Source of the DNA: Diphasiastrum complanatum
Taxonomy: Eukaryota; Streptophyta; Lycopodiopsida; Lycopodiales; Lycopodiaceae
DNA: 64,000 bases
Assembly: GCA_029204225.1 (NCBI GenBank)
Contig: CM055100.1
Location: 9,543,058 to 9,607,057, forward strand
Direction of reading: 5' to 3'
Of the stretch, positions 1 to 64,000 are shown in pieces. Every line of letters starts with the position of its first letter. Position 1 is the first letter of the stretch. The notes under the pieces are model-generated. The model was not told the origin of the DNA. It was given only the letters and a program-made list of their open reading frames with translations, and searched no databases. A program made the position numbers and the translations under genes.

Positions 1-203
1 TTGTGACTCTCAAGAGACTAGATTTGAATATATTCAATAATCTAGAAGGATCTACAAAAGATCTAGCTAACAAACCTAAGAATTAATCTTCACACTAATG
101 ACTAGTCACTTGGAAACTTTGCTTTGATCGCTAAGACAAAAGCACACAATCTTTGAATCAAATCACAAAAGAAATCAGATCCAAACCTTCCTATTGAATT
201 CAA

Positions 204-866
204 CAAATACCAATGACTCTTTTTTTTTGAGAGTTGAAATGGATATGAAAAGATTCGGCACCTAGATTTTCCTTTTCACTTGACTAGTTCTCTCAACAGT
301 TGAGATTCTTGAACAAAAGATGGGTTTTGTTTCAAACACATGAAAATCAAACTTAATCACTTCTTTTGGACTCACTCTTGACCCAAATAATCTCACTCTT
401 GAGATTTAGAATGAATTTGATCTGATTTGACAACATACTATACCAGCAATTTTACAAAACATAGGATCTACACTAGATCACTCAAAGTTGACATGTACAT
501 TTGATTCAAACACATAAAATTAAGATCCAATCACCCCTTTTGGAATCCCCAAATAATCTCGCTCTTGAGATTTGGAATGGATTTGTAATAGTTTGATAAC
601 AACCTATGCGAAGAATTTTTTACCAAGCTTTAAAAATCAGACACATAGAGATTCACAAAGATCCCAACCATGCATGAACACTCAAATATGGACTCCTCCT
701 TGTTCCAGAAATCCAATGGGATCACAACTTGACCCTCACACTCTCACAAAGAAAGTTGAATAGAACTAATTTGAGTTTCATGCATACTATGTCAATTTTT
801 GCTCAATAAATTGAATTCATTCACCCCTATTGGATTCCACCAACGACTCTACCTCTTAAGAGTTGG
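204..866. repeat. Degenerate dispersed repeat with palindromic core
   Basis: Four diverged copies of one motif lie near 215-235, 389-406, 555-572 and 845-866. Each has a small inverted repeat of the type AATCTC-N-GAGATT or ACTCT-N-AGAGT, followed by TTGGAATG-like bases. Copies two and three also share about 100 bases around the core (333-452 and 508-608), including a CAAACACAT start. No protein is visible. It may be the inside of an old LTR or an untranslated leader; the parent element is not recognised. Confidence 0.5.
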
Positions 867-2189
867 AATGAAATTCAAAATCAAAATTTGTGATTCTTCT
901 CACTAAGATATTGTGCTTCAAAGAGCTAATACCACTTAGAAAGATTTGATCACCCAGGAGAAGACAAACTCTCCACCAATATTGCACATCGATTTGAGCT
1001 CTTTGGACTTCGCTAAAACTGATCAAACATTTTCAGTCGTAGGAACTTGGCTCCAGTTGGATTTTGGTCACACTGGCGCCGGGAGCAGCAGGGGCGCTGC
1101 TGGCGCTGGGGACAATGCTAGCACCGATGGCGTCGAAAGTAAAGCTTGTAAAGGTAACTTTACAACATCCACCCCACCTTTATAAAATCTGATGTCCTCA
1201 TCAGATGTCAGATTAAAGTAAAGGTGCACCATTGACAAATTCTTTGGTTGAAAACAAGTAGATTCTACAATCTCTACTTGAAGAGCAAAACACTACCATT
1301 ATTCCTATCATTGAAATAGGATAATCTTTGGTCCTTACATTGGAATGATCATGCACAAGGCATGTGGACACAAAGATTTCCAAAGCGTACTCAATTTCTT
1401 GTCATCATCCATCACGTGAAGAAGTGAGCAAGCAAGAATGAATTGAACAAGCCGATTATGCAGGCTCCCTCACTGATCCAGATCAGAACGCATGTGCAAT
1501 AACGTGTGAAGAAGGAGTAATAGGGCGCGTGAAGAAGGCTTGTTGGTTGAACGAGAGAGACGGACCGGTGGAAATTTCAGGTGCCCAAGAGAAAAGCAAT
1601 TGAAAGGCAAATGTAAAATTTTTGATGGTTTTCTTAAGTTTTTTGTTGACATTTTCTAAAACCTAAAGGTAAAATATGGAGATAATGCAAAACAGAGTGT
1701 TAATTCTGCATACTAGCTCCATTTCTGTCAGAACAAAAGGCATACAAAACTATTGTACGCTGATTAGCTCCATTTTGCACTAAAAATCTTCTGATTCGAC
1801 TTTGGCAAAAAAACTTATCAAGTTTTTAGTTCAGAGACCTCAATTTGCATTAAGGACGGCTAATACCTTTCTATTAGAAATGTCGATTTTAAGAGCTCTA
1901 AATGACTTGCAACTATCATAAATTTAGAACTGAAGTTTCATCATTTCAAAACTTGCAATTTGAAGTGTAGTTGCTACTTAATTATTGAAGTTTTGCAATG
2001 AAGGAGTGATATATATAAGGTCTAAATTTCCTACTGAAGTTGATATTAGGAAAATTCCATTGTGAAATTAAAGCTTCTTTACTCAATTTTTCTCGACAAT
2101 TTTCTAAATAACTAGTATTCCTAGTCGAGGTGACGTCTTATGCCCTCTCCCCTGGTTACGTATAAATACTAATTATTTAGCTAAGTAAA
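867..2189. other. Intergenic, no gene recognised
   Basis: AT-rich sequence with one short GC-rich patch at about 1075-1135, which makes an open frame look alanine/glycine-rich. No domain, splice pattern or RNA gene could be supported here. Confidence 0.4.
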
Positions 2190-2267
2190 ATGGTTGATCA
2201 TATGCTAAGAGATACAATGTCCTTCGAAAAATTGAATGGAGAGAATTTGTTGCCGTGGAAGCAAAAA
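2190..2267 (+). pseudogene. Copia gag start, fragment
   Basis: An ATG at 2190 opens a frame containing FEKLNGENLLPWK, which matches the conserved N-terminus of plant Ty1/copia gag polyproteins (FxxLxGxNfxxWk). The frame then runs directly into an LTR-like block instead of the rest of gag. Only about 25 codons survive, so this is a truncated relic. It probably belongs to the same family as the - strand copia element at 45.4-50.9 kb, whose own gag start is missing. Confidence 0.6.
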
Positions 2268-3010
2268 CACACTGTTCAGTGTCGCGAAAGCGAAACTGTT
2301 TCTTTTTTGTTTTCGTCTTCGTATTCGCGAACAATTTTATGTCTTTGAATTTTCTTTTGCACGGAAGCTTCACATAATCCTAGACACACGACTGCACATC
2401 ACAGAATACATTTTATTCTAGCAATCAAGACACGCAGCACAAGACAAGGAGATGCACGAAAATAGAGTGACTGTATTATCAGTTCAATTTTAGAGCAAGA
2501 TTGTTAGTGTATCGCTCGTTGGCGGAATGACACTCTACTCTTTCGCTGTGTTCTGCTCGTTGGTAGACTTTCATGCACAGCTCTATTGTTTCTAGCAATT
2601 TTCTTTCTGCTCTACTCTCTCTCTCTCTCTCTCTCTATCTCTTACATGAACTCTGTCTATTCAGATCTATCTTTATAATCCAAAGAGGATAGTTTATACC
2701 TCTCACACTGTGGAGTTTATAAGATGGCTAAATGTAGAAATCACAAGACTAGTTAATGCTAATCAACTAATTAGTTAGTCTCCGTCGTTGCCACTCATTT
2801 CACCTGGGCGTGAAGTCTACGACTCCAAGCCCGTTGAGCTACCAGTTGGCAGCACGAAAGGTTTCTCTTTCGTTTGTTTCGTTTCCTTCTTTTGCTTTCG
2901 TTCTTTTCATTTCTTTCGTAACTTTTCGTTTTGCGTCTGTTTGCAGTTTGCGGTCCTAAAAGTATGCTTACAATTCGCGAATAATTCGTGAATCATTCGT
3001 GCTTTGAGTG
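2259..3010 (+). mobile_element. LTR-like block of the copia family at 45-51 kb
   Basis: The first 75 bases nearly repeat the segment at 28766-28842 (shared core ACACTRTTCAGTGTCGC). The distal part (2850-3000) is full of TTTCGT-type words and ends with AATTCGCGAATAATTCGTG, like the reverse complement of 45430-45680. A short (CT)n run sits at 2615-2637. The exact LTR ends are not resolved. Confidence 0.45.
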
Positions 3011-4555
3011 AAGGGATGTTGACTTTCGTGAATTGTTCTCGTTTGACCTTCGCTTCGTGTTTGTGTTGCGACAAAGTTGCAGGAGTTCACCATTTTTGAT
3101 ACTCCCTCTTTGTTGACATCTTCCTCTGTCTGTCTACTAGTTTTGCTTGTTTGTTTCTTGTTACAGCTTATGCTACCTCCATTCTGGTTGTTAGTTGGGC
3201 ATGTCTTGATCATTTCTATGCCCAGATCAAGTAGCAGATTCTTGGGGTTGTAGTATGGTTCAACCTGTCACGGATACTCAGATTTCGAATACTCATGAAC
3301 TCTTGAAATCACTTGCAATCATTCTACCATGCAAGCACACCAAGAATGCCCAAAAACAGCTCTTCTTGAAACACGGTTGGGCATTACTATGGCACTTAAA
3401 AAACAGAATGCTAAAATGGATCATTGCAAAATGAACTAAAATCAGATCCTACACTACTTTACATAAATTGACAAAACAAGAAACAAAAACTAATCTACAA
3501 CATGTTAGAAGTCCAAGAATCAAGAAACTAACCAGCCTTTTGATTCTTGGACATCCCAAGAATATCAAGAACTAGAATGTTAGAGAATATGCAAGATTTA
3601 TGCCACATTTCTAGCCTATTTAGTTTACTTAAATGCTGGCTCCTACATTGATCCACAAGAAAACAAGAAACCTAATCCACAACTAGGAAAGCAAGAAAAC
3701 TAATCCACTCTAAATCCACAACCACACACAATATGAATGGAAGGGCATGATCATAGGGGCATCACTCAATAAAACCATCATGAGCCCAAACTGCATTTGT
3801 GTAGCCTTTAAAAACATTTACTTCACTGTCTTATTTTCGTAGTAGATACACATGTCCTTCATGGTATGTAGATACCTAAGAACTCTAAGTCAAGCCTTCC
3901 ATTGTACAATCCCTAGATGTGACACTAACTAGCTTAAGGTAATTACTGCATAGTCTATGTTAGGTTAGGTACAAACCACCATGTACATCAAGGATCCAAT
4001 AACTGAGTGATAAGGATATTTCCAATGCAAAAAGCTCCTCTTCACAAAGAGGGAGTCTCTTAAATAAGCAAGAGAGCTCCTTAGGTGGAATCCTAGTGGA
4101 ATTTCCACAAATTACAAGTGGAATATTGCTCTCCACTAGAGGTCACCATCAAAAGGTGGCTCACTCTACTTTGTTTAAGAGGGAACTACTTGCATTTATT
4201 ACATTTGCTTAGAAATACTAGTTCCTACATGGTCATTCCATCTTCCGAGATTCACCATGAGGCTTACACAGTTATTGCTTGTTATTACTAACCAGCATTT
4301 CTCGGCTCTCATACTTGGCTCTCAGTCTTCATTAGTCTCGTCTTCTAAGAGACCTCCTCGGTCTAAGGTGAGAAGTGCTCTTGAGTTGCTTTGTCCGAGT
4401 ATCTTGGGGATTCGACAAAATCAGCCAACATCATCCCACCCCTAATGTGTTGCAGGACCCATTGCAATTCATATTGGATAATGTTGCCTCGCTTTGCATT
4501 GGCATCTTCGATCGTCACTAGGAAAAGCGTAGATCCTCGATGGCTAATCTGCCCT
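3011..4555. other. Intergenic, no gene recognised
   Basis: No conserved protein or RNA was found. An 8 bp inverted pair CTAGTGGA/TCCACTAG lies around 4091-4136. Short open frames on both strands at 4257-4719 show no domain. Confidence 0.35.
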
Positions 4556-5623
4556 TCAAAACAGATCAACAACGACAACACTGGAAAGTGAAACGTCGTA
4601 CGAAATGTGGACATGTAGAAAGCATGATCTGTCATACATACGTGTGTTTGGATGTGCAGCATATAAGAACATTCCAAAAGAAAAAAAAAGCAAGCTCGAT
4701 GACAAATCAGAGCAAACAATTATGGTCAGCTACTCGAATAGAACACAAGTGTACAGGCTCTATGATCCAACCACGAAGAAGGTTGTTTCGAACAGAGATG
4801 TGAAGTTTGATGAGTCCACATTCCCTGGACTAAAAGACAAAAGAGGCCATGAGATCTTCACACTGCGGCCTATTCAAGAGGGAGATCGAGGATAGACATC
4901 AAATCAAAATGCAGAGCCGCAGACTCCAGAGCAGCAGAAAGCAGAGGATCAACCCCACAAACAAGAAACGTTCGAGCAGCGACGGAATGAGCCTAGAAGG
5001 TCAACAAGACAAAGAAGATCTCTAGACCGCTACTCTGACAATCTTCAATGGAGCGAAGACATGCAGTTCGAGTACTGCAGCTTCACTGAAGAGACAACAA
5101 CATACCAACAAGCTATCCAGAGTCCAGAGGGAGAATTTTGAAAGCAAGCAATGTCAGAGGAGATCGAGTCGATGAGACGAAACAAGGCATGGACATTAGA
5201 GCCACTACCAGATTACAAAAAAATAGTCGACTGCAAGTGGGTATACAAGAAAAAGATGAAATCGGATGGCCGCTACAAAGCAAGGCTTGTCGCAAAGGGC
5301 TACATGCACAGATATGGTGTTGATTATTTTGACACATATTCGTCCATGATCAAGATGGCGAGCATAAGGCTACTCCTTGCATACGCCACATAGCACAATC
5401 TGGAAATTCACCAGATTGACGTGAAACAGCCTTTCTCCACAAAGATCTAAAGGAGAAAATCTTCATGAAACAACTTGAAGGTTTTGAAGACCCCGACAAT
5501 CGACAATATGTCTATCGGTTGCAGAGATGCATCTATGGTCTAAAACAAGCATCACAAGCCTGGTACAAGAAGCTTGATGGTCTTTTGAACTCTCTAGACT
5601 TCAATCCTACTCAACCAGAATGC
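4556..5623 (+). pseudogene. Copia pol copy A: integrase end and RT start
   Basis: Reading across frames gives the C-terminal integrase motif (YIRVFGCAAYKNIPKEKKSK), the domain after it (YRLYDPTTKKVV) and then the RT start (DCKWVYKKKMKSDGRYKARL, VAKGY). A decayed stretch with DVK and QASQAWYKK-like motifs follows. Frameshifts and stops interrupt it repeatedly. At about 5612-5624 the RT sequence jumps straight into integrase sequence of copy B, so A and B are a tandem duplication of about 1 kb. Copy A keeps about 195 bp of RT start that copy B has lost. Confidence 0.85.
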
Positions 5624-7425
5624 TAGTCGAAGGAGCCAAATACATGATGGCACAAGATCAGTTGCCAAGTCAATTCTGGACTGAGGCAATAGCTGCAGCT
5701 CTACACCTACAGAATAGATCAACAATGACAACATTGGAAAACAAAATTTCATACGAAATGTGGACAAGTAGAAAGCCTAATCTGTCATACGTACGTGTGT
5801 TTGGATGTGCAACATATAAGCACATTCCAAAAGAAAAAAGAAGCAAGCTCGATGACAAATTAGAGCAAACAATCATGGTCGGCTACTCGAATGGAACATA
5901 AGTGTACAGGCTATATGATCCAACCACGAAGAAGGTTGTTTTGAACAGAGATGTGAAGTTCGACGAGTCCATATTCCTTAGACTAAAAGACGAAAGAGGC
6001 CATAAGATCTTCACATTGCTGCCTATTCAAGAGGGAGATCGAGGACAGACATCAAATCAGAATGCAGAGCCGTAGACTCCAGAGCGGCAGGAAGCAGAGG
6101 ATCAACCCCACAAAAAAGAAACGTCCGAACAGCAACAAAACGATCCTAGAAGGTCAACAAGACAAAGAAGACCTTTAGACCGCCACTCTGACAATCTTCA
6201 ATGGAGAGAAGACATGCAGTTCGAGTACTGCAGCTTCACTGAAGGGCCAGCAACATACCAAGAAGCTATCCAGAGTCCAGAGGGAAAACACATATTCGTC
6301 CATGGTCAAGATGACAAGCATAAGGCTACTCCTTGCATATTCCACATAGCACAATCTAGAAATTCACCAGATTGACGTGAAAACAGCCTTTCTCCATGGA
6401 GATCTAGACGAGAAAATCTTCATGAAGCAGTCTGAAGGTTTTGAAGACCCTGATAATCGACAATATGTCTGTCGGTTGCAGAGATGCATCTACGGTCTAA
6501 AACAAGCATTACGAGCTTGGTACAAGAAGTTCGATGGTCTTCTGAAGTCTCTAGACTTCAATCCTACTCAACCAGACTGCAATGTGTACATTAAAAGAGT
6601 AGGAAAAGATTTTTTGATATTGACCATTTTCGTGGATGATTCGCTAATGATAGAAAATTCCTTGATGCTGAGAAAAGACACAAAAAATCAAATTTCTGAA
6701 AGCTACGAAATCACAGATCTTGAAGAAGCAACAAAATGCCTTGGCTGGAAATCAGAAGAGATTGAACAAAGAGCGAAATGCACTTGAGTCAATCAGAATA
6801 TGCCAGAAAAGTGCTAAAGTAGTACCACATGATGGCTACAAAGAGAAGGTACACCAATGATAGCTGGAGCCAAGCTCACGAAGCAGGATTGCCTAAAAAT
6901 GGAAGAGGAAGAACAGAAGATGACAAGTATACCCTACCAGAATTTAATCGGTAGTCTCATGTATCTGACAATTTGTACCAGACCCGATCTGGCTTTCTTT
7001 GTTTATGCATTGAGCCAATTCTCTTCAAATCCTGGCATAGCACATTGGCAAATGGCCAAATGAATCCTACAGTATCTGAAGGGTACCCAGACTAGAAAAT
7101 TAACCTACAGAACTGAAAACAAAGAAAAAGGATTTGAGCTGCACCACTGGGCGAGCTACAAAGATGACAGCAAGTCCATTACTGGATGATGTACCATGGC
7201 GTGCGGAGCTGCAATCAGCTGGATATGCAAAAAGCAAACCTTGGTGGCTCAATCCTCTTGCGAAGCTGAATATGTCGTAGCTTTGAAGGTGGTGAATGAG
7301 GTAGTGTGGCTGCAGATTATGCTAGAGGCAATCGGGATACCACAAGAAGGGCCAAGCATGATGATGATGGACTCTCAGAGTGCCATCTCTCTGTCACAGG
7401 ATTCGACTCATGGACAAGAGCACAT
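5624..7425 (+). pseudogene. Copia pol copy B: integrase, RT and RNase H
   Basis: It begins in the integrase core (MLVEGAKYMMAQDQLPSQFW), followed by SYVRVFGCATYKHIPKEKRS. A deletion of about 195 bp near 6278 removes the RT start seen in copy A. RT continues with KTAFLHGDLDEKIFMKQ, YGLKQALRAWYKK and FVDDSLM; the last stands where YVDD is normally found. RNase H follows from 6857 with IGSLMYLTICTRPDLA and KQTLVAQSSCEAEYV, and the family ends near DSQSAISLS. Stops and frameshifts at several points show it is dead. No LTR could be matched to it. Confidence 0.88.
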
Positions 7426-7430
7426 GGTGC

Positions 7431-7886
7431 TTGTCTTTCCCTGGATTCGTCAACATCTGATCCTTCATCTTCTTCCTTGATGGCATCATACATAGCTAAC
7501 TTTAGACTCGTCTATTCATCATTGGATTTAAGCTCGCATCTAATCCATCTTGGAAGGCCAACTAAAAACCAGATGATGAGAATCTGTTCGGAGGGTTGTT
7601 CCTATACTTGACTTTTGAGGCATTTGAAACGCTCGATATAGTCTCGTACACATTCATCCTTTGCCATCTTGATGTTACTCAATTTGACAAAAGGACTCTT
7701 GATCAAGCGAAAGGGCTTAAAACGCTTGATAAAGGACTCTTTCAAGATTGACCAGTCTGTCTTATCTTCATGATCAAGGTTGAAAAACCAATCACGTGCT
7801 TTAGTGATCATGGTCATCGAAAACAGTTGGACCACACTCGAGATTAGCTTTGAAAATCCCAGTTGGAGTTGCTTAATATACAACAT
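7431..7886 (-). pseudogene. Gypsy gag, first half, inverted
   Basis: The - strand encodes a Ty3/gypsy capsid region (retrotrans_gag type): ITKARDWFFNLDHEDKTDW, ESFIKRFKP, then, after a stop, IIWFLVGLPRWIRCELKS and AMYDAIKEEDE. The same order appears in the gag at 53.5-54.2 kb (DWYYNQDETERTDW, FLSGLPERIRRELE, DAIREEDED). The next part of the same gag lies immediately to the right on the opposite strand, so one piece has been flipped. Confidence 0.8.
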
Positions 7887-8369
7887 CAGCTACAGATGGA
7901 GAAACTCACCAATGAGTTTCAAACTACCTTGAAATCTATCCAAAGCAGTATGCCTGGTCAATCAAACCCTGCACAAGTACCTTATAGATGAAAAGCAATA
8001 TGGTGCCCACACTGCCGGGCTACGCATCCTGTTGATGCTTGTCCTTCATATCGACCTATCCAAGCACATACAGTTCAACAATATGAAGTACATCCATCAC
8101 AGTCTGGAAATGCCTTGCCTTATCATGAATATCCACCATCAAGTCCAGAACCACTAGCCATACAAAATGGCTACGCCGCTATACAAGGGCCACTGCACAC
8201 CAGATGTTTCATCTGTGGTGAAACCGGCCACTTCATGGTTGATTGTCCAGTTAAGACCCAGTACCATGCTGAGTGTCCCGACTATATCCGAAAACACAGT
8301 TTCAAAGACTGTCCAAAGCAACCAACTAAGATCCTACCTACCCGTCACGTCAGTTATGAATCACAATAG
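7887..8369 (+). pseudogene. Gypsy gag, second half with zinc knuckle
   Basis: The + strand frame begins QLQMEKLTNEFQTTL, matching MEKLQLQFDEKIKALE of the gypsy gag near 53.5 kb. It continues to a clear nucleocapsid zinc knuckle, CFICGETGHFMVDC (CX2CX4HX4C), after an earlier Cys-rich stretch (WCPHCRATHPVDAC). One stop at about 7987 breaks the frame. It is the continuation of the capsid piece at 7431-7886, now in opposite orientation. Confidence 0.8.
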
Positions 8370-10856
8370 GACCCTCACGACAACCACACGAGCACCATAA
8401 CAACCAACAGTTAAACCTGCTGCTCAATCGAGAAGTTTCTTGTAAACTTCTACATCACTGTCCAATACACCAGCTCCATAATGAAGAAAAGACAATATGA
8501 AATGAGTCCTTGTCAAAAGAAAGTGAAACCAATATTCTGTCATCTGCTACAATGTCCAACCAAGAGCAACCTCCACAGGGAATTGACAGTTTTTCTCCCC
8601 TTCTACAACCTCAAATCTATTTGTCTTTTCACATGCTGATAAGATTTCCAATGTGCCAATCCACAATAAATCTAGGATTTGGAAATCCAGATAGAAATTC
8701 AGTTCTGAATCTCTTGTTCACAGAGGCCCTCAGGACATAGTGCCTCAATAATACCTGCATTTCAAGCTATATCTTCCAACATTTGCTATCAATGATGGTA
8801 TACCTTGCCTTGTTTTGACAAGGGCATATGAGAGTAAGTCACATTACTCTACAACACAAATGAAATATTACAACTATCAAGGTACATTATCAATGTTGAT
8901 GAATGCAAGTTTTGTTCGACAAGTGCTATACAGTTCTCACTCTCTGTAACGTTTGTTTATTTCCTTGTTTCTCTTCACCTATTTTGTGTGATTGATTTTT
9001 ACATGAGGAATAGCTACTGCACGAGAGTCTTCTATAGAGCATCTCCAAAATAATTTTTATTCATCTATCCATCTTCAGATTCCCTTATACAGCAGTTTAG
9101 GATTTTTTAGGCATATGAAAAATCCATGTCAACTTAGAGTTGATTCCTGCATCTCATTGCCATATTATTCTTTGAGTCAACTACAGCAAGATCGAAACAA
9201 ATTTAGTTAAAATTTGTTCAATCCTTAGTCCAGTCACATGTTCAACGAGTTTCAACTACGTGTTCCACACGGCGATCCAATCTTGAGCATGAACAGTCAC
9301 CAGCAACAACATCCTCACCAACAGATTTTGGGAAGAAGAGAGGGGGGGGGGGGTGGAGTGGATTTGCTTGGATCCACTGGAGCAGTTACGCTACCTGCAA
9401 CAACACCAGCAAGATCGACAACCATGGTCACAAACCCAAAGTCGACAACGACAAGGCTAAGAAGATAGATGGGCAATCCAAAGCGACTCAATCAGAAGAA
9501 GTATCTCAGTCACGAAGAAGATCCTTAAGAAAAGAGAAACACAAGCATTGGAAAATCAGTCTCCTTTTTCAACCAACCTCTTGCCATACTTCTGCGCCCA
9601 TTCTCATGTCTATCGCCCACACCATCTACCGTTGTAACCACCACCCTTCCTTCCATCTGTTTGTTTATCATCAGTTTACTGTTCTTCCAAGAAATTCCCA
9701 GGTTTTGATAGTCTTACCGAAGCAGCTGATAGATCATTGCAAGTGTCTTGCGGAGACCAACTACCACCTATATTGGTTGTTCAGCCATCCAAGAAGCTGA
9801 GGAGGAAAGGACAAAACTTAAGCAACAGATGAGTCAGATCAACCTTGATCAGAAGAAACTCTCTAGAGCAATGATAGTTGAATCCCCTCGTATGAAGCCC
9901 AAAGAGATCCAAAAGTAATGGGTCAAAAGAAAGAGCTGCAGAAAAAGAAAGATGAAGACAACCGTGAACCTGCAAATAAAGCAAACTCCTCACCTAGCAA
10001 GTGGTGGTCAAAGCTCGACATTGCAAGGGTCCAAGGCTGCAACTGTAGAACTATCAGTTCCTTCATCCTTTTACCAAGCCTTCATCATGTTTCCTTTCTG
10101 TTATCAAACCGTCCATCCAAAACTGTTCCTACCACCAATTTTTGATGACTCCATCCCCGTGAGACTGGTAATCAAAGTTTGTGCAACCTGCAGATCAAAG
10201 GTTTTCCTTGAGACTGGAACTGAGAGAATAACCACAGAAACACCCAGAGGCAAATGGAGGATACAGACCTCCCAGAAGATAGAGTCTGCCAAGAAACCAA
10301 AGATGAAACCGTCAATGGCAGATACAAGTGACAAAACAAAGAGACACATGAAAAGCACTCAAGCATACAAGTTGTGGAGTTGCTGAGAGCTCTCCAATTT
10401 TGAGAATGTCAACCAATTGCAGACATTCTAATTAAACTCCGGCAATTCGTAAAAAACAATTTTTGTGATAAACACTGGCGACAATAAGCACTTGGTTTTA
10501 TGTAATGAGTTGAAGGCTGCCTGCTACAGGGTAGCAGGCCTGCCCACGCCTGCTAACGGGCATAATTTGCCATTTGGGCCCTTCAACTGCCCTTCAATTG
10601 ATAGGTTGTTACACTATGGCTCTGAACGTCTATGTTCAGAGCCAATGAAAATGTGCCAGCTGTCCACTATCATCCCAAATGCAAATTATGGTTTAATGTT
10701 ATGGCATCTAAGCTAAGCACCATAAAGAACCCATGTGCTAGGGAGGGTCCATGACTCAAAAGGAAAGAAAAAGGAAGACTCTCTTAAAGGTAAAGTTTCG
10801 AAATTCAAAAATTTGAATTCGAGCATCTCTACTATTTCAAAAATGTGAAGGAATTT

Positions 10857-10859
<3 letters not shown>
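8370..10859. other. Possible retroelement remnant, not identified
   Basis: No family is recognised. An open + strand frame of 144 codons at 9952-10386 is Lys/Thr-rich and lacks known motifs. Just upstream, another frame reads as a charged coiled-coil-like stretch (EERTKLKQQMSQINLDQKKL, about 9790-9860), broken by stops. A run of 10 G lies near 9344. Because it follows a gypsy gag end, it could be a decayed polyprotein linker, but no protease or RT motif supports this. Confidence 0.25.

Positions 10860-10949
<90 letters not shown>
10860..10949. repeat. (CT)n microsatellite upstream of GDSL gene
   Basis: A perfect dinucleotide tract of about 90 bp ends about 180 bp before the GDSL start codon. 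(CT)n/GAGA tracts are common in plant promoters and 5' UTRs, so it may lie in the promoter or leader of that gene. Its length suggests high polymorphism. Confidence 0.95.
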
Positions 10950-10953
<4 letters not shown>

Positions 10954-11027
10954 CCATGCTATCCCTCGAATTTCTGTCAGGCTTAATTCCTGCGTTTTTC
11001 TGAAGTATCTCCTTTACTGCTCCCATT

Positions 11028-11121
11028 CTGTGATACAACAAAGATAAAGCGTTCATGAAGGAAGTGGTAACTGTGATAAGTTCTTTGTTATTTATAACAG
11101 CTTTGATTTGTTGTATCACAG
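11028..11121 (+). promoter_or_regulatory. Inverted repeat just before GDSL start codon
   Basis: CTGTGATACAACAAA (11028-11042) and its exact reverse complement (11107-11121) flank a 64-base spacer. With small bulges the pairing extends inward through AAAGC/GCTTT. The right arm ends 9 bases before the ATG at 11131. If transcribed, the leader could fold into a hairpin next to the start codon. It could also be a small foldback insertion. Function is inferred only. Confidence 0.55.
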
Positions 11122-11130
11122 TACATAAAG

Positions 11131-13140
11131 ATGGCTTCAAACAGAAGGTGCAGGACTATGAAATTGGTTCTTTTTCTGAAGGTTAGCATGTGCACTTTGT
11201 TTGTACATTTTGGGTACTCGTGCGCTGGATCCATTGAAGCTGACAGCGATGGCAGGTGTTTTCCACTCCTTTTTGCTTTTGGGGATTCTCTGTCCGATAC
11301 TGGAAATGCACAACACATTTTTCCTTTGGAGCAAAAGCGCGCTGCAATGCTTCCCTATGGCCAGACCTTCTTCAATCGTCCTAACGACAGATTCTCTGAT
11401 GGCCGCCTCTTGATCGATTTCATTGGTGAGACAGACTAATTCTGTTAGCATTTGTGAATCACATGCCTACAATGTGTCAATCAGCATGGTCTCATATAAT
11501 TTAGTATATCTACAGCAGCAATATGAACACGAACCATAACAGTCTACGTATATATGCTGTCAATCAATCAGGTGTTCAATACTTAAACCCTTTCCTATTG
11601 CGATTTATAAGAAATCCGGAATGAAATAGGATAATGAAGTTTTAGCTTGTCGCTTTATTTCGTGCTAATAAGAAGATCACCTTGCTGCTGCAGCGCAAGC
11701 TCTGAGGCTCCCCCTTTTAAATCCCTACGTAAAGAGTGCCGGGACTAGCTTTCAGCAAGGAGTTAATTTAGCAACATCGGGAGCCACAGCAACTGATATC
11801 GCCTTCTTGGTTCCATACACGCTGAGAGTGCAGCTATACTGGCTTAGAAAATTCAAGGCCAATATTCTTGAAAGACTAGGTTCAAACGGTACAACATACA
11901 ACTACAACTGCAAATCATAGTATCTCATAAGAAAAAGCAATTGATGTGGCTATAGCTCGAGGGAATTGTTATATTTGCCTGGATGATAAAATTGATCAAT
12001 CAGTTTCTGCATGCAGACACCTTACAGTCATCATTGCCTCCTCTCGACTCTATTAGTAAAGCTTTATACGTTGTTTGGATTGGTGGTAATGACTACAACG
12101 CTCGGCTTTTCGTGTATAACATGACAATGGACCAGTTGACGAAATCTGTGGATGAAGTCATGAATGCAATGTCCTCTAATCTAGAGGTATACAATTATAT
12201 AATGCATATAAAACTGATGGACAGTGCATCACTGAAGGCTAATCTCCGATGATCTACTATACATCTAGTACTGCTTGCCAACCAGAATCACTCGTCCCTT
12301 AACAGAGAAAGCTCAAGCGTGCTAAAATATTGTATGCTGTAGAGATCATCTACTCATCTTTTCAGTACTACCAAGTCGTCATCTTTCAGCTCGCTCATCT
12401 TTTATTTACAAAAGTATCTCCACATAAATGCAAATATAGAACCAAGAATCAATGATTCAACGATTGGCTGATCCTCATTCATTTGTCAACAGGATCTGTA
12501 CACTGAAGGAGCAAGGGCAATATTGATTGTAAATCTTCCACCAGTTGGATGCACTCCAGAAGTGCTGACTTTCGTACGAGGACATCCGCATGAATATGAC
12601 TCCGTCGGCTGCTTCCGGCCATATAATGAAGTATTTCGAGCTCATAATAAGGTTCTGAAGGAGTTGTGGCACAATCTGACCCGATTGCATCCTGACGCAA
12701 CTTTTGTACACGCGGATTACTACGCCATCTCCTACGACATACTACGGCACCCCCTGAAATATGGTAAGCAAAACAGCTTATTTTCTATGTACCAAATCAA
12801 AAATTGCTTTTTCCTTTGGGATGATCATTCAATCTTCGAGCATAGTATTTCAATGATTTCTTGCTTTTCAGGGATGGCTAATGTGATGCAAGCATGCTGC
12901 GGATTGGGTGGGAGCTACAACTTTGACTTCTCACTGCAATGTGGCATGATTCTAGATATCATTGGTGCGCTTTACAGCCCGCCAGCTTGTAAAAATCCAG
13001 CAATATATTCCAATTGGGATGGTATTCATCCAACAGAAGCTTTCTCCCAGATTGTTGCAGCAGCTTTCCTAACTGGGCAGTACATTGAGCCTGCAGATGC
13101 ATTCCAGAATTGCACCTTTGACTTTAGCATGTTTTTGTGA
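11131..13140 (+). CDS. GDSL esterase/lipase, secreted, 5 exons
   Basis: Hand-joined exons 11131-11425, 11694-11888, 12017-12186, 12493-12763 and 12872-13140 give 399 residues with every junction on GT-AG and in frame. The start ATG precedes a basic-hydrophobic signal peptide (residues 1-32, KLVLFLKVSMCTLFV). Block I is FAFGDSLSDTGNA with nucleophile Ser53. Block II is near GVNLATSGATA. Block III is GGNDY with Asn188. Block V is WDGIHPTE with Asp360 and His363. CCGLGGSYNF and PPVGC are also typical. The family hydrolyses acyl esters, often of cell-wall or cuticle lipids or polysaccharide acetates; the substrate here is unknown. Length fits the family (350-400). Intron 4 is 108 bp and stop-free in frame, so its retention would add 36 residues. 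The gene is complete, and no copia or gypsy sequence was seen in its introns. Confidence 0.93.
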
Positions 13141-13227
13141 CAGCTCTTCTGAATGTGATTTTGCTTGATCTTGTTTGTCCGTATTTAAGAACCGGCCACT
13201 GACGTGCTGATGATATTTTGAGCCCAA

Positions 13228-13233
13228 AATAAA
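13228..13233 (+). terminator. Polyadenylation signal of GDSL gene
   Basis: A canonical AATAAA lies 88 bases after the stop codon of the GDSL gene. It is the first such hexamer downstream and is well placed for 3' end formation. Confidence 0.6.
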
Positions 13234-14377
13234 GACTTTCAAGTGGGTTGTTTCCTTTAAACTGCACAGAAATCACTGAAAAAATAGGGTTCCATGGCAC
13301 TAAGCTCTTCATCACATCTGATTTCTTCGAGTAGCAGCTTCATAGACAAGAATATCGTGATACAAGTCAAGCTTGAGCTTTCCTTTCTATGTTGAAGTTG
13401 TAGCAATGAGTGACAAATCTGAATGGCTATACCGGAATTCTTTCAGAAATCACCACGAACCTACAAAGATCTATAATGGCCAGGAAAAAACGTAATCTTT
13501 CCCTTCGAAACTTTCATTTGTTCTCATGACTAAGATTTTGAATGTGGATCATAACAAAGAAAAGTAACATTCGTATGCGTTCATGGCCTAATTTTGAAGA
13601 CCATGTTGATCTTTTTACACGCATGTGATGACATACTATAATTTGATTACAAATGTTATGTTTAACCATAAGTTGTGTAGCAAAACCTTGGTTAATTTGT
13701 CACTTATGACATTAGAGATGTCAAAACATATATATGGTCCTTTGCGGTTTTCATACATTGATATTCTCTTACTCAAAGTGATAGGACTGCCAACTAGGCT
13801 TAAATCTATAAATCACATGATGTTGCATCTACTTTCTCAGATTTTGGAGTTTTCCATAATAATTAATTATAATGAGTTTTTGTAACTGACAAATGTAAAA
13901 AAAGTTTTGGTTGAGATTTCTTTGATATTCCAAATTTCTTTGAAATTTCAGCTCAAAAAATGATACGTTTATCATAGCGTTAATTTAACAACAAGGAATC
14001 ACATTTTTAGAGATCACCTTAAGATCTGTTAACTACAACCATTTTTAGGCTCTTGAATCATCATTTCATAATAAATCACAACCACAAAATAAAATTGTTC
14101 TGTGGTTGTGACTCATAGCTATTACAGATCGTAGTTAGCTTTGTGAACACGCGGTTTTGCCCGCTATTGATTTGTGCTCACCAACATCATCTGACTTGCA
14201 TTTCTATACATTCAATCTGAATAAATTATTGTCTGGTTTTAAATTTTGTCAGTGTTGCATGCTTTCCGCTTTCTATCTGACTCTCTAACTGTTTTGTCTG
14301 ACTGTCTGCTCTTCTACTTCCGCAATCAAACTATGTTTTGTGTTCGCCTACTGTTGTAGTAGTGCACACACCGAGGG
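13234..14377. other. Intergenic, AT-rich, no gene recognised
   Basis: Flank between the GDSL gene and the first recognisable copia gag. No LTR start could be placed, although the element beginning at 14378 should have had a 5' LTR here. One clear hairpin is listed separately. Confidence 0.35.
14076..14111. repeat. Hairpin, 11 bp perfect arms
   Basis: TCACAACCACA at 14076-14086 is the exact reverse complement of TGTGGTTGTGA at 14101-14111, with a 14-base loop. Weaker pairing of GTTAACTAC (near 14030) and GTAGTTAGC (near 14132) lies outside it. The whole may be a decayed miniature inverted-repeat element. Confidence 0.5.
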
Positions 14378-14998
14378 AATCAGTCAACCACATGGCAAGG
14401 CATTTGCCATGGTCACTCTCAATATCAAAGACTCCACATTCGTGCTGCTCAGAAAGCTAAGGATGCATGGGACATCCTAGCAACTCTCTACGACATCAAA
14501 GATGTCACTTCCAAACTCCATCTGAGGAAGAAATTCTTCACTCTCAGAATGTCTGAAGCAGATAGTGTTTCGAGCCATCTCAACACTTTCAAAAACTTTA
14601 TGGAGCAGATGACTGCAAGTGGATTAGTCATTGAAGATTCAGATGTAGTAATGACTCTATTATCAAGTCTCCCTGATGCCTATGAAACTTGGGTTATGGC
14701 AATTTCAATCCAACAACATCTCACTCTATCAAGAGTAATCTCGATGTTACTATAAGAGGAGATCAGAAGAAATATTTCCTCCTCCGGCGGATCCACAAGC
14801 TCTATACACAAAGAAAAATCAAAAGTTTAGATCCAAGAGGTCTACAAAGTCAGACTACACTGGCAAGAGGAGCAATATGTAGCAGCCTGCATCAAACACA
14901 CCATCAACTTCAGGATCTTCATCATTCCAGCTAATGCAAAAACTATTCTGCAAATACTATAAGAGGACTGGCCATCTCATCATGGACTGCAGCCGATG
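14378..14998 (+). pseudogene. Copia gag (UBN2-type) with damaged zinc knuckle
   Basis: Reading + strand frames gives GKAFAMVTLNI, KDAWDILATLYDIKDVTSKL, HLRKKFFTLRMSEAD and DVVMTLLSSLPDAYETWVMA, the standard order of plant copia gag. The C-terminal zinc knuckle reads CKYYKRTGHLIMDC (14951-14994); the second Cys is replaced by Tyr. The frame is broken near 14450 and 14756. N-terminal residues are missing. At about 14995 the sequence switches to inverted integrase. Confidence 0.85.
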
Positions 14999-15432
14999 AA
15001 GATCGACTTTTTGCTGGTGTCGTCCAACTTCTTTCTTAAATCTTCAAGGATCTGAACGTAGGCATTGCATCCAAACACTCGAATATGCTTAAGTGATGGC
15101 TTCAATCCTGTCCAGACCTCATAAGGTGTTTTGCGATTCAGGGCCTTAGTGATTGATCGATTTTGCAGATAGGTAGTTGTAGTAACAACTTCTGCCCAAA
15201 ATTTCTTTGGAAGAGAGGCATGGGCCAGTATGCTCTTGGCACTTTCGATGAGTTTCTGATTCTTCCTCTCAGCTACACCATTGGACTGAGGTGAGTAGCT
15301 GGTTGTGTATTGATGATGTATTCCATGCAGAAATCCTTGAATTCAGTGGAGATGTATTCTCCCCCTCCATCAGTATGTAGAACCTTGATCTTTCTCTGGG
15401 TTTGATTTCCAACTGATGCCTTGAATTGTTTA
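14993..15432 (-). pseudogene. Copia integrase core, inverted segment
   Basis: The - strand reads, from high to low coordinate, YSPQSNGVAERKNQKLIESA, KSILAHASLPKKFWAEVVTT, LQNRSITKALNRKTPYEVW and LKHIRVFGCNAYVQI, i.e. the second half of the copia integrase core, well conserved. Gag on the left and the post-integrase/RT sequence on the right are both on the + strand, so this block is flipped relative to its element. Protease and the first part of integrase are missing. Confidence 0.88.
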
Positions 15433-15529
15433 AAGGTCATGAAGGCTGCTTCATCTTCCTCTTGTTCCTAGATTGAGTGACTGGTTGTAGCAGCATTGGC
15501 TTGCTGTTGGAACTTCTTCTTCTTTTCTA

Positions 15530-17185
15530 TTCCCTAGATCACAATGCGTACAAGCTCTACAACCTAGACACTCAGAAATCGTTCACTAATGGAGACATAT
15601 TTTTTGTGGAATTAAAGACCGATTCTTCAACCACAAGGGAAAAGTTCCATCGACTTTCAATCCCAGAGTCGACAACTTTGAACTCAAGACTGATCACAAG
15701 CTTGACACCGACTCCTCTGACAATGAATCACGACAAGTCGAATCGCATCAGAGGACCGAAGTTCACAACCCAGAAGATTGAACTGGTCCAGACAGCCTCC
15801 ATTTTGATTTATGGATGATCCAGTCTGCTACTTTGTATAGGAACCAACCACTATTTCTGAGACAATGTCGACACCTGATGCTAACCAATGGAAAGTTGCA
15901 ATGGGCACTAAATTCGATTCTCTTATCGAGAATCAAACATCGACTATTACTGAGCTGCCAAAGGATCAAAATTTGATTCCATGCAAATGGATATTCAAAG
16001 CGAAGTATGATGTTGAAGGAAGATTAAATTGATACAAGGCCATGCTGGTAGCCAAAGGCTTCTCCCAGATTATACGGAGACCTTCAGCCCTGTCGTTGAG
16101 CATGTTTTGATTCATCTATTGATCTCCTTTGTAGCTGCAGCCAATCTTGAAGTCCACCAAATGAATGTCGAGACTGCCTTCCCCAACTGGACTATCGAAG
16201 AGGAAATCTATATGTCACAGCCAGAGGGATACGAGCTGAAGGGTAAGAAGCACCTTGTGTGCAAAATTTACAAGGCTCTTTATGGTCTGAAACAATCACC
16301 AAGAGCCTGGTTTCAAAAGATCAATGCATTTTTCTACTTTCTTCATTTTTATCACTCTTTATGTCGACGATATGTTACAATATAGTAACATTCTGAATTT
16401 ACTAAAGGATACAAAATGCATGCTAGAATATGAGTACAAGACGACTGATATGGATCCAGCCCATTACTGTCTCAGAATCCAGACCTATCGAGATCGACCC
16501 AACAGACAGATCTTCATCAGTCAACAACGATATCTCATCAACGTGCTGGAAAAATATGGAATGACCAACTACAAATCGAGTTACTTTCCACTCGACCTTG
16601 GTCTAAAACTTTCAAAGGAACAATTCCCTCAAACCAAGGCAGAAAAAGAGGAAATGAAGTAGTAGTATCCATTTCACTCCATTATCGGCTTACTAATGTA
16701 TGCAATGCTCTGCACTCGACCTGACCTTGCATACTCGATCAGTTCACTTAGTTAGTTCCTATCGATAACCCATTGGGAAGCGCTCATGAAGGTCATGAAG
16801 TACATCCAAGTGACAAAATATCTCAGCATCTACTATGGAGGCAGCTAATCTGCCAATATTCTCGAAGGATATACAGATGCAGATTGGGCATGAGATATCA
16901 ACACCAGAAGATTGACTTCTAGATCTATATTTTTGTACAATCAAGGCCCAATCTCATGGAACAGCCAAAAGCACACCTCAGTAGCATTATCTTCGATCGA
17001 ATCAAAATACATAGTTGCCACGAATGCTACCAAGGAGGCAATTTGGCTAAGGAACCTGCTTGCAGATATTGACCTTGCTCAAGAACATCCAATTACAACT
17101 TATTATGATAATCAAAGCACAATAGCACTCTCTCTAAACCCGAGATTTCACTCTCAAAGCCAACACATCGATATCAGGTATCACT
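15530..17185 (+). pseudogene. Copia RT and RNase H, decayed
   Basis: After HNAYKLYNLDTQKSFTNGD (post-integrase) come RT motifs: KWIFKAKYDVEGRLN, LVAKGFSQ, TETFSPVVEHV, YGLKQSPRAWFQKI and LYVDDML (catalytic YVDD intact). RNase H follows: LLMYAMLCTRPDLAYSISSL, GYTDADWA, SVALSSIESKYIVATNATKE and TTYYDNQSTIALSLNPRF. At least five frameshifts or stops are present. At 17181-17186 the frame jumps directly into the LTR, so about 180 bp of pol end and polypurine tract seen in the sister copy (29340-29516) have been lost. Confidence 0.88.
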
Positions 17186-17357
17186 TGTTGGAATTCGATG
17201 CTCAGCCTCAAATCCTTTTTATTAATGAGCATCTTGAAAGAGCATCCTGAAAAATCAACTGAAGTCGACTCTATCGACTTCGAAGTCATCATAGTCCAAA
17301 GTCCGACTTATTGACTTCGACGTCACCATGTATATATGTATATAATAATGCTAACCT

Positions 17358-17491
17358 CCATCAAAGTGCTCGACACATCGAGTCAACTGACACATTGAAG
17401 TGCCCGAAGTACTTGACACATCAAAGTGTCCGACACATCGAGGTACCAGACACATCAAAGTGCCCCACACATCGAGGTACCCGACTTATCG
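17358..17491. repeat. 17-18 bp tandem repeat inside LTR
   Basis: About seven degenerate units resembling GACACATCGAGGTACCC or GACACATCAAAGTGCCC lie head to tail. They sit where LTR enhancer (U3) sequence is expected. Related CGACTT-rich repeats occur at the same relative place in the copies at 28254-28406 and 36035-36190. Confidence 0.75.
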
Positions 17492-17733
17492 GCTTTCTCA
17501 TCAGGAGAATAATCCATCCATGAACTATCAGACAATATCAAGTACATCACTAACAGTTCACCTAACTTGTACATATATTGATAGTCAGAAAGGATGGCCA
17601 TCTAATGCATAACGACCACAGTAAATTAAGTAGATGGATTTGATGCTTCCAATGCACTTCTACCAGAGCTACTCTAATTCCATATCAGTCAATCAGTTCT
17701 CTGATCTACACTAAATTCCAACACAAGAAAGTC

Positions 17734-17858
17734 TAGGACATCTTGAGCACCTTGTATGAAGTGCATGACGTAGCTTCCAAACTACATCTCAAGAGAAAAT
17801 TCTTCTCCCTCAAGATGACAAATGGTGATTCATAACATAGTCACATTAACCAAATCCT
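17734..17858 (+). pseudogene. Copia gag fragment inside LTR
   Basis: The + strand reads KVxDILSTLYEVHDVASKL and LKRKFFSLKMTNGDS, a segment of copia gag equal to that in 14480-14570 and 19220-19330. It is placed between the proximal and distal halves of an LTR, so recombination has put coding sequence into an LTR. Confidence 0.75.
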
Positions 17859-18434
17859 ATTTGTAAAGTACAGATTAGCCATTCTTTTAATTAGTTAGCC
17901 ACATGTATATATACATTGACTTATCAGTTGCTTCGGTTAGGCTCCATGAACAACGCTAAGCTCCATTGATAGCTGGACATTGAATTAGCTCAAAACTCGA
18001 TCAAGTGGAGCTTTCAGAGCGCAAATGCTTTTATCTTTCTCTCTATTATCATAGAGTATTGTTTCAGGAAGATCGCAACTCTGTATGCATTCAGACTGTA
18101 TTTTCTTCACAACTAAATAATTTCTATTCCAATAATCTAGGTCATGCATGTCATCTTGAATGCTCATTTTATTCATGTTCTGATTGTTCATTGTCAGCAG
18201 ATAAACTTATTTGTAGATTAAACTGTTCATGTGACTGATAACATATGTTGATTTGTCATTCCAATCACCTCACCTAAAATGCTTCAACAAGGCTAAATCT
18301 AAAACCTAGATAATTCATGCATGGCTATGGAATCGATCTTTTTGATAGATGTAGTTGCATGCACCAAGGATTGTGCTCGCTTCACTCTAATGCGTTCGCT
18401 CTGATGTGACGGGCGTAGACATCGAATCCCAACA

Positions 18435-18448
18435 TGGTATTAGAGCAG
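18435..18448 (+). promoter_or_regulatory. Primer-binding site, initiator Met-tRNA type
   Basis: TGGTATTAGAGCAG directly follows the LTR end. It differs by one base from TGGTATCAGAGC, the usual plant copia site complementary to initiator tRNA-Met. It fixes both the LTR end and the + orientation of the second internal region. Confidence 0.85.
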
Positions 18449-18599
18449 TAATCACTGCTCTCTGATTCTTGGAGGTGGAACTAGAGCTGACATTATCAGG
18501 ACGATTGTTCGGATATAGTGTAGACATTTGCTATAATTGTTTCCAGTCATATAATCTACTATCTGCATACACTCATCTTGAAATTCCAAATGGATTCAT

Positions 18600-19390
18600 A
18601 ACCATAGTCTACTCTAATGGTAGACAAACTCGATGGTCTGAACTACCACTTATGGAAATTCAAGATGAAGGTTGTACTGATGGCCAAGGAGCTTTGGAAA
18701 ATAGTCGTTGGAACCGAACTACTTTCTAGTGTCGACGAGCAAGCCATTTTCAAGTGGAATCTCAAGGATGGCAAGGCTTTCGGCCATTAGAGGAGTTCTA
18801 AATCCAAAAAAGACCCTTTGTAAAGATTCTTTTTATATTTTTTCTCAATTTTTTCCTACACATGGACCAATCAAAACACTCAAATTTGAAATCTACGTAA
18901 CGTAACTTTTTGAGTCCACATTTTCATTTTGCACTAAAACTGGCATAACTTCTTAGTGGTAAGTCCAAATTTAGCAGAGTTTGGTGCATTGGAAAGCGCT
19001 CAACAAGGGCTTTCCAATGATATGTTAGATGACATACTTCTGAGCTACGATTAAAAAGTTATGGCAAGTCAAAAGTATTAGTGTTATAATATTTTAATAA
19101 TATAAACTACATCTTGCACGGATTCTTAAAGGGTCTTTTTGGAGCTCAAAACTCCTCTAATGTTAATCACCCTTAATATCTCCACCACACAGATTGGCCA
19201 CATCAGACAAGCCCAATCTTCGAAAGAGGCTTGGGATATATTGAGTATACTATATGAAGTGAGAGATGTCACTTTGAAGCTGCATCTAAGGAGAAACTTC
19301 TTCTCACTCAAAATGTTAGATAGTGATTTTCTTTAGAATCACATTAATCAATTTAAGACTCGATTAGAGTAGATGGTGGCAATAGGTTCA
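18600..19390 (+). pseudogene. Copia gag (second element), split by a MITE
   Basis: Across frames the + strand reads LWKFKMKVVLMAKELWKIVV, VDEQAIFKWNLKDGKAF, then, after a 376 bp insertion, MLITLNISTTQIGHI, SSKEAWDILSILYEVRDVTL and KLHLRRNFFSLKMLDSD. This is the N-terminal half of copia gag, placed as expected about 170 bp after the primer-binding site. Frameshifts and a stop at about 19334 break it. At about 19385 it meets the inverted gag-end/protease/integrase block. Confidence 0.85.
18786..19161. mobile_element. MITE-like insertion with terminal inverted repeats
   Basis: The ends are inverted copies: ATTAGAGGAGTT at 18786 and AACTCCTCTAAT ending 19161, with imperfect pairing continuing through AAAAGACCCTTT for about 35 bp. 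The 376 bp interior codes for nothing. It contains a perfect 11 bp hairpin CATTGGAAAGC/GCTTTCCAATG (18987-19019). It splits a copia gag frame exactly between KAF and MLITLN. The target duplication is only two bases (AT or TA). Superfamily is uncertain; a Tc1/mariner-like MITE is possible. Confidence 0.75.
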
Positions 19391-20650
19391 TCCTTAAGTC
19401 ATTTGAGATGTACGCGCCGCCATTGTCGCTTCTAAGAGTTTTGATCTTCTTGCATGTCTGCAACTCGGCATTTACTTTGTATTTCTTGAAAAATTGGAAG
19501 GCTTTAGATTTGTGCTTTAGAAAATATACAACAGTTCTTTTTTACTAGTCATCTATAAATGTAATAAAGAATTTAGCACCAAGCAGTGATGGTGTTTGCA
19601 TTGGGCCACATATATCAGTATGTACAATGTCTAGCAAATCTTTAGATATGTGTTCTTGATTTGACTTAAATGGTCTTCTTGTCTGCTTTCCTATTATACA
19701 GCTTTGGGAGACAAGAGGGTCGACAATTCTATAGTATAAATCATGAACTGAAGAATGTCTAGACATGTAGCCTATTGATGTATGATTAAGGTGACCAAGT
19801 CTATAATGCCAAATCAGTCCTTTATTAATAGAAGCTGAACTGCTTAAAGCATGATCAGTTACAGAGTTACAATGACTAAGCCTATAGAGATATCCTTGTC
19901 TCTTTTTGAGTAAAAGAACTCTCCTGCTCTTATCAAGAATGCGTCAGAAATCTACTTGAAACTCTAGCTTATGTCCCAACTCTATAATTCGACTAACCAC
20001 AACAGATTTGTCAACGGGTTTGAGACATGCAATACATTTGGTATGAGCTTAAATAATCCATTCTGAAAATTCAGTTTTATAGTACATTCACCTTCAATTC
20101 TCTGAGAGCTACTGTCTCCAAGGTGAACAAATTTTTTGATGTTGTAGGCCAAATAATCGATAAACCATTCTTGGTGGCTTGTCATATGTTGTGTTGCTCC
20201 AAAATCGAGGAACCACTCCAATTGTGACATGGTGATGGTTCACCATGAAGACTTCTTGCTCTCATCGTCTTCTTTTTTTATCTTCTACTTTGTTTTAGCT
20301 GCATGGGCTTGTTGATCCAGCTGCTTCTTCCTGTCATTGTTGAACTTCAAGATTCGACAGTCATGGATTTCATGGTTTGCCCTTTTGTACTACCTACAGA
20401 AGAGTCTTTTCGTGTTCTGAGTAGGTGGCTGATTCTGGGTCTTCTGTGACTGCTTCTGATTGTTGTTGGTCTATTGGACAACTTTCTTCTTCTGTTGCTT
20501 CCTTGTGTTCTTCTTCATGATTAATGCTTGTGAGTCGTTGATGGAGGACAAGGATTCTCCATTCCTTCTTGTTTCCTCTTGCAGCAACATGATTAAGACT
20601 CTGGACCATGTTATATCTGACAAGGCATCGAGCAACAGTTTGTTGCTTCC
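19385..20650 (-). pseudogene. Inverted copia block: gag end, protease, integrase start
   Basis: From high to low coordinate the - strand reads a zinc knuckle (YKRANHEIHDC, about 20345-20395, first Cys pair broken by a stop), the protease region (LEWFLDFGATQHMTS, with DFG instead of DSG, 19982-20230) and the GAG-pre-integrase/integrase start (DLLDIVHTDICGPMQTPSLL, FFITFIDD; 19545-19766), then decayed integrase to about 19385. The flanking gag (left) and integrase end/RT (right) are on the + strand and are exactly the missing neighbours. Flipping this block would restore the normal order. Confidence 0.87.
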
Positions 20651-21865
20651 TATTCTCCACAGTCAGAATGGACTGGCAGAAAGGAAGAATAAGACCTTAG
20701 TCGAGTTTGCCAAATGCGTGATAGCTCATTCTTTGTTGTCCAAATCATTCTGGCAACATGCTATATCAATAGCAACTAAAGACTTACCTGACAACAAAAC
20801 TCCTCATGAAGTTTGGACAGATTTCAAACCTTTATTAAAACATTTGAGAGTATTATTATGCTCATGTCCCAAAGAACAACAGAAAGAAATTGGATGAGCA
20901 TTCTTTCAAGACTATTTTTGTTGGCTATTGTACTTCTGATGGAATGTATAGACTATACAATATAGAAATCTATAAAGTTTTTACTAACAGGGATGTGACT
21001 TTTATCAAAGATTAGTTTATTGATCTGAAGGGCAAGGACCAAATGCCGTCTACAATTTCTGCTTCGACAACTGATTCTTTTCATAAGGTAATTTCTGTTC
21101 CTTCTAGTAGTCACTCCGTACAGTCGGACCCAGACGAAGAAGAAGGCAACTCAGGAGTAGTTAGCACAAAGTCGAATTTCAAAAACTTCGACCAGAAGAT
21201 CAACAAGAACTCAAACTCAGCTTGTCCGACACACTGATGAGTATGCTCCCTATTTTATTCAGGAGCCAGGCGCAGTTGAGGAAGCTATGTCACAGGCCAA
21301 TTCAGATCTCTGAAAGGAAGCAATGGACAAGGAGTACAACTCACTATAGAGGAACTACACATGGACTGTCACCAAGCTTCCAGCAAAAAAAAAAAAGTAA
21401 TCGACTGCAAATGGATCTTTAAGATCAAATACAAAGCAGACGACAATATCGACAGAAGGAAAGCTCGACTCGTGGCAAGGGGATTTTTACAAATTCCCAA
21501 TATTGACTACTTCGAAACTTTCAATCCAGTTGTCAGCATACTTCTATTCGACTGCTACTTTCATATGTTGCTGCAGTAGATCTTGAGGTACATCAGATGG
21601 ATGTACAAATAGCATTCCTCAATGGAGTTATCGAGGAGGACATCTACACCAGAAGGCTACATCCTCAATGGTCAAGAAGACTAGGTATGCAAACTCCATA
21701 AAGCTTTGTATAGTCTGAAGCAATCATCCATAGCATGATTTCATTGAATCAACACGTTCTTGATTGATCATGGATTCCAACCTAGCTCTGCAAGCTGTAA
21801 TGTATATTTCAAAGTTGTTAATCAATTATTTGTCATCATCACACTCCATGTGGATGATACATTGT
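20650..21865 (+). pseudogene. Copia integrase end and RT, truncated
   Basis: The + strand reads SQNGLAERKNKTLVEFAKCV, LSKSFWQHAISIA, NKTPHEVWTDFKP, GMYRLYNIEIYKVFTNRDVT and then RT: KVIDCKWIFKIKYKADDNID, RKARLVARGF, DYFETFNPVVS and ITLHVDDTLF (VDD of the catalytic box). Several frameshifts are present. RT stops abruptly at about 21865, after the VDD box, against unrelated AT-rich sequence. It continues the element that began at the 18435 primer-binding site. Confidence 0.86.
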
Positions 21866-24254
21866 TTAACGAATGGTTCCTAAGCAGGTATCCGGTTTGG
21901 AAAAAATTGTTTTGATTTAATTTCGAAGTAAGAGTACTCCCTAGAAATAGAGTTAAATTGTGTTTGAGGATTTTATATATACATAATCCATATCTATTTT
22001 CCCTTTTTGATTTTAACTGGTCAATGGTTTTTTTTATTGCATTCTCAATTATTTCGGTCATTAAGATAGGCAACCAAAAGCTTTCAGTAAGATACTTGTT
22101 AAAGGTGAAATTTAGTTGAATTAATTAAACAAGTGTTGTTAATAAATGGAGGTAATTCTTTATTCAACACAGGGTTTTTGTCGAATACAAAGAAGTATTG
22201 GAATCCAAATTTTGTAGATTTTTCATTTTTATATACTTTCATTAGTTGTACTAAAATTAGTCGACTTTAACGAAGTAATGCTAAAGTCGATAAAATGAAA
22301 AGAAAAAATGGCTTATCATTTGCTATGTGTCAAAGGAAATTTCTAGGACCTTAGTTGATGAAATTTTTCAAGGGACCGAAAAATCTAATGGAGTTAATAG
22401 TGCATTTGTGCTATGTAATCTGGATTTCTTTGTAATCTTTGAACATCTGCATATTACCATGTATGAAGTAATTCCATAATAAATTTGTTTAATGGAATTC
22501 ATATGATGTATCATATATGAGCATGAGAATTATTGTAAATTTTGATATAATTTGGATGAATTAGGAGTGTGTAAATGCATGGATCACGTTTGAGTTGTTA
22601 GTACAGGAAAAGACTTTGTAAAGCTTATTACTAACCAGAAAAAAGTTGACAATGTGACAATAACCCATGTGTCGAGCCTTATTCCTGAATCATTTCACAA
22701 ATGGATTATTGATATCCATCGGAAATAAAAGTTATGAATTCTCCGGTGTTTTGTTTATGTGCCTATGCATGTTATAGGAAATCCAGATGAATTAATTGAA
22801 TTTTAAAATATCAGATGAGGCGATTAAGGGTTTTCTTGAAGGAAGAGCTGGTGGTATGGGACATCAGTAGATTCGAAAAGGGAATTCTAGGACTATAAAG
22901 ATCTGATTATCAATGATAAATTTGAGTACCTATTCACGATATGGAAAAAAGTAGAGTATTGGTTAATTGATGGGTATTTTGTGAAGTTTGAGGTCTAGTC
23001 TAGATCCCAATGAGAGTATCTCAGAATTTACAAAATCAGAAAACCCTTTAAGTTGTTTCTCACTTTTTAACAAGTTTAAAATTTCTCAGATACTTGATAT
23101 CAGACTAAATTTCATGTGATCTTTCTGAAGTGATATCATGTAAATTACTACTTATAGGTACAAGGTTTGGAATTTTTTGGATAGATTCTTGAGTCTTTTG
23201 TATTTTTAATTTTTTGAAACCTAGATTATCTCTTATGCACAAATAGATCTCAGATGGACGATGTTTATTGTCACTCATATTGAGATTATTTAAAGGAGAA
23301 GTCCTGAAATTGTTTTTTGGAAAGACACTTATTATTGACTTTTCAAATATTTTCATGTTATCATCTCTCTAGGTAACTTTTGTAAGAAATTGGTGAATTT
23401 CTTTAAAAAAGAAGGGTGAAGGGATGGGTAAGATTATATCAGAGGACCTGCCAGTTGCACAACTATTGGGAAAAGGCCAGTTGATGTATAGAAAGGGGAT
23501 AATCTGAAAGCATTTTCGGTTAGTTCCAGAGTATGCACTGAAAATTTTCAAATAAGAAAAATTCTCTTAGAATTGTGTGGAACAATCTGGAAGTCGAGGT
23601 GGTTTGAAATTTGAAATCATTATAAATAGTACTTAGTAAGATCGGAAGTTACTAATCCTAGTTTGTCAAGGATAGAAGTGATTTTGATCCCGGAATGTAT
23701 TTATTGAATCAACCTAATCTTAAGTGGAGTTCTAGGATCGGGGAGGGGTTGGTTCAGAAGAAGAAATTTTGTGGTAAAATGTAAGTTGGGTTGGAAACTC
23801 ATGAGTGGATGTGTTCCCAGTCTCAAAGATTTTCCAAATATGTTATTTACTCATGAGAAATAGAATTCTTCTGTAGCTGAGTTACAAGATTCTCAATGAG
23901 ATATGAGAGTAACATATGTGAATTTTGCAGGAATCTGTCAGATTAGAACATATGTGTATGTATTGGGTCATAGATTATGTACATGATTAATCTTATATGA
24001 ATCTACTATGTATTCTTGGTTACTATGGTTATTGATGCACTTAACCTAGTCGGTGATTAACTTAAAAGTGATTTGGTTAAGGATCTAAATGTGGTATTGT
24101 ATTGTACAATTAAAATCTGCCCTAAACATTTGATATTTTTGAATTAACTTGAGCGATTGGATTACTCCTATGGAAAGTTGATTGATGTGATGAACATTGT
24201 GAAGAGAATTAACTAGAAACTATTTCTTTATATATGTTGCTTATAACATGCATG
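21866..24254. other. AT-rich, unrecognised; host of LTR insertion
   Basis: About 2.4 kb without a recognisable gene. It continues at 26692 on the other side of the compact LTR element, so the original interrupted block is about 3.3 kb (21866-24254 plus 26692-27592). It may be an old transposon, but no motif supports a family. Confidence 0.35.
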
Positions 24255-25013
24255 TGTAGTGGGTTTCTTTCCTTGCCTAACCTGAATTCAAGATCTAGTC
24301 AATCTAGCATCAAAGTGACGGAGTAAGTTGTCACGCATAGGTTCATTCCCATGAGAGCGATAATATAGTTCTGATTTCAACATGAATGGAGGATCTAACA
24401 CTAACATCCATTAACACTAAGCATTAACACTACATCCATTAACCCTACTTCCATTAACCCTAAATCCACAACAATGATAGAAACTTACTTTTCTCTCTCT
24501 CCCTTTCTCTCTCACAAAAAGCATAAGAAATAGCAATCCCAATAATGATCAAATCCAACAATTAGCAAAATCCAAAGAAAGCATGAGAAATGGAGGACAA
24601 GAGAGGAAGAGCAAGGACATTCATCAATCCATTTCTAAAGAGAACCAATCTGCTTCATTGAAATGAGGAAATGAACATGAGGAGAAACTCGAGTTGGTCC
24701 CTTTTTATAGTAGAGAAGAGGACCCTGGCCTTTGAATCCTATTGGTCCAGTCTTGCCTCTCTTTTTATTCAAATTTTAAAAAGTGTGGGAACCATCAAAA
24801 TTGGAGGGAAACCAACTTTATTCACTAACTTGACATTTAGGCCCTGTGACATTATAAGTCCCGCAAAAAGGCCTAAAGTCCTTTATTGACTTTTAACTAA
24901 TCAATCAAATAACTATATGGTCATTGGGTTGGACTTACACATGTAGGGTGCCAAAGCGCTCTCACTTATTAACTAGGGTTAGGGTTGCCTTGGGATCCGC
25001 AAACCCTCCAACA
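24255..25013 (-). repeat. LTR (3' copy of compact element)
   Basis: 759 bp, starts TGTAGTGGG and ends CCTCCAACA on the + strand. It carries a short CT-rich stretch (about 24490-24515) at the place where the related LTR at 34681 has a long (CT)n tract. The two LTRs of this element differ by scattered substitutions and a few small indels, so insertion is fairly recent compared with other elements in the window. Confidence 0.9.
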
Positions 25014-25062
25014 GTATCCCCCACCAAAACTGGTGGCTTCCGACGACACCTGCAATATGCAA

Positions 25063-25885
25063 TTATTGGGGACTTTTATCGGCTTCACGCCGAATCTTAA
25101 TTAAATGATACTGCACCTTCTCCATAAATTCAAGGTGTGCAGTATTGAAATCCAAATTATGCGACAGGAAACAATGGTGAGCTCCGACAATCCACTTGAA
25201 AGTTGTCCATGAGGTGAAGCGGGATTCCCAAGAGCCTCCCATCATGGCCGCACAGAAATATAGTCGAGCAATCGGCAGCTGATCTTTGATTTGCTCTGAG
25301 GCCATCGACTTATTTGGATTAAATGCCAGGGTAGGAAGACAATTGTCCCATTTGGTTGCCACTGATGCCAACAGAGTTAGATCTTTTGAAAACATTGCCG
25401 ATTGTCGCACCGTTGGATCCGGAGAGTGGACATACTCTCTCTGATATGCTTGTAAGGCCCGGTGGAAATCCACTGAAATATTCCAGTTATAAGACTGGTG
25501 GATGATTGGCCAATTGGGCGTATGGATGGTGATTTTATCCATAGCCAATCCCAAATCTTTCCATTTTTGTCTTCGCGGCATTGGCACGTAATAAGGGTCT
25601 ACCCGCAACTGGCGAGGGCTGGCGACGTAACTCCTAATTGATTTTGAAGTTTTCTCAAAAATCGTGATTCTCCATGCCGCTTGCTCTCCCAGTGCAAGTA
25701 TTTTGTCCAATTCTTTGTCGGCCTTGATCTCGAAGGTCTTAAATTTGAGAACCCATCCACCACGCGAGGACTCATGTGGATGCTGCTTTAAGAAGGTCTG
25801 GATCTGGTCCTTGATGCTGATGGGCCTTCTGAATAAATGGCTTGTCCTTGATGAGGATGGACCCGCTTGTACTGCTAATGCAAGC
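25063..25885 (-). CDS. Unknown ORF inside compact LTR element
   Basis: A single uninterrupted - strand frame of about 274 codons occupies most of the 938 bp interior. It lies in the element's sense orientation, between primer-binding site and polypurine tract. No ATG follows the upstream stop at about 25886; the first candidate start is a TTG at 25710, so translation may use a non-AUG start, readthrough or splicing, or the start was lost. The product is soluble-looking, Trp-rich and basic at the end, with motifs such as SSRGGWVLKFKTFEIKA, VDPYYVPMPRRQKW, VDFHRALQAYQREYV and MMGGSWESRFTSWTTF. No zinc knuckle, DSG/DTG protease or RT box is seen. It may be a divergent gag or a captured host sequence; function unknown. 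Confidence 0.6.
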
Positions 25886-25927
25886 TAACCATCAGCCAAA
25901 CATGCTGCAAACTGAAAAATTGGTGTA

Positions 25928-25950
25928 GCTCCCCGGCAACGGCGACAAAA
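25928..25950 (-). promoter_or_regulatory. Primer-binding site, Asp-tRNA type
   Basis: The - strand reads GTCGCCGTTGCCGGGGAGC just inside the right-hand LTR. It is one base from the TGGCGCCGTTGCCGGGGA site of Athila/Tat-type plant gypsy elements. It establishes that the element runs on the - strand. Confidence 0.8.
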
Positions 25951-25951
25951 T

Positions 25952-26691
25952 TGTAGTGGGTTTCTTTCCTTGCCTAACCTGAATCCAAGATCTAGTCAAT
26001 CTAGCATCAAAGAGATGGAGTTAGTTGTCACGCGTAGGTTCGTTCCCATGAGAGCGATAGTATAGTTCAGATTTCAACATGAATGGAGGATCTAACACTA
26101 ACATCCATTAACACTAAGCATTAACACTACATCCATAAATCCTAAATCCACAACGATGATAGAAACTTACTTTTCTCTCTCTCCCTTTCTCTCTCACAAA
26201 AAGCATAAGAAATAGCAATTCCAATAATGATCAAATCCAACAATTAGCAAAATCCAAAGAAAGCATGAGAAATGGAGGACAAGAGAGGAAGAGCAAGGAC
26301 ATTCATCAATCCATTTCTAAAGAGAACCAATCTGCTTTATTGAAACGAGGAAATGAACATGAAAATCAACTCGAGTTGTTCCCTTTTTATAGTAGAGAAG
26401 AGTACCTTGGCCTTTGAATCCTATTGGTCCAGTCTTGTCTCTCTTTTATTCAAATTTAAAAAAGTGCGGGAACCATCAAAATTGGAGGGAAACCCAACTT
26501 TACTAACTTGACATTTAGGCCCTACGACATTAAAAGTCCCGCAAAAAGGCCTAAAGTCCTTTATTAACTTTTAACTAATCAATCAAATAACTATGTGGTC
26601 ATTGGGTTGGACTTACACATGTAGGGTGCCAAATCCCTCTCACTTATTAACTGGGGTTAGGGTTGCCTTGGGATCCGCAAACCCTCCAACA
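25952..26691 (-). repeat. LTR (5' copy of compact element)
   Basis: 740 bp, direct repeat of 24255-25013 with the same TGTAGTGGG start and CCTCCAACA end on the + strand. A short internal deletion near the CCATTAACCC repeats accounts for part of the length difference. Confidence 0.9.
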
Positions 26692-27592
26692 ACATGATTT
26701 ATGAATCATCGAGATTCATCAGAATAGCTATGTGCATAGAATATACAAAAATTCTTGGTAGAGTATTTTTCAGATGAGAATAGACTTAGTCCATTAGTGA
26801 TTGTATCCCAGAGGGCTCAATTGGATGGCGAATCATAACGGTTCCAAGAATGATAACCGAATTTTCAGGAGATTTAACAAAATTTTGGATATCTAGAATT
26901 CAGCTCTGGACAGTAATCTAAAGTTTTTTACTAGATGGAGACAGTTATTAGTACCATTTTGGTATGCTTTCTGGCTTTGGAATTTGGATAGCTCACATTG
27001 TAGTTAAGAATCCAATTTGAGACATATTATTAAAATATGGTACCTCCAAAGTGGAGAAGATTTGAAAATGATTCTTATATATTTCTCGAGTTGTGTATTA
27101 AATATAAATTCTAGTATCCTTTAGGAATTAAGTATAGTTTGAAATTCTAGAGAAATTATGATTGAAAAATCATAAAACTAACTATTTGCGATTGATGAAT
27201 AATAAATGAAACTTAATGGTGGACTAGCCTCCGATGTACTGGATTGTTGGTTATGCCTCAATTCTATTCTATGTTAAGGCTTGTTTGTAACTAATCACCT
27301 TGAGGGGGCCCAAAAACTCTTATTGAGACATATGGAGTAGTGCATGTACATGTGATTGTCGTATGCATGTGGAGCACACAGGAGCTATGACCTATTCATA
27401 GTTGGATTGCACGGGGATTGCATGAGTTCATGCACAAGATTCTACTCTCTATATATTGGGGTAGAGATTCTCTTGTCGACAACTTTTGGTTCAAATTACC
27501 AGTTGTTCTCTTCTCCTCAAGCATTCACATGGCATGGCGATCCATGACTGATCTAGTTTTGGACGGGTGGTTTTGCTCCTTCATGTCTCCTA
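26692..27592. other. AT-rich, unrecognised (right part of interrupted block)
   Basis: Continuation of the sequence interrupted at 24254. Short open frames at 27356-27636 show no known domain. Confidence 0.3.
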
Positions 27593-28410
27593 TGTTGGGA
27601 TTCGATGTTTGTGTACCTCGCATCAGAGCGAAGTGAGCAGAATCCTTGGTGCATGCAACTACGTCTATCAAAAAGATCGATTCCATAGCCATGCACGAAT
27701 TATCTAGGATTTAGATTTAGCTTTGCGGAAGCATTTTAGGTGAGGTGATTGGAACGACAAATTAACATATGCTATCAGTCACATGAACGGTTTAATCTAC
27801 GAATAAGTTTATCTGTTGACAATGAACAATCAGAACATGAATAAGATGAGCATTCAAGATGACATGCACGACCGAGATTATTGGAACAAAAATTATTTAG
27901 TCTTGAAGAAAATACAGTCTGAATGCATACAAAGTCACGATCTTCTTGAAACCATACTCTGTGATAACAGAGAGGAAGATCAAAGCAATTGCGCTCTGAA
28001 AGCTTGACTTGATCGACTTTTGAGCTAATTCAATGTTCAACTATCAACGGAGCTTAACGTTGTTCATGGAGCTTAATCGAAGCAACTGATAAGTCGACAT
28101 ATATATATACATGGCTAGCGAATTAAAAGAATGGTTAATATGTACTTTATAGATAGGATTAAGGAACTATGTGCTATTGGCAGGTGCCCTCAAACAATAT
28201 TTAGAGATTCTGTCCAGTTGTGATGAAAGTAATGTTGAGACGCCGATTAATTGATATCGACTTTTGGAGTTGATTTGTCAATAAATCGGACAAGTCGGGT
28301 AAGCCGATATGTCAGACAAGTCCCATAAGTCAGAACCAGTCGGACTCCCCGATATGTTGGCCAAGTCGGGCTTCCCCAATATGTTAGCTGAGTTGGTTGA
28401 GTCGTTAGGA
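27593..28410 (-). mobile_element. Copia LTR, inverted copy of 17.2-18.4 kb
   Basis: TGTTGGGATTCGATG at 27593 is the reverse complement of the LTR end at 18420-18434. The next 550 bp match 17864-18434 in reverse, for example the stretch around TTTATCTGTTGACAATGAAC. The distal part (28254-28406) has CGACAAGTCGG-like short repeats. No primer-binding site complement precedes 27593. The start of the LTR is missing; at about 28410 it joins copia pol in the opposite orientation. Confidence 0.8.
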
Positions 28411-28434
28411 CACTGTAAACGGCTGCACAATACT

Positions 28435-28762
28435 TGACAAATCCCAGAAAATTCTAGCTTTTGGGAAAAGGAGTGACAATCTTTACAAACTCAGCCGCTG
28501 CTACTCCAACAATCGAGCTCTTCACACTTCCACTTCTAAATCATCTGATATGCTTTGGCATTTTAGATTAGGCCATTAAAATTTCAATAGTATTCAACAA
28601 ATGTCAACTCAAGGACTAGTACAAGATTTGTCTACTATCAGCAAGCCAACTTCTCCATGTGAAGGCTGTATAATCAGCAAGCATTCGAGAAGTCCTTTTA
28701 TTTTTTAATCAATTCATACTTTCAAAGGCTTGCTAGAACATGTGCATAGTGACATTTGTGTC
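28435..28762 (+). pseudogene. Copia GAG-pre-integrase fragment
   Basis: The + strand reads ILAFGKRSDNLYKLS, SSDMLWHFRLGHxNFNSI, GLVQDLSTISKPTSPCEGC and LLEHVHSDIC, the zinc-binding GAG-pre-integrase domain and the first Asp of the integrase catalytic core. It stops exactly at the SDIC motif, where foreign LTR-like sequence begins at 28766. Confidence 0.85.
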
Positions 28763-28765
28763 GCA

Positions 28766-28842
28766 GAAGCGAAAACACACTATTCAGTGTCGCAAAAGTG
28801 AAACTATTTCTTTTTCATTTTTGTCTTGGTATTCGCGAAAGC
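28766..28842 (+). repeat. LTR-like fragment matching 2255-2330
   Basis: About 77 bp nearly identical to the block after the gag relic at 2.25 kb (shared ACACTATTCAGTGTCGC, with A or G at one site). It separates integrase start from RNase H in a copia relic and probably marks a deletion or recombination junction. Confidence 0.65.
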
Positions 28843-29516
<674 letters not shown>

Positions 29517-30003
29517 TGTTGAAATTCGATGCTCGGCCTCAAATCCATTTATTAATGAGCATCTTGAAAACTTTACAGATCCTAGAAAAATAGAAGGCTC
29601 AATTTTTTTCCCAAAAGATCGAAAAATCCGGTATCGGATTTTTCCGACCTTATGTTACTCTTGTCAAAAAAAACAATTTTTTGACCCTGGATCGGATCGG
29701 ATCAAGGCAAAAATTATCCAGGCGTCTTCGACCCTGGATCAAATCAAATCGGATATGATTTGTCCGATCCTGAAAAATCCGATCCTATACATATTTTTTG
29801 ACCCAGTGTATATTTCTTGACCCTTTGTATAGTATCCAATCCTATGTAATTTTTTGATACTATCGGTTATCTGTCCCCAACGGCTTTACATTGATGTCCG
29901 CCAACTTTGTACATGCATTTATGGCATAAAGACGGCTGTAATAACTATAGGAAATTCAGTTGTAGATACTTTTTCTAATATCTCAAGTCTGGTAATGTGT
30001 TAA
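29517..30003 (+). mobile_element. Copia 3' LTR, end uncertain
   Basis: It starts TGTTGAAATTCGATGCTC right after the polypurine tract and matches 17186-17235. It contains a perfect hairpin GAAAAATCCG-GTAT-CGGATTTTTC (29621-29644) and several GATCGGAT words. TAGTATCAGCATTATC at 30005 resembles a decayed Met-tRNA primer-binding site and suggests the end, but the expected CAACA terminus is absent. Confidence 0.55.
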
Positions 30004-30659
30004 TTAGTATCAGCATTATCATGCTCAACAAACAACCTCATCAATAATAGGAGCCTCAATAGTGATAGTAGTACTGCAGGCTAGCAGAGCAATCATGCAT
30101 GTAGTAGAAGATCTTGTCTTGTCAGAAATTAGAGCAGATATGTAGAAAACAAAGGCCATGCCTTCTTGAACAAACCTACAATATGGTTGTGCTCTTCACA
30201 GAATATGACTCACTTGAATACATCAATAAGCTTCATGAACTTACGATCATGCCTTTGCTTGGCGTTGGACTGAGCATGAGTTAATTCAGTGAAATGTGCA
30301 AATCGTAGCCCATCCATTAGTAGCATGGTCTATTGGAGGCCCTCATAAAACTCTCCATAAAGTTTTAAAAAATATATTCTATGCTCAACAATGAACATAT
30401 CTATGTCAAACTTCATGTGAAAGTAAAAGGGAATAAGAAGTCGACATGTCTGGTCAAGAATGAGACACGTGTGTCCACACATGTTAATTTTTGAGAAAAT
30501 TTCAATCTTAGAGTGTGGATTGCTTGATCAAGATATTTTTTTCAAATTTAGATTTCGATTATCATCAAGTGATTAAGTTTTATAGATATATTTTATCGAT
30601 TTCTCATTTTTTTTGAAGTTATTATTAAAAGCAAAATTAGATTCAAAACTTGAATTCTA
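30004..30659. other. Unrecognised, possible decayed - strand coding
   Basis: Reading 30460 to 30190 on the - strand gives a mostly open protein-like stretch (FDIDMFIVEHRIYFLKLYG, LRFAHFTELTHAQSN) interrupted by stops. It was not matched to any family by eye. Confidence 0.25.
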
Positions 30660-31085
30660 GGGATCTCAACCTCATCCTATCATCAGACAAACTCCTCGTT
30701 CAGAGTTGCCTAAGTATAATGGATTATTAGATCCAGTTAGATTTCTCAAAATTTTACTAAATCTTGTGAAGTCTATGGTAAAGTTAATCTAGAAGACAAA
30801 CTTAAACTCTTCCCTATGTACTTGATTGGTACTGCTCAAGATTGGTTTTACAATCAAGACTTGACAGAACATTCTGATTTGGAAGTAGTTAAAGCTGGAC
30901 AACCCAGAAAATTCTTGGAAGATCCTTTCCTATTATTAAGTAAAACTAAAATGAGGAAGAAAGAGATGATGTATGATTACATTGAACATACCAAGCATCT
31001 CCGATCAGGATGTAAACTTGATCTTTTAAATGACGAGGCTCTGATTATGTGGTTTTTGGTGGGATTGCCAAAACGTATTTGACAT
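30660..31085 (+). pseudogene. Gypsy gag relic
   Basis: The + strand reads RSELPKYNGLLDPVRFLK, LIGTAQDWFYNQDLTEHSDL, KTKMRKKEMMYDYIEHTKHL and ALIMWFLVGLPKRI. This is the same capsid region as 53.5-54.2 kb (LPKYNGLTNPVRFLH, AAQDWYYNQDETERTDW, MIMWFLSGLPERI). The middle is frameshifted. No zinc knuckle follows. Confidence 0.85.
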
Positions 31086-31341
31086 GGGGGGCTAACAGTC
31101 TATCGCTTTTGCAATTATACTTTATGTGACTTCAAGGTCAAAACCAAGTAGAATCAGTTGAGTCATTTGACTTAGCACTCTAATTTGATTTGATAGGCAT
31201 AGCACATGCACCAAGGAGTCCATCCACCCACTTGAATTTCTCCAACACAGTTGACAATCATCTACGTTTGAAATTTGCTAATCCAACTGGTTATATGCAT
31301 CTTTATATGAACCTTGGTCTTCTTTATCTTGGTTGGGACTT

Positions 31342-31463
31342 TTGGTATCTGTAAATGCTTTTTGATTTGAGTTCTAATTTTCGCCATTTGTCAATGCTTC
31401 TTGATCTAAATCTTGATTTTTGCCATCTGTCATAGCATCGTGATCTAAATCCTATTTTTTCCC
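31342..31463. repeat. About 40 bp degenerate tandem repeat, 3 units
   Basis: Units begin near 31342, 31382 and 31421 and share GCCATYTGTCAATGCTTCTT and GATCTAAATC-like stretches. No coding role is visible. Confidence 0.6.
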
Positions 31464-31904
31464 ATCACTTCGCTCATCAGTTTCACTGTTCAAATCATCT
31501 TATCTTCAATATTGTCCTCACTGTCATGTTCCTTTTTATGTTGTCAATCCCAAAATACATTTTTTTTACTAGTCAAATTTTGCACATGCATTATCATTTC
31601 TTCGAACCATTTAGATTATTCCTTTTTTTCTTTTGGCTTATATTTTCAGCCTTTGTCCTTGTTGCTTATATGCATGCTAATGCATATTCCATTGTTTCTG
31701 AAATCAAAAACCAGATTGTACAGAAGTGGGTTGTAGGTAAATCTCTACAACACTCCGATATTGAAATTGCAAACCATATATATAACATTGTAGAAGATAT
31801 ACCTCTCCATAGTCAAACACTAGAAGCATTTGTTATAATTTTTTACTGTACTCTATGACTACATATGTTTGGATCGATTGAAAACTTGTCTACAAACTAC
31901 TTTT

Positions 31905-32590
31905 GAAGTATTTCAATTCACGTAAGAAAGCCTTGAATGATGTTCCACCATGACTGAACACATCTCTAAAAATATGATGAAGCAAAGAAATCATGTCACT
32001 ATCACGAATTCTCCCACTATAGTAGTAGAAGTTATATTCCATGCCTCCTAACCAAATATCCACATCAATGGAGTAAATGCCTCCATCAAATGTAGGACTA
32101 ATGTATTTAGATAGCCTTTGATTGTAATAATAAGGGCTTCATTGAGTCGTGACTTTCCACCATTCATTATCATGGTCTATAAATAAGTGCTCCATAGCAA
32201 GTGCATGATCCATCATATTATGTAACTCCATAAAATTTGTTATATAAATGAATTTGGAAAGAGCTGGTTGAAGAACATAATCAGTTTCAAAAATTGTTGA
32301 AAAGATCCAATTTGTTGAAGAGAATCAATTGATTTCATGTAAAATCTTGTAACACTATCAATACTTGCAATCTTGAAGTCACTCCAACCCTTTGTGACTA
32401 AAAGTGCTCGAGTGTCCCACCATGCTTGAATTCGTCCTTGAAAGTGCAATGTCACAAAATATATTTTGTCTTCCTCAAAATAATGGTGATGATGAAAGTA
32501 AGTCTCCAATCTAATCACCCAATCTTTCACTCGTCCTTGAAAGTGCAATGCATTAGAGACGTTCCCGACGTTAGAGGGGCCTTTTGTCAA
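31905..32590 (-). pseudogene. Gypsy-type gag relic, second family
   Basis: The clearest part (32240-32590, - strand) reads VKDWVIRLETYFHHHHYFEE, DKIYFVTLHFQGRIQAWWD and VTKGWSDFKIASIDSVTRF, the typical gag pattern of capsid helices with a W..R.E..F motif. To the left the - strand gives another nearly open stretch (YYYNQRLSKYISPTFDGG, VDIWLGGMEYNFYYYSGR, HHIFRDVFSHGGTSFKAF) with one stop. That part is either more of the same polyprotein or a different unrecognised protein. Confidence 0.55.
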
Positions 32591-33599
32591 GATTTTTCCT
32601 TTTTCTTATGCTTTTTATGTCCATGTAGCCTAATCATTTCTTGTCATAGTGGCTTCTATGTAACGTAACTCGCCTGACTTGAAAAACACAATTCATATTT
32701 AGGATGATTTGAATTTCCGGTTCGGTAGATTGAAAGCATATTATTGGCTGGCATGTGCGGCCCGTGGTTGTACTAGAATGCTTGGGTTAATCTCAAGTTC
32801 AAGTTATCTTGGGACTTGGAAATAACAGTTACTACAACAAAATATAAGACTGTAATGCTTTAGCACCTATTATGCCCTCGACTCTCGTATTGGCAGATTT
32901 GAATGTGAGAGTCTTCAAGCTATGTCGATGAGGAGAAGACCAAGATCCTGGATTTACTCTGCAATTTTTTATAATGAGAAGAAAGACAATGGCACATGGA
33001 TTTTTCAGAATATCATAAAGCTTGGGTACTGATGCATCCATTAGCGAGAGCAGCCTTTCACAAAAAAAAAAAAAAAAGGCCAAGTATACATATAGATCTT
33101 ATTGGAAAGGTCATATTATTAATTTCAAAGTATCTCCAGGTGGACAAACCATTTTAGAGGTGCTTGTTCAACATGTTTATATGCATTCAGAACTAAATGT
33201 GGATGCTATAAATCCATGTGATTTTTGAAATTGCAAATTGTAAGTATTTTAATCTTTGGCAATAAGGAACGATGGAAAATTTTGTCTCTGAAGTTGTATG
33301 GAGAAGAAACTTGGTGCCTGAGTGGAGTTATCAATTTTGCATCTATTTACAAAATACATCAGACTGGTTTCGTTAACTGGGTCTGATAAATTTGATGTCT
33401 TCTCTTTCAAGACATTGCAGAAGTCAGTATTTATATGATTTACGTGATTAATGGAATTTATACATAAATAAAATTGGCAGTATCAAATCAACTAGGATAT
33501 TATTACAAATTCGATAATAGCTAGATCAAGTATATTAGAACTCATAAATGGTATTGGTGAGATTCCTTAGGCAAAGGTTAACTCTGCAAGAGTCCTCCA
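32591..33599. other. Intergenic, no gene recognised
   Basis: No protein or RNA gene supported. A 16 bp A-run lies at about 33061-33077. Confidence 0.35.
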
Positions 33600-34680
33600 T
33601 TACTAATTTGAGTAAAAAAATCAGTTAACAGGTTGTTTTTGACAAATCTGAAAAAACCATCTTTTGCCCATCTAAAAGGGGTCGATCTGGCAGAGATACA
33701 ACTATGGAAGAACTGGCGAAGGTTCTTTTGGCGAAGTTTGAGATTTTTGCAGCTTGGCGAGGGCTAAAATGGATTTTTTGAATAATATAGATGGAACTAA
33801 TTTTTGCCAAACTCAAAATTGATGAATTACTTTATTTGAAGACCTTAGAAAAATTGGCAAAGACTGAAGAGAGATATTGTTATTTTTGCAAAAATTGATA
33901 GCTTTTTGACAAAAATAGGTGAAAATCACAAATAACCTTGACTTACTAACTCACCAATCACCAGAAATAATATGACGGACTGACTGATGACACTAGCAAA
34001 GGTTCAAGTGAAGGTTCCTCTTAGAGAATTGATATTGTTGTAGAAAGGTGTAAAACTTTTAACAAAAGGTTACCATAAACTAGTCGAATGTTCACTTGGC
34101 TTTCTATTTTTGAAATTAACCTTTGTCAATCTAATTATAAATAGATCTGAGTCAGTTCTATATACAGCTAAATAGATGAATAATTGCTTTTAGTATTTTT
34201 TTTATTTTAGAGTCTTTTCACTATTTTTGGCTATTTTTTTTCAATTTCTAAAAAATGGCTGGGAAGTAACCTTTGTCCTTCAAGTTGCAACTTCACTGCA
34301 TCAAGACAGTCTTGCCTACAAGTGGGCAAAAGTTGGTTGCAAAGAAAAAAAATTTTTATCAGTGTCTAATGAAAATTTTGTCTTTTTTGTCACCAAATTG
34401 GAGAAAATGAATGATTTTTGTGATTTCTCTTATTTTTTTAGATCCAAATAGATCTCAGGAATGGTGGTCTGTCTGAACTTTTTTGCTCATTAATCAAAAT
34501 AGATTACAAGAAAGAAATCCACACAAATCAAGTAGAATTCTCTCCGAAACAAATCCTAAATGTACTTTAACACTACGATGACAAAACCGAGATGTCTGAA
34601 TGCAAGCTAACATTCGTCCATGAATCAGAAATATGCTAAAAATGAAAAATTGGCATAGCTCCTCGGAATAATGTCAAAAT
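33600..34680 (-). mobile_element. Gypsy 5' leader, relic
   Basis: This corresponds in reverse to the untranslated leader at 54233-55350. Both carry repeated words of the type GGCGAAGGTT or TTGGCGAGGG and a shared stretch around ATCCAAATRGATCT. A decayed primer-binding site (GCTCCTCGGAATAATG on the + strand, 34659-34674) adjoins the LTR. No gag follows on the left; the element is truncated at about 33600. Confidence 0.7.
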
Positions 34681-35438
<758 letters not shown>

Positions 35439-35469
35439 GTGTATGAATCTACATCTATTAGATTCAAGC

Positions 35470-36240
35470 TATAAATTGATGATAGCTCTACTTTATCCAA
35501 GTTTCAAAGTTGCAAGGATCTATACAATTGATTCCATAGACACACACAAAATCATTAAAGATGCAAAAATGTAAATAGAGCATTGAAATCAACATTAACT
35601 GTCAATCGCAAGAACATGTCAACCTACGAATTATGTTATCTGCATATAGTGAATAAAACAAAATAGACAATAAAGCAATCAACATGACATAGACATGACT
35701 CTATTTATCCGAAACGATTTGATTAAGTCGAAAGTGTGTGTATAGTCTGAATGCATTTAGATGCACAATCTTTTTGAAACAATACTCTATATACAAAGAG
35801 AAAGATTGAATAATTGTGCTCTGATTGAATGTCCAATCGATTCACGGATTATCTTATTCACAAAATTTTATCAATCTTTAAACTAATGTGCTATTGAATA
35901 TAAATACATGGTAGCAGTAAAAAAAAATGCATAATGGATAGATTTACAATTTGGATTAAGGCACTACATGTTGTTAGTAGTAGCTACTGGAAAAAATCTA
36001 TTATGTTGGAGATTTTGCGAAAATCACGGGGACGTGAACATAGGTGGTTGAATTGACAATCAACAGTCAATAGTCAAATTGATAGTTGATAGTCGACTCA
36101 ATAGCACCTTCAACAATTGTCAAGTCAAGTGTCTTCAATGGGTTCGACAAATGTCGACAATCAGAGTAGATTAGATGATTGTCGAGCTAATACTTGTTTG
36201 CTATTTCCATGTATATTTGTAGACTATACGAAAACATATA
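35470..36240 (-). mobile_element. Copia LTR relic, third copy of 17-18 kb family
   Basis: Diverged match, in order and orientation, to 27640-28410: CCATAGACACACACAAAATC, then CGAATTATGTTATCTGCATA, then a GTCTGAATGCAT stretch. A region with repeated TTGTCGACAATC-like words at 36035-36190 corresponds to the short repeats at 28254-28406. Ends are not defined. Confidence 0.6.
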
Positions 36241-37149
36241 TATTTTTGTAGAGTATGCGATTGTATAAGTATTTACAGCAAATGAATGGACCTAGATTAG
36301 TTGAGACATTAGGGATGGAGATGGTAGGAATCCAACATGGACCCCATGGATTGCATCTCTCATCATGATTGGTGGTGGTGGACATAAATCCAACCCCATG
36401 ATGACAATTGTTAAGTAGAATACTAGTCTACTTTTATCAACTTTCACATACTAAAGTCTTGTCATATTAAGATTAGCTCTCAGAAGTATCTACAAAAGGT
36501 TAGTTTACAAAATTCAGGTCATATAAGGGTTCTTTCTAATGTTGATTTTTTTATTGAAGGAAATAAACCTCTTTCAAGAAAAACATCTGTATCTTTCTAT
36601 TAAGCTTCACATAATTTTTGTTAGTACTCCTAAAGACTCATCATACATATCTAGAGCTCTTGTGAAGTCTGTGAAGGTTAGTTTTCAAATAATTGGGCTT
36701 GCAAGAGTTAATTCTCTATAATTTTTCATTTCGTATTGATAGAACCCTCGCCAAGTTCAAAAAACTAGAACTATTATTATATAGTAACCCTAATTGAATC
36801 TACTAGAGCTCTATTACATTGTTTTCAGTCTTAAGTTAGTCTTATGAATATTAGTTTGATCAGAAGCATTACAGTGAAGTATTTTAGTAATTTTTAGAAT
36901 TTTCAAAATAATCTTCAACAGAAGTAATAATCGTCAGATTAGTGAACCTTTGCACAAGCAACATTTCCAAAGCATACAAGTGAGTTCTGAATTAATCCAA
37001 AGCTACAGTGTAAGGTGCAAGGGTTCTTGAGCCCTAAACAGTTGAATATAATTGGATTTTCGAGTATAGATTGAGATGATCCCATCATGAATTCAAAAAT
37101 GTTCTTGATGTATCCATATCAAATTGACAATAGACGATGGATGATACTT
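36241..37149. other. Intergenic, no gene recognised
   Basis: AT-rich sequence without a supportable feature. Confidence 0.35.
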
Positions 37150-37490
37150 AGATCAAGTAGAAGACTAGGTCTCCATTATAGCAAATTTTTTATAAATTTC
37201 AAAGAATTTTAATGTGAAAGGTTAAGCTATTTTTAATGGCACTAATGGGAGCAACATTAGATTGGTATTTCAATCAAACTGCTCAAGAATGCAATGATTG
37301 AAAAGTTGTAAAAATTGTCTTACTCATTTCAAGCCAAGAAAGTTTCTAGAATATTCATTCTTTTTGCTGAGTAACATCAAGATGGAAAAGTGGGAGATGG
37401 ACAGGGATTACATTAAACACATCAAATATCTTTGATTAGAAATTTAATTTAGTAATTTGTAACATGCAAAGCTAATGTGGTTCAAGGGAT
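37150..37490 (+). pseudogene. Gypsy gag relic, heavily decayed
   Basis: The + strand reads LMGATLDWYFNQTAQECND, then SRIFILFAE-like and NIKMEKWEMDRDYIKHIKYL, matching AAQDWYYNQDETERTDW and KIKMGKREMV of the gag at 53.9 kb. Stops and shifts occur throughout. A 30 bp direct repeat follows. Confidence 0.7.
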
Positions 37491-37505
37491 GATGAATCAC
37501 TCATT

Positions 37506-37582
37506 CAATAGGAATTGAGCTTGGGCCACCTCGAGGTCATAAATAAGGGGTCCAATAGGAATTGAGCTTGGGCCACCTCGAG
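37506..37582. repeat. Two perfect 30 bp direct repeats
   Basis: 37506-37535 and 37553-37582 are identical (they start CAATAGGAATTGAGCTTGGG and end CCACCTCGAG), separated by 17 bases. Perfect identity beside a decayed relic implies a recent local duplication. Confidence 0.9.
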
Positions 37583-37663
37583 TTACTACATGTACTTTCA
37601 TTTGTCACATAATCTATATTGAGTTTTTGAGTCATATTTGAGATCAATCAATTTTGTGTGTAA

Positions 37664-37664
<1 letters not shown>

Positions 37665-37757
<93 letters not shown>
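37665..37757. repeat. (CT)n microsatellite
   Basis: A 93 bp perfect tract, followed by two shorter CTCTCTCTAC(C/T)CGAG copies just downstream (37750-37795). Confidence 0.95.
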
Positions 37758-37759
<2 letters not shown>

Positions 37760-38039
37760 CCGAGGCTTGATTGGCAGTTTCTCTCTCTACTCGAGAGCAA
37801 GCAATTTTCTTACTTAGGAGTGCCTTCCACACGTGAAACTACTTTGGTGATGAACGTATGCATGTAGATTTGCCTCTTTGCCTTAGAATTTGACATAGAT
37901 CTTGGATTTCAATCTAGAGTTGATCTAAAGTGCAAAAGAAAGGCTTAGGAGATCTTAATCGCACATTCGGGCATTCCCACAGGTGTGAATTTTCACATGG
38001 TATGTCTCATTACATTGTCAAGGAGTCTTCACTATTTCA

Positions 38040-38385
38040 TGGCATCTATGGGTTCCTTCCTATTGGAATCTAGTGAAAGGCTATCTACCTCCAACTATTC
38101 TATTTGGAAGGTTAGAATGGAGTCAATCTTGATACTCCAAGATGTGATGGACATTGTACTTGGGATTGAAAAGGAGCCTCAAGTCCTTCAAGAAGTATAA
38201 AGATATAAGAAGAGAGCTAGGATGGCTCTACATTATATCAAGATGAATGTCTATAATGAGATTTTGAGAGAGATTGGTGCTTGTACCTCATCCAAGGAAG
38301 CTTGGGATGCACTCAAAGCTATCTATGAGGCCAAGAATACCTCTAGGATCCTCAATCTTAGATATCGAATATTCCAAAGTTGTAT
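38040..38385 (+). pseudogene. Copia gag relic
   Basis: The + strand reads RLSTSNYSIWKVRMESILI, DVMDIVLGIEKEP, ARMALHYIKMNVYNEILREI and SKEAWDALKAIYEAKNTSRI, the N-terminal half of copia gag (DUF4219/UBN2 type). One stop at about 38198 and a loss of similarity after 38385 show truncation. This family differs from the copia gags at 14-19 kb. Confidence 0.8.
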
Positions 38386-38670
38386 ATTATTAATGGGTTT
38401 TTCTATTATCCATTCATATCAATTTTTATAATTATAGAAAGTGCTCGAAGCATGTATTGAACAACAATTAGATTGTTTATGATAGTCTATTACAATGTTA
38501 TATATGGATGTAAAATAGTTTTCTTTATGGATTTTAGATTTGCAAACTAAGGTTAAAAGTAACTTGTTTTGCAGGATTACTTTATAGTGTTGGTCTCTAA
38601 TATAATTAACAAATGAAATACTTTGTCGTTTTGTTTCTTATTGTTAATGCAATATATAATAAGGGATATG

Positions 38671-38763
38671 ATACACACACCTACACATACACATACACAC
38701 GTGCACACACACACACCATGCACGCACAACGCACACGCATACATATACATATACACATGCACC
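38671..38763. repeat. Imperfect (CA)n microsatellite
   Basis: CA-rich tract with interspersed TA, TG and CG steps. It gives His/Thr-rich shadow frames. Confidence 0.9.
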
Positions 38764-38785
38764 CAGGAATTGGTCGGATTCAATA

Positions 38786-39105
38786 AAAAATGGTCAGAAC
38801 TTCCGACGGGAGGTGTCCACAGGTTCATGGGCTCGACACGAGTCCACAGGACCATTTGCAGCTCAATTTTGACGTCGTTTGTCTGGAAACGCCCTTTCTG
38901 CGGCCCGAGGGGGACCGGGGGGAAGGGGGGGGGGTGTCCGAAAATGCCCTTTCTGTCGGGGAAGGGGGGGGGGGGGGGGGGTTTGCAAAACAATTAGTTC
39001 CTCGGACGGGAAGTGTCCATAGGTTTGTGGGCCTCGATACGAAGCCACAGGACCAGTTGTAGCTCAATTCCGACGCTGTTTGTCCGGAAACACCCTTTTT
39101 GTCGG
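38786..39105. repeat. G-rich tandem repeat with G-quadruplex potential
   Basis: Two long units (about 38786-38905 and 39000-39105) share GACGGGARGTGTCCAYAGGT, CCACAGGACCA and GTTTGTCYGGAAAC; a third partial unit (38935-38960) lies between. G-runs of 5, 6, 10, 4 and 18 occur at 38909-38913, 38917-38922, 38925-38934, 38958-38961 and 38964-38981, separated by short loops, so the + strand can form G-quadruplexes. Long Pro-rich and Gly-rich frames here are shadows. Confidence 0.8.
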
Positions 39106-40846
39106 GGGGAATGCCACTACATGACTACTTTCCAGCATTAGGACCGCAAAGGAAGCAGTTGTGGTTCGTTTGCGGCCAATTGAGGCCATTTCACCACATT
39201 TTTTGACCACAATGGACCGCAAGGCAACCATTTTTTTATCAATCAAAGCAACCTAGAAATTCTTGTGAAAACATTTATGACATGGCTTACTTCCTTTTTA
39301 TGAACTCAATGGTTTTTGTAGAATTTATGTCTCTTAAGAAATACACTATATCAGATATAGGGTAATCCTAATCCTTTACTGTTTACCTTTTGATTTATAT
39401 TCAATTCTGATAAAGGTGAGCAACCCTTTATAAAAGTCTGATAAAAGTGAGCACCTTTGACAACCGTGGGGGAGAAGCTATTGTAGCTTTCGCAACTCCA
39501 TACCTTCATCATTGCTTTTATGATCTTCGTTTGTCCATTATTTTTCTGAATAATTTGAAGCTGCAAGTTTGATGAATCATGTCTGAATCTGGATTCTGAA
39601 TTTTCTCATCAGAAGTCTCGAGAAGTGAGAAGGACACCAAGCTAGTTTCATCTTCATTACCCACGTTTTCTTCTCAAATCATATGAAGGAATGGCTGTTT
39701 TGCTAGTGGTACAATATATCATGAGTCCAACTGCAAATGCAATCTAGCGTTGGAGTTCCTTCATTGGTGCAGATATTTGAAAATTTACCCAAATTGTCGT
39801 GGGCTGTAGCTGGTTTAATATCATCTTTTCTTACCAAAAGTATACTCCTGTTTGCGTTATTGTTGGTTTCAACGTCCTTTTACCGCAGGCTCGCTGTAGA
39901 ATTATCATCCTGGAGGTGGGCTGGTTATGAACGTTCAACGTTGCAGCTTGATATTTGATTCCTTGAGATCTGATTGACGGTATGGTGACTCTATTCTTTG
40001 ATGATGTGATTTTTCCTGTCAGTAAAGCAGTTGGAAATGGTAGTTAACCAGATGGCTATTGAAAACATTTTGAGGTGAAGAGGGAGAAACTAGCGGGAGG
40101 CATATGTATTATCACTATCAGTGTGGGATAATTCACATATTTTTTGATCTTAGCGAGCCCTCGATCAGTTTTCTGTTGACATTTACACAATCTGAGATAA
40201 AGAAATTATATCAATGATAGTCGTTATGGATCAACCAAATACTAATGCTCGAGATCATGGAGGTCTATAAGAAAAGTTGACTTATAAGTAGCATTACCAT
40301 ACTGACAATGATGTTGCTTAAGTAGACGATGCCACTTGTTAAAGATCAAACATCCTTCCTTTGAATCAAGTTCTTCTACGTTTTGCTCTACTGTTTCTAC
40401 TAAAAAACTGGAAGCTGCTCTGGAATTCTTCATTGATGCCTCTGATTGTTGTAAGTTAAGTGACAAATGTAACCTCCTAGAGGTGGTTGACGTTGCCAAT
40501 CAGCACCTACTTCGGATATTGTTGATTTATAAGTAGATAAATTTTTGGAAACTTTTTGACATTATGCAAGTCTCACTTGGCAATTGATGTTGATTTTGAG
40601 GAGCTTTGACACCGGGAAAGTTCTCTGGGTGCACGATGATGCGTGAATTTTATTTATACTTTCTTGATTCTCCAAGTTCCGGATTCAGCATTGAAAACTA
40701 CCTCGTATTTAATTTCAATTTTGGATTGGTTACTTGATTTGTACCTGCAATGGGATCTCTAGCATTTTGGGTGTAATATCCAAGCTTATTTGCATTCGTT
40801 AAATTTGTGGTTACAGGAAAATATCGCATATTTTGAAGAAAAATTC
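39106..40846 (+). other. Upstream of LRAT gene 1; probable leader intron
   Basis: From about 40030 to 40816 the sequence is recognisably related to 60740-61490, the intron before LRAT gene 2 (for example CTGGAAGCTGCTCTGGAATT versus a similar stretch near 61195, and CTCTGATTGTTGTAAGTT). A splice acceptor TTGTGGTTACAG ends at 40816, and 30 bases of leader precede the ATG. No matching leader exon was found further upstream. Confidence 0.5.
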
Positions 40847-41587
40847 ATGGACCTTTTTTCTCATAGCGTTCAGAGGGAGGCATTGCAGCCAGGTGATCAT
40901 ATATACTCTTGGCGAAATGCATACATCTTCGCACACCATGGAATATACGTTGGTGATGGAAAAGTGATCCACTTCACAGGTGGTCGGAATATTGAAGAAT
41001 TGGCCGGATGTCGCTCGTTTTCGAGTGCATTAACCTCAAGTTCAATACCTGGCTCCACTACATTTCCTTGTGAAATATGTGGCACTGACGCAGAAAGCCG
41101 GGGAGTGTTGAAGTCCTGCCTTGACTGTTTTCTGTCTGGTTTTCCATTGTCCCGTTTTGAATATGGCACGAGCAGCGCAACATTTATTGCCAAGCTTCGG
41201 GGCGGAACATGTACAACTGCCAAATCTGATCCTTCAGAGCTTGTCCTGCACAGAGCCAACTACCTGCTTAGCATCAATGGCTTCGGTTGTTATCACGTCT
41301 TTCGAAATAATTGTGAAGATTTTGCTATTTATTGCAAGACTGGACTACTTGCGATTGACAGAAATGCGATCGGAAGTAGTGGACAGGCCACGTCTTTTCT
41401 AGGTATAATATTGGCTGTTGCTGGCTCCATTTCTTCGTGTTTCAGTAGGTCAAACTTCTGGGGCTTGGTTGCTTCATTTGGAGCATACAGCATGAATAGG
41501 TATATGAGCGATATAGGTGTTCGAAGTGATGTTGAGAAAGTTGATGTTGAGGATCTAGCAGTGAATCGTAGTCGGCAACACGCATAA
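40847..41587 (+). CDS. LRAT/NC-domain protein, copy 1
   Basis: The chosen ATG at 40847 gives 246 residues, because it aligns with the start of copy 2 and follows a splice acceptor at 40816. An earlier in-frame start at 40790 would lie in the intron. The LRAT (NlpC/P60 superfamily) domain covers roughly residues 13-175: LQPGDHIYSWR, HHGIYVGDGKVIHF with His31 and His42, and NNCEDFAIYCKTG with Cys156. These are the residues used by LRAT-type acyltransferases and thiol hydrolases. A Cys-rich insert (CEIC, CLDC) and the conserved tail DIGVRSDVEKVDVEDLAVN follow; a hydrophobic stretch (about residues 186-215) could anchor it to a membrane. Plant members are poorly characterised and the substrate is unknown. 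Compared with copy 2 it differs at the N-terminus (MDLFSHSVQREA versus MGLLSNRIEREE), normally the most conserved part. Confidence 0.9.
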   Translation: MDLFSHSVQREALQPGDHIYSWRNAYIFAHHGIYVGDGKVIHFTGGRNIEELAGCRSFSSALTSSSIPGSTTFPCEICGTDAESRGVLKSCLDCFLSGFPLSRFEYGTSSATFIAKLRGGTCTTAKSDPSELVLHRANYLLSINGFGCYHVFRNNCEDFAIYCKTGLLAIDRNAIGSSGQATSFLGIILAVAGSISSCFSRSNFWGLVASFGAYSMNRYMSDIGVRSDVEKVDVEDLAVNRSRQHA

Positions 41588-41757
41588 CTCGCTTGGCAAA
41601 GCCTTATTCGAATACAAGGCTTTAGATGAATTGCAGTATCACAATTGTGTTGGTTGATTCAAAAAGTAGTAGTATACAAAACTGTGAGTGTAGTAGTGAG
41701 CAGCAATGGCTTTGAGAAAAAGCGAAAACTGATTTTAGATTCCATAAATTTTAGTTC

Positions 41758-41763
41758 AATAAA
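41758..41763 (+). terminator. Polyadenylation signal of LRAT gene 1
   Basis: AATAAA 171 bases after the stop codon, in an AT-rich 3' flank. Confidence 0.55.
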
Positions 41764-43503
<1,740 letters not shown>

Positions 43504-43636
43504 CTCCTCAGTCGCGGAATCTTATTGTTGCCTACCTCTTTGCTATCAAAGCAGCAAGTGTCGCCCTTGCTCTACTCAGTGTCTGCTCTTCTGCTAGCCC
43601 ATCAACACAAGAAGGGAGTTGGTGTGCACACTCTCC

Positions 43637-43640
<4 letters not shown>

Positions 43641-43726
<86 letters not shown>
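43641..43726. repeat. (CT)n microsatellite, second of a pair
   Basis: An 86 bp perfect tract in the same strand phase as 43402-43498. Both lie upstream of the signal-peptide-like frame at 43912. Confidence 0.96.
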
Positions 43727-43731
<5 letters not shown>

Positions 43732-43911
43732 TGATACTCAATGGTATTTAATCTTGCCTCGCTAAAATATTGGTGCTTGGTTTAGTGGTTTTGTATGTCA
43801 TCTTTAGCCATATGATTTGGGCACCCAAAAATATAGCTGATTGAGTTCAAAATTCAAAAATACTTTTATGGACTTTTCCCTCCATTTTCATTCTATCATA
43901 AGGCTATAAGA

Positions 43912-43988
43912 ATGGAGACACCACTATCAACAGTCTTACAAAGTTTCCTCCTTCTCCTCCTCTTCTTCTTCACGATGGCTTATGCAAG
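43912..43988 (+). other. Signal-peptide-like short frame, possible exon 1
   Basis: An ATG opens METPLSTVLQSF followed by a Leu/Phe-rich core and FTMAYAR, a good secretory signal peptide. It is followed by a GT at 43989. CT-rich sequence upstream would suit a plant leader. No downstream exon could be assembled: the stretch to 45260 has only short frames. It could be the first exon of a decayed gene or chance; low confidence. Confidence 0.25.
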
Positions 43989-45429
43989 GTAGCGCAACGG
44001 TAAGCTTCCTTACCCTTTACATTTCACAAATGTTGTTTTTCAGTGACTTCATGTGGAAGGAATGCGTGTGTAGTATGATGGTTACTCACAAACTATGAGG
44101 TATGATAGGCGATGGATCCTGATCCACCACTTCTATGGATCTTTATCATATGTTATTCACTTTCTATCCCTTTCGTAAGGATGAATATGCCACAAATCGC
44201 GATTTGCTGCTCTTATTATAGTGCTTAAACAATGGTATGCATGCACAAGAGGTTGAGAAGAGATATGAGCATTCTGGCTCAGTGCTGCCAGCGCATTTAT
44301 GCTCCTTCACTTTCATAAACAAAAACATAGTAAAGCCATATAACATAGCTAAACGGATCACCAATAAGCACGTGGCTACAATGACCACACCAATGGTAGA
44401 ATATTTGTGGGATTGAATGCATGTAGCATCAACAACAGAGCACCTCCATCGCTGAAAAGGCAGCAATGGTTTTAATAGCATAAGAATCTATCTCTTCAAC
44501 GTGACTAGTAGACAACGACCTACTGTATACTTAATGTTGTTTCAACTAATGCTTGGCGTATGAGTTATGATAAGTGCATGGTGTTGACATACAAAGCCAT
44601 ATGTGTCTTGCTTCACAGCGACCTATATATTGTAGCATCACACAACCGATCCCACTCACGGACCTGAAGAACGCTCTCATACAGGTATGTACTTCGTCAA
44701 AGAGACTAAAAAGACAAGAGATAGTTGGTAGTATGCTCTTTAATATCAGACAGATATTTAGATTTACATAGAAATACACAATAATTGACACTACTCGTCA
44801 TGCTATCATTGTTTTGGCATAAACTAGACTTGAAATTGCTTACTTGCACTCTTCGAAGGAAAAAGTCTTTCATAAACAAACATGACATCCTCACAGGATT
44901 CGTATGCGACAACTATTCAAGTTAGTACTACAATACTTTACTATGCTAATTGGTTTACAATGCGGTGATAGTGTCTACACCATGAATATTAATGGTGGTG
45001 AGTTAAAGATGATGTTTTTATCGAAAATCAGGTGTAGACAAACTACTTTATCCAGTTCTTCCATGAAAGCATGTCTAGTTAACTATGGGCTATACCTAGT
45101 ATTACTTTGCAAGTCACCCTTCGCATGTGTAAAGGCTATGATTGGTAACACAAGTATAGATAACCTAGGCACCCTTTACGTACATGGATTTGTACAGGGG
45201 TATGCCACACTGATAGGAACTGGTATGGCCCACAGGTATTGTTTATTGGTTTCTTAAAGACACAATTGGTACTAAAAAGTAATAAAACATGGTGGTAGTT
45301 GGCGTACTCTTGGGAAGCATGGATATGCTCAAGGGTTTCAAAAATGATACTTTGCCTGTTATGGGTTTAGGTATTGGTATTGATGCCAAATCTATTTCAA
45401 AAAATGCAAATTTCAGCCAAAACTCAAGT
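43989..45429. other. Unrecognised; a 117-codon open frame without domain
   Basis: A + strand frame at 44904-45257 is open but matches no family by eye. The region between the CT tracts and the copia element otherwise shows nothing supportable. Confidence 0.3.
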
Positions 45430-46183
45430 GACAAACTGATGGGGTTTTCTCGAACGATTCGTGAAACTTTAGCGAAACTCGAATTATTTTTGTTCGAGAA
45501 TAATTCGTGTTGGATCAATCAGGCTTTATAACACAACAAAACAAAACGAGATGAAATCTAGACAAAAACAAAATGAAGCGAAGCGAAACTTAAACGAGTT
45601 CTGATATTTATTCATGCTGGAAACATAGAGATCACGAAATGAAACGAAACAAATCACGAAACAAAACAAAATCAGTTCGTCAAGAATTCAGATATGATTG
45701 CTGGTCACTGGCGGCAATACAATTTCTACAATCCTTCAGAGTGTAGATAGACACTGCTGATCTACGTTAACAGATTAATATAGCATTCAACAAAATCAAA
45801 CCAATGTGCGAAATTGAATAAACAAGTGAATTAGATACACGAATAATATCAGACAAAAATTTATTCGAGATCATACAATCACACAGAATAATATGTGCAT
45901 AACAACTACAATATTATCTATTGATTTTCTTGATTTCTAGCACTGCATGACATATCCACGCAGTGCATTGACATGAGAGAAATATTGTTCTCCCACGATT
46001 CGTGTCTCGCTTACTAGCGGACTTCTGGATCTACATATCCTCTTTCTCAAAATTGTCTCGCTCATAGACGGACATGTATTCTGTATATTTTTGTCTTACA
46101 GTATTATGCATCAAGCAGAAAGCATATAGTTCGCAAATTTTTTGTGTCGTGTCGTGTAACTTCCAGATCAGAAAAGATTAAGC
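45430..46183 (-). mobile_element. 3' LTR of - strand copia element
   Basis: On the - strand it starts TGCTTAATCTTTTCTGATC at 46183 and matches the other LTR from 46183 to 45724. The remainder to about 45430 is rich in TTTCGTTTC-like words and resembles 2850-3010; it is probably the LTR end lost from the right-hand copy. The precise left end and target duplication were not found. Confidence 0.7.
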
Positions 46184-46218
46184 ATCTACAACTAATCATG
46201 AATTACAAGAGTGGCAGA

Positions 46219-47150
46219 TTAGCCACGTTCAAGAGTTCTTCTGCTGATGTCATGATATCTGATCAAATACTTGTACCCCATGGTACTTGGCTGATCTTCT
46301 TGGTCCTTTGTGGAGCATGATTGATTTTGTGTCGTGAACAATTTTGTGTCGTGTCGTGTCATCTTTTGCCAAAGCAAAGCTTTGGCAATAGAAACATTTT
46401 GTTTTTTCAGCTCCCTCTCAAAGCATGATAGCCTGACGACTCCAAGACTGCTCCTCTGTTTTTCAAATAGACCTTTGTCTAAGGCCTTTGTAAAAGTGTC
46501 AACAACCATGTCTTTCGTTCCAATGAAAGTAGTCTGCAGCATTTCCCGATCAGATCCCTGATCAAGTGGTACTTGATCGCAATGTGTTTTGTCCTTGAGT
46601 AAAACACAGAGTCTTTTGTCAGATGTATTGCAGATTTGTTGTCCATTTGCAAAACTAGAGTTTCATTCCTCGTTTCGTTCGTTAAGAAACTGTTTGAGCC
46701 AAATTATTTCATTGGCCATCTTTGCTGCTGCTACGTACTCTGCCTCGCAAGATGACTGAGCCACAATGGTCTGCTTCTTCCAGAGAATTGCTACTCCTGA
46801 TGCGATGGTGCATCCTCCTGAGACACTTTTGCAGTCATCCTTGAGAGATGCCCGACTAGCATCATTGTAGGAAAGCATCTGGAATCCTGCATCACAAAAA
46901 TAACACAAACAAAAATCTTTTGTTAATTAAAGTATTGCAAAATTAGTTCTGCAATCTTCCAATGAGTCGAGCCTAGATTTGTACAAAATTGGCTCATTCT
47001 GAACACAACATAAACAATGTCAAGACGTGTGTTATCTGCAAGGTACATCAACGATCCGATCAGCTTCTTGTATGGTGTAAGCTGTATCAATTCTCTTTCT
47101 TCTTTAATCCTCAAACAATTTTTGTTCGTCAGTACTGTTCCTGCAAGCAT
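46219..47150 (-). pseudogene. Copia RNase H and pol end
   Basis: The - strand reads LTPYKKLIGSLMYLADNTRL (47150-46923), then YNDASRASLKDDCKSVSGG, CTIASGVAILWKKQTIVAQS and SCEAEYVAAAKMANEIIWLK (46908-46663), then GTKDMVVDTFTKALDKGLFE (46542-46219). Order and spacing are those of an autonomous copia pol end. Frames are broken between the three parts. Confidence 0.88.
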
Positions 47151-47168
47151 TGGAGTATTCGTTTCTTT

Positions 47169-47800
47169 TCAATTCAGCATCCCGAAATCTTCTAAGATTT
47201 TTTGGGTATATCTGGATTGTTGAAGATATAATTTACCTCCCTCATAGTCCCTGTCAATCTGTAAGCCAAGGTAATATCTGGCTTCTCCCAAATCTGCAAT
47301 CTCGAAATGTTTCGAGATATCATTCTTCACTTCAGCAATAAGCTTCTCACTCTTGCAGAGTATCAAAGTGTCATCCACATACATAGATACAATGATGATC
47401 TTCCCATCTATAATTCCTACACAGACATTGGAATCAGCCATTAGTGGCTTGCATCCTACGGATTTCAGGGCTTGATCTTTCTTCTTGTACCATTGTCGCA
47501 CTGACTGCTTCAGACCGTACATACTCCTATGCATTCTGCATGCATAAGTAGGAAGTGAATTCGAGATATAGCCTGGGGGTTGATCCATGTAGACTTCTTC
47601 GTCCAGCTCACCATGCAAGCAGGCTGTCTTCTCGTCCACAATGTGAATTTTGAGATCATAAGCAGCTGCATATGCAAATAGTATATGTAGGGACAAAGGT
47701 TTCACGATAGGAGAGAAGGTCTCATAATAGTCAATACCATATCTCTGAGAGAATCCCTTCATCACTAGTTGTGCTTTATACTTTGAGACATCTCCATCCG
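47169..47800 (-). pseudogene. Copia reverse transcriptase
   Basis: A single open - strand frame of about 198 codons covers most of RT: KGFSQRYGIDYYETFSPIVK, ACLHGELDEEVYMDQPPGY, YGLKQSVRQWYKKKD and VSMYVDDTLIL with the catalytic YVDD, then DISKHFEIADLGEARYYLGL. Upstream KLKYGPDGDVSKYKAQLV (47770-47815) is in another frame. This is the best-preserved RT in the window, but the frame is shifted at both ends. Confidence 0.9.
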
Positions 47801-47921
47801 GTCCATACTTCAGCTTGTATACCCATTTTCATTTTATAGTCTTTCGCTTATTTGGTAATGGCTGTAATGTACATACCTGGTTCTTCCTCATGGATTCCAT
47901 CTCCTCATTCATGGCTTGGAT

Positions 47922-48654
47922 TCATTTGTCCTTCTCTGGACATTCAATTGCTTTCTCGAATGTCTGTGGTTCACCATTGAATCTACAGAACTCTTCTGAT
48001 GTAGAAGCTGAGCTGCCTGGCACATATTTTGTTGGCGCTCTTTGTTCTCTTGTCGATCTAGGAGATCCTCCTGAAACTGCAATGCCTTTGCCTTTATCTA
48101 CTCTGCTAGGTCCAGAATCATTTCGGTTTACATGCACTATAGTCGTAGGCTGCCTCTCAAAATTTTCATCGTTTGATTCGTCACTCGAATGAGATGCGAA
48201 TCGAACATCTTCATCTGAATGTTCGTCCTCTGCTCCCTTTGTCACAGTTGGTAGATCATAGTACTGTCTTCCAAGAATTTCATAATTGACAGGATCATCG
48301 TTGGCCATCATTCTGCTGTCATCGAATTTGACATCTCTGACTGTCTTCACAGTGTTTGTCCCTGTAGTATGACACATTATTGTCATATCCTACAAGATAT
48401 CTCTGTTCCACTTTCTCATCAAGCTTCTTTCAAAGCTTATCAGGAACATGTGCATAAGTTGCACAGCCAAAGATAATGATGTGAGTCAAATTGGGTTTTC
48501 TACCCCACCATAATTCGTGTGGTGTCGTGTGAGGAACACCAGACTTTCCTGTCCTGTTCTGAATGTAAGCAGCTGTAGCTACTGCTTCAGCCCACAACAC
48601 TCTTGGAGCTTTCGAGTAGGCCATCATGCATCCGGCAGCTTCCATTAGGGTCAT
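47922..48654 (-). pseudogene. Copia integrase end and linker
   Basis: At 48654-48430 the - strand reads EAAGCMMAYSKAPRVLWAEA, TAAYIQNRTGKSG and HIIIFGCATYAHVPDKL. A frameshift follows, then the charged linker 48386-47922 (VKFDDSRMMANDDPV, DSGPSRVDKGKGIAV) with STREQRAPTKY, the usual pre-RT stretch. A short gap at 48655-48807 corresponds to NGVVERK-like integrase sequence with stops. Confidence 0.85.
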
Positions 48655-48807
48655 GTCCTTTCTTTCTTTCTACAACACCGTTGTGCTGCGGTGTGTAAGA
48701 GCAGTCCTTCTATGAACAATACTACGATCATTGTAGAAGTCAGTGAATCGATTTGAGATGTATTCTCCACCTCGATCTGTTCTGATATGCTTTACTTTAT
48801 TACCAAT

Positions 48808-49443
48808 TCATCTTTCTGCCCAATTCACATACTCTGTGAATTTGTCAAATGCTTCTGATTTATTGTGAATAAAATAGACTCTGGCAAATATTATGTAATC
48901 ATCAATAAATTTAATGTAATATTTTGAGCCTCTTACTAAGATCACATTGAAAGGTCCACAGATGTCAGAATGCACTAACTCCAAAATCTTAGTCGTTCTG
49001 TAGGAGTCCTTGACAAAGGGAGTGCGTGACATCTTACCCTTCAAACATGCATCACATGTCATCGAACTGGTTGCATTCGAGATGCTCACCCTTGTGATTG
49101 CTCCATGATGGCTTGCCTGATATAGTGCCATTGAATTCATATGGCATAGTCTCCTGTGCCATAGAGTATCTGGCGAATCATCATGAGTTTCATGCACTTG
49201 ATCTGTAGGTAGGCATACCTTCAAGTGATACAGGTTGTCTTTTCTTCTTCCTTGAGTGATGAGCATACTGGTACTTGCATCAACAATGTTGCATGCTTCA
49301 TCTGAGAATATCACACGCATTCCTGCATCAGCTATTCTTGCCACTGATAGCAAGTCCTGCTGTAGTGTAGGCATGAATAGAACATCTTCGAGTCGTTTGT
49401 CTCTACCGTTTGTGTTGAGCCATAATGAACCAATACCATTCAC
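48808..49443 (-). pseudogene. Copia GAG-pre-integrase and integrase core start
   Basis: An open - strand frame of 211 codons reads VLFMPTLQQDLLSVARIADA, DTLWHRRLCHMNSMALYQAS, CDACLKGKMSRTPF and LELVHSDICGPFNV, FIDDYIIFARVYFI. It contains the His-His/Cys-Cys zinc site and the first two acidic residues of the integrase DDE triad. It overlaps the protease frame at 49440. Confidence 0.9.
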
Positions 49444-50450
49444 TTGATGTTTTGATCCATCTCCAAGAACGATAAATCTTGATGGATCTGCACTTTGGAA
49501 ATCAGACTTGATGTAATGAAGTGTGAGGTAGCTCCTGAGTCAAGGATTACCTCCTGTGTGTCAAGTGTAGACACTGCACACATATCTGCACAGATGTAGG
49601 CGGTTGAAGTACTATGATTCGGTCCTTCTTTGTCTTTTTTTGAGCTCTCTAGATCCTCAACATATGATGAACTATTATTGTTCTCCTGTCTGCTTTGAGT
49701 TGATTTGTTTCTTGGGTTCAGGCGGCAATCCATGGCTGCATGACCTTTCTTGTGGCAGTGGATACACTCAATTTTCGGATTTAGCCAATATGAATCGACA
49801 ATATGTCCTTTGCATTTGCATCTCACGCAGGTCTTCTTGTCTTCACTCTGTTGTTTCGACCTTCCTTTGTTCTTCCATTTGCCTTTCTGGTTCCTTTTGC
49901 TTGCTGATCACAATCCTGCTTCAATCTGACTCCCTCTTAGGCTTGGATTATTTTTTTGTCTTCTCCTTGTTGTTGTAGAAGGCTTGGTCAGAAGCATCCT
50001 TGTAAATCAAGGTGCTCTCGAGTCTCGACTTCTTCTCAAATCTCGACAATTGCCTTTTTGAGTGTCATTGTAGGATCCTTTGCTAGCAGTGTTCTAGTTG
50101 TCTGGAAGGATCTTGGTAAGGCTCTCAACAGATAAGTGAGCTGCTTCTCTGCTAACACTGCATTTTCTGCTCCAAAATTGTGTAGTGAAAGGAATAGATC
50201 CTTCATCTTCCTAATAAAGGAAGTGAGGTCTTTGTCGTTCCATTGTAGGTTTGTAGTTTTGTCAGCTGATCTTCAAGCATCATTATCTGACTGCATGATT
50301 TCGTCTGAAATCTTGTGAGTAGAGTATCCCACATTTCTTTTGCTTTACAGGTCAAGTGTCAGGCTATCCTTGATGGATGATGATAACAAGGCTACTGCCT
50401 TGTCATTCTTCTCCCTCCATTCGCGTAGCTCCTTGCCTGTTGTTGTAGGA
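49440..50450 (-). pseudogene. Copia gag, zinc knuckle and protease
   Basis: From 50450 the - strand reads REWREKNDKAVALLSSSIKD, AKEMWDTLLTRF-like and NAVLAEKQLTYLLRALPRSF in shifting frames (gag). It continues into a proper knuckle CIHCHKKGHAAMDC (CX2CX4HX4C) and the aspartic protease motif VILDSGATSHFITS within the frame 49826-49440. The gag start expected next to the LTR (a FEKLNGEN-type sequence) is missing. Confidence 0.87.
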
Positions 50451-50904
50451 TTCTACAATCCTTCAGAGTGTAGACAAACACTGCTGATCTACGTTAACAG
50501 ATTAATATAGCATTCAACAAAATCAAACCAATGTGCCGAATTGAATAAAGAAGTGAATCAAATGCACGAATAATATCAGACAAAAATTTATTCGAGATCA
50601 TGCAATCACATAGAATAATATGTGCATAATAGCTACAATATTATCTATTGATTTTCTTGATTTCTAGGACTACATGACATATCCACGTAGTGCATTGACG
50701 TGAGAGAAATACAGTTCTCTCGTGTCTCACTTACTAGCAGACTTCTGGATCTACAGATCTTCTTTCTCAAAATTGTCTCGCTCATAGGCGAACATGTATT
50801 TAGTGTATTTTTGTCTTACAGTATTATGCATCAACCAGAAAATATATAGTTCGCGAATTTTTCGTGTCGTGTTGTGTAACTTCCAGATTAGAAAAGATTA
50901 AGCA
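50451..50904 (-). mobile_element. 5' LTR of copia element, 3'-truncated
   Basis: A 454 bp direct repeat of 45724-46183, beginning TGCTTAATC on the - strand at 50904. Its inner end at 50451 joins gag directly: there is no TGGTATCAGAGC-type primer-binding site and no gag start. A deletion has therefore removed LTR end, primer site and about 60 gag codons, so this copy cannot be reverse-transcribed normally. Confidence 0.8.
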
Positions 50905-51732
50905 AAAAGGTATGGTATGTTTAATAACTGACGTCGAAATATCCTTCAGGTCTTGATAAGTCCATGCAAAGCAATCTCGATACTTAATAAGTAACAAGCA
51001 GAGTGCTTGATACTATTCAATATTAAGTTGTGATCCAACTTGTACAATCTTTTGTGGTTCTTCTGGTTCAGCAAGATTCATTGGTTGTGTCCTAGCTGGG
51101 CCATCGTAAACATCTTTCGAGTCTGGCACGTGTTCTTCAGGTTCACGATGTGCTTTAGGTAACATGATAACCACATCATCCAATGTATAACGTTTAAAAT
51201 GTTCGTGCATATCATGCTGGACCACATCTGTTTGTTCCTTTTTGAAAGGACTTGTCTTGGATCTTCGCTTAGCTTTCTTAGCAGGAATTGATCGTGGAGG
51301 TGATGACTTCCGAGACCATGATATCTTGCTAGAATTCTGACTTGTAGAATCATCCTCGACTTTTCCTTTGTCTTTATCCAGTAAGGGTGGCACATTCGCT
51401 GAATCAATCTTTTGAGGAGGATTTTCCCATTTCAGGACTATATTATAATGTTGCTTGGCTTGTCTCTTCGTCATTGTCCCTGTGATCCTGTCTTCCTTCA
51501 ATATAACTGCTTTGGGCAGTTTTATTGTTGGTTCACCAGGAACATTACACACTCCAAATCTGGTCGGATCCATATGATTTAGAATTTTCTCATCTGTAAG
51601 TTCTACATTGTCATCATAAGTCAAGGCATGACTCACAGGAATGAGGTCATCTTCAATCGGATATGGTATAGGTTCCGTTGAATGGAAAAGTGATCGGTGT
51701 ATCCAAGGTTCGATCCAATAATGAAATCTCAC
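50905..51732 (-). pseudogene. Gypsy protease-RT linker, cut by copia insertion
   Basis: The open - strand frame 51732-51013 reads KILNHMDPTRFGVCNVPGEP, TIKLPKAVI and a basic, Ser/Lys-rich linker ending QKIVQVGSQLNIE. After one stop it continues LLLIKYRDCFAWTYQDLKDI, the start of gypsy reverse transcriptase, up to 50905. There the copia LTR begins. The rest of RT, RNase H and integrase are not found on the other side of the copia element. Confidence 0.83.
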
Positions 51733-51827
51733 TCAAATCTGACTGATTATCTTGTTGACACATATATCTTGCTGTACAATCAATCGTTGCAAGAGCTTCA
51801 TTCCAGTTGACAGTATCCGTCTGAGAA

Positions 51828-52688
51828 TCATAATGAACTTCCAAATTTTTTTTCTGGTCGGTCACAAGTATGATCCGTTGTTGATGAATCATCATCGTCT
51901 TTTTGAACCATTGATTTGATAGTCCAAGTTGCAAGATCAACTTTGACTGCACATTCACGATTTCCAAAAGTGATTTTCTCGGTACCCCAATTATGAATTA
52001 CTTGCGCATCTCGTAACCATGGACATCCCAATAGGACTCGATAGACATTTGGTGCTTCTGGTAAATCCATTATTACAAAAGTAATGACGAACTGTACTCC
52101 TGCAATTCTGACATGTATATCTTCAACCATTCCTCGTGGATGAACTGTCGTTTGATCAGCTAGCTTAATAGAAAAAGTCGCAGGCTTGATCTTTGTAAGG
52201 CCCCATTTTGCACATAGCTTTGTAGAAATCAGGTTAACTCCTGAACCACCATCTATCACAGCTGCTTTCTTAGGAAATTGTCTATGCTGTATCGACAGAG
52301 TGATATTCTTTTGTTCACTTTCCCAAGCGGCACCGACATGGAGTACTTCATTAGATTCTCCAAATCCAGCACAAAAAAGTAGCTCTTGATGGACTTCTGC
52401 TTCTGCTTGAGCTAACTTTTGCGCTAAGACTTCTTTTGCTTTTGGCACCAACTTCAGGAACTCTCCCAATGAAATATTGATCTTGCTAGATAAAATATTC
52501 ATGAGCAGTTCTGTTTGCGGTGCTTCCGGTTCAGTCATCTTGAAGGATTCTTCATGATGATGCAACTGATCATTCATATTTGTACGTGAATTTCTTGGTG
52601 GCTGCAATAGTGAAGAACGAACTTCGGCTGTTGCTTTAGCAGCTTCAAGCTCCTCTTCTTCTTGCAGATGTTTAATCCACTGTCTCAT
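51828..52688 (-). pseudogene. Gypsy aspartic protease region
   Basis: An open frame of 286 codons on the - strand contains AAVIDGGSGVNLISTKLCAK, the retropepsin active site in the IDGGSG form common in plant gypsy elements. VLLGCPWLRDAQVIHNWGTE, the second conserved block (LGxxWL), follows. The N-terminal part is Glu/Ala-rich linker after the gag knuckles. This segment is intact but shifted relative to both neighbours. Confidence 0.87.
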
Positions 52689-52877
52689 ATCCTGATATCT
52701 TCTTTCTTATGCATGAAGATTTGGATAGACTCCAGATGCTGTTGGGATATCGATTAATGGTATAGAATCAGCAAGTACTGGATCCGCTACTGGTTCTTTT
52801 TGCTTCTGTGCTTTGGTGACCACCATCAACAATTGATTTATTTTGAGCTACTGGTCTTTGCTTGATTGTTATCAAAT

Positions 52878-54232
52878 TTACAGGAGCTGTAGCTGGTGGT
52901 GGCTTCGGTCTTGCTGGATAGTCTTTATAGCAATGCCCATAACCACAGTCATGACAGAATGGTACAGATTTTCCTTTATTTGGACATTCTGCAACTTTGT
53001 GAAAGCATCCAAGTGGTGCTCTGGTCCAGTTTCTAGATGCTTGTTGTTGCGCGACAACATAAATAGCATACTATTCTGAAGATCCACCTTCTTGATCATC
53101 ACCATAGTTCCATTGCTCGACACTTCTGTACGATTTTGGTTCCATCAAATTGGCAGGAGGAGCGGAGTGCTTTGGTGGGGCAGGTAAGGCTAAACGTTTC
53201 GGGTATCCAAGAGCAGATTGTCGAGGTCTAACTGTTGGATTTTCTCCATACTGTGGTTCTCGATATCCCATTTGGACATACCGTTGCTGAATTATCTGAG
53301 GATTGAAGTTGCAAAAAGCAGTCTCATGATCAGGCAAATGGCATACACTGATTTCCATTCGTTTTTTCAATTGAGGACAATCATTCACTGTGTGATTTCC
53401 TGTACAAATAGAACACCAGACATTTTCCTTGGTAGAAAAAGTCTTCGCAAACTTTTCAGGTTCCTTGTTCACTTTTCCATGGAAATCTTCCAATGCTTTG
53501 ATCTTTTCATCAAATTGCAACTGCAACTTTTCCATTTTTCTACTAGTTCTTCCCGAGTTTCTCGAACTCATTGAGCATCATTTCTGCAGTAGCATTAACA
53601 TTTGTTGATGCAATAGTGGTGGATGTTGTAGTATTCTGCCTTGTTGTATAAGGCAACATACTGATATTCGGCTCATCATCTGAATCTTCATCCTCCTCCC
53701 GAATTGCATCATCCATAGCATTTTGCAAGAGTGCATACTCATTATGGCGTTCCAACTCACGTCTGATCCGTTCAGGTAAACCTGACAAAAACCACATAAT
53801 CATGGCATTTTCGTTAATTAGCTTAGGTTCACACTCAGATCTGAGGCGTTTCACCTGTTCAATGTAATCTCAAACCATTTCCCGCTTTCCCATTTTAATT
53901 TTACTCAAAATTAGGAAAGGGTCTTTCATAAACTTCCGAGGTTTGAACCGTGTGATAAGGGCTTGTTTAACAACCTCCCAATCTGTACGTTCAGTTTCAT
54001 CTTGATTATAGTACCAGTCTTGTGCTGCGCCTGTTAAGGTCATAGGAAAAAGCTTAAGTTTATCTTGAGGGAAAATTTTGCCATAGACTTCACAAGATTC
54101 AACATAGATATGAAGAAATCTAACTGGATTAGTTAACCCATTGTATTTGGGTAGATCCAAACGGGGTGCTCTTCTAACAATGATTGGATTGACTTCCTGA
54201 GGAGCACCTCCAGGGGTAGCCATCTTCACCAA
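52878..54232 (-). pseudogene. Gypsy gag with zinc knuckles
   Basis: Three - strand frames in order. 54232-53870: APRLDLPKYNGLTNPVRFLH, LTGAAQDWYYNQDETERTDW, LITRFKPRKFMKDPFLILSK. 53854-53543: MIMWFLSGLPERIRRELERH, DDAIREEDEDSDDEPNIS. 53571-53071: MEKLQLQFDEKIKALEDFHG and CSICTGNHTVNDC. A second Cys-rich knuckle (CHDCGYGHCYKDYP) follows at about 52960. The start could be the ATG at 54232 or the next one (MATPGGAPQEV). At least two frameshifts separate the parts. Confidence 0.88.
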
Positions 54233-55350
54233 TTAAGATCAAGCAGACAATGAGATTGGATCTAGATTTTTCAATCAAAACTATCTCAGATCAGATCTGC
54301 TAGATTTATTTCACTTTCCAAGAATCTGATTTCTATATCGTGAAAAAGATTTTGAAATTCAATCAATCGATACTTCTGAAAAATGAAAAATTTCTCAGAA
54401 TCCAAATCAAAATGTATCGGATTTGACCCAAATTTTGACAGACTTGATCTGAAAAATCAAAACCTAAAAATAGTACTGGCGAAGGTTCAATAGTGCTATT
54501 TTGAGAAAAAAACTCTCTGATCAACTTTTCTGACAGTTTCTAGAGAAATAACCTTCGCCTAACTCTCAGATTCAAGATCTGACAGAGATAAAACTAGGGT
54601 AAATCCGGCAAAGGTTTCTGACACAAGAAAATACAGTTTCTGTAGTTTGGCGAGGGTAAAAATATACATTTTTAATGATCTGGACAGAAAGAATCTTTGT
54701 TGCACTCAAAAATAGTATTTTACTATAAATAGAATGTTTTGAAAACTCGACAAAGGTTTTGGCGAAGGATCAAGAGTAAAACGGGTATTTTTGCAAAAAA
54801 AATTTATTTTTTTAGCAAAAATATGGCAATATGAACTGATCCTCTAAAAAACCTTCTATTTTTGGTATTATTCTTTGCCGACCTAGCAGTAGATAGATCT
54901 GAATCACACCTATGCACAATGAATAGGACGAAGATTCTTTTTCTATATTTTTAGGGTTTGGTGATTTTTTTTGTGTTTTTTGACGGTTTTTCTAATGTTT
55001 CTGGAAATCTGCTGGGAAGGATTGTTCACCCTTCAAACTGAAGGTTTTGTGATCAAAATCGAAGGTGTTTGCAACTTGACGAAGGTTTCTTGAAAGAGGG
55101 CAAAAAGTTATCAGTTCTGATGACGATTTTTGTCTCTTTTTGACCAAAATCTGGCAGATTTGACCGATTTTGTTGTTTTTTCTGATATCTCAGATCCAAA
55201 TGGATCTTAAGATTGGTGATCTGAATAGCTTTCCCTGTTCCACAATCAAATTAGATTTCAAACAAGCAAATCCACTCAAATCAAGCAAAATTACTCCCAA
55301 ACTAACCCTAAATGCATATCTAACACTATTCATGCAACGACAAGATGTCT
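54233..55350 (-). mobile_element. Gypsy 5' untranslated leader
   Basis: About 1.1 kb between gag and LTR stub, related to 33600-34680. It contains repeated words GGCGAAGGTT, GGCAAAGGTT and TTGGCGAGGG (near 54477, 54607, 54651, 54760 and 55077 on the + strand). Long leaders are usual for plant gypsy elements. The primer-binding site is gone. Confidence 0.7.
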
Positions 55351-55406
55351 ACCAAATCCCTCTCACTTATTAACTAGGGTTAGGGTTGCCTTGAAACCCT
55401 CCAACA
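55351..55406 (-). mobile_element. Gypsy LTR stub
   Basis: About 56 bp matching the outer end of the LTRs at 24950-25013 and 26630-26691 (TTAACTAGGGTTAGGGTTGC then CCCTCCAACA). It is fused directly to leader sequence, so most of the 5' LTR has been deleted. Confidence 0.75.
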
Positions 55407-58405
55407 GTATGATGTGGCATAACTAACAGCTTGTTTCACTGGAGTACCGTGTATCCAAAACTAGGAGTATATTGAATCCTATGTACTGGTGATAGTTACA
55501 AAACACAAACCATGCTTTAGAATATTTTATGGACCCTTGCCTTTGGCCTTAAATATTGCACTAAGACATGTACCAGGTGTGATTGCCAACTCCAGTTGAG
55601 CTTCACCCTTGGACCCACCTTCATAAATCAAGGCCTTTGCAATGCATCCTCAGGGGTCTTGCATGAGGACACAAGTCTTCTCGCAAGAAGAAAATATACT
55701 TGTGGACTTGCATCTACTTTAGAATGTCCTTAAGAATTTTCATAAGAATCTCTCAATAACCATATGCATACGCCTACATAGAAAAGAATCTTTAACAATG
55801 TAGGTGCCAACAGATCATATGTGTTATCTTTGAATCTTTGCTTGATGGTTTAGGGTTGATGAACTGAAAGCCATGGTATTCAATGCCAAATCTTGGTAGA
55901 AATACACTTTAATGTAGAATTTTCAAGATTTTGCACTTTTTGCAATATTTTGGAAGATCATCAAATACTATAGGTTGTTTGTAGTAATTATCACTATCAA
56001 ATATCTCCAAAAAACTAGGCATTTCATCACTCAAATGCAAGCTTTATATGGGGAGAGAAGTGAGCCTCATGATGTGGATCTGCCTCATTCAACAAGCCTT
56101 GAATAACGACTTGTGCAATTGCATGCTACTTGCTTTTGGAAGGCCAAGCCCTCTGGGGTCGTGGACAGGTCCATGCGATGAACTATACAGAAGTTTTCAA
56201 TAGCTGGGAAACATTTCTCGTAGCATTTGTAAGCAACATTTGTCAGAGAAGCAACTTTTATCTCTGAGTTGCATGAAGTAGAGAGGTTGGACATATTTTT
56301 TAGATCTTCAATTGTTTTGAGTTCGACTTTTTTAAAAAGGTTGTCCAAATTTACTTTTCCTTTTTAGGTTTCATTTACTAGAATTTCTAGAAAGATAAAC
56401 CAATCTGGTCCTTCCCAAAAGGTAACCTTTGATTCAATAATCATTTTCTCAACTATAAACCCTCCAACCAAATTTGAAATCCTCTCAAGGATATAAGACT
56501 TATGCTTTACTAAATTTGCATTGGAAGGTACATGTGATCCAGGTGTCTGTCTTCTTTTTTCTTAATCATTGGAAGCTAAACATTTAAGAACTTTTGAAAT
56601 GTTTCAATGTCAATGGACTGGAACTGAAATGTCTCAATATATTTCTTTAGAAAATTATCAAACTGGGCTATTCCCACGACATATTGAAGATATCCAGAAA
56701 CGAAAACTAGCTGGTAAGAACTACTCTTGCACATATGCACAAAATAATTTATGATTTGATATGTTTAAACAAAAGTTGTGTTGCATCTCTAATGTTGTGC
56801 CCATGCATAAGTTTCTCCTATACACATTAAAACTTTTAGAAATAATTAGCAAATTAGTTGACATACATAAGTACTTTGAATTTCTTTTTCATTATGACTA
56901 ATTTTAGTGGTGTAAGCAATGTGGGTAGGGCCCACGTGAAAATCCACAAATGTTTATATTATAGGTTGTCACTTTTAGAATCATTGAGGTAGTTGAGTGC
57001 TATTTTTCATTATCATTAAAAGGACAATATGATCATCCTAATGATTCAAATTACCATGAGTGTTATTCCAATTAAAATGATGTTTAGTTTGACTCCATCA
57101 ACATCCCCTCCTCCACATCAACATCAACCAGCCACACCAACACACAAATCGATTAAAGAGGCAATGCCTTGGAACACAATGTCACATTGTTGCATGTTTC
57201 ATGACATCTGACATTTGATTTGCCATGAGAGTTGTCTCAAAAGATTTGGTAGATCTCTCCCACTTTTATATGCCATCTACAACTTGAGAGAGCTCAACAA
57301 AGATGTTAGTAAACATCAATTGGTTGGAGTTGAAGTTTGGGTCAAGGAGGCCATGTTTTGAAAATGTGTCAATTGGTACGATAGTGCTTCATAAGACACT
57401 AGGTCCACAATTAGATTAAATAACTCAACATAAGAAATTAAATGGTATTAGGACAATGAGCATAAAGTGTTGGGTGAGAAGTGTAATCTACACACGATCT
57501 GATTCACATGATTATGATAATGGCTTGACATTATAAGCCATTATAAGTGGCACGCCTAAGCTTACTATTGTAAGTACGACCCTAAACAAATGTTGAAATG
57601 ATTTCAATTAGTTGTTTTTCTAGGGTAGTTGCCAAGGGATTTATCATTTTACCTTATGATTCATGAATGTTGCATTTATGCAAGAAAGCTTTGACTCTCC
57701 CGTTCATGAGCCAGCACTTTTTGTTTGAAACACCAATCATTTTTTTGCAGTTGTTAAGGCACACTAAAGCCTAGTCGAGTGTATTCCTCACTCTGATTGA
57801 GGGTGCAGGTAGCTTTAAGCTCCATGAAGGTGGAGATATCACGATGCCACCTATTAATCATGCTCCCCGCTTGGATGAGGGTGGGGCCTCCCCAGCTTCG
57901 CCCCTTAGTTGCTATTAGGAACATGCCCAAGTCCTGGGACAGGTCTTTACTAGTTTTTGGGCCCCTGCCTTAGAGGCCGGGGCTTGGGCATGAGTCACCC
58001 GTCACGACGGATGACTGAAAGCTTTCAACCCTGCCAATATTGAATACAATGGGTACGTCACCCTCGAGCCAGGGTGCACTTATTTGACACTAGACGATTT
58101 CGGCTCGCTCAGCTCCACGCCAGCCACGTTTCGGAACATCCAAAACGTGGCACGATCTAAGCGTCGTTACAGCAATCCAACGGTGAGCATTTACAGATTG
58201 TACCTGCCATCTGGAAAAGCTGGAACCGTACGTGGCAAGTTATGATTGGGACACAATTTTCATGAAGCAATGCAGCGTAGAAGGATGCCCGTTGGCTCGT
58301 CGTATCTTGGTGGCACGGAGGAACCCAAACCTCGCCACCGTTAGATCTCCTGATAAACGGTCAGATCTTGCCCATGTTATTTACGATCGACCATTAATAG
58401 GTGTC
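55407..58405. other. Intergenic; no clear gene
   Basis: An open - strand frame at 56085-56348 (FKKVELKTIEDLKNMSNLST, YKCYEKCFPAIENF) is protein-like but unrecognised. An inverted pair CATGCCCAAG/CTTGGGCATG (57922-57931 and 57983-57992) lies in a GC-richer block at 57780-58070. From about 58080 the composition becomes promoter-like. Confidence 0.35.
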
Positions 58406-58426
58406 CACGTGGTATTTTGGCACGTG
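58406..58426 (+). promoter_or_regulatory. Two G-boxes upstream of LRAT gene 2
   Basis: CACGTG at 58406-58411 (in CCACGTGG) and 58421-58426 (in GCACGTGTCC), 15 bases apart. Paired G-box/ABRE motifs are bound by bZIP or bHLH factors in plants and often mediate abscisic acid or light response. They lie just upstream of the likely transcription start. Confidence 0.55.
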
Positions 58427-58459
58427 TCCAGATCTAAATAGTAGAAAGCTAGATGTGCC

Positions 58460-58578
58460 GGGCCATTAAGATCGACGCGCATCCAAGAAGAAAGAAAGGA
58501 AGAAATAGAGAAAAGGAATGGAAAAAGAAAAGAGAGAGAGAAACAGGAAGCAGCGCTTCAGCTTTGATCCAGAAGCAG
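58460..58578 (+). other. Probable non-coding leader exon of LRAT gene 2
   Basis: A purine-rich (GA) stretch without a useful start codon ends AGAAGCAG, followed by GTATGG, a good plant splice donor at 58579. It is followed, 2.9 kb later, by an acceptor at 61490 just before the LRAT start codon. A purine-rich leader exon plus long leader intron is a common plant arrangement. Not proven without transcripts. Confidence 0.45.
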
Positions 58579-61490
58579 GTATGGAAATCACGATTCTCTG
58601 TTGATTGCTTTGCTTGATGATGAATTTTCTGACGAAAAAATGAGCAAGCGCTTGCGTTTTTATCTAAGATTTTGAAAGATGCAGGAGTTTTCGTACTAGT
58701 TACGTCAATATTTTCTTAGATCTTTCTTTGTTCATCGTTCTTTTACATTTTAAGCCCCGGCTGCCTTGAAATTGCAGTTGTTTTGTTACTTACATCAAGC
58801 ATGTCTAAATATGTCTTAATGTTTCAGCACTTGATAAGCAAGTTCGATCATTATCATGAAGGATTTCTTTTTTCTTGGATTATCATGATTGTTTTTCGGG
58901 ATCGATGACAAATAATAGCAAGACAGGGCTGTTATGACTGAGGATGCTATCAGCATGTTCGGCGTATTTAGTGTAGTGTTAGTTTCTCTTAAGCTGTAGC
59001 AGATATTTGCTTGATTCATATTCGTTGTTGGAGAGTAACAGTATTCTTCCATTTGCGATATTATCGGACTCGACCAGCTTTAGGGCGGTTTTATCCTTCA
59101 ATCATCTGCTTTTGAGGTCTACTTCTTGTCGGGGACGTTTATACGTACGGCATGGTAATATGGTTGCATGAAAGCTGACGCAACCTCTAGTTTATTATCA
59201 ATGCTTCGTTTTTTAATAAAGCTTCGAAGGTATGTAATATGTATTATTCCCTAGTCTTCTACGTCCTTTTTTCTGCGAGTGAAGTAGTAACTGATTTTCT
59301 GGTTTGAGCGATGCTTCGCTTCAGAAAATGTTTTGTATTATGCTATAGAGAGGAAACATGCATATTAATCTTAAGGGAAAGAAAATGTTCCGTAAGTAGG
59401 TAGGTTGGCAGCCACACTCCTCTTGAATTGGATCTAAGCTTCGTTATTTTTGGATTCCGAGCCTCTTACATTTACCTGTTACTGCTGGCGCTACCCTTCG
59501 TTGACATTATCTTCCTGGTCCGTATCTCAGTGCCATCATGTTGTGTACGCTGTCACAGATAAAAAATTCAACGTTTCTTAAATTTACCCGTTTGCTGCAA
59601 ATGTAGATCAATACTAAGGGCGCTACCCTTCGTTGACATTATCTTCTTACTCCGTGTCTCAGTGCCATCATGTTGTGTACGCTGTCACATATACTAATTA
59701 GGACATCCTTGAAAGAACGAGTACTGTTCTATGTGTTGCAAACAATATCAGTCAATAAGTTGTTGAGATTGTTGCTTGTGGCGTGCACATTTTGTAGTGG
59801 AATATGTCTGATTGAGCTATTCCGTCTCTTATTAGCTTTTGGAAGCTATCATACCAGATCGCGGTTCATGAATGTACGTTCAGAGTTCTCTGGTACATGA
59901 TACACATAAAGTATGTCCGTTACAGATTATGATGTGTTGATGTTGAAATAAAGTTGAAGGATGGTTTGGTCAAACTATGAATGCAGATCTAGAAACCATA
60001 GAGATGGGAAAAGGTGTGCCGTGAGTCTTAAGTAGTGTTTCTTTTTTATGACGAACCGTTCTTGGGACCACTTAGCATGGTTTGTTGTAGGCACTATAAA
60101 GAGTTCAAAGAAAAAAAGAGATAAAGAAAGTATTATAACTGTGTGTACTAGAGATCTATATAAGTTTCTGAGGCACCCAATTTCAAAAGCAAACAAAGAG
60201 GCCTTTAAAACACAAATCCGTAGATATATCCTTCATAAACTGATTAATCTTGTTTGTTTGAACCTTGTTTTTTGGTCTGTAGGTTGCACTATGTCTACAA
60301 AGTTGGGTCCCTTAAAAGAAGTTAGCAGCTCTGTGTTTTGGAGTATCCATGTCTCATTCTAGTAGACCCTCTTACTAACAGCAGTTGCTTGAGCTGATAC
60401 ATGCAAAAAATTTCATCAAAATCAATATTTTGGCTTCACCACTGTTCTAACGAACATCCCAAGAGAACCACATGCTAAATATAAGACTAAGACATCTTTC
60501 ATCCTCCTCAACAATCATGATCCCGGTTGTGGTGTTCTTCGGCTTTGAAGTTTGTCATCGTTGTAGCCTAGTACCTCAATGTGCCTAGACATAAGATTTT
60601 ACTATGATAGAACCTTACGTTTTGCTTCTTGAACTCCTTAGTGATGGCTGGTGGATGTGCCTGTAGCGCTCTTCTAAGTGTCGTACAGAAGTTAGTATGT
60701 ATAACAGACTGTATTCACTACTGTTGCAAAACTTCGATATAGTTGGAGCAACAAGCATTGAGTTCCTGAAAGTACCTGCGAAGTGAAGAGGGTAGAACTT
60801 GTTGGAGGGATATGGCTTGATTGAAGGCATCAATATCTAGTTGAGATGTCAACAAGGCTTGCAACATTTCACAAGAAAAATATCATCACCGGGATGATTC
60901 ACAGAAGTTTTATTCTCATAAGCCAGTGAACCACCCTTAACTTTTATGCTTGCAATGTGGTCTCTGCGCTATCTCCTCGTTATGGTGAATCATTACCTGT
61001 ACCTTTGAAGTGAAAATTTCAAAAAAACTAATGTTACTGTTGAAGATAGAATTTCACAGTATATCGATTTAGATTGTAGTGTGATGTAAGGACAATGTTT
61101 TAGTAGTGAATGCCACTTATTAAACGAAATTTTCTTCCTTTCAACTAGATTTTTCCTTCTCTCCAGTTTTACTTTTTCTGCTCGAAATTCAAAAACTGCT
61201 CTGGAAATTTTACTGATGTATCTGATTGTTGCAAGTTGAATATGAAGCGAACATCCAATTTTCTTCATGTTCTTGCTGGTTTTGTCAATCAGCCATGGAT
61301 TTTAAATACTATTATTGATATTTAAGTTTCTGAAATATTTTCTCCGGAGAAGTCAATACTGACCAGGCTTCAATTGGCAGACTATTATTTTTTCTAAATT
61401 TGAAACTTTCTATAAGAATAATCTGCCTTGTCATGAAGAAGTTTGTCACTCGGCAAGTTGCTTTATTTGCATTCATTTTTATGTTTGCAG
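58579..61490 (+). other. Probable leader intron of LRAT gene 2
   Basis: 2.9 kb with no recognisable coding sequence. Its last 750 bp resemble the sequence before LRAT gene 1. A 70 bp direct repeat lies at 59488-59557 and 59620-59689. The acceptor ATGTTTGCAG ends at 61490. Confidence 0.45.
59488..59689. repeat. 70 bp direct repeat
   Basis: 59488-59557 and 59620-59689 are nearly identical (shared GCGCTACCCTTCGTTGACAT and CAGTGCCATCATGTTGTGTA), offset 132 bp, differing at a few bases in the middle. Confidence 0.85.
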
Positions 61491-61520
61491 GACACCATTT
61501 GAAACTTGGGAGTAGGATTC

Positions 61521-62255
61521 ATGGGCCTTTTATCAAATAGAATCGAGAGGGAGGAACTGCAGCCAGGTGATCATATATATGCTTGGCGAAATGCATACAT
61601 CTATGCACACCATGGGATTTATTGTGGTGATGGAAAAGTGATCCATTTCACAAGGGGAAGGAATGAAGAACTTGGAACTGGCACCTTCTTGGATTCATTG
61701 ACCTCAAGTTCACGACCTGGCCCCACTAGCACCACTTGCGAAATATGTGGTACTAATGCAGATAGTCAGGGTGTTCTGCTGTCCTGTCTGGATTGCTTTC
61801 TGTTGGGTTGTCCACTGTACCGCTTTGAATATGGCACGAGCTTCACGACATTTGTTGTCAAAGCTCGAGGCGGTACATGCACAACTGCTAGTTCTGATCC
61901 TTCCGAGCTTGTTCTTCATAGAGCCTATTACCTGCTTAACAATGGATTTGGTTGCTATCACATCTTTCATAATAATTGCGAAGATTTTGCTATCTATTGC
62001 AAGACTGGATTACTTGTGACTGAGAGAAATGGGATTGGAAGGAGTGGACAGGCCATATCATTTTTAGGTGCCCCATTGAGTGCTGTTGTCTCTACTCCTT
62101 TGCGTTTCCTCATGGTAAACCCTCTGGGCTTAGTGGCTGTTACAGCTGGAATATACAGCTTTAGTAGATATGCAGCAGATATAGGTGTTCGAAGTGATGT
62201 TGCGAAAGTTGATGTTGAAGATCTAGCTGTCAATCTTGGTTGGCAGCGCTCCTGA
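61521..62255 (+). CDS. LRAT/NC-domain protein, copy 2
   Basis: 244 residues from the ATG at 61521, 30 bases after a splice acceptor. MGLLSNRIEREELQPGDHIY is the start seen across plant family members, so the five extra upstream codons were not used. The LRAT catalytic set is His31 and His42 (HHGIYCGDGKVIHF) and Cys153 (NNCEDFAIYCKTG). RGGTCTTASSDPSELVLHRA and the tail DIGVRSDVAKVDVEDLAVN are family hallmarks. A hydrophobic segment (about residues 175-205) suggests membrane association. The biochemical role in plants is unsettled; animal relatives transfer or hydrolyse acyl groups through a thioester on Cys. Clear duplicate of 40847-41587, in the same orientation. Confidence 0.93.
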   Translation: MGLLSNRIEREELQPGDHIYAWRNAYIYAHHGIYCGDGKVIHFTRGRNEELGTGTFLDSLTSSSRPGPTSTTCEICGTNADSQGVLLSCLDCFLLGCPLYRFEYGTSFTTFVVKARGGTCTTASSDPSELVLHRAYYLLNNGFGCYHIFHNNCEDFAIYCKTGLLVTERNGIGRSGQAISFLGAPLSAVVSTPLRFLMVNPLGLVAVTAGIYSFSRYAADIGVRSDVAKVDVEDLAVNLGWQRS

Positions 62256-63106
62256 CTTCACTTGGACAAGGATTATTAGAATCAAGGCTTTAGACTGGAT
62301 TGTAGTATCAGTATGGTGCTAGTTGTGCTGGCTGGTTGACTGTGCAGTTAAAAAGATTCTGAGGGGTAGTAGTGTCCAGCCATATGGAAGTAGTCCTTGA
62401 CAATTGCTATGATATGGATTATGTAGGTTAGTCCTAATGAAGGCATTTGCTGATCAAGCGTTTTAATTATTTGTAATAGCTAAGCTAGTCTGGACTTGAA
62501 GTTGAGGTTGCTTCTAAAAGCGAGTATTGGGTATCTGATGAACATAATGAAATAAGGGCACATCTTTACTCAAGAGCCCACATATTTTACCTACTGACAG
62601 ACGTAAATATTTCCTTTGCTTATGAAGATACCACCAAGCTTAAAAAAACTAAGGTGTGGCTGTATCACCTGATAGAACAGTTTGAAGGTTCTGCTTTGGC
62701 TATGTGCAATGCCTATGTTTTCGATTTTTTTAGGAAATTCAGTTTATGAAAGCAGGTGAGAAAATACCTTGTTTCATGAAAAAATAAAATATGTTCTCCG
62801 CCATGCATCAATATTAGTACCAGTGCCCTTACCTTAATTCAACTAAAAAAAGAAATGCAGATGGTGACTGGTCCAGCATACAAGCATTGCACAACATTGA
62901 GCAGGTCTGAACTTGCTCTAGACTTGCAAAATAGGTGCCAAATCTAAGACAACCCTCAGTATATCGAAAGTAGCAGAGCTGCAACTTTTGGGATACATTC
63001 TAACAGAAGCTGTGTTTGACAAGGTAAAAGGCCTTGAAGTGTCCTTAGGTTGCGCCTTTTTGAACATAGTCTTAAAGGCTGGGCCTTTCGAATGTATCCG
63101 CCAATT
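62256..63106 (+). other. 3' flank of LRAT gene 2
   Basis: The first 300 bases probably hold the 3' UTR; no perfect AATAAA is seen, only AATGAAATAAG near 62547. Nothing else is recognised. Confidence 0.35.
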
Positions 63107-63306
63107 TGCACAGGCAGTACATGCCAGGTGCGCACCCAATGGTGTACCTTTAGTGAGAGATCGTTGTTGACACAAGGACAATCTCTCACTGAAGGTGCAT
63201 TATTGGACGTTGGGTGCACCTTTAGTGAGAGATTGTCATTTACACAAGGACAATCTCTCACTAAAGGTGCATTGTTGGGTGCACACCTGGCATTTATTGC
63301 CTGTGC
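63107..63306. mobile_element. Foldback/MITE-like long inverted repeat
   Basis: TGCACAGGCAGTACATGCCA at 63107 is answered by an imperfect reverse complement ending about 63306, and pairing continues inward through GTGCGCACCCAA and ACCTTTAGTGAGAGAT. Inside, 63216-63237 and 63249-63270 form a perfect 22 bp stem around an 11-base loop. A second, imperfect copy of that hairpin is at 63146-63195. Frames on both strands here are shadows of the repeat. Confidence 0.8.
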
Positions 63307-64000
63307 ATTTTTCATCTTCAGGCACCAATGGTTATGGCCAGCTTACTGGTACTAACTCTTTCTATTGTCAATGGTGCATTCTGTCCACCAGCTATGCTTT
63401 CTATTTGGTTATGAGCATGTCGACAAGCTGGAGTGATACAAATTTTACATCTTGTTTATCATAGCCTCCTCCCTATGTCAATCAAGATTCTCTTTTTGTT
63501 GTTTCCATGTACTATTTGAGATTTCCAATTGTGAGTGTTTCAAACAAATTTGTATGTGAAATGTGGCGAACGTAAAGTTCTGTGTTTTATATATTTACAT
63601 ATATGATTTGAGATTTTGAATTGCCTGTGTGTGTTATATATATATGTGTGTGTTTGTGTTTGTTTCACAATTGCACGCCCACATCTGGAATTGAAATTTG
63701 GAGAGTGATCCGAATCATGACCCCCGATTCGTTGGGGGCACAATTTGTGATTCGTTTGGTTTTGTTTTTTGAATTTTTTATTTTTTGGAAAAAGTTGTAT
63801 ACAATATGGTGTTAGCAAAGAAATATAAAAAGAAAGAAATAAAACACCGTGACATGTGTATTGTAAGTTTACGTGTGAGTAATTGTTAATAAACTTCTAC
63901 CATGGGATGTGTGTTATAAGACTATGAGTTGAAGCTTAATAAGGTAAACTTCTAAAACTAAGCTTAGAAATAAAAGATTTCAAGTTTAAGTTTTAAGTTT
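63307..64000. other. Intergenic to window end
   Basis: No gene recognised. A short TG/TA-rich simple repeat lies at about 63626-63665. Confidence 0.4.

Follow-up and report, generated by a model that had tools for sequence, protein, structure and literature searches.

The compact long terminal repeat (LTR) retrotransposon at positions 24255–26691 of the window, i.e., the 64,000-nucleotide stretch of Diphasiastrum complanatum contig CM055100.1 analysed here, is in our assessment, at a probability of roughly 0.93, a non-autonomous element derived by internal deletion from a plant Ty3/gypsy family that possesses an additional open reading frame (ORF) and whose longer copies measure about 11 kb. 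The first-pass annotation of this DNA, which had suggested a passenger of the local gypsy family, was right in spirit, given that the element descends from such a family and is non-autonomous.

With paired TG...CA LTRs, a primer-binding site (PBS) and a polypurine tract (PPT), the compact element is an LTR retrotransposon. These components, annotated at first pass as complete and as surrounding an interior of merely 938 bp, are all in place; the strand, on which that annotation was silent, is minus. The 5' LTR (740 bp, TGTTGGAGGG...CCACTACA) runs from 26691 to 25952 and forms a direct repeat with the 3' LTR (759 bp, 24255–25013, minus), the identity between the two amounting to 93.0% by blastn with gaps counted and to 95.1% (704 of 740 aligned bases) by MAFFT. 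The 5' LTR is followed by the spacer ATTT and the PBS-like sequence TGTCGCCGTTGCCGGGGA (together 25930–25951, minus), presumably a primer site of the tRNA-Asp type; four other copies compared with it deviate by at least two bases each, e.g., TGGCACCGTTGCCGGGGA in loci L013 and L021. Directly before the 3' LTR lies the purine tract GGTGGGGGA as part of the PPT region (25014–25035, minus; GGTGGGGGATAC), and six of the seven other copies compared have an identical PPT, with one change in L014. The target-site duplication of the window copy is imperfect, four of five bases being shared (GCATG/ACATG).

The resemblance of the LTR and the leader start to gypsy relatives elsewhere in the window, likewise proposed at first pass, was also found, with matches of 86% for the LTR start (55406–55352), about 69% for the LTR body (35379–34955) and 77% for the leader start (34685–34624). 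The region 34100–35440 (minus) contains an LTR that has diverged (about 69%) and a leader (67%), both related to the same family, the LTR being interspersed with long GA/GT simple repeats, and the region 50400–55406 (minus) contains a relative of the parent family with a gag piece (89%) and a protease region (83% at the amino acid level). Other features of the window comprise fragments resembling copia-type pol and gag at 47169–49907 (minus; frames read by eye) and two gene frames with a lecithin retinol acyltransferase (LRAT) domain at 40763–41587 and 61503–62255 (plus), which share about 77% DNA identity.

The sole long frame of the interior extends over 25063–25884 on the minus strand and comprises 273 codons and a stop, the first three residues being derived from leader DNA. 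Of 5000 first-order Markov sequences with matched length and composition, read on both strands, none contained a frame of 273 codons or more (maximum 270, mean 108), which upholds the single 274-codon frame of the first-pass annotation. Neither reverse transcriptase (RT), protease (PR), integrase (INT) nor gag was found in the 273-residue translation; Pfam and NCBIfam gave zero matches, a PDB search returned one match at chance level only (E 0.27), and comparisons with plasmids (tblastn) and with viral contigs yielded nothing; the structure predicted from the single sequence was too uncertain for use (mean pLDDT 43.8). These profile and structure-database searches are in line with the earlier impression of an interior devoid of enzymes and of a frame devoid of recognisable motifs. 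The supposed lack of an ATG holds for the first 101 codons; the first one is found at residue 102. Because no ATG precedes that position, the compact copy is predicted to make, probably, no functional protein.

What the interior represents becomes evident from much longer copies in the same genome. The copy at C21:45260742–45271950 (11,209 bp) has its 5' LTR in locus L021 and its remainder in the adjacent L011, where the end of the gag region, a protease region, RT, RNase H (RH), the integrase zinc-binding domain, the additional ORF (ORF3) and the 3' LTR follow one another. The order of RT, RH and INT in L011 was taken from Pfam matches and position (RT, 3.2e-24; RH, 5e-20; integrase zinc-binding, 7.8e-11; integrase core, sub-threshold at 0.038), and the protease was called solely from its resemblance to a window frame for which aspartic-protease matches stayed sub-threshold. 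The N-terminal gag piece found no match in this copy, whose flanks do not share a 5-bp target duplication. The copy at C12:25767426–25778095 (10,670 bp; L022 and L014) contains gag, PR, RT, RH, INT and the later part of ORF3 in order and is bordered by a perfect TTAAC target duplication, with no match to the N-terminal pieces of ORF3. No fetched copy is complete, and these two bear frameshifts or stops; taken together, they make up the arrangement LTR-leader-gag-PR-RT-RH-INT-extra ORF-PPT-LTR. As read from these domains, the parent family has the Ty3/gypsy order PR-RT-RH-INT, and its domain content suggests that it is autonomous. The first-pass annotation had held that a clear gypsy gag match, with complete elements elsewhere, would speak against its view; much longer elements do exist, but each of the two longest is devoid of one part and the frame is not gag.

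Perfect 5-bp target duplications were observed in three of four other copies (L012, L013 and L022/L014), the exception being L021/L011. Two of these have also undergone internal deletion: L012 (7.85 kb) has its RT fused to ORF3, and in L013 (6.5 kb) the leader runs into the end of integrase. Both have the same LTRs, leader start and ORF3 end as the window copy but have kept more of the interior and have different breakpoints. Judged from these sequences, internal deletion is not rare in the parent family, and among the fetched copies that of the window represents the extreme. L012 and L019, with 99.8% identity over 2259 bases, probably constitute one locus seen twice; the family copy at this place has landed in the ORF3 of a related family (about 70% DNA identity), with a TGTGG target duplication in L012.

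The 273-codon frame is the C-terminal part of ORF3, a sense ORF situated downstream of pol and ahead of the 3' LTR. The frame stays open for 476 codons in L011 (L011:7559–8986), where the part corresponding to the window is preceded by a coiled-coil-like segment, which is suggestive only, given weak matches to the 476-codon frame (E 0.06–0.8) and reading of the sequence. The same upstream ORF3 part precedes the frame in all ten fetched loci that were mapped besides the window and its segmental duplicate (L009 and L011–L019). For the N-terminal part of ORF3 (251 aa in L009), no Pfam match was obtained. A CERK_C match to a 124-aa L011 piece overlapping this part (E 0.003, below the cut-off) was treated as chance. 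In three ORF3 pieces tested, no transmembrane segment was detected, the maximum 19-residue Kyte-Doolittle means ranging from 0.78 to 1.16. Between integrase and ORF3, L011 contains a separate ATG-started frame of 59 codons (L011:5206–5382, plus), which has one strongly hydrophobic stretch (19-residue mean 2.6), a lysine-rich tail and sub-threshold Pfam matches only (best E 0.0044); similar stretches occur in L009, L014, L016 and L013, and the first 21 residues or so are kept in L009, L014 and L016, with the frames shifting afterwards.

The compact copy differs from these relatives by one junction. Its leader nucleotides 1–77 (25875–25951, minus) are common to the longer copies, with 89.6–94.9% identity to the leader start of six others, and nucleotide 77 is joined directly to ORF3 coding sequence at 25874/25875 (minus), with one base (G) being assignable to either side. 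The junction was placed by means of the leader sides of L012, L013, L017 and L021 and the ORF3 sides of ten loci. In the relatives, both sides lie kilobases apart (C21 copy, 8,749 bp; C12 copy, 8,215 bp; each lacking a part), and the true parent may be longer than these distances imply. An in-frame TAG is present in the leader just upstream of the 273-codon frame. Both the missing early ATG and the missing enzymes are explained by a deletion that fused the leader to the middle of ORF3.

With regard to the origin of the compact copy, the single junction between leader nucleotide 77 and C-terminal ORF3 is visible in the alignments, and it leaves only the tail of ORF3 open. The intervening sequence was probably lost either through a template switch in the course of reverse transcription, so that the copy would have integrated already shortened, or through illegitimate recombination after integration. 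The LTR identity of the window copy (95.1%), which is similar to that of L013 (95.6%) and L012 (97.0%), is compatible with both routes and does not separate them. In the relative at 50400–55406, the 5' LTR is cut at about nucleotide 60 and joined to leader nucleotide 75, hence at most 3 nt from the compact breakpoint at 77; two independent breakpoints in such proximity may be a matter of chance or may mark a fragile or template-switch site.

The count of family copies that had been proposed at first pass was made by a DNA search of the 1.74-Gb assembly (5176 contigs), in which 40 of 10,112 candidates were scored and 45 matches were listed. Among the latter, 38 hold LTR together with frame sequence and end at query positions 1590–1621, i.e., at or just before window position 25875, and five are short pieces. 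The junction is crossed by two of the 45 listed matches only, the window copy itself (best match) and a copy at C9:9638943, which lies 71 kb downstream on the same contig and carries a further internal deletion. Since the flanks of this second copy agree with those of the window copy on both sides (99.9–100% and 99.4–99.5% identity), it arose from the same insertion by segmental duplication rather than by inserting anew. The duplicated segment encompasses window positions 23055–30033, with 99.4–100% identity including the intergenic flanks. Among the 40 scored of 10,112 candidates, the compact junction thus likely goes back to a single insertion, and there is no sign of an amplified compact family.

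These counts bear on the reading of the compact form as an independent family of non-autonomous miniature elements with an accessory gene of their own, mobilised in trans by the gypsy parent. The complete LTRs, PBS and PPT, the open frame and an LTR divergence similar to that of two other measured copies would all suit such a family; however, its junction occurs in just two of the 45 listed matches, which represent one insertion duplicated with its flanks, and the changes private to the compact frame (seven nonsynonymous, five synonymous and no stops, at a random expectation of 1794:530:133) include slightly fewer nonsynonymous ones than random and are too few to show constraint. Zero stops in 12 private changes are expected about half the time, and the counts do not show upkeep of the frame in the compact copy. 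We consider this reading very improbable.

A different picture emerges for ORF3 as such. The comparison of Ka and Ks across copies, which the first-pass annotation had put forward, was performed on 12 non-identical frame sequences (window plus 11; five exact-repeat loci were dropped, and the loci L001, L002 and L020, which comprise the window copy and its duplicate, did not enter), representing about ten insertions in view of the near-identical pairs L012/L019 (99.8%) and L007/L009 (99.7%). Mean dN was 0.049 and mean dS 0.088, resulting in a ratio of 0.56, and stop codons were present in eight of the 12 sequences, those of the window, L011, L016 and L018 being free of them. In the sister family, where ORF3 contains stops as well as the insertion of the L012/L019 element, the two longest aligned blocks share 57–76% amino acid identity with the frame. 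The synonymous distance to this family is saturated; therefore, no dN/dS was formed, and raw proportions were used both for the comparison (pN 0.21, pS 0.88, ratio 0.24; 175 of 181 codons, six read as stops being skipped) and for a neutral control with the same 189 changes placed randomly, in which the median ratio was 0.77 and the lowest 0.53, with none of 500 replicates reaching the observed value. A ratio of 0.24 against a neutral minimum of 0.53 indicates that ORF3 is a selected protein across two families.

In intact parents, ORF3 would most likely act as a soluble accessory protein at the env position, a function deduced from sequence features. The more far-reaching proposal, which we put forward tentatively and regard as possible rather than probable, is that ORF3 is a so far undescribed accessory protein composed of an N-terminal domain, a coiled-coil-like middle and a conserved C-terminal domain of 270 residues, with no membrane segment in the tested parts and no Pfam family, which would be under strong purifying selection in at least two families of this genome and would have a non-envelope function at the env position. 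We do not claim ORF3 as unpublished, the literature searches not having been made by ORF sequence. The new accessory protein considered at first pass is right in part: the frame is the C-terminal part of a third ORF of the parent family, but it is not special to the compact element.

Besides internal deletion, reverse transcription of a spliced subgenomic ORF3 RNA, as known for retroviral env, might have brought leader and 3' ORF together in the manner of an env-type splice, and such splicing is reported for barley Bagy2 (PMC7264820); however, whichever side the shared base is assigned to, the borders as read do not have the form of a GT-AG or GC-AG intron, the acceptor would fall within ORF3 coding sequence, and the fusion supplies no start codon, which makes this origin scarcely credible. 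Similarly slight is the chance of a host gene fragment captured by the element, or of a divergent gag, both contemplated at first pass, in favour of which the missing early ATG and the missing Pfam match can be cited: gag is refuted by position, the gag-like frames of the family being separate and far upstream (L012:3741–5194; zinc-knuckle motifs read by eye, Pfam gag E 0.06, below the cut-off), and capture is unsupported, the frame following the same ORF3 part in all ten loci mapped and recurring in the sister family, although a remote host origin of ORF3 itself may be conceivable.

Seen as an internal-deletion derivative, the compact element can be compared with known groups of plant retrotransposons. 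The arrangement of the parent family, in which a sense ORF stands between gag-pol and the 3' LTR, resembles the aORF-3S class of gypsy elements (Athila, Bagy2), and env-like ORFs take the position between pol and 3' LTR in other plant elements as well, according to PMC7264820. In contrast to that class as described there, ORF3 has no transmembrane segment in the three pieces tested (19-residue maximum 1.16) and no Pfam family above the cut-off. With LTRs, PBS and PPT but no enzymes, the compact element itself is reminiscent of LARD, TRIM and TR-GAG elements, and it would count as a LARD by the Inpactor rule (no domain and 2000 bp or more), as given in PMC6022998. Unlike LARDs and TRIMs, it shows no sign of amplification among the 40 scored of 10,112 candidates and keeps a coding remnant of the extra ORF of its parent; TR-GAG elements have gag alone left, and the frame found here is not the family gag and has no Pfam match. 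Retand elements, according to PMC11963269, have a long region between pol and 3' LTR with antisense ORFs and a transposase-28 domain in 57 of 104 cases, whereas ORF3 lies in sense and shows no transposase-28 domain.

The lead provided by the compact element is hereby closed: the element most likely arose by deletion, and its longer relatives account for the open frame. A residual, mild interest lies in ORF3 of the parent family, which, with no curated family and no envelope-type membrane segment where tested, is conserved between two families of this genome.
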